Source: Alphaproteobacteria bacterium (GTDB lineage: Bacteria; Pseudomonadota; Alphaproteobacteria; TMED109). From it: a stretch of DNA of 64,000 nt. The stretch lies in NCBI GenBank assembly GCA_022819905.1, contig JAJEGJ010000012.1, positions 1-64,000 on the forward strand, written 5' to 3'. The translations under genes and the position numbers were made by a program. The notes under the pieces were generated by a model that was not told the DNA's origin, did not search any database, and worked only from the letters and a program-made list of their open reading frames with translations. Positions 1-64,000 of this stretch are shown in pieces (the first letter of the stretch is position 1; the number at the start of each line of letters is the position of its first letter).

Positions 1-316
1 ATCCTAACAGCATACCCATGACCCGGTGGAAATTGTTGCCTTTTACTTCGTTGAACAGCCACGTCAATACGTCAACGACCCATCGTTTTTGAGCAAAGCC
101 GCACTCTGCGGACTCGTCCAAACAGCTAATGACAAAAGGAATTGCCGAAGTTCCAATAGAGGCAGTTTCAAGTTTAGTAGCAACTTTCAACATTGTAAGT
201 TGATTTGTCGGGATAGAAGAAAACAACGTCAGCGGGCGGACGCCGCGATCAATCAATAGTGCCTGTTCAATCAGCATTCCATCGGACATCGCCAAAACGC
301 TGTTGTCACCGGTCAT
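1..316 (-). CDS. Hypothetical protein, partial (runs off left edge)
   Basis: An uninterrupted minus-strand frame starts at ATG 316-314 and continues past base 1, giving at least 105 residues. A GAGGGGAA Shine-Dalgarno stretch sits just upstream, and the start overlaps the end of the 44-aa gene by 11 bases, so the two are probably translationally coupled. The protein has no signal peptide or recognisable motif; it contains the stretch PLTLFSSIPTNQLTMLKV and a cysteine-containing segment SCLDESAECGF. Base composition is clearly AT-richer than the core genes, suggesting transferred DNA. I do not recognise the family. Confidence 0.6.
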   Translation of the reverse strand, partial: MTGDNSVLAMSDGMLIEQALLIDRGVRPLTLFSSIPTNQLTMLKVATKLETASIGTSAIPFVISCLDESAECGFAQKRWVVDVLTWLFNEVKGNNFHRVMGMLLG

Positions 317-440
317 TGTTCCCCTCTGGATCTTTCTCCTTCGGTGACTCTCGCAAGTTCTCATTCCGCAGCAATGCCTTGGCAAGTTCCTCGGGGGTAG
401 CACCGGCCAAGTCACGGTCAGGGTCGAGCATGGGTCGCAT
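306..440 (-). CDS. Small acidic/charged protein, 44 aa, unknown
   Basis: ATG at 440-438 follows AGGAAAAACAACC, which offers an AGGA ribosome site. The frame runs 44 codons to TGA at 308-306 and overlaps the start of the next gene (ATG 316). The product is mostly charged and predicted helical (TPEELAKALLRNENLRES), with no cysteine and no membrane segment. Overlap plus two good ribosome sites make a real two-gene operon likely; function is unknown. A second in-frame ATG three codons in is an alternative start. Confidence 0.5.
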   Translation of the reverse strand: MRPMLDPDRDLAGATPEELAKALLRNENLRESPKEKDPEGNNDR

Positions 441-480
441 GGTTGTTTTTCCTGTGCTGTGCCATAGCTAACCAGTGGAC

Positions 481-636
481 CTCCCCCGGCAAACCGAGAG
501 GGTTTCAGGGGAGGTACCAGGTCCGGCGAGACGCCGGACGTATGACCGAGATGGTCACCGGCTGGGCGAGATGCCCGTATCCACAGCGCTCAAGCTACGT
601 GCACGGTAGCTTCGGAAGCCGTAGGAATCACTACGG
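481..636. ncRNA. Array of stem-loops with a repeated GAGAN loop
   Basis: On the plus strand four consecutive hairpins present the same pentaloop type: AAACC-GAGAG-GGTTT (491-505, inside an outer CTCCCC/GGGGAG stem at 481-513), GTCCGGC-GAGAC-GCCGGAC (521-539), GACC-GAGAT-GGTC (544-556) and GGGC-GAGAT-GCCC (564-576). Stem sequences differ while the loop is kept. Two more stems follow: AAGCTAC/GTAGCTT (592-612) and CCGTAG/CTACGG (619-636). The block lies just upstream of the minus-strand two-gene operon, so it may be a structured leader (loops read NTCTC there) or an independent RNA on the plus strand (GNRA-like loops). No known RNA family is recognised. Confidence 0.5.
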
Positions 637-1115
637 TTGTGGCCGAAGCGACAAGCAATAGCTTGGGCGTTGTGACGCATATAACCGTTATAATCTAGAT
701 GTTGGGCCTTGGCTCCCCCGAGGCACTAGGGGTTGAGTTGGTGTGGCCACGGCATTGGTGTGGCTGAGCGTGCTTGTCTAGTAATGTATATAATCCCCCA
801 AAGAATGCGTTCTATGACTGGCTGACATAAGAGCACTACACGCACTTGCAGATTGGAACTCCGACAAAATCCTGAACGACGCATTTACGGATATTGAGTT
901 CAATCCCAAGAAGCAGATCAACTGTCAGGCGTGAGCGTTCTTGGAATAGATGAGCCCAATAGGGCGTGGGCAACTTGATGTTGCCGCCATTGACTTTTAC
1001 GAGTTTGCGGTCTTGCTGGGCAAAGTACCGGTAGGCACAGAAATTACACCTACCACCTGACCTATCATGCCCAAGGGGCGCAGACCGTCGCTCCTGCCCA
1101 CCCCGGAGGTCCAAG
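637..1115. other. Intergenic stretch, no clear gene
   Basis: AT-richer sequence. A short open stretch at about 850-930 on the plus strand (reading WNSDKILNDAFTDIEF) lacks a start codon and may be a coding remnant. TATAAT-like hexamers occur at 689-694 and 789-794, but neither has a convincing -35 at the right spacing. Confidence 0.4.
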
Positions 1116-1265
1116 ATGTTTGACGCCTACACCAAGACCGTTCTCACTGTCATCGCGGTCGCGCTATGCGCGATTGCCCTTCAGGGCGTTGTGGGCGATG
1201 CAGATGCGGTAGACGCGGGATGCGGCGACATTTTCAATCCTTGTTTCGTGCGAGTAGTCGATTAG
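1116..1265 (+). CDS. Small secreted or membrane-anchored protein, 49 aa
   Basis: ATG 1116 is preceded at five bases by a perfect GGAGGT ribosome site. The 49-residue product begins with a hydrophobic segment (YTKTVLTVIAVALCAIALQG), followed by a short polar tail carrying two cysteines (GCGDIFNPC). This layout, an N-terminal membrane helix and a short Cys-containing tail, matches small uncharacterised proteins that I recall as common near accessory regions, though I cannot name a family. It is too short for usual gene-length cut-offs, but the ribosome site and protein character support it. The IS3-like end at 1311 lies just downstream. Confidence 0.6.
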   Translation: MFDAYTKTVLTVIAVALCAIALQGVVGDADAVDAGCGDIFNPCFVRVVD

Positions 1266-1310
1266 CGGCGTCCCCGAGTCCGACGAGCTGGGCGGAGCTC
1301 GACAGGGTAG

Positions 1311-1345
1311 TGACCCGCCCCCACTGAATTGGCCCACCGTTGAGG
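1311..1345 (+). repeat. IS3-like terminal repeat, left copy
   Basis: The sequence starting TGACCCGCCCCC and continuing through ACTGAATTG and CCACCGTT matches, in inverted orientation, the sequence at 8161-8196 with three or four differences. The TG..C.GC.CCC start followed by a TTG..CCACC block is the style of IS3-family ends. No transposase lies directly inside it. Confidence 0.55.
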
Positions 1346-1497
1346 CGAGAAATCGGTGGGACAGAACCCCGGCGATGCGCCTCGGCCTCGAGCGCAAACC
1401 GCTGACGGTCGCGGACCTCCTGCGGCCCGCTCAGCGCATCCCGAGTCCCGGGCGCAGCGGAGGGAACGGGTTACGGGCAATCGACGATCGAGCAATC

Positions 1498-2760
1498 CTA
1501 GGCAAGGCTCGATGAACCCGATTGCAGCGCGGAGGCGCGGGCCCGACGTCGGTTCCGGTCGCGGGCTTTGCGCGGTTGGTGATATCCGTTTCGTCTGGGC
1601 TTGGGTGCATGGTTCGGCGTGCCGGGCACGGGACCGTCCCCTACCACCGTAAGACGGGAACGGATCAGGCGTTCGATGGCGTCGAGGTACTTCCGTTCCG
1701 TCGGGTCGCAGAACGAGAACGCGAACCCGCCGGCACCAGCCCGCGCCGTGCGGCCGATTCGATGGACATAGCTTTCTGCCTCGTTGGGCAGTTCGTAATT
1801 GATGACGTGGCTTATGCCGTCTACGTCAATGCCGCGCGCAGCGATATCAGTCGCAACCAGCACGCGGGTTTCGCCAGCCCGAAACCGTGTTAGCACCCGC
1901 TGGCGAGCGCCTTGCGATTTGTTCCCGTGGATCACTTCGGCGTCGACGCCGGCCTGATCGAGCTGCTGCGCGATCCGGTTGGCACGATGCTTGGTTCTCG
2001 AAAACACCAGGACGCGCGACAGTGCCGGATCGTCCAGAATACGGGTCAGCAAGGCCCGCTTTCCCTGTGCACCGACGTGGTAGACGCGCTGTTCGACACG
2101 CGTCGCCGGCGTGGCTCGGGGAGTGACCTCGACATGCACGGGATCGGTCAGGATGTCGCCAGACAAGCGGGCAATCTCGGCCGGCATGGTGGCCGAGAAC
2201 AGCAGCGACTGGCGGCCGACAGGTAAGCTCGAGATTATCTTTCGGACATCGCGCACAAAGCCCATGTCGAGCATGCGGTCTGCCTCGTCCAGGACAAACA
2301 CTTCGACCGCGTCGAGCGCCAGCAGACGCTGATTCACAAGATCGAGTAGGCGACCTGGCGTGGCTGTCACGATGTCCACCCCACGCCGCAGGGCATCGAC
2401 TTGGGGCTTCTGCCCGACCCCACCGAAAATTATCGTTTGGCGTAGACGGAGGTATTGGGCGTAGGCGCTGAATTCCTCGCCGATTTGGATTGCGAGTTCG
2501 CGGGTGGGCGCGAGGACGAGCGCGCGTGGCCGGCGCTGATCAGACTGACCGCGATTGCGGGCAAGTCGGTCGAGAATGGGAAGTGCAAAGGCCGCTGTCT
2601 TGCCAGTACCGGTCTGGGCGATGCCCACCAGGTCGCGGCCGGCGAGAAGATCGGGAATGGCGCGTGCCTGGATCGGTGTCGGCACGACATGGTCTCTGGC
2701 GGCCAACGCACGCTGTATCGGACCGGCTAGACCGAGGTCCGAGAACTTGGGTTTGGTCAA
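1498..2760 (-). CDS. rhlE: DEAD-box ATP-dependent RNA helicase, RhlE-like
   Basis: Cytoplasmic RNA helicase remodelling structured RNA in ribosome assembly or decay. Motifs run in order: Q-motif region (FSDLGL...PTPIQARAIP), motif I AQTGTGKT, motif Ia PTRELAIQI, motif Ib TPGRLLDL, motif II VLDEADRML, motif III SATMP, motif IV VLVFSRTK, motif V TDIAARGIDVD and motif VI YVHRIGRTARAG. A basic C-terminal tail rich in Arg follows, as in RhlE proteins. The frame is open to 2946, but the upstream part has no family similarity; a TTG at 2760 preceded by AAGAAGGA gives the expected N-terminus (TKPKFSDLGL). Start choice is the weak point. Transcription is monocistronic. Confidence 0.92.
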   Translation of the reverse strand: MTKPKFSDLGLAGPIQRALAARDHVVPTPIQARAIPDLLAGRDLVGIAQTGTGKTAAFALPILDRLARNRGQSDQRRPRALVLAPTRELAIQIGEEFSAYAQYLRLRQTIIFGGVGQKPQVDALRRGVDIVTATPGRLLDLVNQRLLALDAVEVFVLDEADRMLDMGFVRDVRKIISSLPVGRQSLLFSATMPAEIARLSGDILTDPVHVEVTPRATPATRVEQRVYHVGAQGKRALLTRILDDPALSRVLVFSRTKHRANRIAQQLDQAGVDAEVIHGNKSQGARQRVLTRFRAGETRVLVATDIAARGIDVDGISHVINYELPNEAESYVHRIGRTARAGAGGFAFSFCDPTERKYLDAIERLIRSRLTVVGDGPVPGTPNHAPKPRRNGYHQPRKARDRNRRRARASALQSGSSSLA

Positions 2761-3222
2761 CAAGTGTCCTTCTTTGCGGCACAACCAGCGCGGGTGGCGT
2801 GGTCGGGCCGAGATGATCCGTCCCGGACGCGGCAGGAGCGGAAACATGGGTTTGGTTTTGCCCGGGAAATGGCGCCGCTGGTATCCGGCGCGTCGCGCTA
2901 TCGTTAGGCAGTACGCAAGTTCAAATGGTGATTCGAACCCGAACAATCAAGTACGCCAGTTTTCTCATCGCACAGCGTGAACTGCCCCCTATGGGGCCAG
3001 GCAAACCTATCGGAGAAATTTCTCGCAATGGGGGGTCCAGCTCCGGGGCAGATCAGAGTACCGCGGCCACGGTGTTCGTGGGATCGAGGAGTCTTTTGCA
3101 CGGGAGCCGGCCGTCGTGCCGGCTGACGTCGGTGACGTCCCGACAGCGGATCAGCCGCAACCGCCGGTCAATCCTGGCGTGGGCCTTGCAGTCGGACCGT
3201 CACACGGTCCTCCGGTAGTTTT
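2761..3222. other. Intergenic, no gene recognised
   Basis: The stretch separates the helicase from the PIN-toxin locus. It contains TGAACTGCCCCC at about 2979, which resembles an IS3-family end, and a segment at 3019-3054 that is repeated imperfectly at 7015-7052. I see no convincing coding frame. Confidence 0.4.
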
Positions 3223-3642
3223 CTACAGCGTCCACGGATCGACAGTCTTCAGTCCCGCCGCCTTGAACGGCGCGATGTCCCGCGTCGCCACCATCATGCC
3301 ATTGGCCGCAGCGGTCGCCGCAATGTAACCGTCGGAGACCGGGATCGTTCGCCCCCCGGATCGTGCTTCCGCCATCAGCTCCGCATAGGCCTGCGAGGCT
3401 GCAAGATCGAAGGGCAGGACCCGCCCGGCAAACATGGGCAACACTTGCCCCTCCAGATCCTCGTGCAGTCGGTTCCGGCGGTGGCCGGCCGGCAGCGACC
3501 GGACCCCGAATCGCAGTTCGGCGACGGTGATGGCAGACAGATAAAGCGTTTCCAGCGCCTGCGCGTCGAGCCATTCGGCGACGCGTGGCTCCGGAGCCGA
3601 GCGCAGCGGCTCCGACACCACATTCATGTCTACCAGAATCAT
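3223..3642 (-). CDS. vapC: PIN-domain ribonuclease toxin, VapC/FitB type
   Basis: A 139-residue PIN-domain protein, the usual length. It starts with the hallmark first acidic residue in MILVDMNVVSEPLR, keeps the conserved glutamate of the SAITVAELRFGV helix and the late aspartate in IPVSDGYIAATA. PIN toxins cut RNA in the cytoplasm and are silenced by the protein encoded beside them. Its ATG overlaps the antitoxin stop by four bases (ATGA, 3639-3642), so the pair is translationally coupled and all catalytic acids appear present. The FitB branch is favoured by the FitA-like partner. Confidence 0.9.
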   Translation of the reverse strand: MILVDMNVVSEPLRSAPEPRVAEWLDAQALETLYLSAITVAELRFGVRSLPAGHRRNRLHEDLEGQVLPMFAGRVLPFDLAASQAYAELMAEARSGGRTIPVSDGYIAATAAANGMMVATRDIAPFKAAGLKTVDPWTL

Positions 3643-3890
3643 TCGAGATCGATCGGTCGGGCCGGAGCGATATCGCGTTGCGCGAAGCCCGCGAACTCCC
3701 CGTCTGTCAGCCCGGCGCGCCGGCCGATGGCGGTCAGCAGCGTCCCCAGCGCGGCTCGTCCTTCCGGCAGAACCGTTTCCTCCAGAATTGAGCGTACCTC
3801 AGCCTCGGTGCTGCGGCCCCTCAGGGCGGCGCGCACACGCAGGGCGCGATGCACCTCATCGGACAGGTTGCGGACAGTCAGCATGGCCAT
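3639..3890 (-). CDS. vapB: FitA/VapB-type ribbon-helix-helix antitoxin
   Basis: About 83 residues. The N-terminus (MLTVRNLSDEVHRALRVRAA) is the typical FitA ribbon-helix-helix DNA-binding segment, followed by RGRSTEAEVRSILEE and a C-terminal tail that would wrap the toxin. It lies directly upstream of the PIN toxin with an ATGA overlap and would autorepress the operon with it. The frame could begin at GTG 3896, ATG 3890 or ATG 3884; I took 3890, which follows a GGATAA stretch. Confidence 0.85.
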   Translation of the reverse strand: MAMLTVRNLSDEVHRALRVRAALRGRSTEAEVRSILEETVLPEGRAALGTLLTAIGRRAGLTDGEFAGFAQRDIAPARPIDLE

Positions 3891-3943
3891 AGTCACTTAT
3901 CCAGCTTGCATTCAATGCATCCAATTTATCAACATGAAGGCAG

Positions 3944-4243
3944 CTAGACAAGCGGCTGTCCGCTCTTGGTCAGATTCATCGAAAGGATTACATCGCTGAT
4001 TGCTGCTTCCCAAATCGCTTCCGTAGGAAGTGGGTACGATCTTGTGCGCAGCACTCCGTTGATGGTTTGCTGCGCCCCTGCTGAGAAGGGCCTGGAGCCA
4101 TCGCGGCGATTGAGCGAGGCGAGCGGACCGCGGCTGCACGCAAGTTCCGTACCGCGTTCCCGAGCGAAGGGGTAACGAATTGGACGCATCAGGACAGGAA
4201 TCTTGGAGGCCAACAAGACGACGTCGACCTCGCCGACTTTCAC
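3944..4243 (-). CDS. Hypothetical protein, possibly degraded
   Basis: A 99-residue frame beginning with GTG at 4243 that overlaps the stop of the upstream reading frame (GTGA), so translational coupling is possible. The product has no recognisable domain and its middle is low in hydrophobic residues, which weakens the case. The C-terminal segment EAIWEAAISDVILSMNLTKSG looks protein-like. It may be the tail of a decayed gene rather than a functional product. Confidence 0.3.
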   Translation of the reverse strand: MKVGEVDVVLLASKIPVLMRPIRYPFARERGTELACSRGPLASLNRRDGSRPFSAGAQQTINGVLRTRSYPLPTEAIWEAAISDVILSMNLTKSGQPLV

Positions 4244-4823
4244 GGGTCGGGCGCCTTAAAAACCGGGACAAACGTTACGCCCTCGACGCTTTGCACGGAA
4301 ATTGCCATGGGGTCAGGGAATCCCGCCAAGTATCCCCGGAAGGTCACGATCTGACTTATCCCCTGCTTGGATTGGTCCAATGTCCTGAGCGGAAAGTGGT
4401 CGGCAACAGTCGCCTTTGCCTCCTCAAACCCGATGGACTGCAAGAAGGCACCACAGCTTCTCGATTCTATGCCTCCGGCTCTAGTGAGGCCCGTCACCAT
4501 CAGGAGACAATCACCATTAGGCTTAGCCACGTAATAGCCCGGGGTGTTGCTTGGTGACAGCATATGAAGCACAGATTTCGGCACCCTCTCGGCGGAATCA
4601 TCGAACATTTCTACCTGCGCGTGAAACACACCTTCGTCCAGCCTTGTGGCCACACAAATTGTTTCGAAGACTTGCAGCCATTCTGCTGCGGTATCCGCTG
4701 TCGCGTCGGATGCTGAGCCGAGCCCGTACGTCCGAAAGTTATCTCATAGCCGAGGCGCCTCAAATGTTTCTCTGCATCTAAAATCATCTTTTTGTTCGGT
4801 TTCTTGCGCCGTTTCCAGAACAT
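4240..4823 (-). pseudogene. Hypothetical protein gene with a frameshift
   Basis: An ATG at 4823 opens a frame reading MFWKRRKKPNKKMILDAEKH and on to RRLGYEITF. Near 4735-4750 sensible coding switches to another frame, which continues FRTYGLGSASDATADTAAEW and then runs without stops to TGA at 4240. The second frame alone has only a GTG start at 4653, in the middle of a good helical segment. The two halves therefore look like one gene of about 190 residues split by a single indel. The family is unknown; the product is soluble and not secreted. A sequencing error is possible. Confidence 0.45.
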
Positions 4824-4870
4824 TGTCAGATATCCATCTCTAGTTGGTCGCGCAGCTTCGGGAAGGCGCG

Positions 4871-5104
4871 CTAAAGGCTGGCCTTGAACCGCGTCCAATT
4901 CGGTGCGGCGCGCATGAGCGCCATTACGGCGACGATATGCTGATTGAGCTTGATGTAGCCGGGATCGGGCCTGAACCACTGGTGATGACGCCAGCGACGG
5001 CTGCCGTTCGGCTGCATCGGATTCAGTTCCTGCAGTTCCTCCAGCACGCCCGGCGTGACGCGGGCATAGATGATGTCGTTCGTATCCTTCGCCAACCAGC
5101 GAAC
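4871..5104 (-). pseudogene. P63C-domain protein, C-terminal fragment
   Basis: The frame reads LAKDTNDIIYARVTPGVLEE, then a segment containing NGSRRWRHHQWF, then KLNQHIVAVMALMRAAPNW. This is the end of the P63C domain, whose family shows LAPGVLEEL, RHHQWL and a helix ending in ALMRAS. Everything upstream is missing: the frame is closed by a stop just before the fragment, directly behind the higA-type gene. It is a remnant of a phage- or plasmid-type gene brought in with the island. Confidence 0.55.
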
Positions 5105-5107
5105 AGT

Positions 5108-5437
5108 TCAAACAGGATGCATCACGGCCACTCCCTTACCGTGTCGGGCTCGGACATGGAGCGTGACTTGTAGGTCGCTGTCGAGGGCCGCGAGCATCTT
5201 CATTAGCCGGTCGAGGGTAAACCGCCCGAGATCGGCGGTGCGAATCCGCGAGAAGTCAGCGGCGGCGAATTTCGTCAGGGCCGCCGCCTGCCGCACCGAT
5301 AGCTCGCGTTTGTCCAGCACCGCGATGATCCGCGCCGCCAGGATGGCCTTGGCCTGTTTCAGGTCCGCATCGGGGTCGCCGAGGTCACGGAAGACGTTGC
5401 CACTTCCCTCGACCAGTTCGAATGTGCCCTCGCTCAT
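5108..5437 (-). CDS. higA: HigA-type antitoxin (XRE/helix-turn-helix)
   Basis: A 109-residue protein with a helix-turn-helix in ELSVRQAAALTKFAAADFSR and a C-terminal segment (FTLDRLMKMLAALDSDLQV) typical of HigA2-like antitoxins paired with Gp49-like toxins. Its ATG overlaps the toxin stop (ATGA, 5434-5437), the normal toxin-first order. The gene is intact although the toxin in front carries an in-frame stop. It would bind and repress its own promoter. Confidence 0.85.
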   Translation of the reverse strand: MSEGTFELVEGSGNVFRDLGDPDADLKQAKAILAARIIAVLDKRELSVRQAAALTKFAAADFSRIRTADLGRFTLDRLMKMLAALDSDLQVTLHVRARHGKGVAVMHPV

Positions 5438-5784
5438 GGCAACGGTCCCTCCGTCAGTCGTTTTAGCCGCCCCCGGATCAGGTCAATCTCGGCCTTCGGG
5501 GTCTTGATCCCGGTCTTCGATTTCTTCCTGAACGCGTGCAGCACCCACAGTCGACCCGCCACTTCCGTCACGTAGACCACTCGCCAGGCGTCGGCCCGGT
5601 AGCGCACTGCAATCTCCATGACTCCCGACCCCAGTCCCCGGAGCGGCTTGGCAATATCGGCTCAACCGCCCTCGGCCGCGATCGTCAGCGCCGTACCGAC
5701 GCGATCCCGCACGGCTACGGGGAACGTCATGAACGCTTTTTGCGCAGCTTTGAACCAACCGATCGGCCTCGTGTCGCCGGTCAT
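5434..5784 (-). pseudogene. higB: HigB-type toxin (Gp49-like) with in-frame stop
   Basis: The frame from ATG 5784 reads IGWFKAAQKAFMTFPVAV, meets TGA at 5664-5662, then continues in the same frame with ADIAKPLRGLGSG and the family signature YRADAWRVVYVTEVAGRLWV and LHAFRKKSKTGIKTP. Toxins of this family are ribosome-dependent mRNA endonucleases of about 110 residues; removing the TGA restores exactly that length. A restart at ATG 5619 would give only the C-terminal half. This is a toxin inactivated by one base change, with its antitoxin retained. Confidence 0.8.
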
Positions 5785-6265
5785 GCCGCTTATGTTGTCA
5801 TATTTGCCAACGCCCGACAACCTCAAAGGACGGGTGTCTGTGGCGGGCGGAGGGATCGGGATCGCGCCAACCGCCGGTGGACTAGGGAAATTTGGCCTTG
5901 CGAGAGGACCGGCCATGCGCCCGCTTGAAGGTGGCGCGACGGGGCTTCATGCTCCCTGAAGTTTTGAGTCGGGACCGGATCGGGACAACGCTGGCGCTTT
6001 TCGCATAGATAATTGTATATGAGCTTTTTGTTTGATTACCTCAGTATAATCCAGTACTTAGCGTGGTGATGTGGCGGAGGGCTAGGCGTTTCCAACTTTG
6101 GGGCGTGAAGGACGCTTTTATTTTTCTAGTCAGCTGCTTAAGGTGGAATCCATCTTGGCACAAAACCCCCCAATACAAGCACAATTAAAGAACATATAAG
6201 AACAGACTGGACTTCGTGAAGCCTGAATCCCTTCCCAGAACGGTCAGCCCACGGAACGCTACGAA
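5785..6265. other. AT-rich intergenic stretch
   Basis: The right half (about 6000-6230) is distinctly AT-rich, with TATAAT at 6045-6050 and a T-rich stretch at 6118-6127. I see no gene and no convincing -35 partner. It may hold promoter remnants of the disrupted genes on either side. Confidence 0.35.
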
Positions 6266-7010
6266 TTGCCGCGACCGAAAGCCGCATCACCCAAGAAGAA
6301 CCCCCCGCGCGCGTCCCTCTCGGCGCCCGTGGATCTGATTGGGACCGAACGAACCATTCAGGTCGACCATTGGCGGGCACCCAGTTGCACCAACTTTCGC
6401 GTGCCGGCGCGAACCAAGCACGCCAAACTAGGCCCTTCGGTGGGCGGGGACCCCGCGTCCAAGCTCGCCAGCACCATCAAGGGGATGGTTCCATCGATCC
6501 GCTGCAAGGCGTGCATCGAGAGCCCGCGGCCCAATTCGAACGCCTGCATCGCAGCCGAGATCGATCGGCTCGCGGACGGAGGGGGCTGTGGCGGTTGGGG
6601 GAGACGCGAGCTGCCGGAATCCCGAATGCGGGCCCGCTGCAACGCCCGGCACGCTGAGGCCTACATTAGCCGCAGATGCCCGGCCGCCAGCAACGGGCGG
6701 TAATTCCAGTGCAAGGCGTCCCGGCACGGCTGCTGGTATCGCATTCGGTCCACCTGCAGAAGACCCATCAGAGCCTGGCTGCCGACGTATTCAGCCGGAT
6801 CGCCAACAAGTCGCCGGTGCGCGGCACTGGAGGCGGCGTGCGGCTCAAGTCCACAAAAGCGTACTACCCGATTGTCGACTTCATCTATTCGCGCTGCCGC
6901 GCCTGCTCGGGCGTCACGGGCCGGATGCTGACGGGCCCTGCGGCTCCCGCGACATCGTCTTGGAGTGGGACGGGTAGGGCTGCACGCTGAACTGGAGCGT
7001 CACGCCCAGG
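6266..7010 (+). pseudogene. Zinc-finger transposase-like protein, degraded
   Basis: Frames at 6266-6703 and 6676-6990 together read as one decayed protein. The first carries paired cysteines in HWRAPSCTNFRVPAR and IRCKACIES followed by NACIAAEIDRL. The second reads LAADVFSRIANKSPVR, then RLKSTKAYYPIVDFIYSRCR, and after a further shift ends near DIVLEWDG-stop-GCTLNWSV. This order of Cys-pair blocks followed by a helical FSRIANKSPVR block recalls IS-encoded or IS-associated zinc-finger proteins I have seen, but I cannot name the family with certainty. At least two frameshifts and one stop make it non-functional. Confidence 0.4.
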
Positions 7011-7050
7011 AACGTTCTCGCAATTGGTGGTCCGGGCTCCCGGAAGCGGA

Positions 7051-7392
7051 TCAAACATGGCGAGCCAAATCCATGGAATCGTGGAGCAGGCGAAGCACTT
7101 CGATCGTGGGTGCTTCCGTCGTTTTGCTGACCTGATACAGCACGAAGTGCCGGCCCTTTCTGCCGTTCCGTGCTACGTGCAGTGTCATCAGGCCCCGAGC
7201 AATGCTGTCTCGTTGCTGCGATCCAGCCACATGTGGCCCGTCAGTGAGAGCCTGGATGGCGCGCGTCAGGGTCTCGCTATAGACGTGCGCCTGTGCGTGG
7301 CCGAACTGCCGGGCGGTCCAGCGGAGAATATTCCGGAGATCGCTCTCAGCCGTGACAGTCAGTCGAATACGCCATCCAGGGTCGCCGGTCAC
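7051..7392 (-). CDS. parE: ParE/RelE-family toxin
   Basis: A 113-residue protein with the ParE fold pattern: RIRLTVTAESDLRNILRWTA at the N-terminus, a helix HAQAHVYSETLTRAIQAL, then RNGRKGRHFVLYQV and the final strand IEVLRLLHDSMDLARH. ParE toxins poison DNA gyrase; RelE relatives cut mRNA, and the sequence favours ParE by length and partner. The gene overlaps parD by four bases. No interruptions are seen, so the toxin could be active. Confidence 0.88.
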   Translation of the reverse strand: MTGDPGWRIRLTVTAESDLRNILRWTARQFGHAQAHVYSETLTRAIQALTDGPHVAGSQQRDSIARGLMTLHVARNGRKGRHFVLYQVSKTTEAPTIEVLRLLHDSMDLARHV

Positions 7393-7694
7393 GATCCGGC
7401 GTTGGTATTGGACGGCAGATCGGCGAGCGCCCTTTCAGACAGGGCGGACAGGTGCTCTTCCAAGGTATCGGCTGCGTCGAACGTGCGGAACCGTCCCTCC
7501 GCAATGTCGGCGATGCCGGCATCTGCCGCCTCGCGCATCGCTTTGAGGCGAGCCTCATTTTCGGCTTCTCGCCGCTCGACCAGCCGCAGGCCCTCGCGCA
7601 TCACTTCACTGGCATTCTGGTATCGGCCGGAAGTCACCAGCCTGACGACCAGGTTCGCCTGATGTTCTGTGAGCACGACGTTGCGTGTGGGCAT
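7389..7694 (-). CDS. parD: ParD-type antitoxin (ribbon-helix-helix)
   Basis: A 101-residue protein reading RNVVLTEHQANLVVRLVTSG and then YQNASEVMREGLRLVERREA, the standard ParD DNA-binding half, followed by a Glu/Asp-rich toxin-binding tail. The frame is open further upstream, but the family N-terminus fixes the start at ATG 7694 or 7697. It precedes and overlaps parE. A 15-base palindrome 29 bases upstream is a likely binding site. Confidence 0.9.
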   Translation of the reverse strand: MPTRNVVLTEHQANLVVRLVTSGRYQNASEVMREGLRLVERREAENEARLKAMREAADAGIADIAEGRFRTFDAADTLEEHLSALSERALADLPSNTNAGS

Positions 7695-7722
7695 CATCCA
7701 TGTCCGGGTATGGAAACTAGAA

Positions 7723-7754
7723 TGGCATATTATGCCAACCATCAAGCCGGTCAA
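7723..7754 (-). promoter_or_regulatory. parDE promoter with palindromic operator
   Basis: Read on the minus strand: -35 TTGACC (7754-7749), 16-base spacer, -10 TAATAT (7732-7727). The perfect palindrome TGGCATATTATGCCA (7723-7737) covers the -10, which fits ParD autorepression. Confidence 0.5.
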
Positions 7755-7789
7755 GTCGAACAGGAATGACGCAACGGATGTGGCTGCCG

Positions 7790-8017
7790 GCGATCTCGAT
7801 CCCGGTGTTCGAGTACAAGAACCAACGTCGCCATCGACCGGGCCTGGGGGTTCATCTGGCGGGCGGCGGCGACTGACACGGCCTGCCATGACGGCTCGAT
7901 GCTATGCCTGGTCATGAACGACAACGCAGCGGCCAGCGTTTGGGCGGATACCGCGTACCGCTGGGCCGCCAAAGAGGCATGGCTGAAGAGGCTGAGACGA
8001 GTCTCACGGATCCACGA
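7790..8017 (+). pseudogene. IS5-family transposase fragment
   Basis: The frame reads ISIPVFEYKN, shifts by one base, then continues VAIDRAWGFIWRAAATDTAC and VWADTAYRWAAKEAWLKRLR to RVSRIHD. This is the catalytic region of IS5-group DDE transposases (family pattern IPVFGYKNH...DRRHG...VWADTAYRS.ANEAWL...SHIH). Both ends of the gene are missing and there is at least one frameshift, so it is a dead remnant. A separate IS3-like end lies 144 bases downstream. Confidence 0.75.
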
Positions 8018-8160
8018 TTGCAGCAGCACCAATTCCGATCAATGCTGGACGCACGGCGAAATTCCGTCATTGTCGCTGTCGCACTTTGGGTGCAACAGGA
8101 CGACATTGTGCGAAAACCGATAGACCTCACCGATACCACGGCAAGTCCTCCGATTACTCA

Positions 8161-8196
8161 CCTTAACGGTGGATCAATTCAGTTGGGGGCGGGTCA
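8161..8196 (-). repeat. IS3-like terminal repeat, right copy
   Basis: The reverse complement begins TGACCCGCCCCC and continues AACTGAATTGATCCACCGTT, matching 1311-1345 in inverted orientation. The two copies face each other across about 6.9 kb. Confidence 0.55.
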
Positions 8197-8470
8197 AGAG
8201 GATCTCCGAACCTTCCTTGTGTTGACCCAAACCCTCCAGTTTGCGGGACTCTGCCACGTTAGAGTCTCACGCTAATCGAAGAAGGTGCTATTTCTTCTTC
8301 AAGCTTGACCGGTACGTTGACTACAGGCATCATAATTCGCGTGCGATGAAGACAGATGACCAAGCGTACCGACGTACCGTCCTATATTCCTTCCCCGCTC
8401 GGTAAGCAGCATACCAAACCTAACACCTTCAAGTTCTCGGATTCTTGCATAAAGAATAAAGGAGAGTATC

Positions 8471-10429
8471 ATGCCCACAATAAAGGAACACCTTGAAGGA
8501 CTGCTCAATAGTGTTACCGGTAATTGCAAAGGATTGTTCTCCGAAAGTCAACGCTACCACAAGCAGTTTGAGAAGGGGAAATACGCTTGTGCAGTACTGC
8601 GTCCCACACGACGAATGCGCTCCAATATTGGTGTCAATAGAGAGTTGTTGCTGGTAGCATCTAATTTTAAGGACCAGCAGCAACGAATCCTGAAATTTGT
8701 TATGCAAGAGATCCAAAAATCACAGGGGCGATTTGAAAACACGATTGCCATGATTGTGCATCTTGATGGGGACGGAAACCAGAAGCTGAGAAATTGGGGG
8801 CGAGAATTTGGGATATCGATAATTGCAATAAATGCCAACAAGCAGATTGAATCAGAAGAGGATCTCGAACGTCGCCTTTCTAGTCAATTGTACTCGCATG
8901 ATCCGTTTGACGTGTCAGGTCCAGTATCCAGTGACTATTCCTTCTTTGGGCGTCGGGATGAAGCCATCGACCTTGCGAGAAAACTTCAAAACGGTCAGAT
9001 TCGCTCGTGCTTGGGCATTCGAAAGATTGGTAAGACTTCTATCATAAATCGTGTGCTGCTGGAAATTGAAAAGAGTCAAGATTGCACTTGTGTGATGACA
9101 GATTGTTCACGAGATGAGGTTTTTGAGGCTTCCGCTGAAGTTCTGATGACATCGCTTGCCTACTCTATAGATCTCGCGCGCGAGATGGAGACTGGATATT
9201 CCAATTTAGAAGTTCAGTCGCGAGGGTGCGATTTGGTTCAGTCCAGAGAACATCTTGCACAGAGTATCGCAAGCACCACTAGGCCAGTGATACTAATTTT
9301 TGACGAAATAGACTACATAACTCCAGGGAGCCCGACTTCCCGACGTTGGAAAGATGATTTCAACAGATTCTGGCGAAGTCTTCGGACAATATATCAAGAA
9401 TGCAGCAGATCCAATAGTACGTTGTCAATCTTGATCAGCGGTGTTTCGACTTATTGGTTTACCGTCGAAGAGATTGGTGGGATTGAGAATGCGGCGTTGG
9501 CGTTCGTTCCCGACGAATTTTTGAGCCCCATGGCCCAGGGAGCAAGCGTTGCTATGCTAAAGCGTCTCGGTAGAATTTCTGGCCTAGCAATTTCGGACGA
9601 AGCGGCTAAACATATCGCAATTTCTACTGGAAACATCCCCTTCTGGTCTAGAAAGTGTGGTTCGTTTATTCACAGACACTTAGATACTGATAGTAGGCCG
9701 ACGGAGGTGGGCATCGAGGCAACCGTGAGCTTGGTAAGGCAATTTATTCGAGAAGAGGGGTCTGCAATAGCGGAAGTGGCGCTGACACACCTTTTTCGCG
9801 TTCATCCCGAGATGGCGGATGCGGCGAAAGCCGTTAGTCAAGGTAAGTATGGGGAGATATCGCCCGCAACGTTTCGAACTCTTAGTAGATATGGAATTGC
9901 GACAGCAGCTGGTGAGTTTTCTGGGGCAATGATTAGCGCGGCCTATGAGTCTTTGGGTTCTGCAGTGCTAGAGAGTGAGGCAGGGAGGATGGAACCCAGG
10001 CGAGAAGACTCACTTAGGGACTGGGCTGAGGATTTGTCGGTATTGGGAAGGAGGCGCAATATTCTTGAGAAAAGACTTAGAGCGATTACATTGAATTTCA
10101 TACGAGCTGATGCACTTCAAAACAACAAGTTGCAAGAATTACGGGATAGTATCCTCAAGCATGTTCGAAGCGGCAAACGACCCAGCCTCGCCAACGTCAC
10201 GGCCGAGGAACTAATGGAGAGGCTTGATTGGCTTGAACTCTCGCGAATCATTATGGATCGATGGGAGTTATTTGAGGTCATTTTCGGTGATAGGCGGGAG
10301 TTCCGATCGAATTCTAGCGTTATCAACGAGCGACCTGACGCGCATGCAAAAGAGTTCGACCAGGCGGACTTTGCACTATATCGAAGGGCGTTAACTAGTC
10401 TCGAGAAGGCAATCAGCAAACTCGGATGA
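8471..10429 (+). CDS. Large P-loop ATPase, probable defence protein
   Basis: A 652-residue protein behind an AAAGGAGAG ribosome site. Three parts can be seen. Residues 1-150 form a mixed alpha/beta domain, with strands ENTIAMIVHLDGDG and FGISIIAINAN that suggest a nuclease-like or sensor fold. A linker SHDPFDVSGPVSSDY leads to the NTPase, with FFGRRDEAIDL, Walker A GIRKIGKTS (about 181-189) and Walker B VILIFDEID (about 273-281), as in STAND/AAA-type ATPases. The C-terminal 130 residues are helical and end with ERPDAHAKEFDQADF (about 620-634), resembling HEPN-like domains with an R..xH motif. AT-rich codon use marks it as acquired. The role in phage defence is inference. Confidence 0.7.
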   Translation: MPTIKEHLEGLLNSVTGNCKGLFSESQRYHKQFEKGKYACAVLRPTRRMRSNIGVNRELLLVASNFKDQQQRILKFVMQEIQKSQGRFENTIAMIVHLDGDGNQKLRNWGREFGISIIAINANKQIESEEDLERRLSSQLYSHDPFDVSGPVSSDYSFFGRRDEAIDLARKLQNGQIRSCLGIRKIGKTSIINRVLLEIEKSQDCTCVMTDCSRDEVFEASAEVLMTSLAYSIDLAREMETGYSNLEVQSRGCDLVQSREHLAQSIASTTRPVILIFDEIDYITPGSPTSRRWKDDFNRFWRSLRTIYQECSRSNSTLSILISGVSTYWFTVEEIGGIENAALAFVPDEFLSPMAQGASVAMLKRLGRISGLAISDEAAKHIAISTGNIPFWSRKCGSFIHRHLDTDSRPTEVGIEATVSLVRQFIREEGSAIAEVALTHLFRVHPEMADAAKAVSQGKYGEISPATFRTLSRYGIATAAGEFSGAMISAAYESLGSAVLESEAGRMEPRREDSLRDWAEDLSVLGRRRNILEKRLRAITLNFIRADALQNNKLQELRDSILKHVRSGKRPSLANVTAEELMERLDWLELSRIIMDRWELFEVIFGDRREFRSNSSVINERPDAHAKEFDQADFALYRRALTSLEKAISKLG

Positions 10430-10763
10430 AAGTGGGCGCATCCATGTCCCTGGGACCCCGAACCATCGGCTGTCTCGCCCGAGGGGCGCTGGTATCCCTG
10501 TAGTGCTGGCACGGCGGTTGGGTAACCGTTCTCCTCCGGTGGGAACCCATTCCCGGATCCGCTGATCTGTCTCTCTAGACCTCGTCGGTCGGCGAGGGGA
10601 AGTGTGGGTCGTCCCAGATGGATGTCATTGACCGGGGTTCTCGCGGGATGGATGGGAGTCAGCGGAGCCGGTGCCCATCGCTCTCCATTTATGACGAATT
10701 GACGATTCGCTCTCCCGACTTTAGAGAGGAGGTTTCGTTCGACGCAAAGGGAGAGCCGGACCC
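10430..10763. other. Intergenic, likely promoter region of next operon
   Basis: No gene is seen. TTGACG at about 10698 with TTTAGA 15 bases later is a weak promoter candidate for the mini-protein operon. Confidence 0.3.
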
Positions 10764-10967
10764 ATGGCCTATTTCCGAGTAAACAACAACGCTCAGTCCA
10801 ACGGCGACCACGAAGTGCACAAGCAGGGATGCACCTTCTGGCCGACGGCGAACTACACCAGTCTCGGGGATCACGCCACCTGTCACGGTGCGGTCCAGGA
10901 GGCGAAGAAGTATCACACGCAGGTTAACGGCTGCTACTTCTGTTCCCGCAGCTGCCACACTCAATAG
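10764..10967 (+). CDS. Cys/His-rich mini-protein, 67 aa
   Basis: A 67-residue protein with four cysteines and several histidines spaced like a small metal-binding fold: HEVHKQGCTFWP, then GDHATCHGAV, then CYFCSRSCHTQ at the end. The start MAYFRVNNNAQSNGDHEVHK is well formed and preceded by AAAGGGAGAG. Small proteins with this Cys-His layout recur in many bacteria without an assigned role, as I recall. It is followed after 24 bases by a Cas2-like gene, so the two are likely co-transcribed. Confidence 0.65.
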   Translation: MAYFRVNNNAQSNGDHEVHKQGCTFWPTANYTSLGDHATCHGAVQEAKKYHTQVNGCYFCSRSCHTQ

Positions 10968-10991
10968 AGAAGTGAGCGGAAGAAGCGGAAT

Positions 10992-11246
10992 ATGCGATAC
11001 GTGATCAGTTACGACCTGGTGAAGCCGGGGCAACGGTACCCGGAACTCTGGGCCGAACTCGAACGGCTGAAGGCCAAGAGAGTGCTTGAATCACAGTGGG
11101 TAATGCGCCTCTCAAATATAAGCGCAGCAAAGTTACGCAATCACTTCAAGAAGTTTGTTGACGAGAACGACCGGCTACTTGTCGTCGGCATCGACGACAG
11201 CGACTGGGCCGGATGGAACCTACGGACAAAGATCAGTTCTGTCTAG
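10992..11246 (+). CDS. Orphan Cas2-like / SinR-type protein, 84 aa
   Basis: The product starts with MRYVISYDLVKPGQRYPELW, the ferredoxin-like first strand with the YDL aspartate of Cas2 proteins. It continues through LERLKAKRVLESQWV to NDRLLVVGIDDSDWAGWNL. Short stand-alone members are annotated as SinR or Cas2-like and sit away from CRISPR arrays; related VapD-type proteins are ribonucleases. No CRISPR repeats and no cas1 are present in the window. Its partner is the Cys/His mini-protein upstream. The nuclease activity is untested inference. Confidence 0.65.
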   Translation: MRYVISYDLVKPGQRYPELWAELERLKAKRVLESQWVMRLSNISAAKLRNHFKKFVDENDRLLVVGIDDSDWAGWNLRTKISSV

Positions 11247-11279
11247 GCAGTCCATGATTCCGTTCAGGGCCTCTGGCCT

Positions 11280-11399
11280 GCCGATGCGCTCGCGCTCGTG
11301 GCCCGTCCGCGCGAGCGCGAATACGCCGTCCATGATACCGCCCTGCAAGGCTTCATGCTGTGCGTCCAGCCCAACGGCGCGCGGTCCTAGGTGTTCCGC
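11280..11399 (+). pseudogene. Tyrosine recombinase (integrase), N-terminal scrap
   Basis: The frame reads ADALALVARPREREYAVHDT, then ALQGFMLCVQPNGARS, stop (TAG where TGG is expected), VFR. This matches the arm-binding N-terminus of phage/island integrases (pattern LTD..V.AAKPRERDY...DT.LPGF.LRV.PSGARSWVFR). The catalytic domain is gone. It shows that an integrase once resided in this island. Confidence 0.55.
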
Positions 11400-11660
11400 C
11401 CAAGCCATGCGCAATTGGTCATGAGTTGATCTGCCGAGCGGCTAGGGTTCCCTGAGGGATTGACGATGGTTCGGGGTATGTCGAGTGGACAACTCTCACG
11501 GAAGTACTCGGGGTCGCACTGCCCCGGAATGGTCTCGTAGTGGACGGTGAGCAATGTCCGGTTTTCGAAATCGTCATCGAGAAAGCCGTATTGATCGGCG
11601 CGTATCGTCTCGCGGGGAAAATCGAGAGCGGGCGCAAGTGGGAGCCTCGATTTGCCTCGA
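11390..11660 (-). pseudogene. Unidentified protein fragment
   Basis: On the minus strand a stop-free stretch reads LDFPRETIRADQYGFLDDDF, ENRTLLTVHYETIPGQCDPE and YFRESCPLDIPRTIVNPSGN before merging with the integrase scrap. It looks like real protein sequence, but its upstream part runs into antisense of the IS5 wreck and no proper start is visible. I do not recognise the family. Confidence 0.3.
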
Positions 11661-11708
11661 CAAGTCGATGGGCCTGTGATTCGATGCGCGTGCGTGCGGG
11701 AGGCAGCG

Positions 11709-12314
11709 ATGGCGGTGCAACCGGTCCTGTTCGACGTTGAGGAGCGCCTGCGGCGTCTGAGCGACATCGGCGATGCGCTTGAGGCGTATGCGGCGGCAGT
11801 GGATTTCGAGCTGTTCCGGCCGCAAGCTGCCCGACGCCGAGCGTTCGGGGCTGGCGGAGATCGCGATCCCGACCTTCGGCTACAAGGCCCACACCAGCAG
11901 TGATCGGCGGTTCCGGCTGATCCGCTGCTGGGACATCACCGACGCCAGCTGCTACGACGGCCGGCTCCTGCGCGAAGGCCTCCTCGATCCCACCAACACC
12001 GGGGCCGGCGTGTGGGCCGATACCGCCTACCGCTCGGAGCGAACGAGGCCTGGCTGCAGCGCCACGGCTTCATCAGCCATATCCACCGGCGCCGACCGCC
12101 CGGACGGCCGCTCCCGGCGCACATCCGCCGTGGCAATGCCAGACGCTCCCGCGACCGGGCGCCGGTCGAGCACGTCTGCGCGGTCCAGAAGCGGACCATG
12201 GGACTGGCGGTTCGCACGATCGGGCTGGCACGAGCCCGCACCCGCATCGGGATGGCCAACCTCGCCTACAACTTCCGGCGACTGGTACAGCTGCAGGGCC
12301 GCGTCACCGCCTGA
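11709..12314 (+). pseudogene. IS5-family transposase, deleted and frameshifted
   Basis: The N-terminus (MAVQPVLFDVEERLRRLSDI, then EAYAAAVDFELFRPQ) is the usual start of IS5-group transposases. The central region, normally about 140 residues, is missing. A different frame resumes with LAEIAIPTFGYKAHTSSDRR and VWADTAYRSE, then after another shift near 12045 continues EAWLQRHGFISHIHRRRPPG, VEHVCAVQKRTMGLAVRTIG and IGMANLAYNFRRLVQL to TGA 12314. The C-terminal DDE-family blocks are well preserved, but an internal deletion and two shifts kill the gene. Confidence 0.8.
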
Positions 12315-12470
12315 TGTCGCGTCGCGGGGTCCGTCTGCCCCAACCGCCGAAGCGGGGGCCAGCAAGCCCCGCAGACAAGGCAATTTACGTCCGCATCACC
12401 CCATTCCGGCCGTCAAACGCCGATTCCGGCCCACCATGACTTCTGAAACCGGGTTGGTCGAGGTTCCCAA

Positions 12471-12721
12471 CTCTTCGAAAACGACTCGCCCCGGCTGCTG
12501 AAGACGGACCTCGTGGAGCGCGTGCGCGGCATCCTGGCCGCGCTCGCCATCGCGGAGACGATGGACGGCTTCATGCGCGAGGCGGCGCCCGGCTGGCGGG
12601 TCCACCGGCTGTCCCGCGGGCGGCGCCACGAGTGGAGCGTGTCGGTGTCGGGCAACTGACGGATCACCTTTGAGGAACTGAACGGCGCATCGAGCGCGTG
12701 AACCTGGAGGACTACCACTGA
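12471..12721 (+). pseudogene. higB: HigB/RelE-type toxin, stop plus frameshift
   Basis: The frame reads LFENDSPRLLKTDLVERVRG and ILAALAIAETMDGF, then GWRVHRLSRGRRHEWSVSVS and GN, where TGA (12657-12659) replaces the Trp of the family motif GNWRI. It goes on RITFEELNG, and one missing base shifts to RIERVNLEDYH and a stop (12719-12721) overlapping the antitoxin ATG. The family (HigB, mRNA endonuclease) ends in exactly this DYH. The N-terminal 30 residues are also unclear. The toxin is dead. Confidence 0.75.
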
Positions 12722-12990
12722 TGACCACCGGAACCTTCATCCGGATCGAGGCCCTCGAGGAACCGGGGTTGAGCGTGTCGGCGGCGGCGCGGGTTCTCGG
12801 CGTGCGCCGGGCGACGCTCTCCGATCTGGTGAACGGAAATGCCTCTCTGTCGCCCGAGATGGCGTTGCGGGTCGAGAAGGCGTTCGGCCTCAGCATGGAC
12901 CTGCTGTTGCGGATGCAGACCTGGCACGACGCGACGCGGATGCGGGCGCGCGCCGACCAGATCGACGTCCGGCGCTACCAGCCGGCATGA
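12721..12990 (+). CDS. higA: HigA-type antitoxin (XRE family)
   Basis: An 89-residue helix-turn-helix protein: LSVSAAARVLGVRRATLSDL and VNGNASLSPEMALRVEKAFG, then SMDLLLRMQTWHDATRMRAR, the standard HigA/VapI pattern. It follows the broken higB with a one-base TGATG overlap, the usual arrangement. The gene is intact and could act in trans on related toxins or as an autonomous repressor. Confidence 0.88.
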   Translation: MTTGTFIRIEALEEPGLSVSAAARVLGVRRATLSDLVNGNASLSPEMALRVEKAFGLSMDLLLRMQTWHDATRMRARADQIDVRRYQPA

Positions 12991-13058
12991 TCGACGGGTA
13001 GGCGAGAGTCGCAACCCGGTTGGGCCCGGCGCCGCGGGCGCCGCGCTACGGCATTCCG

Positions 13059-13257
13059 CTACCCGCGTCCCGACACGCGGGCGCCGCAGTTCCAGCATTT
13101 CCACCATCGAAGGTCATAACGCGGCGTGCGGTTCGGCTCGGTGCATGTCGGGCAATGCCTCGTACACCCATTCGGCCGGGGCCATCTGCTTCGGATAGTT
13201 GCAGTTTGCGCATCGGACGATCTCGACACGGTATCTGCTACGCGCGTAGGCGGGCAT
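13059..13257 (-). pseudogene. Small zinc-ribbon-like protein, frameshifted
   Basis: From ATG 13257 the minus strand reads RYRVEIVRCANCNYPKQMAP and AEWVYEALP. Near 13150 sensible coding switches to another frame giving CPTCTEPNRTPRYDLRWWKC and WNCGARVSG before the stop at 13059. Joined, this is about 65 residues with three CxxC pairs, a plausible zinc ribbon. A single indel separates the halves. The family is unknown. Confidence 0.35.
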
Positions 13258-13281
13258 TTATCGGGGTTTTCGACACGCACT

Positions 13282-14238
13282 ATGCTGCACCCTCTCCGGC
13301 ATTCGCTGGTCTATCGACGAAACCGGGACAAGTTGGCGCACGCGTCATCCCACGACGAGGAAGCCGCACTCATACAGGAGCGGCTTGCGCGCCTTGAGGC
13401 CGAGAAAGCGGCCCTCGAGGCCCGTCTCACTGAGATCGGGACACAGCCCACCGCGTTGAACGATGGACTGCCGTCCGCGGGACCGATCACCAGCCGTTCG
13501 TCGGAGCGCGACAAGATCGCGCTGTTCAGATCCCTGTTTCGGGGCCGCGAGGACGTCTATCCGAAGCGCTGGGAGAACACCGGGAAGGGCAAGGCCGGCT
13601 ATGCGCCGGTCTGCGCCAACGAGTGGGCGCCCCGCATCTGCGGCAAGCCGCGCGTCAAGTGCGGCGCCTGTCCCAACCAGGCCTTCCGGGAGGTGACGGA
13701 CGAGGCGATCGACGGGCATCTCCGTGGCCGCCACACGATCGGCGTCTATCCGTTGCTTCCGGACGACGCCTGCCGGTTTCTTGCCGCCGACTTCGACGGG
13801 CCGAGCTGGCAGCGGGACGCCGGTGCCTTTCTTGAAGCCTGTCGCGCAAAGAACGTGCCGGCTGCTCTCGAACGCTCGCGTTCGGGCCATGGCGGGCATG
13901 TCTGGATCTTCTTCGCCGGGCCGGTGCCCGCAGCCCTCGCCCGCCGACTCGGCGCACATCTGGTCACCGAGACGATGGAGCGCCATCCGGATATCGGGTT
14001 CGCGTCGTACGACCGGTTCTTCCCGAGCCAGGACTCCGTGGCGGCCGGCGGCTTCGGCAATCTCATCGCGTTGCCGCTGCAGGGCGGTCCACGGGAGGGC
14101 GGCAACAGCGTCTTTCTGGACGACCGTTTCCAGCCCCATGCGGACCAGTGGGCGTTTCTCTCGTCCTTGCGCCGCCTCGCCCCGGCCGAGGCAGCCGGCA
14201 ACGACCTGTTCAGTCGCCCAGGCTTGCCGGACGTGTGA
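13282..14238 (+). CDS. TOTE-type archaeo-eukaryotic primase domain, truncated
   Basis: After a short coiled coil (EAALIQERLARLEAEKAALE) the protein reads ALFRSLFRGREDVYPKRWEN, then a Cys cluster (ICGKPRVKCGACPNQAF) and the primase core DDACRFLAADFDGPSW, LERSRSGHGGHVWIFF, FASYDRFFPSQDSV and GFGNLIALPLQG. This matches the primase module of TOTE conflict systems, which in full proteins is followed by a helicase. Here the 318-residue product ends right after the primase (SSLRRLAPAEAAGNDLFSRP), where unrelated hicA remnant sequence begins. The catalytic acids appear intact, so it may be a stand-alone domain or a remnant. Start at ATG 13282 is chosen by the coiled-coil start. Confidence 0.7.
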   Translation: MLHPLRHSLVYRRNRDKLAHASSHDEEAALIQERLARLEAEKAALEARLTEIGTQPTALNDGLPSAGPITSRSSERDKIALFRSLFRGREDVYPKRWENTGKGKAGYAPVCANEWAPRICGKPRVKCGACPNQAFREVTDEAIDGHLRGRHTIGVYPLLPDDACRFLAADFDGPSWQRDAGAFLEACRAKNVPAALERSRSGHGGHVWIFFAGPVPAALARRLGAHLVTETMERHPDIGFASYDRFFPSQDSVAAGGFGNLIALPLQGGPREGGNSVFLDDRFQPHADQWAFLSSLRRLAPAEAAGNDLFSRPGLPDV

Positions 14239-14383
14239 TGACGTCACACTGCGGGAAACGACAGTGAAGGACCGGAAGAAGGAGATCGGCAGGGGACTGC
14301 TCGGCAAGATGCTCGCCGACCTCGGGATCGCCAGGGAGGACTTCCAGGCGGGCGGTGGAGCGTGCTCCCGGAGAACCGAAACC
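14239..14383 (+). pseudogene. hicA: HicA toxin remnant (C-terminal end)
   Basis: The translated stretch VTLRETTVKDRKKEIGRGLL then GKMLADLGIAREDF matches the end of the intact HicA at 15055-15267 (HTVVKDRRKPLKTGTL, RGMCRQLGIDPNDL). The RNA-binding and catalytic-His part is missing, cut off at the TOTE primase junction near 14240. The frame runs without a stop into the following hicB. Confidence 0.6.
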
Positions 14384-14821
14384 ATGCCTGACACGTACAA
14401 CTACCCTGCGAGGATCGAGCGCGACGACGACGGGCGCTATGTCGTCACGTTCCCCGACTTCGGCTGGGGCGCGACTGACGGCGCAACGCGGGACGAGGCG
14501 CTGGGCGAAGCCAGGGACCTGCTGCGCGAACTGATCGCGGCCACGCTTCGCGAGGGCACGGGCCTGCCCGAACCGTCGCGCCATGGCAGGGGGCGGCCTC
14601 TGGTCGTGCCGCCGGTGCACACCGCGCTGAAGGCGGCGCTCTACGAGGCTTGGCGTCAGTCCGGGATTTCCCTGCGGCATCTGGCACGCGAACTCGACGT
14701 GGCCGAGAGCGAAGCGCGAAGAATGCTCAATCCCGACCACAGCACGAAAGTGGCGACGATCGATCGTGCCCTGCGCCGGCTGGGCAAGCGCGTGACCGTG
14801 AATGTTGGCAAGGCGGCGTGA
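14384..14821 (+). CDS. hicB: HicB-type antitoxin
   Basis: A 145-residue protein with the partial RNase-H-like HicB fold (YPARIERDDDGRYVVTFPDF then GWGATDGATRDEALGEARDL) and a C-terminal helix-turn-helix ISLRHLARELDVAESEARRM, ending in a basic tail. HicB neutralises HicA and represses the operon. ATG 14384 is the family start, although the frame is open from GTG 14264 through the hicA remnant, so a fused longer product is possible. Its own toxin is gone. Confidence 0.88.
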   Translation: MPDTYNYPARIERDDDGRYVVTFPDFGWGATDGATRDEALGEARDLLRELIAATLREGTGLPEPSRHGRGRPLVVPPVHTALKAALYEAWRQSGISLRHLARELDVAESEARRMLNPDHSTKVATIDRALRRLGKRVTVNVGKAA

Positions 14822-15054
14822 CCGGTGCCGGGTCTCGGGCCGAAGCCTCGGCGGTCCTCTCCCCCGTGGCGGGGTGGGGATGGTCGACAGCGATACGGCA
14901 ATGTTGGCCGTCGTGGCCACACTCTCGCGCACTGCGGCAAACGCGCCCGGGCGACCACACTCCCTTGTGGAGTCATTCGATCGCTACCGGCTCGCGCAAG
15001 AATGTTCGAGGCAGGCGTTGGCCATTCGCGCATTTTTGTGCGAGAGTGCCGAGC

Positions 15055-15267
15055 GTGAACGGGCGAGAATTCATAACGCGGGTGAGAAAGCTGGCGCGCA
15101 GGAACGGCATCGCGGTGCGGTTCGACCGGACGAGAGGCAAGGGCAGTCACGGGACCCTGTATTACGGCGACCGGCATACCGTGGTGAAGGACCGCAGGAA
15201 ACCGCTCAAGACGGGCACGCTGCGCGGGATGTGCAGGCAGCTCGGCATCGACCCGAACGACCTTTAG
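15055..15267 (+). CDS. hicA: HicA mRNA interferase toxin
   Basis: A 70-residue double-stranded RNA-binding-like toxin. Starting at GTG 15055 it reads NGREFITRVRKLARRNGIAV, RFDRTRGKGSHGTLYYGDRH and ends in TLRGMCRQLGIDPNDL. The GSH motif carries the catalytic histidine. It would cleave mRNA; HicB encoded 12 bases downstream restrains it. Length and motifs are complete, so this copy could be active. A palindromic stretch (TCGCGCA...TGTGCGAG) lies about 20 bases upstream and may be the operator. Confidence 0.88.
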   Translation: MNGREFITRVRKLARRNGIAVRFDRTRGKGSHGTLYYGDRHTVVKDRRKPLKTGTLRGMCRQLGIDPNDL

Positions 15268-15279
15268 GGAGTTTCGATC

Positions 15280-15714
15280 ATGGCAACCCGATACAGCTAT
15301 CCCATCGACCTCCACGATGAGCGCGAAGGCGGCTATTCGGTCACCTTCCCCGACTTCGACGAGGCGTTCACCGACGGCGATACGGTCGCCGAGGCGGTCG
15401 CGGAAGCGGCGGACTGCCTGGAGGAGGCGCTGGCGGGCCGCATCGCGCGGCGCGAGGGCATTCCCGTGCCGAGCCCGGCGAAGGGCCGGCCGGCAGTGAC
15501 GCCCGGTGCAGTGCTCGCCGCCAAGGCGGCGCTCTACGAGGCCTTGCGCGAAGAGCAGCTGTCCAACAGCGCCTTCGCGGAGGCCATGGGGATTCAGGAA
15601 AGTGAAGTGCGCCGCATGCTCGACCCCCGCCACGCCACCAAGATCGGCCGGCTGGAGGAAGCGCTTTCGCGGTTCGGCAAGCGCCTCGTCGTCACCGTGG
15701 AAGCAGCCGCCTGA
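15280..15714 (+). CDS. hicB: HicB-type antitoxin, second copy
   Basis: A 144-residue protein of the same family as the product at 14384: SYPIDLHDEREGGYSVTFPD and AVAEAADCLEEALAGRIARR, then a helix-turn-helix SNSAFAEAMGIQESEVRRML. It forms an intact hicAB unit with the toxin directly upstream (12-base gap). The two HicB copies are clearly divergent, so this is an old duplication or two independent arrivals. Confidence 0.92.
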   Translation: MATRYSYPIDLHDEREGGYSVTFPDFDEAFTDGDTVAEAVAEAADCLEEALAGRIARREGIPVPSPAKGRPAVTPGAVLAAKAALYEALREEQLSNSAFAEAMGIQESEVRRMLDPRHATKIGRLEEALSRFGKRLVVTVEAAA

Positions 15715-15719
15715 CCGTC

Positions 15720-15894
15720 GAACGGCACGCACGGCGTTGACACGCATTTCATACAGCCGGAGCGCCTGTACCTGATCTCCTCCGGAAGCGGCGAGATAGG
15801 TGCCGAGGCGTTCCCGCGAGAGCGACGACTCGAGCCCGTGCAGAAGGTTCTCGCTGTAGGGAAACCCGTTGACGTTGCCGTCCCCGCCCACCAT
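15720..15894 (-). pseudogene. Abi-like protein, N-terminal fragment
   Basis: From ATG 15894 the minus strand reads FPYSENLLHGLESSLSRERL then GTYLAASGGDQVQALRLYEM, which resembles the start of Abi-like (abortive infection) family proteins (LE..LS.ERL..YL..AGGD...AL.LYEWN). After RVNAVRAV similarity stops and the frame continues only as antisense of hicB. The rest of the gene is lost. Confidence 0.5.
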
Positions 15895-16400
15895 GCTTCC
15901 CTCGTACGCCCCGGACCCGCCTCTGCCTCTTGGTATGCGCCCGGGGTTTCGCTTGTCCGTGCTGCCGGCATGCGTGGCGACTCCCGACGCAGAGAATGGT
16001 CGGGCTCGCCCGGTTCGATGCGGGACAACGCTACCTAACCGGGTAGCCGTGTTCCCCTATGTCGGCGTCGCATACCGGGAAACGGGCACTGTCCCAGGCG
16101 TCGTCGCGTCCCCGGCGGTGGCAACCGGTGGCATTCTGCACGCGATTTCCGAGGAGTTTCCGGCGCTCCGGTGCGCCGGCGAGGGGGACCGGCACGCGCG
16201 GAGGCCGGCGTGTCGTACCCTCGAGCGCCGGCGGTGCTCACGCATGTTCGTCGTTGAGGCGTTCGTTGTCGACGTGGGTCGGGACGAGCCTCCAGGCCGC
16301 AACGACGCGTCGGAAGCGCGCGACAATCTGTATAGACAGATTATATGCACTTTCGAGTAACCAAAAAATATTTTCTAATCAAAAGGCTATATCAGTGTGT
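15895..16400. other. Intergenic stretch at the tRNA end of the island
   Basis: No gene is recognised. The last 80 bases are strongly AT-rich and contain ATCTGT-ATAG-ACAGAT (16327-16342), an inverted repeat that, read on the minus strand, follows the tRNA gene. This is where an island attachment site would be expected. Confidence 0.35.
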
Positions 16401-16490
16401 TGGCGGAGGGAGAGGGATTCGAACCCTCGATACGGTTTCCCGCATACACGCACTCCAAGCGTGCGCCTTCGACCACTCGGCCACCCCTCC
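16401..16490 (-). tRNA. tRNA-Ser (anticodon GGA)
   Basis: Read on the minus strand the 90-nt gene starts GGAGGGGTGGCCGAGTGG, carries CTTGGAGTG in the anticodon loop (anticodon GGA, serine UCC/UCU codons), a long variable arm typical of type II tRNAs (TATGCGGGAAACCGTA), the T-loop GGTTCGAATCC and an encoded CCA at 16403-16401. Its 3' end points to the accessory island on the left. Confidence 0.95.
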
Positions 16491-16687
16491 GGAACGTTGC
16501 AGCGTAGCGATTCCCGCGATCCGCTCAACCGGCAGTCCGGTCGTCGGCGCGGGACCGTATTCCATCGACCGCCAACGTCCGGGTTGAGCTCGGAGCAGTC
16601 CTGGCTGGAACCCCGTTGGCGGGCTTCTGCGGTTTCGCGCCCGTGTCGGCGGCCAAGCGATCAGCGAAGTCTCTGCGAACAGCCCAG

Positions 16688-17602
16688 TCAGGTCGGGCGG
16701 ACGCTGCCTGCCGCGTCCGGATCGTCTTCCCCGGCCTGAGCGGCAAAGATCGACGTGTAGCCGCCCGACCAGTCCGGCGGGATGAGGCACGGGCGCGGGT
16801 CGTGATGGGCCCACCTGGCGGGTTGGCCGCGAATGACCTCTCCCACGTGTGGAGCGGGCTCCGGGTGCGGGGTGTAGGGAAACGCGTCGGCTGACGCGTA
16901 GGCGTTCAACAGCAACGCCCGCCCATCAGTGCTCCGACTGGGCGGGGATCCGTGCACGGTGCGGCAATTGTGGACCGTGATGGCACCCGCCGCCGCCTCG
17001 ATGTAATCGGCCCGGCTCACGTCCAGTCGCTCCACGTCGTGGTCGCTCAGGCATCCTTTCCACTGGCCCTGTTCGTCGTACTGATCGAAGAGCTCACCGG
17101 TATGACTCTCCGGGATGAAGCCCAGCGCCCCATTGGCAAGGGTCATGTCTTCCAGGAGCAGGCCGATCGTCAGCGGGCTGTAGTTGGTATGCGGATAGAA
17201 CTGGATGTCCTGGTGCCAGTCCACCTGGTCATGGCCGTCGTTCCACTTGAAATTGAGTTTCGAATGATGAAACACCACGTCGGGCCCGACGAGATCGGCA
17301 GCGACGTCAGCCAGTACTCCCGAAGTGATCTCCCAGAACAACGGGTGGTGCTGGTGCGGCCGGCGGAGGCGGCGCAACCGCGGTGAACCGGCGGAGTGGC
17401 CCGGCGCCAGATCGAAGACCTCGCCGGAGCGGGTCTCCTGCTTGCTCCGCTCGATAAATTCACCGACCACGGTCCGGATGGCTGCCAGCTCGCTAGGGCC
17501 GAACATCGATTCGACGACGACGTAGCCCTTGCCGAAGTACGACTCGCGTTGGCTCTGGCTGAGCACGCGCGGCTGGTGAGAAAGCACTGCTTCAGGAGTC
17601 AT
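16688..17602 (-). CDS. Phytanoyl-CoA dioxygenase-family protein (PhyH)
   Basis: A 304-residue Fe(II)/2-oxoglutarate oxygenase. The metal triad is visible: HQD in VDWHQDIQFYPHTN and the distal histidine in ITVHNCRTVHGSPPSRS, with a later Arg for 2-oxoglutarate. GYVVVESMFGPSELAAIR at the N-terminus is the family opening. ATG 17602 is chosen because similarity begins just after it and a GGAG lies upstream; the frame is open to 17755. The substrate is unknown. It is followed on the same strand by nothing close, and preceded by a TauD-type gene, so the two oxygenases may share a role. Confidence 0.85.
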   Translation of the reverse strand: MTPEAVLSHQPRVLSQSQRESYFGKGYVVVESMFGPSELAAIRTVVGEFIERSKQETRSGEVFDLAPGHSAGSPRLRRLRRPHQHHPLFWEITSGVLADVAADLVGPDVVFHHSKLNFKWNDGHDQVDWHQDIQFYPHTNYSPLTIGLLLEDMTLANGALGFIPESHTGELFDQYDEQGQWKGCLSDHDVERLDVSRADYIEAAAGAITVHNCRTVHGSPPSRSTDGRALLLNAYASADAFPYTPHPEPAPHVGEVIRGQPARWAHHDPRPCLIPPDWSGGYTSIFAAQAGEDDPDAAGSVRPT

Positions 17603-17829
17603 GTCGATTCGAGCTCCCCGTCCGTCCAGCCGCCCACGAACCGGGGCTGGCGGACCCCGGATACCTTTATACAAGCTGGCCGGTACAGGGCCCGGTTCGG
17701 CCGGGCATCCCGGGTGCTGCATCGTCGCCGGCCGACCACGCGATTTCCGTGCCACGGGTCCGGCGGTGCCGGTCGCACCGGTTTGCGGCGGACGTCTGGC
17801 GGCAAGGATCAGGCGGACAGTCGCGCGTT

Positions 17830-18690
17830 TCAGGCGGGTCGGTCGCCCTCAATCTGAATGCGCAGCATGCGTCGCCGGTGCCCGTGGTAATCGTTCAGCG
17901 GGTAGTGCAGCGCGGCCCGGTTGTCCCAGAACGCGAGCGACCCGGCGGTCCACTGGAAACGGGCCGTAAACGGAGCCTGCGACTGATGGGCGAACAGCCA
18001 TCGCAGCAACGGCTCGCTCTCGTCTTCGGTCATGCCGTCGAAGCGGACTGAATGGGCTCCGTTCACGTAGAGCACCTTGCGGCCGGTTTCCGGGTGGGTC
18101 CGCACCACGGGATGCACGGCCTGGAATGACCGGTCCTGCAATGAGCCCGAACGCGGCGCACGGGTCGCCGAGACGGCGGCCCCGTCCGAGCGGTTTACCG
18201 CGCGGAGCCGCTCGAGCATCGCCTGCATCCCGGGTGACAGCGCGTCAAAGGCCAGATAGCCGTTGGCGAACAGCGTGTCGCCACCGACCTGCGGCACTTC
18301 CAGGGCGTACAGGAGGCTCCCCATGGGAGGACGCTCGAGATAGGCGGTGTCGGTGTGCCACAGGCCGCCGAAGTTGACGGTCTCGTCCTCGCGCTTCAGC
18401 ACTTCGATGACATGGGGTTCTTCCGGGACTCCCGCCACCATCGGGTACGGCATCGGTGTGCCGAACAGCCGCGCGAATGCGGCAAGCTCCCGGGCGCCGA
18501 GCGTCTGATCCCGGAAGAAGACAACCAGGTACTGAAGCCAGATTTCCCGGATCGCTTGCACCGTCCGCGGATCGAGCGGCGACGAAAGATCCACGCCATC
18601 GATTTCGGCGCCCAGTGCTCCCGGGAGCGGGCGCACCGTCAACGAGGACCGTTTCGCTTCCCCTGTAGGGGTGTCCTGGCCACCTACCAT
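17830..18690 (-). CDS. TauD/TfdA-family dioxygenase
   Basis: A 286-residue Fe(II)/2-oxoglutarate oxygenase. It shows LTVRPLPGALGAEIDGVDLS at the start, the HxD pair in GLWHTDTAYLERPP, then VHPVVRTHPETGRKVLYVNG, and the distal histidine in WDNRAALHYPLNDYHG followed by RRMLR. TauD members release sulfite from taurine; TfdA members act on other substrates, and sequence alone does not separate them. ATG 18690 is taken as start because residues before it are unlike the family. It lies 227 bases upstream of the PhyH-type gene on the same strand. Confidence 0.88.
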   Translation of the reverse strand: MVGGQDTPTGEAKRSSLTVRPLPGALGAEIDGVDLSSPLDPRTVQAIREIWLQYLVVFFRDQTLGARELAAFARLFGTPMPYPMVAGVPEEPHVIEVLKREDETVNFGGLWHTDTAYLERPPMGSLLYALEVPQVGGDTLFANGYLAFDALSPGMQAMLERLRAVNRSDGAAVSATRAPRSGSLQDRSFQAVHPVVRTHPETGRKVLYVNGAHSVRFDGMTEDESEPLLRWLFAHQSQAPFTARFQWTAGSLAFWDNRAALHYPLNDYHGHRRRMLRIQIEGDRPA

Positions 18691-18878
18691 CGATTCCCTC
18701 GCGTACGACGGATCCGGCCGGGCGCCCTGCATGCCGTCCACCGGTGCTGCGGCGCATTGTAGTGGGAGAGCTCCGCGCGGCGCGTGGTCGGGCCGGTCAG
18801 GGACCCGGACATCGGGCACCGTTCGCGGCACCGGCAAGAGCGGACACCCACGCTTGCCGGTGCTCGCCGCGGCAGAGT

Positions 18879-19724
18879 CTACGCCTCATCCGTCCCGCCG
18901 GGCGATCGGCCCCGGCGTCGCAGTTCATACAAGGCGACCGCGGAGGCCGCGGACACGTTGAGGCTGCCTTGGTCGCCCCTGATCGGGATGGACACGAGGG
19001 AGTCGCAGTTGGCGCGGGTGCCGGGGCGCAGCCCGCTGCCCTCGGCACCGAGCACGAGAGCGATGGGTGTGCCGGCATCCAGTCGCGCCACGGCCGCAGC
19101 GAGCGAATCGGGGGACGCGGGCTCGAGGCCCAGGCAGGCGAAGCCCGCCGCCCGCAGGATGCCCAGGGTGTGCCCGAAGCGGCGCGCCCGCACGACCGGG
19201 ACGATTTCCAGGGCACCGGATGCGGCCTTGGCCAGAGACGCGGTCTCTCCCGGCGCATGGCGTTCAGGCATTGCGAGGAACGCTGCCCCGAATGCGGCTG
19301 CCGAGCGCAGGATTGCGCCGACATTCTGCGGATCGGTGACGCGATCGAGACACACCGCGACCGTTCCGTGGCCCGCCGCCCGACACAACCGCTCGAGGTT
19401 CGGCTCGGGCAGCCGGTCGACTTCGATTGCCACGCCCTGGTGGGTGGCATCGGCTCCGACCAGCCGATCGATGTCTTGTCGGGCTCGGGACTCCGGAACC
19501 GGGGCGGGCGCGCGCCGCCGGAGCAGTCGGGCAAGCGACTCGGCGAGGCTGCGTCCGGCTTCCTGCGCGACGAGGACCCGATGGATCCGGCGTTCGGGGT
19601 TCTGCAACGCCGCCCGTACCGTGTGGCGGCCGTACAGCCATAGGGTGGGCGACGGGGTGCGCCGGTCCCTCGGGCCGTTGCCGGGCCGGCTCCGCCGGCG
19701 GTTGCCGCGCGGACGCGTCGTCAC
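18879..19724 (-). CDS. rlmB: 23S rRNA 2'-O-methyltransferase RlmB / TrmH family
   Basis: A 281-residue SPOUT methyltransferase. The N-terminal substrate-binding domain starts LWLYGRHTVRAALQNPERRI. The knot motifs follow: DRVTDPQNVGAILRSAAAFG (motif 1), ALVLGAEGSGLRP (motif 2) and IPIRGDQGSLNVSAASAVAL (motif 3). It probably methylates G2251 of 23S rRNA using S-adenosylmethionine. GTG 19724 overlaps the ogt stop (GTGA), so the pair is translationally coupled; the open frame beyond that is ogt antisense frame. Confidence 0.9.
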   Translation of the reverse strand: MTTRPRGNRRRSRPGNGPRDRRTPSPTLWLYGRHTVRAALQNPERRIHRVLVAQEAGRSLAESLARLLRRRAPAPVPESRARQDIDRLVGADATHQGVAIEVDRLPEPNLERLCRAAGHGTVAVCLDRVTDPQNVGAILRSAAAFGAAFLAMPERHAPGETASLAKAASGALEIVPVVRARRFGHTLGILRAAGFACLGLEPASPDSLAAAVARLDAGTPIALVLGAEGSGLRPGTRANCDSLVSIPIRGDQGSLNVSAASAVALYELRRRGRSPGGTDEA

Positions 19725-20299
19725 GCGGGCTCGATCCGGACTCCCTCGGCTTCGAGCATCGCCCGTTTGAGCGTCGTTCCCCAGGCATAGCCGGCAATGC
19801 CGCCGTCGTTGCCGATCACCCGGTGGCAGGGGACCAGCCAGGCGATCGGGTTCGCGCCGTTTGCCTGTCCCACCCACTGTGCGCCGCGGGGCGTCCCGAG
19901 ATTGCGAGCGAGATCCCGGTAGCTGCGGGTCTCGCCCTTCGGAATCGCGAGCAACTCGGACCAGACCTGCAGTTGCCGCTCGGTCCCTGCCAGACGGATG
20001 CGCGCCTCGCCGGTCCGGCACAGCGTCGCGGCCCGCCCGGCAAGTGCATCCGGGTTGGCGCGGAACGCCGCCATCGGCCAGCGATCCGCCATCGACTGGA
20101 AGACCTCCGCACGCGTGCCGTCACCCCGGAAAGCGAGTCCCACGAGGTCCTCGGCCTGACAGAGCATCAGCATGTCGCCGAACGGCGAATCGAACCAGCC
20201 GTAGTCGATGACCTGGCCGCGGCCGCGGCGGGCACGCGGTTCGGCGACGGTCTCCCAGGCAATCCGGAGCCGCCCGACCGTTGCCGGATGGTCAGCCAC
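19721..20299 (-). CDS. ogt: Methylated-DNA-protein cysteine methyltransferase
   Basis: A 192-residue suicide repair enzyme moving alkyl groups from O6-alkylguanine to its own cysteine. The active site NPIAWLVPCHRVIGNDGGIA with PCHR is intact, preceded by the helix-turn-helix region IPKGETRSYRDLARNLGTPR and the usual WVGQANGANP. The N-terminal domain (GWFDSPFGDMLMLC) is short, as in Ogt rather than Ada. It starts with GTG 20299, overlapping the NIPSNAP stop by eight bases, and overlaps rlmB at the other end. Confidence 0.93.
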   Translation of the reverse strand: MADHPATVGRLRIAWETVAEPRARRGRGQVIDYGWFDSPFGDMLMLCQAEDLVGLAFRGDGTRAEVFQSMADRWPMAAFRANPDALAGRAATLCRTGEARIRLAGTERQLQVWSELLAIPKGETRSYRDLARNLGTPRGAQWVGQANGANPIAWLVPCHRVIGNDGGIAGYAWGTTLKRAMLEAEGVRIEPA

Positions 20300-20621
20300 G
20301 GCTGGGTTCCGGGAAGAACGCCACCGGCGTCATCAGGCGATTGTCTTGGGCGACGAGTGCTCCCAGCTTGGCGCTCTCACCCACGTAGGCCTGCCAGTCG
20401 GGATCGTTCCACATGGCCGCCCGCTTGGCTTCGCGGTCGCCCGCGTTCTCGTAGACCCAGATGTGAACGTACTGGTTGGGGTTGGGCGTCTCGGTGACCA
20501 GGTAGGCGAGCGGCGGGCCGAGATGCCGGGTTTGCGGCGCCTTGCCCATGCGCTCGTAGAGCTCCAGGTGTTTCTTGATGGTGCCGGGACGGCAGGTGTA
20601 CGTGCGGACGTCAAGCAGCAT
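20292..20621 (-). CDS. NIPSNAP-family protein
   Basis: A 109-residue ferredoxin-like (dimeric alpha-beta barrel) protein with the family start MLLDVRTYTCRPGTIKKHLE, the strand YLVTETPNPNQYVHIWVYEN and DREAKRAAMWNDPDWQAYVG, ending in LMTPVAFFP. The biochemical role of bacterial NIPSNAPs is not settled. First gene of a three-gene overlapping unit with ogt and rlmB. ATG 20621 follows CGGAG. Confidence 0.88.
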   Translation of the reverse strand: MLLDVRTYTCRPGTIKKHLELYERMGKAPQTRHLGPPLAYLVTETPNPNQYVHIWVYENAGDREAKRAAMWNDPDWQAYVGESAKLGALVAQDNRLMTPVAFFPEPSRG

Positions 20622-20786
20622 GCGGATCTCCGAGATTCGAATCTGGGGTGAAAAAGTACAGCGACGGAACCGGCGCCGATAGGGAAGGGGACGGCGGCCG
20701 GCCGAACGCCCGGCGTCCAGTCCGGTTCCGCGCCGGAACCTGCGTGTCATTCATTTATACTGGAGCCGACGAAGATAGGCGGGGTT

Positions 20787-21794
20787 GTGCCGGTCATGGC
20801 GGCAGAGCACCAGAGAGCGGGCCCGCAGGATCGCGCGCTGGCGGAAATTGCCAGGGCCGTAACGCAGTCCCAGAACGGAGCCGAGCCGGCGCCGTCAGGC
20901 CCCGAGGCGCCGGAGCCGCCGGCCTCACCATCGCCCGATCCGGACCGCGAACTTGCGGCACTGCGGCTGGATCCCAACGCACGGGCACGGATCTTCCGGG
21001 AGGGCGTGTATCCCTACAAGCGCAAGCTTGAGACCTCGGCCTACGAAAAGCAGAAGCAAAGGCTGCAGGTCGAACTGCTGAAGGTTCAGAACTGGGTCAA
21101 GGAAGCTGGCGAGAAGGTCGTCGTGGTGTTCGAGGGCCGCGACGCGGCCGGGAAGGGCGGGACGATCAAGCGGTTCATGGAGCACCTGAATCCGCGTGGC
21201 GCCAGGGTGGTTGCACTGGAGAAGCCCAGCGAGCGCGAACAGGGCCAGTGGTACTTCCAGCGGTACATCCAGCACCTGCCCACCGTTGGCGAGATCGTCC
21301 TGTTCGACCGTTCCTGGTACAACCGGGCCGGCGTCGAGCGGGTCATGGGCTTCTGCACCGGGCGCGAATACCTCGAGTTCCTCCGCCAGTGTCCGCAGAT
21401 CGAGCGCATGCTGGTCAACAGCGGGATCCGCTATTTCAAGTACTGGTTTTCGATCACGCGTACCGAACAGCGACGGCGCTTCGATTCACGGATGCAGGAC
21501 CCGCTCAAGCAGTGGAAACTCTCGCCCATCGACACCGCGTCGATCGACAAGTGGGATACCTATACGACCGCCAAGGAAGAGATGTTCTTCTACACGGATA
21601 CGGCTGACGCCCCGTGGACGGTCGTGAAGTCCGATGACAAGAAGCGCGCCCGGATCGCATGCATGCAGCATTTCCTCTCGACGCTTCCGTACCCGGACAA
21701 GGACCCGGACGTCGTGCAGGGCCCGGACCCGCTGATCGTCGGCCCTGCCACGAACGTCGTGGCACTGGACGCGCCACTGCCGGGAAAGCCCTGA
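20787..21794 (+). CDS. ppk2: Polyphosphate kinase 2
   Basis: A 335-residue PPK2, which transfers phosphate between polyphosphate and nucleoside phosphates. Walker A EGRDAAGKGGTIKRF, a lid KPSEREQGQWYFQRYIQHLP, Walker B EIVLFDRSWYNRAGVERVMG and a C-terminal WKLSPIDTASIDKWDTY are all present, so this is a one-domain class I/III enzyme. A proline/alanine-rich disordered N-terminus of about 50 residues is unusual in length. Start may be GTG 20787 or ATG 20796. Confidence 0.93.
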   Translation: MPVMAAEHQRAGPQDRALAEIARAVTQSQNGAEPAPSGPEAPEPPASPSPDPDRELAALRLDPNARARIFREGVYPYKRKLETSAYEKQKQRLQVELLKVQNWVKEAGEKVVVVFEGRDAAGKGGTIKRFMEHLNPRGARVVALEKPSEREQGQWYFQRYIQHLPTVGEIVLFDRSWYNRAGVERVMGFCTGREYLEFLRQCPQIERMLVNSGIRYFKYWFSITRTEQRRRFDSRMQDPLKQWKLSPIDTASIDKWDTYTTAKEEMFFYTDTADAPWTVVKSDDKKRARIACMQHFLSTLPYPDKDPDVVQGPDPLIVGPATNVVALDAPLPGKP

Positions 21795-21945
21795 CCCGAT
21801 CGGCAGATCAATCGTCGCCGAAGCCCCCGGGGTGCGGCGGCGTGTTCCCGGTGCATGTGAAAGCGTTCGGCAAGGACCGGTCTGGGCCCGCCAGTCCGGT
21901 CGGGATCGGGCGCTCGATGCTGGCCCGGCGTGGTAGGTTTTTCCG

Positions 21946-24660
21946 GTGACCCAGCTGACGATTCCGGCCTTCGACGTGGCCTCCGAGACCGAGTCCCGCG
22001 AACGCGGCGCAAAGGGTCTCACGCCGATGTTCCAGCAGTACTTCGCTGCCAAGGAACAGCATCCAGGCTGCATCCTCTTCTTCCGGATGGGCGACTTCTA
22101 CGAACTCTTCTTCGAGGACGCGGAGAAGGTCGCCGCAGAACTCGACATCGTGTTGACCACTCGTGGCGTGAGCGAGGGCGAGCCGGTCCCGATGTGCGGG
22201 GTCCCGGCGCAAGCGAGCGAGAACTATCTGGCCCGGCTCACGCGCAGGGGTTTCCGGATCGCCGTGTGCGAGCAGGTGGAACGACCGGAACAGGCCCGGC
22301 GGCGCGGTCACCGGGCCGTCCTCAAGCGGGAAGTGGTGCAGGTGGTGACCCCCGGCACCGTGGTCGACGAGCACTTGCTGGAGGCTCGCGAGAACAGCTT
22401 CCTGGCGGGGCTGGCGCAGATCAACTCCCAGCTGGCCGTGGCCTTTGCGGACATCTCCACCGGCGAAGTGGAAGTGGAGGCGGTGGACCCGGAAGGTCTG
22501 GAGGCCGCGCTGGCGCGGGACGGAACCCGGGAAATCATCGTGGCCGATGCACTGGCGCGCCAGCCCGAAATCCAAGCTGTCCTGGAGGCGCACGACGCCG
22601 TGGTCACCGAACTGCCGGCGGCCCGCTTTACGTTCAAATCCTCGGAACGCCGAGTCCGGGAGCACTACCAGGTGCTGGCGCTGGATGCCTTCGGCGCGTT
22701 TACCCACGCCGAGGTCACGGCCCTTGGCGCCGTGTTTGACTATGCGGAGCTTACGCAGCAGGAAAGCCTGCCCGTGTTCCTGCCGCCCCGGCGGGTGGAG
22801 CGGGACGGATATCTCGGGATTGACGCGGCCACGCACCGCAATCTCGAACTGACCCGCTCGCTCGCCGGTGCCCACAGCGGGTCGCTGCTGGAGGCCGTCG
22901 ATCGCACCGTGACCGCTGCGGGAGCGCGCCGCCTGGCCGGCGATCTCGCACGGCCACTGACCGACTGCGATCGCATCGCCACGCGCCACGACCGGGTCGG
23001 GTGGCTGGTCGCCGAGGAAGAGGTCCGGACGCGGGTGCGCTCAGACTTGCGACGGGCGCCGGACAGTGCGCGGGCGCTGTCGCGCATCGCCTTCAGACGC
23101 GGCGGGCCCCGCGACCTCCGGCACATCGCGGACGGCTTGGCCGTGGCGGCGGACGTGCGGGCGCAGCTCATGGGCTGCGACCGCCCGCTGCCCCCCGGCC
23201 TGCAGGCAGTCTTCGAGGCGCTGGACGGGGAGGCGGGCCTCGCCGCACTGCTCGGCCGCGCCATCGAAGTGGACGCGCCGCGCCTGGTGCGCGACGGCGG
23301 GTTCGTGCGGCCCGGCTTCCGGACGGACCTCGATGAGCAGCGCGCCCTGCGGGACGAATCGCGGCGGCTGATCGCCGCCATGCAGGCAGAGGAGCGCGAG
23401 TCGACGGGGGTGCACACGCTCAAGATCCGGCACAACCGGGTGCTGGGCTACTTCCTCGAGGTGCCGTCCGGCCAGACCGAGAAGCTCAAGGCCGGCGACG
23501 CGGACGGTCGATTCCAGCTTCGCCAGACCCTGGCCGGCGCGTCCCGCTTCATGACGCCGGAGCTTGCCTCGCTCGCCGAGCGGATCGAACTGGCGGGCGA
23601 CCGGGTCCGGGCCATCGAGGAGCAGGTGTTCGCCGAACTCTCCGAACAGGTGCTGGCCCGGAGCGAACCGGTGCAGCGGATCGCCGGGGCGCTGGCCGCC
23701 CTCGATGTGGCCCAGGGGTTTGCCGAAATCGCCCGGGAGCGGAACTACGTGCGTCCCGCCATGCACCCGGATACCCGCTTCCGGGTGATCGGCGGCAGGC
23801 ATGCGGTCGTGGAAGCCGCCGTCGACGGGACGTTCGTCACCAACGACTGCCAGCTCGACGACGCCGAACGAATCTGGCTGGTGACGGGTCCGAACATGGC
23901 GGGCAAGAGCACCTTTCTTCGCCAGAACGCCTTGATCGTCGTGCTGGCGCAGGCCGGCGGCTACGTACCGGCCGAGACCGCAGAGATCGGCGTGGTCGAC
24001 CGGCTGTTCAGCCGCGTGGGCGCCGCGGACGACCTGGCCCGCGGCCGATCGACCTTCATGGTCGAGATGGTGGAGACGGCTGCCATCCTCAATCAGGCGA
24101 GTCCCCGGTCGTTCGTCATCCTCGATGAAGTGGGCCGGGGCACGGCCACCTTCGACGGTCTCTCGATCGCCTGGGCCACGGTCGAGTACCTGCACGGGCG
24201 CAACCGGTGCCGGTCGCTGTTCGCCACGCACTACCACGAACTCACGCAGCTGGCTGAGCGCCTCGACGCCCTGGCCTGCCGGACGCTGCGTGTGCGCGAG
24301 TGGAAGGGCGAGGTGGTGTTCCTCTATGCCATGGTCGAGGGGGTCAGTTCACGCGCCTACGGGATCGACGTCGGCCGCCTCGCCGGACTTCCGGGCGAGG
24401 TCCTGGACCGGGCCAGACGGATTCTCGCGCGCCTCGAGGCCGAGGGCGGCACCGTGCGCGGCGCCACGCTGTCCGCGCTGCCGCCGCCGACCGAGCCGGA
24501 AGCCGATCCGGTCGCCGACCTCCTGGATGGCGTCGACCCGGATTCACTGTCCCCGCGAGGCGCCCTGGAACTCGTCTATCGACTCGTGGAATTGCGGCGG
24601 AATGGGTATAAGACGGTATCGAACTCGGGAGACAGCGCCGGCTCAACGTCGCCTAACTGA
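21946..24660 (+). CDS. mutS: DNA mismatch repair protein MutS
   Basis: A 904-residue mismatch sensor. The mismatch-reading motif FRMGDFYELFFEDAEK lies at about residues 40-55, the core lever domains follow, and the ABC-type ATPase has Walker A TGPNMAGKSTFLRQN (about 647-661), RGRSTFMVEMVE, Walker B FVILDEVGRGTATFDGLSIA and the H-loop FATHYHELT. The C-terminal helical tail (PRGALELVYRLVELR) serves dimerisation. GTG start at 21946. Partner mutL is at 59805. Confidence 0.97.
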   Translation: MTQLTIPAFDVASETESRERGAKGLTPMFQQYFAAKEQHPGCILFFRMGDFYELFFEDAEKVAAELDIVLTTRGVSEGEPVPMCGVPAQASENYLARLTRRGFRIAVCEQVERPEQARRRGHRAVLKREVVQVVTPGTVVDEHLLEARENSFLAGLAQINSQLAVAFADISTGEVEVEAVDPEGLEAALARDGTREIIVADALARQPEIQAVLEAHDAVVTELPAARFTFKSSERRVREHYQVLALDAFGAFTHAEVTALGAVFDYAELTQQESLPVFLPPRRVERDGYLGIDAATHRNLELTRSLAGAHSGSLLEAVDRTVTAAGARRLAGDLARPLTDCDRIATRHDRVGWLVAEEEVRTRVRSDLRRAPDSARALSRIAFRRGGPRDLRHIADGLAVAADVRAQLMGCDRPLPPGLQAVFEALDGEAGLAALLGRAIEVDAPRLVRDGGFVRPGFRTDLDEQRALRDESRRLIAAMQAEERESTGVHTLKIRHNRVLGYFLEVPSGQTEKLKAGDADGRFQLRQTLAGASRFMTPELASLAERIELAGDRVRAIEEQVFAELSEQVLARSEPVQRIAGALAALDVAQGFAEIARERNYVRPAMHPDTRFRVIGGRHAVVEAAVDGTFVTNDCQLDDAERIWLVTGPNMAGKSTFLRQNALIVVLAQAGGYVPAETAEIGVVDRLFSRVGAADDLARGRSTFMVEMVETAAILNQASPRSFVILDEVGRGTATFDGLSIAWATVEYLHGRNRCRSLFATHYHELTQLAERLDALACRTLRVREWKGEVVFLYAMVEGVSSRAYGIDVGRLAGLPGEVLDRARRILARLEAEGGTVRGATLSALPPPTEPEADPVADLLDGVDPDSLSPRGALELVYRLVELRRNGYKTVSNSGDSAGSTSPN

Positions 24661-24721
24661 CGGCGGAAATGGGGGTTTCGGTCCCCGTGCGGAGCGGGGT
24701 CGGGGCTTGAGATGAGCGGTC

Positions 24722-27469
24722 ATGGATATCGCTGAGCCGAGAAAGATCATCGCGCGGCGCGCGCTGGTCACCGAGGCGGAAGCCCTGCGCGGACAGGCCG
24801 ACGGGCCCGAGGCCTGGCGGCAGGAACTGGCCGGTCTGCTGCGTGGCGCCGTCGCGGCCGGACGCGACGAGATTCAAGCCCGTTTCCGAAACAGCGGACA
24901 CGGCCTCGCGACGGTCCGTGAACACGCCTTCCTGCTCGACCAGGTGCTGGCGTTTCTGGTGGACGGAGCCCGCACGGGCGCCCTGGTGGACGACGCGGTC
25001 GTCGATGACATGGCGGTGCTCGCGGTGGGCGGATACGGACGCCGGGAGGTCTGCCCGCACTCGGACGTGGACGTGCTGTTCCTCACGAGCGCGCAGCCGG
25101 GGCCGGCAACCCGTGACTTGATCCAGTTCATCCTGTACGTGCTCTGGGATCTCAATTTCACCGTCGGCCACGCCGTGCGCAGCGTCGACGAATGCGTGCG
25201 CGCCGCCCGGTCGGACTGGACCATCGCCACGAACCTGCTGGACCAGCGCTTCGTGTACGGCAACCAGAAGACGGCCGGCCGGTTCCGGCGGCAATTCCGG
25301 ACCAAGGTGGTTGAGCGCCTCGGCGCCGCGTTCGTGCAGGCCAAGGTGCTGGAGCGGGACCGACGTCACATCCGCATGGGCGATACTCGCTACGTCAACG
25401 AGCCCAACCTGAAGGAGGGGAAGGGAGGCCTCCGCGACCTCCATCTGCTCCGCTGGATCGTCCAGATCCTGCACGGCAGGGACGACATGCGCGTGGCCGT
25501 CGAGCACGGCCTGTTCTCAGAGGCCGACCGGGTCGCGTTCGAGCGCGCCTTGCAGTTCCTGCTCTCGGTGCGCTGCCACCTTCACTTCGAAAGCGGGCGC
25601 GCGGAAGAACGCGTGATGTTCGACCTGCAGCCGCCGCTCGCGGAGCGCATGGGCTACCGGGACCGCCCCGGCGCCAACCGCATCGAGCGGTTCATGAAGC
25701 ACTACTTCCTGACGACCAAGCGCGTCGGGGAGATTACCGGGGCCGTGCTGTCCAACCTGCGCGAGCAGCGCCGGGCCCGGTCGATGTTTGGCTGGTTGCG
25801 CCTTCCCGCCCGGAAGGTCGAGGGATTCGAGGTGCGGAACGGCGAAATGGTCCTGCCGGACGCCACCGTCTTTGACCGCTTCCCGATCGAAATCCTGAAG
25901 ACGTTCCGGGTGGCGGCCGAGCACGGGTTGCTGCTGCACCCGGCGCTGCGCCGCGAACTCCAGGCGCGGGTCCGCCTGATCGACGGTCTCCGTGCCGACG
26001 TCGAGGCCGGGGGCGTGTTTCTCGATCTCCTGGCCTCGACCAACGACCCGGAACCGGTACTCCGCCAGATGGCGGAGACGGGCGTGCTGGGCCGCTTCGT
26101 TCCGGACTTCGGGCGCGTGGTCGCCCAGACCCAGCACGACATGTACCACGTCTACACCGTCGACGAGCACACGATCCGCGCCGTCGGCATGCTGTCGGCG
26201 ATCGAGCGGGGAGCCGCTCCGGACGATCTCGCGCGGGTCTCGCGCGTGGCCCGCAACCTCCAGTCGCGCCGGGTCCTGTACCTGGCCGTGTTCCTGCATG
26301 ACATCGCGAAGGGAAGGGGCGGCGACCACTCGATTCTCGGGGCCGAGATCGTGCACGAGCTGGGCCCCAGGCTGGGGCTGGACGCCGAGGAGACCGAGAC
26401 GGTCGCGTGGCTGGTGCTCGAGCACCTGTACCTGTCCGGGATGGCCTTCAAGCGCGATGTCCAGGATCCGCAGACGGTCGCCGACATCGTCGCCCACATC
26501 CAGTCGCCGGAACGCCTGCGGCTTCTCTACGTGCTCACGGCCTGCGATATCGCCGCGGTCGGTCCAGGGGTCTGGACGAGGTGGAAGGCGGATCTGCTCG
26601 AGGAAGCGTTCGACATGGCGCTCGCCGTCATGCAGGGGGCGAGTCTGAAGGACACCCACGACGAGCGGATCGAGCAGACCATGGAAGGGTTCCGCGCCCT
26701 GATGACCGACTGGCCGGCGGCCGACGTCGATGCATTCGTCCAGCGCTGCCGGGCGCACTTCTGGGCCGTGCACGACTCGGACACCCTCGCGCGCATTGCC
26801 CGCGCCGTCCGCGCGGCCGATCAGGCCGGCCGCCCCCTGGCCCTCGATTGGCACGTCCGTGCCGGCGGCCGCACGGCGGAAATCACGGTCTACGCCCCGG
26901 ATCAGCGCGGTCAGTTCGCGCGGATCGTGTCTGCCATCACCCTTGCCGAGGCGAGCGTCGCCGACGCCAAGGTCATGACGTCCCGCGACGGCATGGCGAT
27001 GGATACCTTCCTGATCGAGGCGCAAAGCGGCGCCGCCTTCGACGACCCGCGGCGCATCAAGACGCTGCTCGCCTCGATCGAGAAGTTCATCCGGGACGAG
27101 CCTGACGTCGCGCACATTCTCCACGAGGTGCGGCCCCGTTTCCGCAGCCGGACCGACGTGTTCCAGGTCGCCCCGCGCGTGCGTGCCGACAACGATGCGA
27201 GCGCCACCCGTACCGTGATCGAGATCGAGGCGCGCGACCAGCCCGGGCTGCTGCTGGCCATCGCGGGGGCACTGCTCGAGCTCGGGGTTTCCGTGTCGGG
27301 CGCCCGAGTTTCGACGTACGGCGAGCGGGCGATCGACGTGTTCTACGTGCAGAACGGTTTCGGCGGCAAGATCACCGAAGGCGCCGAACTGGAGCGGGTC
27401 CGTCAGCACCTGCTCGGGGTCCTGTCCGCCATGCCCGGAAACGCCGTCACGGATCCGAAGGCTGCCTGA
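24722..27469 (+). CDS. glnD: PII uridylyltransferase / uridylyl-removing enzyme
   Basis: A 915-residue bifunctional sensor that uridylylates PII proteins when nitrogen is short and removes UMP when glutamine is high. The nucleotidyltransferase site is GGYGRREVCPHSDVDVLFL (about 103-121), then the GlnD PII domain region with YRDRPGANRIERFMKHYF, the HD domain FLHDIAKGRGGDHSILGAEI (about 521-540), and two ACT domains near the C-terminus (ITVYAPDQRGQFARIVSAIT; IEIEARDQPGLLLAIAGALL). Directly followed by murJ and trpS, an order common in alphaproteobacteria. Confidence 0.97.
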   Translation: MDIAEPRKIIARRALVTEAEALRGQADGPEAWRQELAGLLRGAVAAGRDEIQARFRNSGHGLATVREHAFLLDQVLAFLVDGARTGALVDDAVVDDMAVLAVGGYGRREVCPHSDVDVLFLTSAQPGPATRDLIQFILYVLWDLNFTVGHAVRSVDECVRAARSDWTIATNLLDQRFVYGNQKTAGRFRRQFRTKVVERLGAAFVQAKVLERDRRHIRMGDTRYVNEPNLKEGKGGLRDLHLLRWIVQILHGRDDMRVAVEHGLFSEADRVAFERALQFLLSVRCHLHFESGRAEERVMFDLQPPLAERMGYRDRPGANRIERFMKHYFLTTKRVGEITGAVLSNLREQRRARSMFGWLRLPARKVEGFEVRNGEMVLPDATVFDRFPIEILKTFRVAAEHGLLLHPALRRELQARVRLIDGLRADVEAGGVFLDLLASTNDPEPVLRQMAETGVLGRFVPDFGRVVAQTQHDMYHVYTVDEHTIRAVGMLSAIERGAAPDDLARVSRVARNLQSRRVLYLAVFLHDIAKGRGGDHSILGAEIVHELGPRLGLDAEETETVAWLVLEHLYLSGMAFKRDVQDPQTVADIVAHIQSPERLRLLYVLTACDIAAVGPGVWTRWKADLLEEAFDMALAVMQGASLKDTHDERIEQTMEGFRALMTDWPAADVDAFVQRCRAHFWAVHDSDTLARIARAVRAADQAGRPLALDWHVRAGGRTAEITVYAPDQRGQFARIVSAITLAEASVADAKVMTSRDGMAMDTFLIEAQSGAAFDDPRRIKTLLASIEKFIRDEPDVAHILHEVRPRFRSRTDVFQVAPRVRADNDASATRTVIEIEARDQPGLLLAIAGALLELGVSVSGARVSTYGERAIDVFYVQNGFGGKITEGAELERVRQHLLGVLSAMPGNAVTDPKAA

Positions 27470-27491
27470 GCCTGCGCCGGGAATTCGGCGC

Positions 27492-29036
27492 ATGTTCGCC
27501 CCCGTCGCCACCGTCGGGGGACTGACGCTCGCCAGCCGCGCCCTCGGTCTCGTCCGTGACCTCCTGATCGCCGCCGCCCTCGGTGCCGGCCCCCTTGCGG
27601 ACGCGTTCTTTCTGGCGCTCAGGCTCCCGAACCTGTTTCGGGCGCTCTTTGCCGAGGGCGCATTCTCGGCGGCGTTCGTGCCGGTGTTCGCCGCGCGGCT
27701 CGAGCAGGAAGGCCCGGATGCCGCCCGCGCCTTCGGCGCGGCCGTCGCTTCCGTGCTGCTGATCGTGCTGGTTCCCTTCACGCTGCTCGCCGAATGGCTC
27801 ATGCCGACGGTGGTAGCGGTGCTCGCGCCCGGGTTTCCGGAGACGGGGGAGCGCTTCCAGGCCGCGCTGTCGCTGGCGCGCATTACCTTCCCCTACCTCG
27901 CCCTGATCACGATGACGGCGTTCTTCGCGGCCGTTCTCAACGCCATTTTCCGGTTTGCCGCGGCCGCCGCCGCTCCCCTTCTTCTCAACCTCTCGCTGAT
28001 CGGCGCGCTGCTGCTGGCGGCCGGGTGGTTCGAAACGCCGGCGCACGCCCTGGTCTGGGGCGTGCTGGTGGGCGGCGTGGCCCAGCTCGCGCTGGTCAGC
28101 GTGGATTGCTGGCGCGCCGGCATGCCGATCCTCCCGGGCCGACCGCGGCTCACACCGGAACTCCGGAAGTTCGGGCGTCTGATGGTGCCCGGCGTGATCG
28201 GCTCGGGCGTGACCCAGTTCAACGTGGTGATCGGCACGATGTTCGCCAGCGTCGTGCCCGGCGCTGTCGCCTGGCTGAACTATGCGCACCATCTTGTGCA
28301 TCTGCCGATCGCCGTGGTCGGCCTCGCTGTCCGAACCGCCCTGCTCCCCGCGCTCTCGCGGCGGCTGCACGGCGCCGGCGCGGCGACGGGGCAAACCGAG
28401 CAACAGCAGGCCACGGCAATCGCACTGGGCCTGTCGGTGCCGGCGGCGGTCGGCCTGTGGGCGGTGGCGGAACTAGCGATCGAGGTGCTGTTCGAGCGCG
28501 GGTCGTTTACCCCGGCGGACACGGTCGCGACGGCGGCAGCCCTCAGGGCCTACGCGTGGGGGCTGCCCGCGATGGTGCTGGCGCAGGCCCTGGTCGCGTC
28601 GTTCTTCGCCCGCTTCGATACCGCCACGCCGGTAAAGATCGCCGCCGCCGCGATGCTGGTGAACGTCGCGTTCATCGTGCTATTGATGCCCACGCTGGGG
28701 CATGTCGGGATTGCGCTCGCGCAATCGGTGTCGGCGTGCGCGCAGGCGGGCCTGCTCACCGTGCTGGTCGTGCGGCGGGGCTACGCGAGGATCAGTCCGG
28801 AATCCGTCGGCAAGGGCGTCCGGGTCGTGCTGGCTGCCGCTCCGCTCGTCGCCTTGGCGTACGTGGCCGATCCCCTGCGCGCCGAGTTCGCTGCAGTCGG
28901 ACCGTTCGCCGGCGTCGCGACGCTCGCGGTGCTGGTGGCGAGCGGGGTGGCGGGTTTCGCGGTTCTGGCGTTCGCCTTCGGCGTGGTGCGTCGCGGGGAC
29001 GTGACGGCGACCCTCCGGCGGTTTCGCTCCCGTTGA
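27492..29036 (+). CDS. murJ: Lipid II flippase MurJ (MviN)
   Basis: A 514-residue inner-membrane protein of the MOP superfamily with about 14 hydrophobic segments. The family opening is clear: ATVGGLTLASRALGLVRDLL and ADAFFLALRLPNLFRALFAE, then GAFSAAFVPVFA. It flips lipid-linked peptidoglycan precursor to the periplasm. It starts 22 bases after glnD with ATG 27492 and is likely co-transcribed with it. Confidence 0.95.
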   Translation: MFAPVATVGGLTLASRALGLVRDLLIAAALGAGPLADAFFLALRLPNLFRALFAEGAFSAAFVPVFAARLEQEGPDAARAFGAAVASVLLIVLVPFTLLAEWLMPTVVAVLAPGFPETGERFQAALSLARITFPYLALITMTAFFAAVLNAIFRFAAAAAAPLLLNLSLIGALLLAAGWFETPAHALVWGVLVGGVAQLALVSVDCWRAGMPILPGRPRLTPELRKFGRLMVPGVIGSGVTQFNVVIGTMFASVVPGAVAWLNYAHHLVHLPIAVVGLAVRTALLPALSRRLHGAGAATGQTEQQQATAIALGLSVPAAVGLWAVAELAIEVLFERGSFTPADTVATAAALRAYAWGLPAMVLAQALVASFFARFDTATPVKIAAAAMLVNVAFIVLLMPTLGHVGIALAQSVSACAQAGLLTVLVVRRGYARISPESVGKGVRVVLAAAPLVALAYVADPLRAEFAAVGPFAGVATLAVLVASGVAGFAVLAFAFGVVRRGDVTATLRRFRSR

Positions 29037-29134
29037 TCGGGCTGGAATGTCGAGCCCCGTGCGCCTGGGCCCGGCTCCGGTCACGGGCGAGTCTTTGCTA
29101 TGTTGCCGCACTTCGGAATTGAACGAGATGCCTG

Positions 29135-30157
29135 ATGCCTAGGGTGTTTTCAGGGGTGCAGCCCACCGGCAACCTGCATTTGGGCAACTATCTGGGTGCC
29201 ATTCGGAACTTTGTCTCGCTGCAGGATGAGCACGAGACGATCTACTGCGTCGTGGATCTCCACGCAATCACGGTGCAGCAGGATCCGGCGGCGCTCCGGG
29301 AACAGATCCTGGAGGTGGCGGCCACCTTCATCGCGGCCGGCATCGACCCGAAGCGGAGCATCATCTTCAATCAGTCGCGGGTGGTGCAGCACGCGGAACT
29401 GGCGTGGATCTTCAACTGCGTTGCGCGGTTGGGCTGGCTCAACCGGATGACCCAGTTCAAGGAGAAGGCCGGCAAGCACCGGGAAAACGCTTCAGCGGGG
29501 CTCTACGTCTATCCGTGCCTGATGGCAGCCGACATCCTGGCCTACCAGGCAGATCGCGTGCCGGTGGGCGATGACCAGCGCCAGCACCTGGAGCTCGCGC
29601 GCGACATCGCGCAGAAGTTCAACCACGATTACGGTCGCGAGTTCTTCCCGATCATCGAACCGCTGATCCACGGACAGGCCACCCGGGTGATGAGTCTGCG
29701 CGATGGCCGGGCGAAGATGTCGAAGTCCGATCCCTCCGAGCAATCCCGGATCGGGCTGACCGACGACGCGGACACGATTGCCAGGAAGATACGGCGGGCA
29801 AGAACCGACCCGGAGCGGCTGCCGGACGAGGCCGCGCTGGCCGATGACGGCGGGCTCAGCCCTGATCTGGTCGATGCCAGGCCCGAGGCGGCCAACCTGC
29901 TGACGATCTTCGCCGCCCTGGCGAGGAAGCCCGTCGCCGACGTCGTCGCTTCCTACGCCGGCGCCGAGTTCAGCCGCTTCAAGACCGATCTCGCTGAGCT
30001 TGCGGTGGCGTCGCTTGCGCCGCTCGCGGACCGAACCCGAAGCCTCCTCGACGAACGGGCGGAACTGGAGGCGATCCTCGACTCCGGTGCAGAACGGGCG
30101 ACGGCGATCGCGCAACCGGTGGTGAACGAAGTGAAGCGCATCGTCGGCTTCCTCTAG
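29135..30157 (+). CDS. trpS: Tryptophanyl-tRNA synthetase
   Basis: A 340-residue class I synthetase that charges tRNA-Trp. It has the HIGH-type motif [20 protein letters not shown] at the start, the tryptophan-binding region and the KMSKS loop in [16 protein letters not shown] (about 190-205). Length is normal. It sits 98 bases after murJ. Confidence 0.97.
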
Positions 30158-30189
30158 GGCGAACCGGGTACCAGCGCAGGCAGCGTCGC

Positions 30190-31098
30190 GTGGAAATCTA
30201 CCTGCCGATCGCCGGCATGCCGGTCAGCATCCTGCTTCTGCTGGGAATCGGGTTTGGCACGGGAATCCTGTCCGGGATGTTCGGGCTGGGCGGGGGGTTC
30301 CTGACGACACCGCTGCTGATTCTGATCGGGATCCCGCCGACGGTGGCGGTCGGCTCTGAGGCAAGTCACATCGCGGCGTCGTCGGTGTCCGGGCTGGTGG
30401 CTCACGCCCGGCGCGGCAACGTCGATCTCCGGATGGGGTTGGTGCTCCTCGCCGGCGGCACGCTGGGTGCGGTCACGGGCTTGGCGATCTTTCGGCTCCT
30501 CAGCCGGCTCGGTCAGATCGATGACGCGATTTCGCTGATCTACGTCGTGGTCCTCGGTACCGTCGGCGTACTGATGGGCCTCGAGAGCCTGCGGGCACTG
30601 CGGCGGCACCGTCTCGGGATACGTTACCGTCCCAGCCGCCAAACCCTCCTGCGCGGCCTGCCGCTCCGGGTGCCGTTCCGACGGTCCGGCCGGTACATGA
30701 GCATCGTGCCACCGGTGCTTACCGGGTTCGTGGTCGGCGTGTTGTCGACCATCATGGGCGTGGGCGGCGGCTTCATCCTGGTGCCGGCCATGATCTACCT
30801 GTTGGGAGTGCCCACGCAGGTGGTCGTTGGCACATCGCTGCTGCAGATCGCGGTGGTGACAACGATTGCCACGTTTCTGCATGCGGCTTTCAACCAGAAT
30901 GTCGATCTCCTGCTCGGACTGCTCCTCCTGATCGGCGCCGTCGTCGGAGCGCAAATCGGCTCGCGCCTCATGGTCCAGCTGCGCGGGGAGCAAATCCGCT
31001 TCCTGATGGCGGGCCTGGTCCTGCTGGTCGTCGTCATGCTGGGGCTCAACCTGGTGCTCCCGCCCGACGATCCATTCATCGTGGAGCGGGTGCTGTGA
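30190..31098 (+). CDS. TauE/SafE-family membrane transporter
   Basis: A 302-residue membrane protein with the two family repeats: GILSGMFGLGGGFLTTPLLI near the N-terminus and GVLSTIMGVGGGFILVPAMI near residue 190, and about eight hydrophobic segments. The family exports sulfite or organosulfonate-related anions. GTG 30190 start. Its stop overlaps the start of a TIGR02186-type gene (GTGA), a pairing often seen, so the two likely form one unit. Confidence 0.9.
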   Translation: MEIYLPIAGMPVSILLLLGIGFGTGILSGMFGLGGGFLTTPLLILIGIPPTVAVGSEASHIAASSVSGLVAHARRGNVDLRMGLVLLAGGTLGAVTGLAIFRLLSRLGQIDDAISLIYVVVLGTVGVLMGLESLRALRRHRLGIRYRPSRQTLLRGLPLRVPFRRSGRYMSIVPPVLTGFVVGVLSTIMGVGGGFILVPAMIYLLGVPTQVVVGTSLLQIAVVTTIATFLHAAFNQNVDLLLGLLLLIGAVVGAQIGSRLMVQLRGEQIRFLMAGLVLLVVVMLGLNLVLPPDDPFIVERVL

Positions 31099-31829
31099 GA
31101 GGGTGGCGGAACGCTCTGGGCCTCGCGGCCGTGGTGGCCGGAGGCGCCGTCTGCGGGGCGAGCGCACCTGCCCAGATGCCGATGCTGGTGGATCTCGCCA
31201 ATCACCGGATCCACATCGATGCGGCGTTTACCGGCGCCGATCTGCTGCTCTTCGGCGCCCTCGACCAGCGGGGCGATGTGGTCGTCAGGGTGGTGGGGCC
31301 GCCCACCGACATCGCCGTGCGCCAGAAGATCAACACCGGCGGGATCTGGTTGAACGGCAATCGTGTCAATGTGGGTACGGTGCCCTCGTTCTACTCGGTG
31401 GCGACGTCGCGCCCGCTGGACGACATCGCTTCTCCCGATCTGCGCCGGGATCTCGAGCTGGACGTTCGATACCAGGTGAGTGCGGACATCCCGGAGGCGC
31501 ACCGGGCGGGGTTTATCCGAAATTTCACCCGACGAGGCCTCTACTCTGTGGAGCAGGTTCCGGTCAAGATCATCGGTGGCCGCCTGTTTCGGGTGACAAT
31601 TTCCCTGCCGGAGGAGACTCCCCCTGGCGAATACTGGGTGGAAACGCTGCTGTTTCGAGAGGGGACCCTGACGCACCGTCGGATCAACCGCCTGCTCGTC
31701 GAACGCGTCGGCTTCGAGTCGTTCCTGTTCGACCTCGCGCAGGAGCGTCCCGCGGAGTACGGACTGCTGGCCGTGGTGCTGGCGTTGGCAATGGGGGTCA
31801 CTGCAGCGGAAGTGTTCCGCAGGGTGTAG
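31095..31829 (+). CDS. TIGR02186-family protein, membrane-anchored
   Basis: A 244-residue exported protein: N-terminal signal (ALGLAAVVAGGAVCGASAPA), a beta-rich domain with VDLANHRIHIDAAFTGADLL, VVRVVGPPTDIAVRQKINTG and IWLNG, and a C-terminal membrane helix (YGLLAVVLALAMGVTAAEVF) near 225-244. The family is a conserved partner of TauE-type permeases in alphaproteobacteria and its role is unknown. GTG start overlaps the permease stop by four bases. Confidence 0.85.
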   Translation: MRGWRNALGLAAVVAGGAVCGASAPAQMPMLVDLANHRIHIDAAFTGADLLLFGALDQRGDVVVRVVGPPTDIAVRQKINTGGIWLNGNRVNVGTVPSFYSVATSRPLDDIASPDLRRDLELDVRYQVSADIPEAHRAGFIRNFTRRGLYSVEQVPVKIIGGRLFRVTISLPEETPPGEYWVETLLFREGTLTHRRINRLLVERVGFESFLFDLAQERPAEYGLLAVVLALAMGVTAAEVFRRV

Positions 31830-32204
31830 CAGGCAACCGACCGCGAGCACCTGTAAGCGTCCTGACGCGGACCTGAAACGATCTCCATATTTTGGGAAGC
31901 ATTACGCAACGCCTGACACCAGAGCCGGCCGGAGTTGGATGAACGTGGCGCGGTCATGCAACGAAGGCGTGGCAGCGGTCGACGCCATCGGGGAAGTGCC
32001 ACAGGCGTTCGCGCAAATGTCCGGCCGTGCAAGCTCTCCCGGACTGATTTCCGTCCGAATCCGGCTCGTGCCATGCCATCGTCGGTTGCCGGCGGCGCGC
32101 CACCAGTCGGTTGCAGGAGACTGGGGCCCTACTGGGCCGGCACGGTCAGGCCGGAATCATGCGTTCGGCATCCTTCGGGGTGCGGTCGAAGGGTGTCGGC
32201 GGCA
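31830..32204. other. Intergenic, converging transcripts
   Basis: Lies between convergent genes. No gene and no clear T-rich terminator are seen. Confidence 0.35.
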
Positions 32205-33455
32205 TCAGGAGAGATCTTGCCGGCGTTTCCGCAGCGAGAGCCAAACCAGGGCGGATGCGGCCAGCACCAGGAACGGGAGCATGGCCACGTTGACCGTGAT
32301 CCAGCCGTCCACCTGCGTTCCGCCGGCGCAATTCATCAGGCCGCCCGAGGCGAGACTGGCCAGCGTAACCGTGCCGAAAACGATCGTGTCGTTGAGACCC
32401 TGCACCCGGCCACGCTCCTGAGAGCCGTGCGCGCCCGCCAACAGGGTGGTCGCACCGATGAAGCCGAAGTTCCAGCCAAGGCCCAGAAGGATCAAGGCGG
32501 CAAAGAAGTGGGTCAGGGTCACCCCTAGGCACGCGGTGAGGCCCGCGAACCCAAGGAGCAGGAGGCCCGCGGTCACGATCCGGTGCACGCCGAAGCGCGC
32601 GATGAGATGGCCGGTGACGAACGACGGCGCATACATTGCCAGGACGTGGGCCGAGACGATGTCGTTGGCGTTGTCGCTCGTAAAGCCGCAACCGATGACC
32701 GCCAGCGGTGTTGAGGTCATCACCAGGCTCATCAGCGAATACGCGACCGTGGCGCAGATGATCGCGACCAGCACCGTGGGATCCCTGAGGAGTTCGAGGC
32801 GGGACCTGCTGGGGGGCAACCGGGTCCCCGGCTGGCGGTCCGGGGGGACGTTCGGCAGGTCGAGCAACCAGAACAGGACCATGCCGCCGAGATTCAGGGC
32901 AACCACCGCGAGGTACGTGCCGACGAAGGGGATGGGGAGAAAGGCGTCGCCGACAAGGGGCCAGGCCGTCACGTCGGCGACCAGCTTGTTCAGCTGCGGG
33001 CCGAAAAAGGCCGACAGGAGGCCGCCCGCCAGCACGTAGGAGATCGCCTTGGGTCGGAACGCCACCGATGCGGTGTCTGCGGCGGCAAAGCGGTAGAACC
33101 CCTGCGTCGACATGTAGACGCCCGTGAAATAGGCCCCGATGAGCAATCCCGGAAACGAGCCGACATAGAGACCGTACGCCGAGATGGCCGCTCCGATGGC
33201 CCCGGCGATGGCCCCGATGACGAACCCGAACCGGCGTCCCCGGCGCTGCATCAGCGGCGACATCCAGGGGGCCGTGGTCATTGAGCCGAAGACAATGACC
33301 GAGATGGGCAGCGTGGCGAGGCACGGATTCCCGGCCACCATGCCGCCCGCGAGCCCGGCCACCACGAAATTTATCGGCAGCTGCGCACCCAGGATTGCTT
33401 GTGCCGCCATGAGGACGGCGACGTTGCGCTTGGCCCGGGCATCGTCGACCAGCAT
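32205..33455 (-). CDS. MFS transporter
   Basis: A 416-residue membrane protein with about 12 hydrophobic segments. The loop MQRRGRRFGFVIGAIAGAIG after the second helix is the MFS signature (G-x-x-x-D-R-x-G-R-R type). The central loop (LLDLPNVPPDRQPGTRLPPS) splits two six-helix halves, and ISHVIN-like signals are absent. The substrate cannot be told from sequence. Monocistronic; ATG 33455. Confidence 0.88.
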   Translation of the reverse strand: MLVDDARAKRNVAVLMAAQAILGAQLPINFVVAGLAGGMVAGNPCLATLPISVIVFGSMTTAPWMSPLMQRRGRRFGFVIGAIAGAIGAAISAYGLYVGSFPGLLIGAYFTGVYMSTQGFYRFAAADTASVAFRPKAISYVLAGGLLSAFFGPQLNKLVADVTAWPLVGDAFLPIPFVGTYLAVVALNLGGMVLFWLLDLPNVPPDRQPGTRLPPSRSRLELLRDPTVLVAIICATVAYSLMSLVMTSTPLAVIGCGFTSDNANDIVSAHVLAMYAPSFVTGHLIARFGVHRIVTAGLLLLGFAGLTACLGVTLTHFFAALILLGLGWNFGFIGATTLLAGAHGSQERGRVQGLNDTIVFGTVTLASLASGGLMNCAGGTQVDGWITVNVAMLPFLVLAASALVWLSLRKRRQDLS

Positions 33456-34085
33456 CAGGGATTCATCCGCGAAGCGTTGTCACAAGCGGGGTGCATCGTT
33501 CTACAGGAAGGTCGGAGCTGGCGGTGGGCAAGCAGGCGTTCCTTGAACGGTGCCTCCTGGCTCGCGCGGCGTCCGAACTCGCGGCAATAGCAACCGGGTG
33601 CCGATCGCCCGCGTCCGCGGCCACCGCGCGGTGCTGGCGGGATGTCGCGGTCGCCCCGGCGAAGCCCTGCGAGTCAACGACGGTGGGAACCGCACTTCGA
33701 AACCTCGACGTGTGGACCATCGCATTTGCCGGTGCCGCAGGCATCGCCTCCGGGCCGACCAGGCATGGGGCCATGCGTGCTCCAAGGGCCCAGGTTGAAG
33801 GCTCGTCCACAGGGGTTTGCGGCGCCGAGATCCGCCGGCGCGATACCATCGAGGGGGTGGGCGGACACGAAACGCGCTCCACATCCAACCCCTGCCCCGA
33901 CACCGGCACGCCCCGCTACCGCCGCGACGGCAACGAGCCCAGGTGAATCCGAAGCAGCGAGGCCGCTTGGCGACGGGTCCCCGATTCCGTTCCACCCCAT
34001 GATACCGGCGAACCCGGTACGGCTGACGTGCCAACGCGTGTCGACGGGCCGACCGACGGACCGCGCGCCGGACGCTGCGCCCTCG
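33456..34085. other. Intergenic, 630 bases, no gene recognised
   Basis: Several overlapping open frames exist in both directions, but none has a ribosome site plus protein-like composition. It may contain decayed sequence next to the toxin-antitoxin locus. Confidence 0.4.
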
Positions 34086-34478
34086 TTACCAGACTTCCAT
34101 TGAGAGGCCGGACACCCTCGAGAACTCACCAGCGTTGCGGGTGACCAGGGTATGCAAACCCGCGACCGCAATCGATGCGATCATCAGGTCATTGCCGCCG
34201 ATAGGCCGCCCCTCCCGGTGAAGTTGAGCTCGCACGGCCCCGTATTGTCTCGCCGACTCGTCGTCGAACGGCAGCGAGTCGAAGGCGCGGCAGAAGATGT
34301 CGACACGGCGCAGGTTCTCGGCAAGCCTCGATGAGTTCTGAGCTCCGAAGTGCAACTCCGCCTTGACGACGCTGCACAGGCATACTGAGCCGGCAGGGTG
34401 GTCAAGCAACCGGGCCACCAGGCTCTTGTCCGTTCGATTGATCAACGGAACGCAAACGCTGGTGTCGAGCAGCCACAT
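34086..34478 (-). CDS. vapC: VapC-family PIN-domain toxin
   Basis: A 130-residue PIN ribonuclease: MWLLDTSVCVPLINRTDKSL carries the first acid, VCLCSVVKAELHFGAQNSSR the Glu, and GNDLMIASIAVAGLHTLVTR plus NAGEF the last acidic positions. These are the VapC hallmarks (xLLDTs, E, ND.lIAa.A...LVTxN..dF). The start ATG 34478 overlaps the antitoxin stop by one base (TGATG). All catalytic residues are present. Confidence 0.93.
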   Translation of the reverse strand: MWLLDTSVCVPLINRTDKSLVARLLDHPAGSVCLCSVVKAELHFGAQNSSRLAENLRRVDIFCRAFDSLPFDDESARQYGAVRAQLHREGRPIGGNDLMIASIAVAGLHTLVTRNAGEFSRVSGLSMEVW

Positions 34479-34699
34479 CAGCGAAAGTCGTGGACAGCTT
34501 CCGGCGGCGGGTCGTAAGGCTCGACGAGGTTCCCGGCCCCGGTGTGCAGGAGGTCGACGAGACTCTCGGGCCACTCGGTTGTCGTGGCATCTCGGACGAG
34601 CGCGCTCACCCACGCCGACAAGCTTCTGTTTTGCTGCCCTGCACACTTGCGGGCAGCTTCCAGGACATCGGTTGGGAGATAGATGGTGACTTGGGCCAT
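34478..34699 (-). CDS. vapB: VapB-type ribbon-helix-helix antitoxin
   Basis: A 73-residue protein beginning AQVTIYLPTDVLEAARKCAG, then QNRSLSAWVSALVRDATTTE, a CopG-like ribbon-helix-helix, followed by a Pro-rich toxin-binding tail ending at TGA 34478. It heads the operon with vapC. Its promoter and a perfect inverted repeat lie immediately upstream. Confidence 0.88.
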   Translation of the reverse strand: MAQVTIYLPTDVLEAARKCAGQQNRSLSAWVSALVRDATTTEWPESLVDLLHTGAGNLVEPYDPPPEAVHDFR

Positions 34700-34705
34700 A
34701 TGTCA

Positions 34706-34735
34706 ACTATACTTTACCAAGTATAGGTTGGACAA
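34706..34735 (-). promoter_or_regulatory. vapBC promoter and operator
   Basis: On the minus strand: -35 TTGTCC (34735-34730), 18-base spacer, -10 TATAGT (34711-34706), seven bases before the vapB ATG. The perfect inverted repeat CTATACTT-TACC-AAGTATAG (34707-34726) covers the spacer and -10, as expected for VapBC autorepression. The transcript would be leaderless or nearly so. Confidence 0.6.
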
Positions 34736-35188
34736 GCGTAACTGACCGGCCCCGTCAAGGATCTGTGGACAGGATCGCGAACCTCGCTGTTCGGCAGATA
34801 GGGGTTCAAGCGCGAATTCTTCGGTGGCTGGCTCGGCCCAACAGCGGAAACTGTCGAGTGTTGTGTTCCGGGCATCTGAGACCTGCGCCGCTCCAACGAG
34901 GGCTTGACCACACGGTTCTTCTCACGCGGACCAAACCCTGCCGTAATCACGGCAGGCTATCGGGCGATCCGCGGTGTGGCCCGACCGGATTCGCGGAAGC
35001 CGCTCCGGATGCGACCGTCGGTTCTGTTCCGATAGCGCACGGTTTCACACGATGGTTCGGGCCTCCGAGAGCCGTGAACTCGGGCGGCTGTCGACGGCGG
35101 CGGCTCACACGGCGCTCGCGATCTGGGGACGAGGGAGTTCGCTTCGCCCCTTTCACCTGGCCGACAGGGGCGCGAAGGCGCGAGTTCG
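34736..35188. other. Intergenic with a strong hairpin
   Basis: No gene is seen. CCTGCCGT-AATC-ACGGCAGG (34937-34956) is a perfect 8-bp stem with a 4-base loop. Neither side shows a T run, so it is not a standard terminator. Confidence 0.4.
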
Positions 35189-35596
35189 TCAGGCGCGATT
35201 TGTCAGGAACTCCTCTGGAGAAATGATCTCGATTCCGCGCCAGGGATTCAGTGCAAGGAGGTGATCATCGCCGCTGACGATGCAGCCGCTCCCTGAATCA
35301 AGCGCCAGGGCAAGAAACCGGTTGTCCTTGGGATCCCTGCTATCTGTGATCTCCGACAGAACTGGCACCACGGTTGTCACTTGAAGCAGGCGACGAAGGA
35401 ACTCCTCGCGGTCTTGCGGGGACACGTACCTGTCGAACTTCTCGCGTGACAGCACGTCGGCAAGTCCTTCGACGGACGCTTCCGAGACCACGACTTCGAA
35501 CCGGGCCAGCGCGGCGTCGACGGCTCGTGCCGGCACCGAGCCTGCAATCAACAGACGACTGACCCATACGTTGGTGTCAATGACAACGCGCACCAA
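35189..35596 (-). CDS. PIN-family toxin (COG1569 type)
   Basis: A 135-residue PIN protein: VRVVIDTNVWVSRLLIAGSV, then VVVSEASVEGLADVLSREKF, and TDSRDPKDNRFLALALDSGS with CIVSGDDHLLAL. The D..NVW start, DPKDN and SGDxDLL blocks define the COG1569 group of putative RNases, distinct from VapC. It follows a Phd-type antitoxin by two bases. Catalytic acids look complete. Confidence 0.9.
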   Translation of the reverse strand: MVRVVIDTNVWVSRLLIAGSVPARAVDAALARFEVVVSEASVEGLADVLSREKFDRYVSPQDREEFLRRLLQVTTVVPVLSEITDSRDPKDNRFLALALDSGSGCIVSGDDHLLALNPWRGIEIISPEEFLTNRA

Positions 35597-35598
35597 TT

Positions 35599-35844
35599 TC
35601 AGTCGTTCAGGATTTCATTCAGCTTGTCCTCGGCCATTCCACGGGCTCTTGCTCTCGAGGAAACACGGTCACAAAGGTGTTGAAATGCCTCGATGTTGGT
35701 GCTCGTCAGCCGACGGTAATCAGTTGGTGAGATGACCACTGCAACGTCGCGGTTCTGGCGGCGAATCGTCACCGGTTCGCGCTGAGCTGTGTCCAAAAGG
35801 GCAGCGAGCCGCTGTTTCGCCTCTGACGCAGAAACGTATCGCAT
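35599..35844 (-). CDS. Phd/YefM-type antitoxin
   Basis: An 81-residue protein with the Phd/YefM N-terminus YVSASEAKQRLAALLDTAQR and EPVTIRRQNRDVAVVISPTD, YRRL, then a helical tail for toxin binding. Partner of the downstream PIN toxin, two bases away. ATG 35844 follows AGGAAG. Confidence 0.88.
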   Translation of the reverse strand: MRYVSASEAKQRLAALLDTAQREPVTIRRQNRDVAVVISPTDYRRLTSTNIEAFQHLCDRVSSRARARGMAEDKLNEILND

Positions 35845-35853
35845 GGACTTCCT

Positions 35854-35882
35854 GATATGGACAAAATAGACAATCTAGTCAA
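35854..35882 (-). promoter_or_regulatory. Possible promoter of the Phd/PIN operon
   Basis: Minus strand TTGACT (35882-35877), 17-base spacer, CATATC (35859-35854). The -10 is poor but spacing and position, ten bases before the ATG, fit. Confidence 0.35.
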
Positions 35883-36528
35883 ACTTAGCGGCACGACGTC
35901 TGGGCCGCAACCGTGTCCTCGAATCGTGCTTGTACAGGCCGAAAACGGCATATGCGGACCGCGCGGCGGCGGCGCTGCGCGAGGTCGAACGGAGGCATGC
36001 CCCTCCATGGTCGGTGCCGTTGCCGCGTCCGGGCAGGTTGCGGTCGGGAGCCGAGATCAGGCGGCGGAACAGGTCGCCAGCGACAGCATGGTCGGGAGCC
36101 GCGTGCACGTTGGCAGCCGACTCCATCCGTGCGACACCTTCGCCGATGTGGCCCTCGAAGGCGCAGCGTCCGTCGCTGCGCTGCCTGACAGGCCGGCTTC
36201 TCATTGTCCTTGCGGGTTGCGGCGCCGGGGACGCGTCCCCAACACCAGCCACGTCGCGGCGCGCCATCGCGGCGCTCGCGGGTGCCTCGATCCAGCGGGT
36301 TCGACGCACCGGACGCTGTAGACGGCGAGGTGCGGACCGCAGTAACGTCCCTGCCCCGACATTGACGGCTTACTTCGTCGATAACGACTCATCCCTCGTA
36401 CGCAAATGACCCATTGCGCGGAAGGAAGCGTTTGCGGGCGCATGTTTAGCAGGCCATGAATTTGCACCCGGCGCCAGCGGCCGGCGCAGGCCCGAGACCA
36501 CGCGACGCTACGGGATTTGGGAGTACCG
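35883..36528. other. Intergenic, 650 bases, no gene recognised
   Basis: Open frames are present in several registers, but none shows a family motif, and they lack convincing ribosome sites. One plus-strand stretch near 35930-36000 (YADRAAAALREVERRHAPPW) looks protein-like and may be a remnant. Confidence 0.35.
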
Positions 36529-37593
36529 ATGATCGACGTTCCTGCGAGAACCCTGCCGCGCTTCGTAGCGGTCCTGGTCGTCGGCATCTCACCGGCACTG
36601 GCCGACGACTTGACAGTGGTGTCCTTCGGCGGCGCCTACGGCGCCGCCCAGAAGAGACACATGATCGATCCCTTCGTGGAGGCGACGGGTACCACCGTCC
36701 TGTTCGACGACTACGCTGGAGGAATTGCCGAGATCAAGGCCCAGGTCGAGACCGGGAATGTCCACTGGGACGTGGTCGACATCGAGGTCATCGATCTGGA
36801 AAGGGCCTGCTCCGAGGGGCTCCTGGAAGTTCTTCCCCATGATGTGCTGCCGCCCGGCAGCAATGGTGTGCCGGCGCAGGAAGATTTCTTCAAGGAAGCA
36901 CTTGCGAGCGAATGCGGTGTGGGCAACATCATCTGGGCCGTCATCTATGCCTACAACACCGAAACGGTCGTCGGCGGTACTCCCGGCACGATTGAGGATT
37001 TCTTCGACGTCACGACGTTCCCGGGCCGGCGGGCGCTTCGGCGCCGGCCCCAGGTCAACCTCGAGTGGGCCCTGATCGCCGACGGGGTTCCACGGGATCG
37101 GGTGTACCAGGTGCTGGCCACGGCCGCCGGGCAGGCCCGCGCGTTCGCCAAGCTCGACACCATCAAGGACCAAGTCGTCTGGTACGAGTCCTGGTCGCAG
37201 GCACCGCAGCTGCTGAACGACGGCGGGGCCGTGCTGGTGCAGTCGGCCAACGGCCGCATCTACAAGGACATCGAGGACTACGATCGCCCGTTCGTCATCG
37301 TCTGGGACGGAAACGTGTTCGATCTCGACGTGTGGTCGGTCGTCAGGGGAACGCCGAACCGGGAGCGGGCATTCGAGTTCGTGGCGTTCGCCACCCAGAC
37401 CAAGCCGCTTTCCGGCATGCAGGAGGTGGCCTATGGGCCGACCCGACGGTCCGCGGCGGAACTCGTCGACCCGAACGTGCGCGACGAGTTGCCAACGGCT
37501 CACATCGACGAAGGCCTGAAGGTGGACAGTGCGTTCTGGGCCGACTTCGGCGAAGGCCTTGAAGAGGAGTTCAGCCGGTGGCTGCTGAACTGA
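36529..37593 (+). CDS. ABC transporter periplasmic substrate-binding protein (PotD-like)
   Basis: A 354-residue exported protein: signal peptide (RTLPRFVAVLVVGISPALAD), then the family-1/PotD pattern LTVVSFGGAYGAAQKRHMID and WDVVDIEVIDLERACSEGLL, NIIWAVIYAYNTETV, and GRRALRRRPQVNLEWALIAD. Such proteins bind polyamines, thiamine or other small cations and hand them to an inner-membrane permease. No permease or ATPase gene is adjacent, so it is an orphan here. ATG 36529 follows GGGAG; TTG 36517 is an alternative. Confidence 0.88.
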   Translation: MIDVPARTLPRFVAVLVVGISPALADDLTVVSFGGAYGAAQKRHMIDPFVEATGTTVLFDDYAGGIAEIKAQVETGNVHWDVVDIEVIDLERACSEGLLEVLPHDVLPPGSNGVPAQEDFFKEALASECGVGNIIWAVIYAYNTETVVGGTPGTIEDFFDVTTFPGRRALRRRPQVNLEWALIADGVPRDRVYQVLATAAGQARAFAKLDTIKDQVVWYESWSQAPQLLNDGGAVLVQSANGRIYKDIEDYDRPFVIVWDGNVFDLDVWSVVRGTPNRERAFEFVAFATQTKPLSGMQEVAYGPTRRSAAELVDPNVRDELPTAHIDEGLKVDSAFWADFGEGLEEEFSRWLLN

Positions 37594-37754
37594 CCCCGCG
37601 ATTGCACGCTTGACGCTCTAGCCAAGGAGCGTCGGTGGCGTCCGAGCAGCGACGGGCAGGGAGGCCCGGTGCTCGCGGCAGGAATCCCGCTCTCTTCCCG
37701 ATCGAGTTGGACTTCGGATCGAGCCGATGCGGCGGGCCAGGACGTCGGCAACGC

Positions 37755-38456
37755 TCAGCGAGGCGGGTAGTTTGGGCGGTCCGGGCCGTAGTGTTGCGAC
37801 AGGTACTCGAGGACAATTTGCCGCAGGCCGCCTCGGAGCGGTGTCATCTCGTGCTCATCCACCATCTGGTCGAGGAGCTTGTCCCACTGCCTCTGCGGCA
37901 GGCCCTGCTGGATCACGATGCGCTCCGAGTGACAGGCGGTGCACGCGGCATGTGTTTCCGCGGCGCCGGGGCCGGCCGCCAACAGGCCAATACCGTGCTC
38001 CGCACGTTCGATCGACCGCATCGGCTTCGTGGGCGCCGCCCCAAAATCGGCCGGGCGGTCGCTCATCCGGTTCAGGAAAGCGATCAGGTCAGCCCGGTCG
38101 CGTTCGTCTCCCAGGCCCTCGAATTGCATCGCCGTGCCCTGCACGACTGCCCGTGGCCCCGCCAGGAAGGCGTCGAGGCGCTCCGGGGTCCAGTGCCCGC
38201 CGTGGGCTACCATCGCGTCGGAATAGCGGAAGCGGTCCTTGGCCCCCACCCGAGCACCGAGGACACTCCAGAGATTCGGGCCGATCCGCGCGTCGCCACC
38301 GTAGGCGACCGTGTGACAGGCGGCGCACTTACGAAAGATCAGCTCCCCCCTCTCCGGGTCCGCCGCCGCAAGGCGAGCTTCGATGTCGGCCGCCCCGGCG
38401 GGCCACGCGGCAATGGAAGCGAAGACCAGCAGCGCCGCGGGACCGACAAGCCTCAA
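37755..38456 (-). CDS. Diheme c-type cytochrome, SoxD/SorB-like subunit
   Basis: A 233-residue periplasmic electron carrier with two heme sites: FRKCAACHTVAYGG and HAACTACHSERIVI, each CxxCH. Between them lie the distal Met region (WTPERLDAFLAGPRAVVQGT, then AMQF) of a class I cytochrome. A TTG at 38456 behind AGGAGGG gives a good signal peptide (RLVGPAALLVFASIAAWPAG); GTG 38483 overlapping the upstream stop is an alternative. It follows the molybdoenzyme directly, so it should accept its electrons. Two hemes favour a SoxD-like over a SorB-like subunit. Confidence 0.85.
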   Translation of the reverse strand: MRLVGPAALLVFASIAAWPAGAADIEARLAAADPERGELIFRKCAACHTVAYGGDARIGPNLWSVLGARVGAKDRFRYSDAMVAHGGHWTPERLDAFLAGPRAVVQGTAMQFEGLGDERDRADLIAFLNRMSDRPADFGAAPTKPMRSIERAEHGIGLLAAGPGAAETHAACTACHSERIVIQQGLPQRQWDKLLDQMVDEHEMTPLRGGLRQIVLEYLSQHYGPDRPNYPPR

Positions 38457-38479
38457 GGGTCGCCCTCCTGCACTTGGCC

Positions 38480-39775
38480 TCACGTCACGCGGAGAGCGAC
38501 CCGGTGCATGGTGTTGTTGAGATAACCTTTGGGGTTCCAGTCGATGGCGAAGGGCTGCATCTCGCCGGCACTGTCGGTCGCGCGCGCCCAGATCTCGTAG
38601 TAGCCCGCCTCGGGCAAGACGACTCTTCGGCGCCAATCTTGCCACGCGCCCGAGTTGGCCGGTCGATCCAGATCTGCGGCCACCCACGTGGCGCCGAAGT
38701 CCATCGAGAGATCGACTCCCACGACCGTCCGGTCGCCTGACCAGGCATGCCCGCGGATCTCGATCTCCCGTGCGGCCGGACTGTTGTTGGCCGGGAAGGT
38801 CACGAGGGACTTCACGGGCATGCGCTCGATGATTTCGAAATCCGCGCTCGGCACTTCTTCGCCCGGAGCGACCGGATAGCGCGGCACCCGATAAGAGGTG
38901 CCTGTCATCTTCGGTCCATCATGGACCCGGTCGCGCAGTTGAATCCGCGTCAGCCATTTGTGCGAGCAGGAGCCCGGCCAGCCTGGTACGACCAGGCGCA
39001 GCGGCGCCCCGTTCTGTCGGTGCAACGGCCCTCCGTTCATCGCGAAGGCGATCAGCACGTTGTCGGTCATGGCTTTGGCCAGCGGTACACCGCGCGAGAT
39101 CGGCAGCTTGTCCGGTTTTCCGGAGAGGTGGGTGTCCGCCCCGTAGTGCGCGGTGTAGACGACACCGGGCTTTGGTCCGGCCTGCCGGAGCACGTCGGCT
39201 AGCCGAACGCCGGTCCACTCCGCGCAGGCGACCGCGCCGACCGTCCATTGGTTGCCCGTGGCCGGCGGGTCAAAGAAGGCCCGCCCGTTGCCGCCGCACT
39301 CGATCGTGAGCGCCATCGTCACGACCTCGAATTCCCGCCGGAGGTCCTTGATCGTCATCGTCACCGGTTCGTCGACCAGGCCGTCAACGGTCAGGGTCCA
39401 GGTTCCGGCGTCCACTTCCTCGGGCGGCAGGCCGTTGTTGCGGACGAAATGCCGGGCTGTCGGAGTGATCGCATCGTCCAGCAAGTGCGCGGGCGTCTCG
39501 GCGTTGAGCGGTCGGTCGTTCAAGAGCGTGAGCCCGTCCTTGCCGACAAGAAGATCCGCGTCAGCGAAGGCGGCCGGGACGAGCCCGCGCGGCATGTCCT
39601 TGTAGTACGGGATTGTCAGTCCGAGCAGCCCGCCCGCCGCCGTGCTGCCGGCGCCAATGAAGAATCCGCGCCGGTTCAACCCCGGCTCAGCATGGAAGAA
39701 CTGTCGCCGTGCTTCTTCCGGGTGCTCGGCGAAGAAGGCGTACAGGCCGGGAGTTTCGTTCCGTTTTCTCGACAT
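38480..39775 (-). CDS. soxC: Sulfite/sulfane dehydrogenase molybdopterin subunit (SoxC/SorA-like)
   Basis: A 431-residue sulfite-oxidase-family enzyme. A twin-arginine-type signal (GLNRRGFFIGAGSTAAGG) precedes the molybdopterin domain, whose cysteine ligand sits in MALTIECGGNGRAFFDPP. Then HYGADTHLSGKPDKLPISRG, PGWPGSCSHKWLTRIQL, and the C-terminal dimer domain with GHAWSGDRTVVGVDLSMDFG. The Cys and the cofactor-contact residues are in place. It oxidises sulfite or SoxY-bound sulfane sulfur, passing electrons to the cytochrome behind it. No soxXYZAB genes are present, so sulfite is the likelier substrate. Confidence 0.9.
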   Translation of the reverse strand: MSRKRNETPGLYAFFAEHPEEARRQFFHAEPGLNRRGFFIGAGSTAAGGLLGLTIPYYKDMPRGLVPAAFADADLLVGKDGLTLLNDRPLNAETPAHLLDDAITPTARHFVRNNGLPPEEVDAGTWTLTVDGLVDEPVTMTIKDLRREFEVVTMALTIECGGNGRAFFDPPATGNQWTVGAVACAEWTGVRLADVLRQAGPKPGVVYTAHYGADTHLSGKPDKLPISRGVPLAKAMTDNVLIAFAMNGGPLHRQNGAPLRLVVPGWPGSCSHKWLTRIQLRDRVHDGPKMTGTSYRVPRYPVAPGEEVPSADFEIIERMPVKSLVTFPANNSPAAREIEIRGHAWSGDRTVVGVDLSMDFGATWVAADLDRPANSGAWQDWRRRVVLPEAGYYEIWARATDSAGEMQPFAIDWNPKGYLNNTMHRVALRVT

Positions 39776-40047
39776 GTTTCCCCCCGTGTTTGCCGGCCGG
39801 CCGATCGCGCAGCCCCGCGGGCCCACGCCTGTGGCCGGGCGTTCCATCATCCTGTCCGGAGGGGTACCGCTGTCAATGCGATCCCGCGCCCTGCGGCGTT
39901 TCCCGGGCCGGTTCGACCGAGGGCGCCGCTGTCGGTCGGGCGATTCGGTGAAATCCGCCGCCGCATGAAGTGGAGTGAGACGATGATTCAGCTTGGTAGT
40001 CTGCCGCCGTTCGCCGAAACTGCCCAGGATTCGGAAACCGATCGAAC

Positions 40048-40815
40048 GTGAAGATTGTCTTTAGCCGCAAAGGCCTCGACAGCAGTGACCAGGGAGGCTG
40101 CGGGATCTCGCCGATCGTCAATGGCAGACCGATCAGTATCCCCATCCCAACGCGGCATCGTCCGTCCGGGACGACCTACGACGATCTCGGGCTCGGCGAG
40201 GTTGTGGTACAGGCCACGAAAGGACGACTGAACGGGGGAAGCTACTGCCATCACGATCCGATGTTCGAAGCCGGAAGATGTGCGTTTGGCCAGACCGGCG
40301 CCGCGCAATCCCATCTATCAAACAACGGCGTGGGCGTCGGTGATGTGTTCCTGTTTTTTGGCCTGTTCGGCAACCTAGACCGCAGCGACAGGCATCACCG
40401 GTTTTTCGGCTATCTCGAGGTGGAGGAAGTGATCGCGCCTGGATCGGGTCCTGACCGCGAGCACCTGTTGCGGGGGTTCACGCGACGGCACCCTCACACG
40501 ATCGGTGACTGGCATCCGAACAACACCATTTATGTCGGCAGGGGGTTGACCGCCGTCGCCGCCGGCTTGGCCCTTCGCCTCTCGTCGGCCGACGGTCCGG
40601 CGAGCAGGTGGAACGTTCCGCCGTGGCTCCGCCGCGCAGGATTGACCTATCACGCGAAGCCAGAGCGCTGGGGTCGCGACAACACCCTGCAAGCGGTTGC
40701 CCGCGGACAGGAGTTTGTTTCGGATGTCTCCGGCGTTGCCGGGGCGATCCCGTGGCTGGACCGAATCCTGACGGAGATTTCGGGCGAGCAGTGCGCGGCG
40801 CGAAGGACGAACTGA
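40048..40815 (+). CDS. Nucleotide-modification-associated domain 3 (Nmad3) protein
   Basis: A 255-residue protein whose pattern MKIVFSRKGLDSSDQGGCGI, SPIVNGRPISIPIP, FGQTGAAQSHLSNNGVGVGD and VFLFFGLFGNLDR matches Nmad3 proteins, a domain predicted from comparative genomics to take part in DNA base modification. The partner gene usually found beside it (a base-modifying or restriction gene) is not next to it; its neighbours are metabolic. The biochemical activity is unknown. Confidence 0.7.
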   Translation: MKIVFSRKGLDSSDQGGCGISPIVNGRPISIPIPTRHRPSGTTYDDLGLGEVVVQATKGRLNGGSYCHHDPMFEAGRCAFGQTGAAQSHLSNNGVGVGDVFLFFGLFGNLDRSDRHHRFFGYLEVEEVIAPGSGPDREHLLRGFTRRHPHTIGDWHPNNTIYVGRGLTAVAAGLALRLSSADGPASRWNVPPWLRRAGLTYHAKPERWGRDNTLQAVARGQEFVSDVSGVAGAIPWLDRILTEISGEQCAARRTN

Positions 40816-40935
40816 GGCGGCGGTCCGGAACTGCCCGCGGGCGCCCGACCGGCCGTCCGTTCACTGGTTCAATGTGACGGTCGGATTCGCGCACTTCCGC
40901 CTTCCTGGGGCCGTGCGCATGGGTGCCGCCGACAG

Positions 40936-41826
40936 TTATGTCGGCGGCAGGTGTTCCTGAAACCAGGCGAGGGTCGCGTTCATCACCTCGCTGAACGCCG
41001 GTTCGGCATACACCTCGTAGTGACCGTAGCCCTCGAGCACCACCAGCTTCTTCGGCTCGCCGGCACGGCGGTAGAGCTCACGGGATTCTTCCGGCGGCAC
41101 GAGTCGGTCGTCGTTGGTCGTGATGAAGAGAACCGGGCGGGGAGAGATCTTGTCCACCACCCATTCCGGGTGGAAGCCGAGGGTTTCGTCCACGTACTCG
41201 AGCGGGAGGGTATTGAGCGCTGACGGGATCGTGCGGCGCGCTGCCGCCGCCAGCTCCGCCGACTGGCGGTCCGGGAGCAGCACCTCACCGCGCTCGACGA
41301 ACTCCGACTGGCCGTCCATGGCGCGCTTGACGCGGTCCGAGGCAGACCGGGCAAGCAGGTCGAACCATTCGTCCGGCCGGCGGACACTCCGCATCCACCG
41401 CTCGCCGTGGCCGATCCCGACCACGCTGACGACGCAACGCACCCGCTGGTCGATCGCTCCGGTCCACACGACCGTTGCGCCGCCGTAGCTCGTGCCGTAG
41501 ATGCCGAGCCGCCGCTCGTCCACATCATCCTGCGCCCCCAGGAAGGTGAGAGCGGCCTGCACGTCGGCGACCCGGCTGTAGGGCGCCAGGCGGGTGCGGG
41601 CCCCCTCGCTCTCCCCCCAGCCCTTGTAGTCGAAGGTCAGGACGACGTACCCGGCCTCGGCCAGTACGCGTGCGTTGTCGGGAAGGTAGAGGTCCTTGAC
41701 TCCAGTGTAGCCATGGCAAAGCACGATGCCGGCCCGCATCCTGTCCGGCCGGAGTTCGTCGGGACGGAAGAGATCACCCGCGAGCTGGAATCCTTCCGAA
41801 TAAAAGGAGACCGGGGTTCGGTTCAT
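40936..41826 (-). CDS. Alpha/beta hydrolase, S9/DUF1100-like
   Basis: A 296-residue hydrolase. The oxyanion region is AGIVLCHGYTGVKDLYLPDN, the nucleophile elbow GIYGTSYGGATVVW (Ser), a catalytic Asp likely in FITTNDDRLVPPEES and a His in LEGYGHYEVYAEP. Fold and motifs suit esterases or acylaminoacyl hydrolases with small substrates. ATG 41826; divergent from ybdK with a large inverted repeat between. Confidence 0.85.
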   Translation of the reverse strand: MNRTPVSFYSEGFQLAGDLFRPDELRPDRMRAGIVLCHGYTGVKDLYLPDNARVLAEAGYVVLTFDYKGWGESEGARTRLAPYSRVADVQAALTFLGAQDDVDERRLGIYGTSYGGATVVWTGAIDQRVRCVVSVVGIGHGERWMRSVRRPDEWFDLLARSASDRVKRAMDGQSEFVERGEVLLPDRQSAELAAAARRTIPSALNTLPLEYVDETLGFHPEWVVDKISPRPVLFITTNDDRLVPPEESRELYRRAGEPKKLVVLEGYGHYEVYAEPAFSEVMNATLAWFQEHLPPT

Positions 41827-41981
41827 GACTGGGTTCCTCGGGTGTCCCGCCGGACAAGGAGGGAGGGCCGGCCCGGAAGCGTTGTATCGCCGGGGCGAGC
41901 CCGGTCCGTCCGCGCAGGTGCGGTTCCGGTCTCTCGTGACCGCTGCGGAGCGCGCACCGATCGTCAAGTACCGCGTACACC

Positions 41982-42019
41982 GGGGCTTATATCGGTGTCG
42001 GGCTGCGGATATAAGCCCC
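41982..42019. promoter_or_regulatory. 12-bp perfect inverted repeat between divergent genes
   Basis: GGGGCTTATATC (41982-41993), 14-base spacer, GATATAAGCCCC (42008-42019). It lies 155 bases from the hydrolase start and 110 bases from the ybdK start. It may be an operator for a dimeric regulator or a leader hairpin. Confidence 0.55.
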
Positions 42020-42129
42020 CGCTCGGAAGGTGGGCTCCGCATGGCTGTTGTCAGGCCGCGGATCGTCGAGTACCACCGACCATCGTGTGCCCGTGCGGGC
42101 TGTGCGGCGCGACCGAAGAGCGGGAAATC

Positions 42130-43263
42130 GTGGCCAAAGCAAAGAACTTTACGGTCGGCGTCGAGGAGGAATACCTGCTCGTCGATCGGAACAGTCGCGA
42201 ACTGATTCGCGCGGCCCCCACGGCCCTGCTCGACCAATGCGTCGCGAAGCTCGGCCCTCAGGTCAAGACCGAATTCCAGCAATCGCAGATCGAGGTCAAC
42301 ACGGAGGTCTGCGAGACGGTCGACCAGGTCCGGGACGACCTCTTGCGGCTGCGGGAAACGGTCGCAGGCTGCGCTGAACAGGAGGGATTGGCGCTGGTTG
42401 CGGCCTCCACCCATCCCTCCGCGAAATGGGAGGATCAGCAATCGACCGACCAGGCTCGCTACATCGGCCTGGCGCGCGATCTGCAGGGTGTAGGGCGCCG
42501 GCTGCTTACCTGCGGGATGCACGTCCACATCTGCATCACCGAGGATGATCTGCGGATCGACCTGATGAATCAGGTCGCGTACTTCCTGCCTCATCTGCTC
42601 GCACTCAGCACTTCCAGCCCCTTCTGGCATGGCGAAGACACCGGACTTGCCTCCTACCGGCTGTCCATTTTTGACAACCTGCCAAGAACAGGGCTACCCG
42701 GCACATTCGCGAGCTGGGGCGAATACGAGCGCCACGTCAACGTCCTCGCCAGCACCGGCGTGATCCCGGACGCCAGCATGATCTGGTGGGACATCCGGCC
42801 GTCGGTGCGCTTCCCCACCATCGAGATGCGCATTTGCGACGTCTGCACACGGCTTGAAGACGCCGTCGTCATTACGGCGCTGCTCCGTTGCCTAGTGCAC
42901 ATGCTGTTCCGCTTGCGCCGATTGAACCAGAGATGGCGAAGCTACGCGCCCATGCTGGTGGCGGAAAACCGGTGGCGGGCCCAGCGGTACGGTATTGATG
43001 CGGGTCTCATCGACTTCGGACGAGGGGAGATCGTGCCGTTTCCAGACCTGCTCGACGAAATCCTCGAATTGGTTGCCGCGGACGCCGATGAACTGGGATG
43101 TACCCGCGAACTGGAGACAGCACGGGAGATCCTGGCCCGCGGCACGAGTGCGCACCGCCAGCGCCGTGCCTTCGACGAGGCTCGTGACCGGGGCGCCAGC
43201 CGGGATGAAGCGCTCCGTGACGTCGTGGACATGCTGATTGCGGAGAGCGCGCCTGGCCGGTAG
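42130..43263 (+). CDS. ybdK: Carboxylate-amine ligase, YbdK (GCS2) family
   Basis: A 377-residue member of the glutamate-cysteine ligase 2 family. It starts NFTVGVEEEYLLVDRNSREL, continues HPSAKWEDQQSTDQARYIGL, CGMHVHICITEDDLRIDLMN and WWDIRPSVRFPTIEMRICDV, as in YbdK. These enzymes have weak glutamate-cysteine ligase activity in vitro and an unclear role. GTG 42130 gives the family N-terminus (AKAKNFTVGVE); the frame is open far upstream, across the inverted repeat, which is why the start was set by similarity. Confidence 0.92.
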   Translation: MAKAKNFTVGVEEEYLLVDRNSRELIRAAPTALLDQCVAKLGPQVKTEFQQSQIEVNTEVCETVDQVRDDLLRLRETVAGCAEQEGLALVAASTHPSAKWEDQQSTDQARYIGLARDLQGVGRRLLTCGMHVHICITEDDLRIDLMNQVAYFLPHLLALSTSSPFWHGEDTGLASYRLSIFDNLPRTGLPGTFASWGEYERHVNVLASTGVIPDASMIWWDIRPSVRFPTIEMRICDVCTRLEDAVVITALLRCLVHMLFRLRRLNQRWRSYAPMLVAENRWRAQRYGIDAGLIDFGRGEIVPFPDLLDEILELVAADADELGCTRELETAREILARGTSAHRQRRAFDEARDRGASRDEALRDVVDMLIAESAPGR

Positions 43264-43396
43264 CGGTCACTGTCCGCCGTGCCGTTGGGGCGTAGGGCCG
43301 CGCCCGCCGTATCGTCGACCGGCTCGCGTTCACCCGGTACCGAACACGCCGGAAATCCCCTGGGTCGCGGCCGCCGCTCCGGGCGAGAACCGCTTC

Positions 43397-44281
43397 TTAG
43401 TCATTTCCGATGACCGCCTGACAGGCTTCCGGCAGGTCGGCGAGCGTGAGTTCGGGCGGCACCTCTCCGGGTGCGGGTGGAGGCGGGTTCAGTGCTTCGT
43501 CGGTAAACCACCAGGCGAGTGTTGTGTCGCAACCGTCCCCTGCCGGCGGGGGTTCCTGATCAATGCATGCATCCCCGGGCGGGCACCGCAGGCGTACATG
43601 AAAATGGGAATCATGCCCCCACCACGGCCGCACCTTGCGCAGCCAGTTCGCGTCGCCGGGTTCTCTCGTGTCACAAAGCTGCCGCTTGATGGCGGCGTTC
43701 ACGAAAATGCGGACCACGGCGGGATCGCTTGCGGCGGTCTCCAGGAGCTCCGCATGCGCGCCGGTCCAGTGTTCGTTGACGTGGAGCCGGTCGGCCGAGA
43801 CGACCGAAGGGGAGCCGATCTCTTCGCGCTCCGCCGTACTCAAATTCAGCCTGCGTCCCGGGCGCAACCAGATGTCGACGTCCAGTCCGACCTGATGCGA
43901 CCGGTGGCCCGAGAGCATGGGGCCGCCACGCGGCTGGCTGATGTCGCCGACGTAGAGTCCCCCCCAGCCGACTGAACGCCCTTCCTGGGCCAAGCGCTCG
44001 ATGAAAGCGATCATGTCAGGGTGCCCCCAGTACCGATTTCGCGAGAGGCGCATGGCCTGCCAGTCGGGTCCCGATTCCGGGAGCTGAACGGCGCCTGCGA
44101 GGCATCCTGCCGAGTACCGGCCATGCGCCGCAGCCGAGCCCGCAGACGGCGCGTCAGTCGCGCCGAACGCGAATTTCGCCGGTTCTGCGGCCGCCGCGCC
44201 GCAGATGGCGAGCGCCGACACGGTGCCGATAAGGACGATGACCGGCTTCAGTGCGTCGAGGACCTGATGGAGGTTGAACAA
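43397..44281 (-). CDS. mepA: Penicillin-insensitive murein endopeptidase MepA
   Basis: A periplasmic LAS-family metallopeptidase cutting D-alanyl-meso-diaminopimelyl cross-links. It carries YVGDISQPRGGPMLSGHRSH and QVGLDVDIWLRP, with GHxxHxxGxDxD zinc ligands, and the C-terminal WWGHDSHFHVRLRCPPG with HxH. An N-terminal signal-like segment (VIVLIGTVSALAICGAAAAE) precedes it. No ATG lies near it: TTG 44281 is the tentative start, and the frame stays open to 44605. Confidence 0.88.
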   Translation of the reverse strand: MFNLHQVLDALKPVIVLIGTVSALAICGAAAAEPAKFAFGATDAPSAGSAAAHGRYSAGCLAGAVQLPESGPDWQAMRLSRNRYWGHPDMIAFIERLAQEGRSVGWGGLYVGDISQPRGGPMLSGHRSHQVGLDVDIWLRPGRRLNLSTAEREEIGSPSVVSADRLHVNEHWTGAHAELLETAASDPAVVRIFVNAAIKRQLCDTREPGDANWLRKVRPWWGHDSHFHVRLRCPPGDACIDQEPPPAGDGCDTTLAWWFTDEALNPPPPAPGEVPPELTLADLPEACQAVIGND

Positions 44282-44708
44282 GGGCTTTCGTCCGGTGGTA
44301 GGGCTTGGGCGGGCGGATGACCGTTCGCGCCGGCGCCGCGGGCGAAAGGTAGGCGTGGAAAGTGCGGGTCTCAATGGGCCGCTACCGGGAACAGTTTGGC
44401 CGGGGCGCGCGTCGGTACCGCCGAACCGCTGGCTGCGTCGGCCGTCGGTCCGTCCGGGTGTCGCGGCCCGAGGCTCCGCACCGCGCGGCCCGATGCACGG
44501 CCGAGATTCGCCATCGCGTCGAAGCGTCGATGCCGGCGCGGCTGCGCCGAATGGAGGGTGGCCCGGCGTGTCTGAGCGGTTGCGCTCCGGCAGGAACAAC
44601 GGCAAACTGTTTCATTCGGCCGCTCGAACCGATAGAAATACTGCAATATCAATACCTTAGAATCTGCTGAGGCCGTGGCGGGCTTGGACAAATCATGGGA
44701 TCGGAGCA
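44282..44708. other. Intergenic, divergent promoter region
   Basis: Lies between mepA (minus) and the UspA gene (plus). The last 80 bases are AT-richer and probably hold the uspA promoter, but I cannot fix its boxes. Confidence 0.35.
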
Positions 44709-45203
44709 ATGGCAGGAGAGCGCCCACGCGAACGGCCGGCCGGTCGGATCAAGTTCCTGGTCTGCATCGACGATAGCCAGGAGTGCCGCACGGCGCTGCG
44801 TTTCGCCTGCATGCGCGCCCAGAACACTGGCGGCAAGGTCAGCCTGATCTACGTCATCGAACCGGACGCCTTCAACCTAAGCGGGTCGGTCCAGGAGATC
44901 ATGGCCGAGGAGGCCCGTGATCAGGCGCGTGCCGCACTCGAAGAATGCGCGGGCGAAGTCTTCGAGGAGTTTGGCGTGCGGCCGGAGATGGCAGTACACC
45001 AGGGAGACAAGGCCAACACGATCCTGAAGACGATCGAGGAAGACGAGAGCATCAACATCCTGGTCTTGGGGGCTGCGCCGGAAGGCGCCGGTTCGAATCG
45101 ACTGATCTCCTACCTGTCGAGCCAAGTGACCAAGCGGCTCCACATTCCCCTCACCATCGTGCCGGGAGACCTGGACGATGAACGGCTCCGCTGGATCACC
45201 TAG
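44709..45203 (+). CDS. Universal stress protein (UspA family)
   Basis: A 164-residue Usp-fold protein: IKFLVCIDDSQECRTALRFA CM at the first strand, VSLIYVIEPD, and the nucleotide-loop region LVLGAAPEGAGSNRLISYLS then LHIPLTIVPGDL. The loop lacks the clear GxxGxxxxGS of ATP-binding Usps, so it may be a non-binding member. It lies just upstream of rpoH on the same strand, consistent with a stress role. Confidence 0.9.
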   Translation: MAGERPRERPAGRIKFLVCIDDSQECRTALRFACMRAQNTGGKVSLIYVIEPDAFNLSGSVQEIMAEEARDQARAALEECAGEVFEEFGVRPEMAVHQGDKANTILKTIEEDESINILVLGAAPEGAGSNRLISYLSSQVTKRLHIPLTIVPGDLDDERLRWIT

Positions 45204-45377
45204 GGGTGCGGGCCGGGTAACCGCCAGCAGGTTCACTCCTCTACTAACAATTCTGTGAATATGTCGTTATTGCGCGAATTTGCGCATAGCGTGGCATGGG
45301 AACCGAATGTGCATCGACCGTTGCCCGTTCTGGTCCGCGGAACCGTGATCGCTCATTCGGCGGAAAGAGGGGAGTTG

Positions 45378-46259
45378 ATGGAAAAATTACCCCAGAGCCC
45401 GAATCGCTCGACGACCACCAAGAATATCGTGAACTATGCCATGCGCGCCCCCCTGCTTACCCCGGAACGCGAGCGCGAACTGGCGCTCCGGTGGCGGGAG
45501 GAAGGCGACGTGGCCGCCATGCACGAGCTGGTCGAAGCCCATGCCCGGCTGGCCATTTCCATCGCCAAGCGGTTCCGCAACTACAACGTGCCAATGTCTG
45601 ATCTGATCCAGGAAGCGCACATCGGTTTGGTGCAGGCTGCCGACCGTTTCGACCCCGAGCGCGGCGTGCGGTTCTCGACATGCGCCAGCTGGTGGGTTCG
45701 TGCGGCCATCCAGGACTACGTATTGAGAAATTGGTCCGTCGTGCGGACCAGCACGACCGCAGCGCAGAAGTCCTTGTTTTTCGGCTTGTCTCGTTACCGT
45801 GCCCGGCTGGCGGGATACGGGGATGCTGAACTGACTCCGGAACATCGTGACATCGTCGCTCGCTCCCTGGGCGTAACCCAAGCCGAAGTCGAGCGCATGG
45901 AGCACCGGCTGGGCGCCGCTGGCGACACCTCCCTGAACCAGGCCCTGTATGAAGACGGCACCGAGGAGCGCCAGGATGCGGTGGTCGACGAGCGGGAAGG
46001 CCCCGAGGCCGAGGTGGTGCAGCGGGTCGAGTACACCAAGCGGATGAGCTGGGTCCGCAAGGCGCTCCGGTCGCTGACGTTGCGGGAACGCCGGATCGTG
46101 AGGGCGCGCCATCTCGCCAAGACACCGCGAACGCTCGAAGAGCTGGGCTCCGAGCTGGGTGTCAGCAAGGAGCGGGTGCGACAGATCGAGCACCAGGCGA
46201 TCACCAAGCTGCGCCGCAAGGTGCTTGCCTTTCAGGATCTGGCCGCCGCGCCAGCCTAG
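45378..46259 (+). CDS. rpoH: Heat-shock sigma factor RpoH (sigma-32)
   Basis: A 293-residue group 3-like sigma factor. Region 2 is LVEAHARLAISIAKRFRNYN, VPMSDLIQEAHIGLVQAADR, FDPERGVRFSTCASWWVRAA and IQDYVLRNWSVVR; the RpoH box QKSLFFGLSRYRARL follows and region 4 has LGSELGVSKERVRQIEHQAI. ATG 45378 is set by GGGGAG upstream and by the alpha RpoH N-terminus (NRSTTTKNIVNYAMRAPLLT); a longer frame from 45255 has no similarity. An inverted repeat TGCGC-GAATTT-GCGCA (45271-45286) lies about 90 bases upstream. Confidence 0.93.
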   Translation: MEKLPQSPNRSTTTKNIVNYAMRAPLLTPERERELALRWREEGDVAAMHELVEAHARLAISIAKRFRNYNVPMSDLIQEAHIGLVQAADRFDPERGVRFSTCASWWVRAAIQDYVLRNWSVVRTSTTAAQKSLFFGLSRYRARLAGYGDAELTPEHRDIVARSLGVTQAEVERMEHRLGAAGDTSLNQALYEDGTEERQDAVVDEREGPEAEVVQRVEYTKRMSWVRKALRSLTLRERRIVRARHLAKTPRTLEELGSELGVSKERVRQIEHQAITKLRRKVLAFQDLAAAPA

Positions 46260-46273
46260 ATTCCCTCCCCGGT

Positions 46274-46302
46274 CTTGCATTCGCGCCGGGTTCTCTCCAT
46301 AT
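46274..46302 (+). promoter_or_regulatory. RpoH-type promoter upstream of htpG
   Basis: CTTGCA (46274-46279), 17-base spacer, CCATAT (46297-46302). This agrees with the alphaproteobacterial heat-shock consensus (CTTG..., about 17 bases, CCnATnT). It lies between rpoH and htpG, 47 bases before the htpG ATG. A CGGGC-CGTT-GCCCG hairpin follows it. Confidence 0.6.
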
Positions 46303-46348
46303 CCGCTCAGCGGGCCGTTGCCCGCCGAGCGCATGGAGGATCCCGGGC

Positions 46349-48250
46349 ATGGCAGCAGCCAGCAAGGAAGCGTCGCCGGCAGAGCGGCACCCGTTTGAGG
46401 CAGAGGTCGGGCAGCTTCTCGACCTGATGGTGAACGCGCTGTACAGCCAGCGCGACGTGTTTTTGCGGGAACTCGTATCCAACGCGGCCGACGCGGCCGA
46501 CCGGCTCCGCTACGCAGCCCTGGCCAAGCCGGAACTTCTCGGTGACAGCCCGGATCCCCAGATCCTGCTGTCCGTCGATCCCAAATCCCGGGTGCTTGAG
46601 ATCGAGGACAACGGCATCGGGATGTCAAAAGCGGCCCTCGCCAAGGATCTCGGCACCATCGCTCGATCCGGAACCCGGGCCTTCGTGGAGCGAATGAAGA
46701 AGTCGGACGACGGCAAGCAGCAACCCGATCTCAGCCTGATCGGGCAGTTCGGTGTCGGCTTCTATTCGGCGTTCATGGTGGCCGAGCGAGTGGAAGTGGA
46801 AAGCGTCGCGGCCGGCACGACGAAGGGCTGGGTGTGGTCCTCCGATGGCCGCGGATCCTATGAGATCGCCCGAGCCCAGCGGACCCGGCGAGGGACCTGC
46901 GTGCGGTTGCACCTGCGGAAGGACGCCAGGGAATACCTGGAAGAGGCCCGGTTGCGGCACGTCGTGCGCACCTGGTCCGATCATGTGTCCGTACCGATCG
47001 AACTCCGGATCGGGCAGGATCAGCAGCCGCAAGTCATCAACACTGCCGCGGCCCTGTGGACCCGGCCGAAAAAGGAAATCACGTCCGAGCAATACGTTTC
47101 GTTCTATCGCGACGTCGGACACTGCTTCGATGAGCCCTGGATCACGCTTCACAACCGGGCGGAAGGCAAGCTCTCGTACATCACGCTCCTGTTCATTCCG
47201 ACCGAGCAACCCCTGGATCTGTACGACCCCGAACGGCGCCGGCAGCTGCGTCTCTTCGTCAAGCGGGTCTTCATCACCGACCGGACAGATGCCCTCATTC
47301 CGCCCTGGCTGCGGTTCGTCAGGGGGGTCGTCGATTCAGAGGACCTGTCCCTCAACGTCAGTCGGGAAATGCTGCAGCAGGATCCTCATGTCGCTCGCCT
47401 GCGTCAAAGCATCACCCGACGCGTGCTCAATGCGCTGAAGAACAAGGCGGAGAAGGAGCCAGAGGCGTACGCACGGTTTTGGAAGATCTTCGGCCCGGTG
47501 CTCAAGGAAGGCGTCTACGACGACGACGAGTGGCGAGACCGGTTGCTGGAGCTGCTTCGGTTCCGCTCCGCGGGCGGGCAGGCGTCCGACGAACTGGTCA
47601 GCCTCCCGGGGTATGTGGACCGGATGAAGGATGGGCAGGAAGAGATCTACTACATCTCGGGAGAGGACCCGGACCAGCTTGCCGAGAGCCCGCAGATCGA
47701 GGGTTTCCGGGCCCGCGGCCTTGAGGTGCTGCTGCTGTCGGACACGGTTGACGACTTCTGGGTGCCACGGGTCGGCGAGTACCAGGGGAAAGCGCTGCGT
47801 TCCGTGACCATGGGCGGTATCGACCTGTCCCGCTTTGAGCCGCAAGAGCCGGAGGCGGCCTCCGGGGAGACCCCTGACGTGGACGTGGAACAGCTGATCT
47901 CGAGGTTCAAGACGGTCCTGGGCGAGGCGGTGGCCGATGTGGTGCGGTCGGATCAGTTGACCGAATCGCCCGCCGTGCTGGTGGCACCCAAGGACGGCAT
48001 GGACCTACAGGTGGAAAAGTTGCTGCAGCGACACGGTCAACTGCAGCAGCTGTCCCGGAAAGTCCTGGAGATCAATCCGGCGAACGAACTGATCCGCGCC
48101 ATGGGGCGTGAGGATGTCAACGACCAGGAGTTCGACGACGCAGCGCATGTGCTGCTCGATCACGCGCGGTTGGTGGCCGGCGAGCCCGTATCCGATCTGG
48201 CGAAGTTCGGCAGGAGGACGAACCGGCTGATCAGCCGTGGGTTCGGTTGA
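46349..48250 (+). CDS. htpG: Chaperone protein HtpG (Hsp90)
   Basis: A 633-residue bacterial Hsp90. The N-terminal GHKL ATPase has QRDVFLRELVSNAADAADRL, DNGIGMSKAALAKDLGTIAR and IGQFGVGFYSAFMVAERVEV; the middle domain reads YITLLFIPTEQPLDLYDPER and RGVVDSEDLSLNVSREMLQQ; the C-terminal dimer domain ends in the plain bacterial tail. A heat-shock-type promoter precedes it, and rpoH lies just upstream. Confidence 0.97.
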   Translation: MAAASKEASPAERHPFEAEVGQLLDLMVNALYSQRDVFLRELVSNAADAADRLRYAALAKPELLGDSPDPQILLSVDPKSRVLEIEDNGIGMSKAALAKDLGTIARSGTRAFVERMKKSDDGKQQPDLSLIGQFGVGFYSAFMVAERVEVESVAAGTTKGWVWSSDGRGSYEIARAQRTRRGTCVRLHLRKDAREYLEEARLRHVVRTWSDHVSVPIELRIGQDQQPQVINTAAALWTRPKKEITSEQYVSFYRDVGHCFDEPWITLHNRAEGKLSYITLLFIPTEQPLDLYDPERRRQLRLFVKRVFITDRTDALIPPWLRFVRGVVDSEDLSLNVSREMLQQDPHVARLRQSITRRVLNALKNKAEKEPEAYARFWKIFGPVLKEGVYDDDEWRDRLLELLRFRSAGGQASDELVSLPGYVDRMKDGQEEIYYISGEDPDQLAESPQIEGFRARGLEVLLLSDTVDDFWVPRVGEYQGKALRSVTMGGIDLSRFEPQEPEAASGETPDVDVEQLISRFKTVLGEAVADVVRSDQLTESPAVLVAPKDGMDLQVEKLLQRHGQLQQLSRKVLEINPANELIRAMGREDVNDQEFDDAAHVLLDHARLVAGEPVSDLAKFGRRTNRLISRGFG

Positions 48251-48271
48251 GGGTCTTTCGCGGTCCCGGCA

Positions 48272-48985
48272 CTAGTCTACGACCGCGGCGCCCAGCACCT
48301 CTCCCTGCCCGTGGCGCTGGGCGATTACCGCCATGATCTGGCCCGGGTGATCGTCGAGATCCCGGGGTAGCGGTATGCGCTGGGCGCTGCCGTCCCAGTC
48401 GATGATCTTCCGGTACGTTCGCACCACGTTGAACGTCAGGAGATGGCGTCCCATGTTCTCGCCTCGAAGGACGCGGGTTTCACGCACGGGGTCGAATCGG
48501 ATCAGGTAGATCTCGGCGGGCGTATCGTGCCGGTTGGTGAGGATCTCGCTTTCGCCTTCAGTCTCGACGATTCGCAAGAGCGGTGTGGGCGGTGCCGTCT
48601 CGAGCGCGCGCTGCAATTCCCGCATCACCTGTGGCGCGCGAGAACCGACCACATCGACCTTGCCCGAGATCACCATTTGCGGGGTATAGACCCGTCCACT
48701 GGAAAGCCGCGACGCGTACGCCTTCTGCCGTCGGGTGGCCCACGGAGCGGCAAAACTGTCCTTCCAGCCGATGTAGTCCCAGTAGTCGACGTGAAACGAC
48801 AGCGCCAGGATGTCCGGGTTGCGTGCGATCCGGCCGATCACCGCGTGCGCGGGCGGGCAGGAGGAGCAGCCTTCCGACGTAAACAGCTCGACGACGACGG
48901 CGCGCTCACCCGCCTGCCCGATGATCGGAGCGAACAGAATCCCCGCTGCGACGGCCGCAGCGCCGTATGCACGGAAGCGTTTCAT
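48272..48985 (-). CDS. DUF1223 family secreted thioredoxin-like protein
   Basis: A 237-residue exported protein: signal (KRFRAYGAAAVAAGILFAPI), then VVVELFTSEGCSSCPPAHAV with a redox-like CSSC, DILALSFHVDYWDYIGWKDS and YTPQMVISGKVDVVGSR. The CxxC and the strand order are those of DUF1223 proteins, which have a thioredoxin-like fold in the periplasm. Function is unknown. ATG 48985 chosen by the signal peptide; the frame opens at 49006. Confidence 0.88.
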   Translation of the reverse strand: MKRFRAYGAAAVAAGILFAPIIGQAGERAVVVELFTSEGCSSCPPAHAVIGRIARNPDILALSFHVDYWDYIGWKDSFAAPWATRRQKAYASRLSSGRVYTPQMVISGKVDVVGSRAPQVMRELQRALETAPPTPLLRIVETEGESEILTNRHDTPAEIYLIRFDPVRETRVLRGENMGRHLLTFNVVRTYRKIIDWDGSAQRIPLPRDLDDHPGQIMAVIAQRHGQGEVLGAAVVD

Positions 48986-49303
48986 TCGTCGGTTATAGGG
49001 TGACACCTGCGCACTGGCTACCGGCGCGTGATCCTAGCCGATCGAGCCCGTGCTGACGGTCGCCGAGCGGAGACGGCATTCCGGGTCCAGGGGAACCTCC
49101 GCTCCGCCGCTTCGCTGGCGTCATGCGGGCCGTGCGGGGCGGCTGCGGCGGCTCGCGCCGACGGCCATTGGTGCAGGGAAGAGATCGGCGCTTGGCCCGA
49201 TCCGGCACCGGCCTTCACTGGACGCGGGCATCACGAACCCTGACAGCGAACACGAGATCGTCGCGGGTCTTCCGAAACGGAACCCGCCTCGGCCTGGCGT
49301 GGG
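48986..49303. other. Intergenic, no gene recognised
   Basis: Lies upstream of the DUF1223 gene and downstream of acnA, both on the minus strand. No gene or obvious terminator is visible. Confidence 0.35.
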
Positions 49304-51946
49304 TCAGGCCGCTTGCGCCATGCGCCGCAGCACGGTGAGAAGGATTCCGCCGTTTCGGAAATGTTCGGCCTCATCCGAGGTGTCAACACGGCTACGCAGC
49401 GGGAACTCCTGCCGGCTGCCATCGGCCCGCAACACGGTGAGTTGCAGCCGGTCCCGCGGCTTGATGCCCCCATCCAGACCCGACACGTGAAACAGTTCGG
49501 TACCGTCGAGGCCAAGGTCCTGACGAGTGACGCCGCCTTCGAACACGAGCGGCAGCACGCCCATGCCGATCAGGTTGGTGCGGTGGATGCGTTCAAAGCT
49601 CTCTGCGATCACAGCCCGGACTCCCAGTAGCCGCGTCCCCTTGGCAGCCCAATCGCGGGACGAACCCGTTCCGTACTCCCGCCCGGCGATGACAATCAGC
49701 GGCACGTCGTCGGCTCGGTACCGCTCGGCAGCGGCGTAGATGGAGAGGATCTCGCCGCTGGGCTGGTGCCGCGTGAAGCCTCCCTCGGTGCCCGGCGCGA
49801 GCTCGTTCCGGATGCGAATGTTGCCGAAGGTGCCCCGGAGCATGATTTCGTGGTTGCCGCGGCGAGCACCAAACGAGTTGAACTCGACTGGTCGAACCTG
49901 CCGCTCGCTAAGCCATTCCCCGGCGGGACCGTCAGCCCGGATTGCGCCGGCCGGCGAAATGTGGTCGGTGGTCACGCTATCACCGAGCACCAGCAGGGCC
50001 CGGGCGTTGCGGACGTCACCCACCGGTGCGGGTTCAGGGGTCATGCCGTCGAAAAACGGTGGCCGCCGTACATAGGTGGATTCATCGTGCCAGCGGTACG
50101 TGGGGTCGCCGGTCGCGGCGATCGTCTGCCACGCCGCGGAACCCTCGAAAACCGCGCCGTAGCGGCGCCGAAACATCTCCGGCCTCAGCGACGTGGCAAT
50201 GGTGGACTGGATGTCGGCGTTGTCTGGCCAGAGGTCCCTGAGGAAGACATCGTTGCCGTCGGGGTCGGTTCCGAGCGGCTCGTTGGTGAGATCAAGATCC
50301 ATGGTACCGGCGATCGCGTAAGCCACGACCAGCGCTGGCGAGGCCAGCCAATTTGCCCGGACGTTCGGATGGATTCTTCCATCGAAGTAGCGTTTACCTG
50401 ACAGGACGGCCGAGACGGTCAGGCCGTCCCCGTGTTCAATCGCCTCGACAATGGCGGAATCGAGCGGTCCGGAGTTCCCGATGCAGGTGGTGCAGCCGTA
50501 TCCGACGAGATGAAACCCCAACTCTTTCAGGGGCGTCGTGAGGTCCGCCGCGTCCAGATAGTCCGTCACCACTTGGCTTCCGGGTGCGAGACTCGTCTTG
50601 ACCCAGGGCTTGCGGTCCAGGCCCCGTTCCCGTGCCGCCTTCGCGAGCAGCCCGGCAGCCACCATGGCCGAGGGATTCGAGGTGTTGGTGCAGCTTGTAA
50701 TGGCGGCTATGACCACGGAGCCGTTCGTGAGCGCGTAGTCGGTTCCGGACACCGGAACCGGCCGCCCGGAGACGTCGGCAAGACCGGCCATTGCTTGTTT
50801 CGCGGCGCGCAGTGGGACGCGGTCCTGCGGCCGTTTCGGCCCGGCGATGCTGGGCTCAACGGTGCCGAGGTTAAGTTCAAGCACGTCAGTGAATTCGGGG
50901 TCCGGGCCGTCAAAGTCCTGCCAGAGGCCCTGTTCTTTCGCGTACTGTTCGACGAGACGGATCCGGTGGCGGTCGCGGCCTGAGAGTTCGAGATAGCGCA
51001 GCGTTTCTCGGTCGACGGGAAAAAACCCGCAAGTGGCGCCATATTCCGGTGCCATGTTCGCCAGGGTTGCGCGGTCGGCCAGCGGCAGGTCACGCACTCC
51101 TGGGCCGAAGAATTCAACGAACTTCCCGACCACGCCGTGTTCGCGCAGCATCCGCGTCACGGTCAATACGAGGTCCGTGGCGCCGGCCCCTTCGGGAAGC
51201 CGTCCTCTCAGGCGAACCCCCACGACGTCGGGCACCAGCATCGAGATAGCGTTACCGAGCATGGCAGCTTCGGCTTCAATCCCTCCGACGCCCCAGCCCA
51301 GAACCGAGAGTCCGTTGACCATGGTCGTATGGCTGTCAGTCCCCACCACGGTGTCCGGGTAGGCAATCTTCCGTCCATCCTGTTCGCCGACCCACACAAC
51401 CTGCGCGAGATGCTCGAGGTTGACCTGGTGACAGATGCCGGTGCCCGGCGGAACGACCCGAAAGTTGTCGAAGGCTCCCGCCCCCCAACGCAGGAACTCG
51501 TAGCGCTCGCGATTGCGCTCGAACTCAAGATCGACGTTCCGCGCGAAGGCGCTGTCGGCGGCAAACTGATCGACCATGACGGAATGGTCGATCACGAGAT
51601 CCACGGGTGTCTGCGGATTGATGCGCTCGACCGGGACATCAACGGTCCGAGCGGCGTCCCGCATTGCGGCCAGGTCGGCCACGGCAGGTACACCCGTAAA
51701 GTCCTGCATGAGGATGCGCGCTGGCCGAAATCCGATCTCGCGCGGTTGTCCAGGCGTACCGTCGTTCGCCGCCAGCTTGACGAGACTGGCGTCGTCGCCT
51801 TGGCGGAGCAAGTTCTCCGCCAATACCCGAAGCGATCGAGGGAGATGCGCTATTTCCGGTAGCGCCGCGGCAGCCGCCGGTAGGCTGTAGTAGCCATACG
51901 TCTCGCCGTCGATGACGAGCGTGCGAAGAGTCTCTTGCGTATTCAA
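49304..51946 (-). CDS. acnA: Aconitate hydratase A
   Basis: An 880-residue aconitase isomerising citrate and isocitrate. The [4Fe-4S] cysteines are in IAAITSCTNTSNPSAM and HLVGYGCTTCIGNSGPLDSA. Also visible are VDLVIDHSVMVDQF, GVVGKFVEFFGPGVRDLPLA and the swivel domain with FNSFGARRGNHEIMLRGTFG and IVIAGREYGTGSSRDWAAKG. Length is normal for AcnA (IRP1 type). ATG 51946. Confidence 0.96.
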   Translation of the reverse strand: MNTQETLRTLVIDGETYGYYSLPAAAAALPEIAHLPRSLRVLAENLLRQGDDASLVKLAANDGTPGQPREIGFRPARILMQDFTGVPAVADLAAMRDAARTVDVPVERINPQTPVDLVIDHSVMVDQFAADSAFARNVDLEFERNRERYEFLRWGAGAFDNFRVVPPGTGICHQVNLEHLAQVVWVGEQDGRKIAYPDTVVGTDSHTTMVNGLSVLGWGVGGIEAEAAMLGNAISMLVPDVVGVRLRGRLPEGAGATDLVLTVTRMLREHGVVGKFVEFFGPGVRDLPLADRATLANMAPEYGATCGFFPVDRETLRYLELSGRDRHRIRLVEQYAKEQGLWQDFDGPDPEFTDVLELNLGTVEPSIAGPKRPQDRVPLRAAKQAMAGLADVSGRPVPVSGTDYALTNGSVVIAAITSCTNTSNPSAMVAAGLLAKAARERGLDRKPWVKTSLAPGSQVVTDYLDAADLTTPLKELGFHLVGYGCTTCIGNSGPLDSAIVEAIEHGDGLTVSAVLSGKRYFDGRIHPNVRANWLASPALVVAYAIAGTMDLDLTNEPLGTDPDGNDVFLRDLWPDNADIQSTIATSLRPEMFRRRYGAVFEGSAAWQTIAATGDPTYRWHDESTYVRRPPFFDGMTPEPAPVGDVRNARALLVLGDSVTTDHISPAGAIRADGPAGEWLSERQVRPVEFNSFGARRGNHEIMLRGTFGNIRIRNELAPGTEGGFTRHQPSGEILSIYAAAERYRADDVPLIVIAGREYGTGSSRDWAAKGTRLLGVRAVIAESFERIHRTNLIGMGVLPLVFEGGVTRQDLGLDGTELFHVSGLDGGIKPRDRLQLTVLRADGSRQEFPLRSRVDTSDEAEHFRNGGILLTVLRRMAQAA

Positions 51947-51986
51947 CGGGCCCCCTCCGGCACCGAATCTAGGCTGTTACGAGGTT

Positions 51987-53111
51987 TCAGGTTGCCCTTC
52001 GCAGCACGCCTTCCAGCCGCTGCGCGGCTTTTTCCTCGGTCAGGTTCTTTTCAGCAGCGGCCAGCTCCCGGGAGAACCGGTCGAGGGCGTCCTTGTAGAG
52101 TTCACGTTCGCTGAACGACTGCTCGGGGCCGTCCGGGGCCCGATACAAGTCTCGGAGGACCTCCGCGATCTGCACGAGGTCTCCGGAATGCAGTTTGCTC
52201 TCGTAGTCCTGGGCGCGCCGGCTCCACATGGTGCGGGAAATCCGGGCAGGCTTTTTCAGCGTGTTGGTAGCTGCCTGGATCTGGGACTTGCTGCTGATCG
52301 GCCGGAGTCCCAGCTCCTGCAGACGGGTAACGGGAATCTTCAGTCGGGCCATTTCGCGGCCGTACGCAATCGTAATGAGCTCCAGCATTTCGCCGCCCAT
52401 CGACTGCTTCTCCGATCCGACTACCCGTCCCGGCCCATGCGAGGGATGAACAACCCAATTGCCGTTCTTGAAACCTTCCGGCCGCGGCGAAGTGCGCTTC
52501 CGCGCAACCGGCCGTTTCGGCCTGGGGTCCGGCTTCGGCTTAGCTGCAGCCGCGGTCGTCACGGATTTCGCCGCTTGGCCCGCAGCAGCTTTCGTCTTGT
52601 TCGCAGCTTTCGAAGCGTCATCCGCAGCAACGCGGGTCGCCGGAGCGGCGGCGGCCGACCCACTGCTCCCAGCCTTCGCAGCGGCGGTGGTACGGGCGGT
52701 CTTGGCCGGGGACGTCGATTTCGGGGCAGCCTTCGTCTTCGCCGCGACCTTCGTCTTCGGCGCAGCCTTGGCGTTGGCCGATGCCTTGGCCTTCTTGGCG
52801 GTGTCGGTCGCGACCTTGCCGGGTTTGGCGGTCGTCGATGGTGCGGCCGCCGCCTTGGCCTTCGACTTGGACGGCGCTGCCGCCGCCTTGGCGCTGACCG
52901 TCTTTTTCGGTGCGGCGGCTGCGTCCTTCGACCGTGCAGCCGTCTTTGCAGTTGCCTTCGGGGCCGTCTTGGCGCTCTTCGTGGTGGCGGCCGCCGCTGT
53001 CTTCGCGGAACGTTCGGTGGTGGACGTCGACTTGGAAGCGGTTGGCGGTTTGCGCCGCGCCTTGGTGGATCTCGACTTGGACGAGGATGTCTTCGATGCG
53101 GTAGCGGTCAT
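51987..53111 (-). CDS. carD: CarD-family regulator with histone H1-like N-terminal tail
   Basis: A 374-residue protein in two parts. Residues 1-210 are an extreme Lys/Ala/Thr/Ser tail with motifs such as KAAPKTKVAAKTKAAPKS, like histone H1 or AlgP. The rest is a complete CarD/CdnL module: FKNGNWVVHPSHGPGRVVGS with the RNA-polymerase-beta-binding Tudor-like fold, RLKIPVTRLQELGLRPISSK, then KKPARISRTMWSRRAQDYES and LHSGDLVQIAEVLRDLYRAP. CarD stabilises open complexes at rRNA and other promoters. The tail presumably adds non-specific DNA binding. Confidence 0.85.
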   Translation of the reverse strand: MTATASKTSSSKSRSTKARRKPPTASKSTSTTERSAKTAAAATTKSAKTAPKATAKTAARSKDAAAAPKKTVSAKAAAAPSKSKAKAAAAPSTTAKPGKVATDTAKKAKASANAKAAPKTKVAAKTKAAPKSTSPAKTARTTAAAKAGSSGSAAAAPATRVAADDASKAANKTKAAAGQAAKSVTTAAAAKPKPDPRPKRPVARKRTSPRPEGFKNGNWVVHPSHGPGRVVGSEKQSMGGEMLELITIAYGREMARLKIPVTRLQELGLRPISSKSQIQAATNTLKKPARISRTMWSRRAQDYESKLHSGDLVQIAEVLRDLYRAPDGPEQSFSERELYKDALDRFSRELAAAEKNLTEEKAAQRLEGVLRRAT

Positions 53112-53211
53112 TGGTCTCGGCTTCCGAATGGCGGATCAAACCGGTCGACGGAACGGGGACCGGCCGTACAGGCCGGGACGGCTTGCCCGGACGTTGGGAT
53201 CCAGCTCCGCA

Positions 53212-53553
53212 CTATCCAGCTGAAGCGCCGGGATTCTTGCTGAAGAACTTCTCGTACTTTCCTTCCATTCCTTCATATGTCGGCCCGTCTTCAGGAGAGT
53301 CGCCTTTCCGAATGATGTTCGGCCAGACGTTCGAGTACTCGGTGTTCAGATCGAGCCATTTTCTCGCTTCGTCCTCACTGTCGGGAAGAATGGCTTCGGT
53401 CGGGCATTCCGGCTCACACACCCCGCAGTCAATGCACTCTTCAGGGTTGATCACCAGCATGTTCTCGCCTTCGTAGAAGCAGTCGACGGGACAGACTTCA
53501 ACGCAGTCCATGTACTTGCATCGAATGCAGGCTTCGGTGACGACATAGGTCAT
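53212..53553 (-). CDS. fdxA: Seven-iron ferredoxin FdxA
   Basis: A 113-residue ferredoxin starting [20 protein letters not shown], then [20 protein letters not shown] and [17 protein letters not shown]: eight cysteines arranged for a [3Fe-4S] and a [4Fe-4S] cluster, as in FdxA. A C-terminal acidic/aromatic extension is normal. ATG 53553 overlaps the TerB-like gene stop (ATGA). It could serve KorAB, encoded about 2 kb upstream on the same strand. Confidence 0.93.
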
Positions 53554-54047
53554 GGACAATCCTCGGTCGGCTTGGAATGGTCCGGTAGCGATGCGACCGC
53601 GCGTCTCCGGGCTTCGCCCCGGGCGCGATCCGGTACGTGCAAGAGTCCGGCGACCCGACGGACGAGCATGTCCTCGTAGGGATCGATCCGTCCGTCGGCG
53701 CAGACCACGGACCATAACAGGTAGATCAGTTCGGTGCGAGCCTCATCGTCCCAAGAATCGTTGATTGCGCGCGTGAATCGGTAGTACGACGACGCTTCGT
53801 CACCGGCCGCCTTTCCCTGCTCAAGCAGCCGTTCCGCCGCCGGGCCGTCGAGTTCGAAGCGGCGCTGCAGCAGAGTCAGGATGGTCGATCGTTCCACCGG
53901 GTCGAATTGCTCATCCATCCCGGCCGCTTCGACCAGGAGCGCCGCGCAGGCGATCTCCACTGGGCTGCCCTCCTCCTCCGGTTCAGCGGCTTTGTCGGCC
54001 TTGGGAAGAGATCCGGCGAGCGCTGCTCGAATACGGTCAAATAGCAT
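53550..54047 (-). CDS. TerB-like protein
   Basis: A 165-residue protein with the TerB helical domain: [37 protein letters not shown] and a second acidic helix [35 protein letters not shown]. Its metal-binding-like D/E pattern matches the TerB family. In alphaproteobacteria such genes often sit next to fdxA and carD; tellurite resistance itself is not implied. Its stop overlaps the fdxA start. Confidence 0.88.
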
Positions 54048-54129
54048 GCTGCCCTTTGCACGTGATGGTTCCGCGAACAGTGAAAGGTGGGGGCGTCCAC
54101 CCGCGGGTTGGAGTTAGGACGATACGGAC

Positions 54130-55473
54130 CTAGATGCCAGCCACCGTCATGCCGTCGATGCGAAGGGTGGGGGAGTCGATTCCCGTCCTGAACGTGAGGT
54201 CGTCGGCGGGTGTCACGTTCCGAAACATGTCTGCGAGGTTGCCGGCGACGGTCACCTCACTCACGGGATGGGTCTTTTCGCCGTTCTCGATCCAGTACCC
54301 GGTCGCCCCTCGGCTGTAGTCCCCGGTCACCAGATTGAAGCTCATTCCGAGCATTTCGGTGACGTAGAACCCGTTTCGGATTTCGCTCAGCAGCTCGTCC
54401 GGCGTGACGGCGCCTGCGGAGAGGAACAGGTTGCTCGGGCCAGGCTCCGGCACGCCGCCCGGCGCCCGCGCGGCGGATCCGGTGGAGACAAGGTCCAGTT
54501 TCCGCGCCGAGCGCGAATCGAGCAGCCAGGTCCGGAGCACGCCGTCGTCGACGACCAGCCGCGATGCGACGGCAACGCCTTCGCCGTCGAACGGACGGGA
54601 ACGGTGGCCGAACGGCCGCAGCGGATCATCCGTGATGCTGATGCCCTGGGGAAACAGGCGGCTCCCCATCCGATCCTTGAGGAACGTGGTGCCCCGCGCG
54701 ACCGCAGTTCCGGAGATGGCCCGCGCCAGCAGCGACAGCATGCCGGCCGCGACACGCGGTTCGAACACCACGGGCACCTGGGCCGAGGGCGCCTTCCGGG
54801 GTTCCAGTCGAGCGACCGTTCGGGCACCCGCGAGGCGGCCGACTTCGGCCGGATTCGTCAGGTCAGCCTGGCGCACGGCGGTGGAGTAATCGTAATCCCG
54901 CTCCATGCCCGTGCCGGTGCCAGCCACGACGCTCACCGACAGGGAGTGATGGGTGCGCCGGTAGGCTGCGTCGAACCCGTCGCTTGCACTCAAGGTAAGC
55001 GTGGTGTCGGCTGCGCCCGCGTGCCCCCCTTCGGTATTGGTGATTCCCGGAACCGCGAGCGCCGCTTCCTCCGCCGCGGCCGCCCACTCGCCGAGAGTCT
55101 CGGTGGTGGGAATGGCGGCATCGCTCAAGGGCACGGCCACCGGAGCCGTGGGTCGGCTGCCCGCTTCGGGGAGGCCGGCATGCGGGTCTTCAGGCGTGAC
55201 CCGCGCCATGGCGACGGCCCGTTCCACAAGTTCCGTCCGGGCGGCCTCGTCCGTGACGTCAGACATCGCGACGGAAGCCTGGCGTCCGCCGACGATCACC
55301 CGCAGCCCGGCCTGCAGGCTTTCGGAACGTTCGATCGATTCTGTCTCCGCCTTGCGCACCGACACGTCCAGTGCCGTGCCCGCAGCGATCAGGGCGTCTG
55401 CTTCGTCAGCGCCGGAACGGATGGCGGTCTCGACCAGTTGCGCAGCCAACGGGTGAGGGGAGACATGGGTCAC
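54130..55473 (-). CDS. pmbA: Metalloprotease-related protein PmbA/TldE
   Basis: A 447-residue TldD/PmbA-family protein. It begins LAAQLVETAIRSGADEADAL, has VRKAETESIERSESLQAGLR, VVFEPRVAAGMLSLLARAIS, LVVDDGVLRTWLLDSRSARK and ends with GYWIENGEKTHPVSEVTVAG. The zinc-binding HExxxH found in TldD is absent, so this is the non-catalytic PmbA/TldE partner; tldD is not in the window. Start overlaps the secreted protein stop. Confidence 0.93.
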   Translation of the reverse strand: MTHVSPHPLAAQLVETAIRSGADEADALIAAGTALDVSVRKAETESIERSESLQAGLRVIVGGRQASVAMSDVTDEAARTELVERAVAMARVTPEDPHAGLPEAGSRPTAPVAVPLSDAAIPTTETLGEWAAAAEEAALAVPGITNTEGGHAGAADTTLTLSASDGFDAAYRRTHHSLSVSVVAGTGTGMERDYDYSTAVRQADLTNPAEVGRLAGARTVARLEPRKAPSAQVPVVFEPRVAAGMLSLLARAISGTAVARGTTFLKDRMGSRLFPQGISITDDPLRPFGHRSRPFDGEGVAVASRLVVDDGVLRTWLLDSRSARKLDLVSTGSAARAPGGVPEPGPSNLFLSAGAVTPDELLSEIRNGFYVTEMLGMSFNLVTGDYSRGATGYWIENGEKTHPVSEVTVAGNLADMFRNVTPADDLTFRTGIDSPTLRIDGMTVAGI

Positions 55474-55862
55474 TCTGCTGCCTCGGGCAAAACCAGACGG
55501 ACGTCATCGTTATAGAGCAGCAATTCGCAAGTACAAGTCTTGTCCAGTTGGTTGCCGCGCCGCATCCGTTCGCAGCCCTCCATGGCCGCTCGGGCGGCAA
55601 CGGGTTCGCCAGCCACCTGCCAAGCGTAACCCAGGGCCTCGAAAATCCCTTCGTCCAGGAACGCGTCGTCCAGCGAATCCCAGGGAATGCAGGCAGCACC
55701 CGCCCGATTGGGCCGCAGCGTGTCGTAATCGATGCTCCAACTCAGCATGCTCCGCTTGAAGACTTCGATGAGCTGTGGGGTCGGGTCCGCTTGGGCGGGG
55801 CTGACGAGACCTAGGGCCAGCAGTAATACGACAAGGATTGCCGGCAGTCGTCGGTGACACAT
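55470..55862 (-). CDS. Secreted hypothetical protein, 130 aa
   Basis: N-terminal signal peptide (LPAILVVLLLALGLVSPAQA), then a mature part of about 105 residues with five cysteines including CTCELLLYNDDVR and the helix FLDEGIFEALGYAWQVAGEP. No family recognised. It is embedded between pmbA and korB with overlaps at both ends (55470-55473 and base 55862), so it is part of that operon. Confidence 0.65.
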   Translation of the reverse strand: MCHRRLPAILVVLLLALGLVSPAQADPTPQLIEVFKRSMLSWSIDYDTLRPNRAGAACIPWDSLDDAFLDEGIFEALGYAWQVAGEPVAARAAMEGCERMRRGNQLDKTCTCELLLYNDDVRLVLPEAAE

Positions 55863-56866
55863 CAGGGCGAGACTTTCCAGGTTGAGGTTCGACGCAACAG
55901 GTCGGACAGAGGAAGATGGCCGCGCTCCTCCACTTGATCTCGGACTGCCACTTCAAAGACCGGCCCTTCCTCGGCAAACAGGACGCCGACGGCCAACGGC
56001 AGGTCCGGACCTTCCATGGTGGCGAGGAGCGTGGCCAGGGCCCGGTTCGTCTGGTCGTGGACAAGAACTTCCTGTTCCGGCACGCCATCCGCACCGACCG
56101 ACACGGCTCGGAGCGCGAACGCGTCGCGATCCAGTATCAGCCCTCGGTTCAGGTCCGGGCCGAAGCGCAGCGGCTCGCCGTGGACGACGTGAATCTGGCG
56201 TTCCGCCGCGACCGAACGCTCCGTGAAGTCGGCGAAGACCCCGTCGTTGTAGACGATGCAGTTCTGCAGAATTTCCACGAACGCAGTTCCGGGAAACGCA
56301 TGGGCCGCGCTGAGCGTCGCCTGCAGCTCGGCGATGCGCGTATCGATACCGCGTGCGACGAACCTCGCTCCGCTGCCCAGCGCGAAGCGGCAGGCGGACA
56401 CCGGGTCGCCGACGGAGCCCGCAGGGGAGGAGGGCGTCACGGTTCCGATTCGCGACGTGGGCGAATACTGCCCCTTGGTCAGCCCGTAGGCTTCGTTGTT
56501 GAACAGCAGAAGCTGGCAGTTGAGGTTGCGCCGCAGCAGGTGCAGCAGGTGGCCGGCACCGATCGAAAGGCCATCGCCGTCGCCCGTCACCAGCCAGACA
56601 TCGAGTTCCGGATTGGCCAGCTTGAGGCCGGTCGCGATCGCCGGCGCCCGGCCATGAATGGTGTGGAAACCGTACGTCGCGAGATAGTACGGAAGCCGCG
56701 CCGCGCAGCCGATACCCGAGACAAACACGGTGTTCGACGGGTCCGCGTCGAGCTCCGCGAGCGTTTTCTGCACGGCCCGCAAGATCGCGTAGTCGCCGCA
56801 ACCCGGACACCAGCGAACTTCCTGTCCGGATTCATAGTCCCGTGCAACTCGAACAGGAGCGTTCAT
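55862..56866 (-). CDS. korB: 2-oxoacid:ferredoxin oxidoreductase, beta subunit
   Basis: A 334-residue TPP-binding subunit: YESGQEVRWCPGCGDYAILR, VFVSGIGCAARLPYYLATYG with TIHGRAPAIATGLK, the TPP/Mg motif LVTGDGDGLSIGAGHLLHLL with NNEAYGLTKGQYSPT. It carries the conserved cysteines for the iron-sulfur cluster. With KorA it decarboxylates 2-oxoglutarate (or a similar 2-oxoacid) to the CoA ester and reduces ferredoxin. ATG 56866 overlaps korA stop by four bases. Confidence 0.93.
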   Translation of the reverse strand: MNAPVRVARDYESGQEVRWCPGCGDYAILRAVQKTLAELDADPSNTVFVSGIGCAARLPYYLATYGFHTIHGRAPAIATGLKLANPELDVWLVTGDGDGLSIGAGHLLHLLRRNLNCQLLLFNNEAYGLTKGQYSPTSRIGTVTPSSPAGSVGDPVSACRFALGSGARFVARGIDTRIAELQATLSAAHAFPGTAFVEILQNCIVYNDGVFADFTERSVAAERQIHVVHGEPLRFGPDLNRGLILDRDAFALRAVSVGADGVPEQEVLVHDQTNRALATLLATMEGPDLPLAVGVLFAEEGPVFEVAVRDQVEERGHLPLSDLLRRTSTWKVSP

Positions 56867-58743
56867 GAAACGGTCTTCGCCCTGGCTTCGATCGCACCGA
56901 TCAGTTCATCGACCCGAAACGGCTTCCCGGTCACCTTGGGGAGGCTTTCGGCATCGACCAGGAAACGGTCCCGGAGGACTCGCACGAGCTGCCCGGAGTT
57001 GACCTCGGGCACCAGGATTCTCCGGTAGGACGCCAGCAGGTCGCCGAGATTAGCCGGCAGGGGGTGCAGGTGGCGCAAGTGGATGTGCGCGGCCACGGTT
57101 CCCGTGGCCCGGCAGTGGGCAAGTGCTTCGCGCGCAACTCCGAACGTGGATCCCCATGTCACCACGCACAGCGAGGCATCTTCGGGGCCCTCCGCCGCTG
57201 CAGGCGGCAGCGCGCACGCGACCTGGGCGACCTTGGCGATACGGGCGTCGTTCATGATCTGGTGGTTGTCGGGGTCGTAGGAGATGCCGCCGCTTCCGGC
57301 GCTCTTTTCAAGCCCGCCGATTCGATGCTCGAGACCGGGAGTGCCTGGCTTGACCCAGGCACGGGCCAACGTGTCGGGATCGCGGGCGAACGGCTCGAAG
57401 CCTTCCGGGTCGGTCCGAAACTCGACCGCTTCGGAGCCGGATATCACCGGCTCCGGCAGTCGCCAGGGCTCGGAGGTGCTCGCAATGAACGCGTCCGAAA
57501 GGATCATCACCGGCGTCATGTGCCGGATGGCAATGCCGGCGGCCTCGATGGCCGTCGTGTAACAGTCGCTCGGGCTCCTGGGAGCCAGTACCACCAGCGG
57601 GGCTTCGCCATGACGACCGTACAAGGCCTGTAGCAGATCCGCCTGCTCCGTCTTGGTGGGCATGCCGGTCGACGGTCCGGCGCGCTGGGAGTTCACGACC
57701 ACGAGGGGCAGTTCGACGGCGACCGCGAGGCCGAGCGCTTCGGCCTTGAGAGAGATTCCTGGCCCGGAGCTCGACGTGACACCGAGTGCCCCTCCGTAGG
57801 AGGCTCCGATCGCGGCACAGGCTGCCCCGATCTCGTCCTCGGCCTGAAACGTCAAGACATTGCGCCGGCGCATGGCCGACAGTTGGTGCAGCAAGGTCGA
57901 CGCCGGCGTAATCGGATACGCACAGAAGACAATGTCCAAACCGGTGCGTTCCGCTGCTGCAGCAAGACCAAATGCCAGGGCCTCCGCACCGGTGATCGTG
58001 CGGTACTCGCCCGGTGCCCAATCGTGCGGAGCTTCCCGCGTCTGCAGGAGATCGAGACCCGGCAGCTCGGTGGTCTCTCCGTACGCATGGCCCGCCTTCA
58101 ACGCCGCGAGGTTCGCATTGCCGACCGGCGTGTCGCCGAAGCGATTGCGGATCCAGTGTTCGGCCTCGGACGTGTCCCGATCCAGCAACCACAGCGTCAG
58201 GCCCACGGCCCACATGTTGCGACAGCGCAGCGATCCCTTTTGGCCGAGGTCGAACTCCTTGACCGCGTCGATCGTGTGCCGCGTGATATCGGGCGTAAGC
58301 GTACGAACCCCGTTCAGCGAATCCGCTTCCAGCGGATTGTCGTCGTAGCCCGCTTTCTTCAGGGAGCGCGCGGTGAACGTGCCGGAATCGACCACGAGCA
58401 GACCGTTGCGGTCCAGGTCGCTGATGTTGGTCTTGAGAGAGGCGGGATTGAAGGCCACCAGCACGTCGGGCGTGTCGCCCGGAGTGAGGACCTCGCCCTC
58501 TCCCACCCGCAACTGAAACGCAGACACCCCGTACGTGGTTCCGGCGGGTGCCCGGATTTCCGCGGGAAAGTCGGGAAGCGTGGACACTCCCTTGCCGCCC
58601 AGGGCGGCGGCCATGGTCAGACGCATCCCGGATAGCTGAATGCCGTCCCCGGAATCACCGGCAAATCGGACGACGATGCCGCCGGTACTCGGGGTCAGGT
58701 TGGCTGGAGGCTGCAGGGTCGTTTCTCTCAAGCGGAAGCGCAC
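56863..58743 (-). CDS. korA: 2-oxoacid:ferredoxin oxidoreductase, fused gamma-alpha subunit
   Basis: A 626-residue fusion. The first 190 residues are the gamma domain ([20 protein letters not shown]), followed by the alpha domain with [60 protein letters not shown] and [20 protein letters not shown]. This is the oxygen-tolerant two-subunit KorAB architecture. It heads the korAB operon. The GTG at 58743 is a plausible but uncertain start; TTG a few codons later is an alternative. Confidence 0.93.
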
Positions 58744-58881
58744 CGGCCGTGCGGAACCGCGTGTGGGGTGGGACAGTCGAGGAAGCCTGTAAAAAAGGAT
58801 ACAGTATGCGGCCCCGCAGGCACGTCAACGGGTGGTTGCCGCCCGCATCGCTGTCGCCGCCTTCCGTCCGAGGCTGTGTCC

Positions 58882-59787
58882 ATGTCGGCCATGATCATCG
58901 ACGGCAAGGAACTGGCACGCCGCACGCGTGCACGCCTGGCGGGCGATGTGGCTGATGTCACCGAGAAGTTCGGCGCCGCACCCGGCCTCGCCGCGATTCT
59001 GGTGGGCGATGATCCGGCGAGCGAGACCTACGTTCGGACCAAGCGCCGGCAGGCCGCCGAATGCGGAATCCGCTCGACGGCGCACCATCTGGCGGCAGAT
59101 ACGACCGAGGCCGACCTGATCGAGCTCGTCCACGCGCTGAACGGCGACGACACCGTGGATGCCATTCTCGTGCAGCTGCCGCTCCCCGGCCATATCGCGT
59201 CGCATCGCGTGCTCGACGCCGTGCTGCCGGGCAAGGATGTCGACGGGTTTCATTCGCGGAACGCCGGGCTTCTGGCTGTCGGGAGGCCCGAGACGGTTCC
59301 GTGCACCCCGCGCGGGTGCCTCGCGCTCCTGCGACATGCCCATGGCGATGACGAGAGCGGAAGTCGCGGCAAGCTGGCCGGGCTGCACGCCGTGGTCGTG
59401 GGCCGGAGCAGCATCGTGGGCCGTCCGATGGCTGCGCTGCTCACCGCCGAGAACTGCACGGTCACCTTGGCGCATTCGCGTACCCGCAACCTTCCGGACG
59501 TCTGCCGGCAGGCGGACGTGCTTGTGGCTGCGACCGGCCGCCCGGAAATGGTGCGAGGGGACTGGATTCAGCCCGGAGCCACCGTGATCGACGTCGGAAT
59601 CAATCGGATTGAGCGTGCGGGTGCCAGCAGGCTGGTCGGCGATGTTGCCTTTGACGAGGCGCAGGACGTGGCTGGCGCGATCACCCCTGTGCCCGGGGGA
59701 GTGGGGCCGATGACCGTCGCCTACCTCCTGCACAATACGGTGGAGCTCTTTCATCGGCGGCATGCGGACGAAGCGGCGCAGGCGTGA
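58882..59787 (+). CDS. folD: Bifunctional methylene-THF dehydrogenase/cyclohydrolase
   Basis: A 301-residue FolD of one-carbon metabolism. It shows [37 protein letters not shown] with the catalytic Tyr/Lys, [20 protein letters not shown], the nucleotide loop [20 protein letters not shown] and [23 protein letters not shown] 58882 is set by similarity; the open frame reaches 58768. Confidence 0.95.
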
Positions 59788-59804
59788 GGTTGAGGTGCGG
59801 CGTG

Positions 59805-61622
59805 TCAACGCCGCCCGAACAGGCGCTCAAGGTCCGCCCGCTTTAGTTCCACAAACGTCGGCCGGCCGTGGTTGCACTGCCCCGAGTTCGGCGTTTTCTC
59901 CATGTCGCGCAGGAGCGCATCCATTTCCGCGACGGTGAGGACTCGTCCGGCCCGGACCGAACCGTGACACGCCATCGTTGAGCACACCTGCTCGATCCGG
60001 TCGCGGAGTGTGCCGGCCGTGCTGTGCTCGAGCAGTTCGTCGGCCAGGTCCTGCAGGAGGTCGGCGACGGCCACGTGTCCGAGGATGGCCGGGGTCGCGT
60101 GCACCGCTATGGCTCCGTAATCGCCGGCCGTCAGCACAAGGCCCAGCGATTGCAGCTCCTCGGCGCGGTGGTTCAGGGCTTCCGCCGCCGCTGGTTCGAG
60201 CCGTACCACCTCAGGCGTCAGCAGCATCTGGCTTTGCGGTTCGCCCTTGTCGAGGGAGGCCTTGATGCTTTCGAGGACAATCCGCTCGTGGGCGGCGTGC
60301 TGGTCGACCAGGATGAGCCCGTCGGTCGTCTCGGACACGATGAACATGCGATGGAGTTGTGTCCGGGCGCGTCCCAACGGCGGCTCGGGCACGGATGCCA
60401 AGGGCACGTCGGTCCCGGGTCCGGCGTGCCCGGCGCTTGCAGCCGGTTCGTCGCGGACGCCTTCCGTCTTCCCCGCCGGATGCGGCAGGTACGGTGCGTC
60501 AAGAACCGGTGGCGCGGACGGGAGGCGGGACGCCGGCGGTGCTTCGGCGGGGCGATCGAAATGCAGCCACGGCGCGGCCCGCGCCCGCCTAAGCGTCTGG
60601 TCCGTCATGGTAGTGGCGGGTCGCGGTCCCTCCTCGCGCAGCGCCGCGCGGACGCCTGCCACGATGGCGCCCCGGACGGTTTGCGGGTCGCGGAATCTGA
60701 CTTCGGTCTTGGCGGGATGGACGTTAATGTCCACATCCCGCATCGCCACGTCGATGTAGAGCGCGACGATGGGCTGGCGGTCATGCGCGATCAGGCCCTG
60801 GTAGGCGCCGCGGAGCGCGCCGTAGAGGACGCGGTCCCGTACCACGCGCCCGTTCACAAACAGGTACTGCGCGCGCGTGTTGGCCCGGTTGACGGTCGGC
60901 AGCGAGGCCAGACCGGAGACGCGGGTGGTTCCCCGTTCGTAGTTGACGTCGACGGCATTGTCTGCGAACGCGTCACCCATGACGGCGCGCAGCCGGTGAT
61001 CGCGGGCGCCGTCGGGCGCCGCTGGCACTCGGAGATCGAGTCGGGTGTGGCCGTCGATCTGGAGCTTGAAGGCAGCGCGCGGGTGAGCCATCGCGAGTTC
61101 GCGGATGGTTTGGGATACCGCCATCGATTCCGCGCGGTCGGACTTCAGGAACTTGAGCCGTGCAGGCGTGGCACGGAAGAGGTCGGCAACCGTGACACGG
61201 GTACCCCTCGGGATGGCGGCCGGCGTCACGGCGCCAGTCGATCCGGCGTCTACCGTGATCGCGAAAGCCTCCTCGGCGCCATCCGCTCGTGATGTCACTG
61301 TCAGCCGGCTGACAGAGCCGATCGAGGGAAGCGCTTCACCGCGGAAACCCAGGGTCTGGATGGCGAACAGATCGTCGTCGGGCAGTTTCGAGGTTGCGTG
61401 CCGCTCCACGGCCAGAGCCAGGTCGCCCGCATCCATACCATGACCGTCGTCGGTAACGGTTATCTCTGTTTTTCCGCCGCTTGCAATGCCAACGGAGATC
61501 GACTTGGCGCCAGCGTCGAGCGCATTCTCGATCAGTTCCTTGACGACGGACGCTGGCCGCTCGACGACTTCTCCGGCAGCAATTCGATTGACCGTTCCTT
61601 CAGGCAGCCGGCGGATCGGCAT
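59805..61622 (-). CDS. mutL: DNA mismatch repair protein MutL
   Basis: A 605-residue MutL. The GHKL ATPase has AAGEVVERPASVVKELIENA, LDAGAKSISV, DDGHGMDAGDL and TLGFRGEALPSIGSVSRLTV. The C-terminal domain contains VDQHAAHERIVLESIK, fitting the nicking endonuclease motif DQHA(x)2E(x)4E of bacteria that lack MutH. ATG 61622 overlaps the stop of the upstream pgi by one base (TAATG), so both are co-translated. Confidence 0.95.
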   Translation of the reverse strand: MPIRRLPEGTVNRIAAGEVVERPASVVKELIENALDAGAKSISVGIASGGKTEITVTDDGHGMDAGDLALAVERHATSKLPDDDLFAIQTLGFRGEALPSIGSVSRLTVTSRADGAEEAFAITVDAGSTGAVTPAAIPRGTRVTVADLFRATPARLKFLKSDRAESMAVSQTIRELAMAHPRAAFKLQIDGHTRLDLRVPAAPDGARDHRLRAVMGDAFADNAVDVNYERGTTRVSGLASLPTVNRANTRAQYLFVNGRVVRDRVLYGALRGAYQGLIAHDRQPIVALYIDVAMRDVDINVHPAKTEVRFRDPQTVRGAIVAGVRAALREEGPRPATTMTDQTLRRARAAPWLHFDRPAEAPPASRLPSAPPVLDAPYLPHPAGKTEGVRDEPAASAGHAGPGTDVPLASVPEPPLGRARTQLHRMFIVSETTDGLILVDQHAAHERIVLESIKASLDKGEPQSQMLLTPEVVRLEPAAAEALNHRAEELQSLGLVLTAGDYGAIAVHATPAILGHVAVADLLQDLADELLEHSTAGTLRDRIEQVCSTMACHGSVRAGRVLTVAEMDALLRDMEKTPNSGQCNHGRPTFVELKRADLERLFGRR

Positions 61623-63055
61623 TAGTGCTCGACCCGCGTCAGGATCTCGATCACGCGCTCCTTGGTCCCCTCCACGGCAGGCTGACCGAAGGGGTCAATT
61701 CCGAGAATGTCGGCGAGGAGGACGGTTTCGATCATGAGGTGCGCCATCAGGGCACCGTAAGCCACCTGACTCCGGCGCGCGAACGTAAAGGTACGGACGG
61801 GGCGGCCGGAAGCCGACAGGCTCGCGCCGGTAGCATCCGCATGCGCATTCCAAAGCGATTCGAGCCGGCGGGGAAACCAGTCGGGATACCCGGCCGGATC
61901 CGCGGGAATGCGGAGGTCGAGCGCGGCCGGGGCGCGCAGCAACGTAAACATTTGCCCCGGCGGTCCATCAAGCCAAAGCTGCAACTGGCTGTGCTCATCG
62001 TCGGTGCCGTGCGCGGTCACGGGGGTGAAGCCCCCGCCGTCTTTCCCCAGGCTTTCGGCCACCAGCTGCCGGTACCATGTTTGCAGCGGCTCCATTGCCG
62101 ACTCGTAGGCGAGCGTGACCAGCGTGGCCGTCCCGTGACGCTCATGGAAGGCGGCCATGGCTGCCGCGGATCTGGCGGCCGGACTAAGACCCTCTTTCGG
62201 GAATGCGCGGGCCAGGACGCCTCTTCCGCCCGCCAGGACATCCGGCTCGCCGCTCTCCGATACGCCGTTGCCGATGGCCGCCGGCAGGAGCCCGGTGACC
62301 GTGAACGCGGCGAACCTGCCGCCCACGTTGGAAGGCACATCGAGTACGGGGATCCCGCGCGCTTCGGCGAGGGTCCGGAGGGGCGATGATCGCGCCTGAG
62401 TCAGGCAGACCGTTCGCTGACTGATCGCCTCGGAAGCCAGCGCCTCACCGTACCAGTCGAGGAGCATCGCGAAATGGGCGAGCGTCTCGGTGGTGCGGCC
62501 GGACTGGCTGACGAACACGCAGCAGACTCGTTCTTGGCCGAAGCGGTTCAGAGCTTCCCGGAGATTCGCGCATTCATCCGGGTTGATGCTGCCCGCAAAC
62601 GTGATCGAAGGCCGGGTGCCGGGTTGATTGGAGGTGCCCCCGCCCGTGGCCACGGCGAATGCCCTGCCCGCGTGCATGGAGCCCCCGCAGCCAACGTGGA
62701 CCACGAGCTCGGCGTCGCGGGCGAACCGCCGCGCGACGTCGAGATAGGCGCGGGAAGGGGGCCCGGTGTCCAGAGCCGTAAGGAACGGCAGTCCCCCGTC
62801 CCGGTATCGTTCTTCCAGCCGTGAGAGCGCAAGCCGGGCCGCTTGCCAGTGCTTCGCTTGCCCGCCCGAATGATCGCACCATGCTGTCAGGTCGGCACTG
62901 ACGCAGGAGGCGTCGGACAGGTCCAGACGCTCGCCACACGTCCCGTCCGGCAGGGCAGGACTGGAGAGTGAAACGCGAGTCACGGGCACCGTCGGACCAA
63001 AGACCGACTCACTTGGCACCCCGCTGAGAGCCGACCCGTCCGCCGGAGCCGGCAA
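61622..63055 (-). CDS. pgi: Glucose-6-phosphate isomerase
   Basis: A 477-residue SIS-domain isomerase interconverting glucose-6-phosphate and fructose-6-phosphate. It has AELVVHVGCGGSMHAGRAFA, VSQSGRTTETLAHFAML and NVGGRFAAFTVTGLLPAAIG, and the C-terminal QVAYGALMAHLMIETVLLAD. Shorter than enterobacterial Pgi (about 550), as in several alphaproteobacteria. The start codon is uncertain over the first 40 residues. Overlaps mutL start. Confidence 0.85.
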   Translation of the reverse strand: MPAPADGSALSGVPSESVFGPTVPVTRVSLSSPALPDGTCGERLDLSDASCVSADLTAWCDHSGGQAKHWQAARLALSRLEERYRDGGLPFLTALDTGPPSRAYLDVARRFARDAELVVHVGCGGSMHAGRAFAVATGGGTSNQPGTRPSITFAGSINPDECANLREALNRFGQERVCCVFVSQSGRTTETLAHFAMLLDWYGEALASEAISQRTVCLTQARSSPLRTLAEARGIPVLDVPSNVGGRFAAFTVTGLLPAAIGNGVSESGEPDVLAGGRGVLARAFPKEGLSPAARSAAAMAAFHERHGTATLVTLAYESAMEPLQTWYRQLVAESLGKDGGGFTPVTAHGTDDEHSQLQLWLDGPPGQMFTLLRAPAALDLRIPADPAGYPDWFPRRLESLWNAHADATGASLSASGRPVRTFTFARRSQVAYGALMAHLMIETVLLADILGIDPFGQPAVEGTKERVIEILTRVEH

Positions 63056-63131
63056 GTGCCATTCCCCGCAGGCGTTCGGAGTGATACAAGACCGCAGCCA
63101 TCACCCTCGAACAAGTTGCGGAGCACTGAGG

Positions 63132-63479
63132 ATGGACACGGTGATTTACCACAATCCCAAGTGTAGCAAGTCCCGCGCGACGCTCGCGCTGCTTCGTGAG
63201 CACGGGATCGAGCCCGAGATCGTGGAATATCTGAAGGCGCCGCCCGATGCCTTTACGCTCGCAGAGATACTTCGCCGACTCGGGATCGGGCCGCGTGACC
63301 TCATACGCAAGCGGGAATCCGCCTATCGCGAGCGCAATCTCTCTGATCCTGGTCTCGACGACAGCGCCCTGATCGCGGCCATGGTGGCGGACCCGATCCT
63401 CATTGAGCGACCGATTGTGCTGCACGGGGGGCGCGCCAGAGTCGGCCGTCCACCGGAGTCGGTGCTCGAAATCCTGTGA
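63132..63479 (+). CDS. arsC: ArsC/Spx-family protein (arsenate reductase-like)
   Basis: A 115-residue glutaredoxin-like protein. The active cysteine is in DTVIYHNPKCSKSRATLALL, followed by PEIVEYLKAPPDAFTLAEIL and RPIVLHGGRARVGRPPESVL. The RP..V and GRPPE blocks are those of ArsC. Whether it reduces arsenate is not clear from sequence; no arsenite pump gene is nearby. ATG 63132. Confidence 0.9.
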   Translation: MDTVIYHNPKCSKSRATLALLREHGIEPEIVEYLKAPPDAFTLAEILRRLGIGPRDLIRKRESAYRERNLSDPGLDDSALIAAMVADPILIERPIVLHGGRARVGRPPESVLEIL

Positions 63480-63571
63480 CGTCCGCGTGTGCGCCCCGCA
63501 GACCGTCGAGCGGTGGCGGCGCGCATCGAGCGAGTCGTGATCAAGAACAGTCAAATGGACGGTGGCCCGCT

Positions 63572-64000
63572 GTGACCCAATCGTCGGACCCGCACGCCTG
63601 GCTTCGATGCGCAGACTGGCCAGCCGTGCTGCGCGATCCGACCGCCTTGGAGCCCGGGATTCGTTCCCACCTCGAGCGGGAGAACCGGCGGACGGAGACT
63701 GCGCTTCGTCCAGTCGCCACGCTGAAGGACGACTTGGCGCGTGAACTTCGCGCGCGGGTCCCGGGCAGGGATGCCGACGTTCCGGTCCCGGACGGGGCGT
63801 ACGCCTACTACCAACGATTTGAAGAGGGCGGCGAATACCCGATTCTTTGCCGGGTTCCTGCGGACGGTACGACCGAGGAGGTCATGCTGGACGGGAACCG
63901 AGAGGCGGCCCAAGTCAGCTTCTTCAGGATCGGCGGTGCACGCCACTCACCCAACCACGGAACGCTGGCCTATGCAGCCGATCGCAAGGGCTCGGAGAAG
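63572..64000 (+). CDS. S9 family oligopeptidase (PtrB-like), N-terminal part
   Basis: A frame from GTG 63572 runs open to the right edge (143 residues). It reads DPHAWLRCADWPAVLRDPTA, then LKDDLARELRARVPGRDADV and YAYYQRFEEGGEYPILCRVP, the N-terminus of oligopeptidase B/S9 proteins (beta-propeller start). The catalytic domain lies beyond the window. Confidence 0.75.
   Translation, partial: MTQSSDPHAWLRCADWPAVLRDPTALEPGIRSHLERENRRTETALRPVATLKDDLARELRARVPGRDADVPVPDGAYAYYQRFEEGGEYPILCRVPADGTTEEVMLDGNREAAQVSFFRIGGARHSPNHGTLAYAADRKGSEK

What the first reader, a model, noticed from the sequence alone, without database searches (positions are those of the whole stretch)
481..636. Tandem hairpins with an invariant GAGAN loop and variable stems
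Four successive stem-loops (491-505, 521-539, 544-556, 564-576) each expose GAGAG, GAGAC, GAGAT and GAGAT. Stems differ but stay paired, so the loop is the conserved part; the last three loops are spaced 20 bases apart. Two further stems follow at 592-612 and 619-636. GNRA-like pentaloops are known protein or RNA docking elements (for example boxB hairpins), though that link is inference. The array lies upstream of two overlapping unknown genes on the minus strand, and could be their leader or a separate RNA that works with them.
Basis: partly seen in the sequence, partly recalled or inferred. Interest (0 to 1): 0.62.

Follow-up and report, generated by a model that had tools for sequence, protein, structure and literature searches.

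The report
Hairpin array in a transposon end
A row of small hairpins that share one loop motif but have different stems lies just inside the right end of a transposon; the same kind of row occurs at the start of head-scaffold genes in a group of uncultured phages, which suggests a recurrent, undescribed RNA docking element.

Summary
The hairpins are real: four GAGAN loops closed by C-G, stems all different, last three loops exactly 20 nt apart; no such cluster occurs elsewhere in the 64 kb, and none with four members in 60 simulated windows. The surroundings explain the locus. Window 1-798 is the right end of an IS1595-family transposon, cut by the contig start: its terminal repeat lies at 775-798, two same-genus genomes show the empty site, and a third carries a complete related element (IS1595 transposase, 8-bp target duplication). 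There the region is about 70% identical, the small gene P0002 is conserved, and two hairpins persist 20 nt apart with loops GGGAT and GAGAT, one stem carrying two compensatory changes. Eight other IS1595 elements of the genus lack the array. Independently, a phage group (capsid proteins 64-86% identical) keeps two or three such hairpins with variable stems at the scaffold-gene start in most members. Rfam knows neither array; Pfam, PHROGs and PADLOC do not know the two small genes. Most likely it is a protein-docking RNA element (GNGA loop plus one base) in the transposon's subterminal region. Function, binding protein and even the transcribed strand are not shown.

The parts
1..798 (.). Right-hand part of an IS1595-family transposon, truncated by the start of contig C57 (left end and transposase not in the window)
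   Evidence: G006 and G002 match the window only from 797/798 onward at 94-95%; 70% DNA identity of 331-553 to a complete IS1595 element in G003
775..798 (.). Right terminal inverted repeat, TGTCTAGTAATGTATATAATCCCC
   Evidence: 3 mismatches in 24 to the left terminal repeat of the G003 element, read as reverse complement; empty-site comparison
799..806 (.). Presumed 8-bp target duplication CAAAGAAT (present once at the empty site)
   Evidence: only one copy is visible because the other end is missing
309..440 (-). P0002, 44-aa gene of a conserved small-protein family (GATPExLAxALLR) carried by IS1595 elements of this genus
   Evidence: 76% identical over 37 aa to P0004 in the G003 element; relatives in further IS1595 elements
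2..316 (-). P0001, passenger ORF (105 aa visible, cut by the contig end), overlapping P0002; no relatives found
476..519 (+). Hairpin 1: 11-bp stem capped by AAACC-GAGAG-GGTTT
521..539 (+). Hairpin 2: GTCCGGC-GAGAC-GCCGGAC
   Evidence: counterpart CGGC-GGGAT-GCCG in the G003 element
543..557 (+). Hairpin 3: TGACC-GAGAT-GGTCA
   Evidence: counterpart GGGC-GAGAT-GCCC in the G003 element, two pairs changed on both sides
563..577 (+). Hairpin 4: (T)GGGC-GAGAT-GCCC(G)
582..674 (+). Long bulged hairpin; 16-bp base 582-597/659-674 with two G-U pairs on + (A-C on -)
   Evidence: a long hairpin of unrelated sequence sits at the same place in the G003 element
366..410 (.). 5' arms of long-range complementarity to 702-763; lies inside P0002; not kept in the relative on the minus strand and weak on plus
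702..763 (.). 3' arms of the same long-range complementarity
794..1018 (+). Insertion target: decayed C-terminal remnant (internal stops) of a NADAR-DarT1 antitoxin-like gene
   Evidence: 53% identity over 75 aa to WP_015061884, whose family is PF22397

Best explanation
Shown: the array lies in the subterminal non-coding region of the right end of an IS1595-family transposon, between the start of its conserved small gene P0002 and its terminal repeat, and a shorter version is kept in a related complete element. Inferred: it works as an RNA. The hairpins present a GNRA-like loop with one extra base (GNGA plus N) as repeated docking sites, 20 nt apart, for an RNA-binding protein of the host or the element, and occupancy controls expression of element genes. 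The plus strand is mildly preferred as the functional one, because unrelated phages carry the same loop class in sense orientation at scaffold-gene starts, where binding would control translation. The main alternative is a minus-strand structured leader of P0002. Docking, control and strand are all untested.
For: Array beyond chance. Transposon context: empty sites, terminal repeats and target duplication ATTCGTTG on both sides of the G003 element, transposase PF12762 E=4e-39. In the related element two GNGAT hairpins remain exactly 20 nt apart; hairpin 3 changes A-U to G-C and C-G to G-C while staying paired; the loop change GAGAC to GGGAT is of the type that phages also show. Phages: L529 (=L291), L530, L532 and L534 have three and L536 and L537 two GNGAN hairpins at the scaffold start, a count reached by no other window of the same locus; L510 has two, reached by 1 of 208. 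L530-L537 and L510 were fetched by protein similarity, not by the array, and their stems differ. GNRA-like pentaloops with a looped-out base are protein-contacting motifs in known structures (PMC12550061). Extra plus-strand stability of 582-674, -54.6 versus -44.0 kcal/mol.
Against: Only one homologous transposon end is known, and it keeps two of the four hairpins. Eight other complete IS1595 elements of the genus have none, so the array is not needed for transposition of the family. Strand signals conflict: in the relative, hairpin 1 keeps a pentaloop stem only on the minus strand through three G-U pairs, and the whole folds better on minus, -72.8 versus -67.2. No expression data, no identified binding protein, no recognised promoter. 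The link between transposon and phage arrays rests on shape and loop motif, not on homology; the phage seed was chosen by loop sequence, and distant cultured relatives of the phages lack the motif.
Confidence: 0.45

Rival explanations
1. Minus-strand leader. The hairpins are the structured 5' leader of the P0002-P0001 transposon operon (loops NUCUC on that strand) and guard it against transcription entering from outside the element, as 5'-UTR folding does for other insertion-sequence genes.
For: Array ends about 35 nt upstream of the P0002 start, with an AGGA motif before the ATG; P0002 and the array are kept together in the relative; hairpin 1 of the relative pairs fully only on minus; a 5'-UTR fold and sRNAs control the ISPpu9 transposase (PMC8450116). 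Long-range pairing 366-410/702-763 is strongest on minus in the window.
Against: The long-range pairing is absent from the relative on minus (99 of 300 shuffles as good); the 582-674 stem prefers plus; the loop class shared with phages is GNGAN in sense orientation; no promoter was recognised.
Confidence: 0.3
2. DNA-level element. The palindromes act as double- or single-stranded DNA, for example as transposase or host-factor sites near the transposon end, and RNA plays no part.
For: Subterminal position beside the terminal repeat; folding potential on both strands with contradictory strand signals; regular 20-nt pitch.
Against: Transposase sites normally share sequence across copies and ends, whereas here only the loop is constant and the stems change; not seen at the left end of the relative or in eight other family members.
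Confidence: 0.13
3. Decaying relic. The array descends from something functional elsewhere (a phage leader picked up by the transposon, or an old passenger gene's regulatory region) and has no function now.
For: Target gene decayed; most relatives lack the array; only two of four hairpins shared with the relative.
Against: All 33 pairs of the four window hairpins are Watson-Crick, which decay would have broken; compensatory changes in hairpin 3.
Confidence: 0.1

Closest known systems
IS1595-family transposons (ISXO2-like, PF12762)
   Same: Terminal repeat, empty site and a complete same-genus relative with DDE_Tnp_IS1595 transposase, 8-bp target duplication and passenger genes
   Different: A subterminal array of GNGAN hairpins is not among the features I know for the family, and is absent from eight other members checked here
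CsrB/RsmZ-type sponge RNAs and CsrA-controlled leaders
   Same: Tandem short hairpins, constant loop, variable stems, spacing near 20 nt (CsrA bridges sites 10-63 nt apart, best above 18 nt: PMC7652899)
   Different: Loop is GAGAN/GNGAN, not GGA; most selected CsrA loops have six bases; stems here are longer and stronger
Lambdoid boxB hairpins
   Same: GNRA-like pentaloop as protein docking site
   Different: boxB has the extra base before the last A (e.g. GACAA in P22, PMC12550061); here the extra base follows the A, the closing pair is C-G and sites are in tandem
Start-associated sequences (SAS/ESAS) of Cluster K mycobacteriophages
   Same: Short repeats at phage translation starts, of unknown function (PMC3203893)
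   Different: SAS is one conserved 13-bp sequence, GGGATAGGAGCCC; here only the loop is conserved
RNA phage coat-protein operator hairpins (e.g. MS2; from general knowledge)
   Same: Working analogy for the phage arrays: hairpin at a start codon of a phage gene, in several cases with the AUG in loop and closing base
   Different: DNA phages, tandem hairpins, different loop; no binding data

Membership tests
IS1595-family transposon | DDE_Tnp_IS1595 transposase encoded by the element | not testable with these tools
   Window element is cut by the contig start; the related G003 element has it (PF12762 E=4.3e-39)
IS1595-family transposon | Terminal inverted repeats | tested here: met
   Window 775-798 matches the G003 terminal repeat with 3 mismatches in 24
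IS1595-family transposon | 8-bp target duplication | tested here: inconclusive
   Perfect in G003: ATTCGTTG at L558 2750-2757 and 5822-5829; in the window only one flank is present (CAAAGAAT)
IS1595-family transposon | Absence of the element from relatives at the same site | tested here: met
   G006 and G002 continue uninterrupted across the site
CsrA/RsmA-binding array | GGA in the hairpin loops | tested here: not met
   Loops are GAGAG, GAGAC, GAGAT, GAGAT
CsrA/RsmA-binding array | Two or more sites within 10-63 nt | tested here: met
   Spacings 32, 20, 20
boxB / N-type antitermination | GNRNA pentaloop | tested here: not met
   Fifth loop base is G, C or T, never A, in the window
boxB / N-type antitermination | N-like arginine-rich peptide encoded nearby | not tested
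   Element is incomplete
Any Rfam 15 family | Match at the curated gathering score | tested here: not met
   Window: tRNA only; permissive scan of 1-1300 gives one chance hit elsewhere; none at the phage arrays
Transposon guide RNA (omega or bridge RNA) | Partner TnpB-type nuclease or IS110-type recombinase in the element | tested here: not met
   The complete G003 element encodes an IS1595 transposase and small passengers only

The most novel reading that the evidence does not exclude
Tandem GNGA-plus-one pentaloop hairpins with freely varying stems and a 20-22 nt pitch are an undescribed class of regulatory RNA shared by tailed phages and transposons and read by a common RNA-binding protein; in phages they act as translational operators of the head-scaffold gene.
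Probability: 0.22. Interest if true: 0.75.

Novelty: new variant of a known kind. Interest (0 to 1): 0.5.

Why it matters
If it holds, a simple loop-only signal has been reused by mobile elements of two unrelated kinds, which points to a shared RNA-binding protein not yet recognised in these bacteria. The phage side is directly testable: the hairpins sit on the start codons of scaffold genes, where dosage control is expected to matter for head assembly.

Tried and rejected
Relatives of P0001/P0002 in phages, plasmids, IMG/VR and species genomes: none outside the IS1595 elements of the genus. A covariance model with randomised stems, R1, in 385 class genomes: only weak hits; those inspected look like coding chance matches. 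Two-hairpin model R2 in 240 class genomes: weak hits, those inspected being coding. Uniform tandem repeats with GAGAC loops in Thiotrichaceae (L209) and Hyphomicrobiales (L183) were set aside: identical stems mean simple duplication. L304, L408 and L441 look like phage arrays too, but as two-hairpin or coding cases they are near the chance level of so large a search. Distant cultured capsid relatives (Acutalibacter, Arthrobacter, Rhodococcus and Mycobacterium phages) show no GNGAN array. One giant RNA 344-784 closed by long-range pairing: significant in the window but not supported on minus, and weak on plus (11 of 300), in the relative. Guide RNA: no partner enzyme.

Full report
1. On the plus strand four hairpins lie at 476-519, 521-539, 543-557 and 563-577. 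All have a pentaloop GAGAN closed by C-G, and stems of unrelated sequence. Loop starts are 496, 528, 548 and 568. No other cluster of three or more hairpins sharing a loop exists in the window, and no four-member cluster arose in 60 simulated windows. With a looser definition (GNGAN, 3 bp) the region has four, while 3100 other windows have none or one.

2. What the locus is. A DNA search of the nearest genomes gave the answer. Two same-genus genomes, G006 and G002, align to the window only from 797/798 on, at 94-95%, and read without interruption through the site. So window 1-798 is an insertion. A third, G003, carries a complete 3,064-bp element (L558 2758-5821) bounded by inverted repeats GGGGATTATATACCC.../...GGGTATATAAGTCCC and a perfect 8-bp direct repeat ATTCGTTG. 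Its transposase is IS1595 type (PF12762, E=4.3e-39). The window ends in the same terminal repeat (3 mismatches in 24), and 331-553 is 70% identical to the right part of that element. The insertion lies at the edge of the decayed remnant of a NADAR-DarT1 antitoxin-like gene. The contig starts inside the element, so the transposase is not seen in the window.

3. P0002 is most likely a genuine small gene: its counterpart in G003 is 76% identical over 37 residues although the DNA is about 70% identical, and related small proteins with the motif GATPExLAxALLR occur in further IS1595 elements of the genus. P0001 has no relative anywhere searched.

4. Conservation of the array. In the G003 element hairpin 2 is CGGC-GGGAT-GCCG and hairpin 3 is GGGC-GAGAT-GCCC, again exactly 20 nt apart. 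In the alignment, two of the four inner pairs of hairpin 3 change on both sides (A-U to G-C, C-G to G-C). The long hairpin behind the array is present with quite different sequence. Eight other elements with both ends recognised have no such array. This is one informative pair of sequences, so the evidence for selection is real but small.

5. Phage parallels. A pattern scan of IMG/VR found a phage contig (L291, with near copies L302 and L361) bearing CCAGC-GAGAT-GCTGG, TGGGGC-GAGAT-GCCCCA and TGAAC-GAGAT-GTTCA directly before and across the scaffold-gene start, behind a promoter-like sequence. The following gene is a major head protein (PHROG 10). Searching with that capsid protein, not with the array, gave relatives at 64-86% identity. 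L530, L532 and L534 have three hairpins at the same place, L536 and L537 two, L531 one; stems differ and loops are GAGAT, GAGAG, GAGAA, GCGAT, GTGAT or GGGAT. In six of the eight loci tested no other window of the same locus reaches the count. In several cases the AUG of the scaffold gene is formed by the loop end and closing G. Distant cultured relatives lack the motif. Rfam has no match at these places.

6. Mechanism. The common denominator is G-N-G-A-N closed mostly by C-G: a GNRA-class loop with one added base. A survey of structures shows that such pentaloops, with the extra base flipped out, often contact proteins (PMC12550061). I therefore propose a protein-docking RNA in the transposon's subterminal region. 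Not shown: transcription, binding, effect.

7. Strand. In the window 582-674 is better on plus (two G-U pairs in its base). In the relative, hairpin 1 is better on minus (three G-U pairs), and so is the whole. The phages support GNGAN as the sense loop. I keep plus as a mild preference and give the minus-strand leader as first rival. Control of insertion-sequence genes by a folded 5'-UTR is known, for example ISPpu9 (PMC8450116).

8. Limits. The phage seed was found by its loops, so only its relatives and the G003 element are independent support.

Noticed in passing
L291 3755-3815; L530 2378-2432; L532 2386-2440; L534 2369-2423; L536 2366-2400; L537 992-1022 (+): Uncultured phage group with tandem GNGAN hairpins of variable stem at the scaffold-gene start, in several cases with the AUG in the loop and closing base; no Rfam match in the members scanned.
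   Followed up: partly
window 794-1018 (+): Decayed C-terminal remnant, with internal stops, of a NADAR-DarT1 antitoxin-like gene; the transposon is inserted at its edge, and two sister genomes have an uninterrupted 66-aa remnant there.
   Followed up: partly
window 3223-3896, 5108-5619, 7051-7889 (-): Three type II toxin-antitoxin pairs within 5 kb: PIN/FitA-like (VapBC type), Gp49/HTH_37 (HigBA type) and ParE/ParD.
   Followed up: partly
L558, L593, L594, L595 and window 309-440: Small-protein family with motif GATPExLAxALLR (44-67 aa), no Pfam match for the two members scanned, carried by IS1595 elements of this genus; looser TPE-containing small ORFs sit near the right ends of L597 and L598.
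   Followed up: partly
G000 contig C69:1-1544 (L591): The window's genome has a transposase 83% identical to the G003 one, and a passenger (P0005 relative) running towards a contig end; possibly the left half of the element whose right end opens the window.
   Followed up: no
L209 6990-7240 and L183 about 1455-1545 (minus strand): Uniform tandem palindromes with GAGAC loops (TGACCCGAGACGGGTCA about ten times; TATGACGAGACGTCAT three times) in Thiotrichaceae and in a phage-like Hyphomicrobiales contig.
   Followed up: no
G000 contig C63:2072-2959: The genome's partial 16S rRNA reaches only about 76% identity over its length to the best-listed plasmid-borne rRNA genes; its placement, or a possible binning error, was not resolved.
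   Followed up: no
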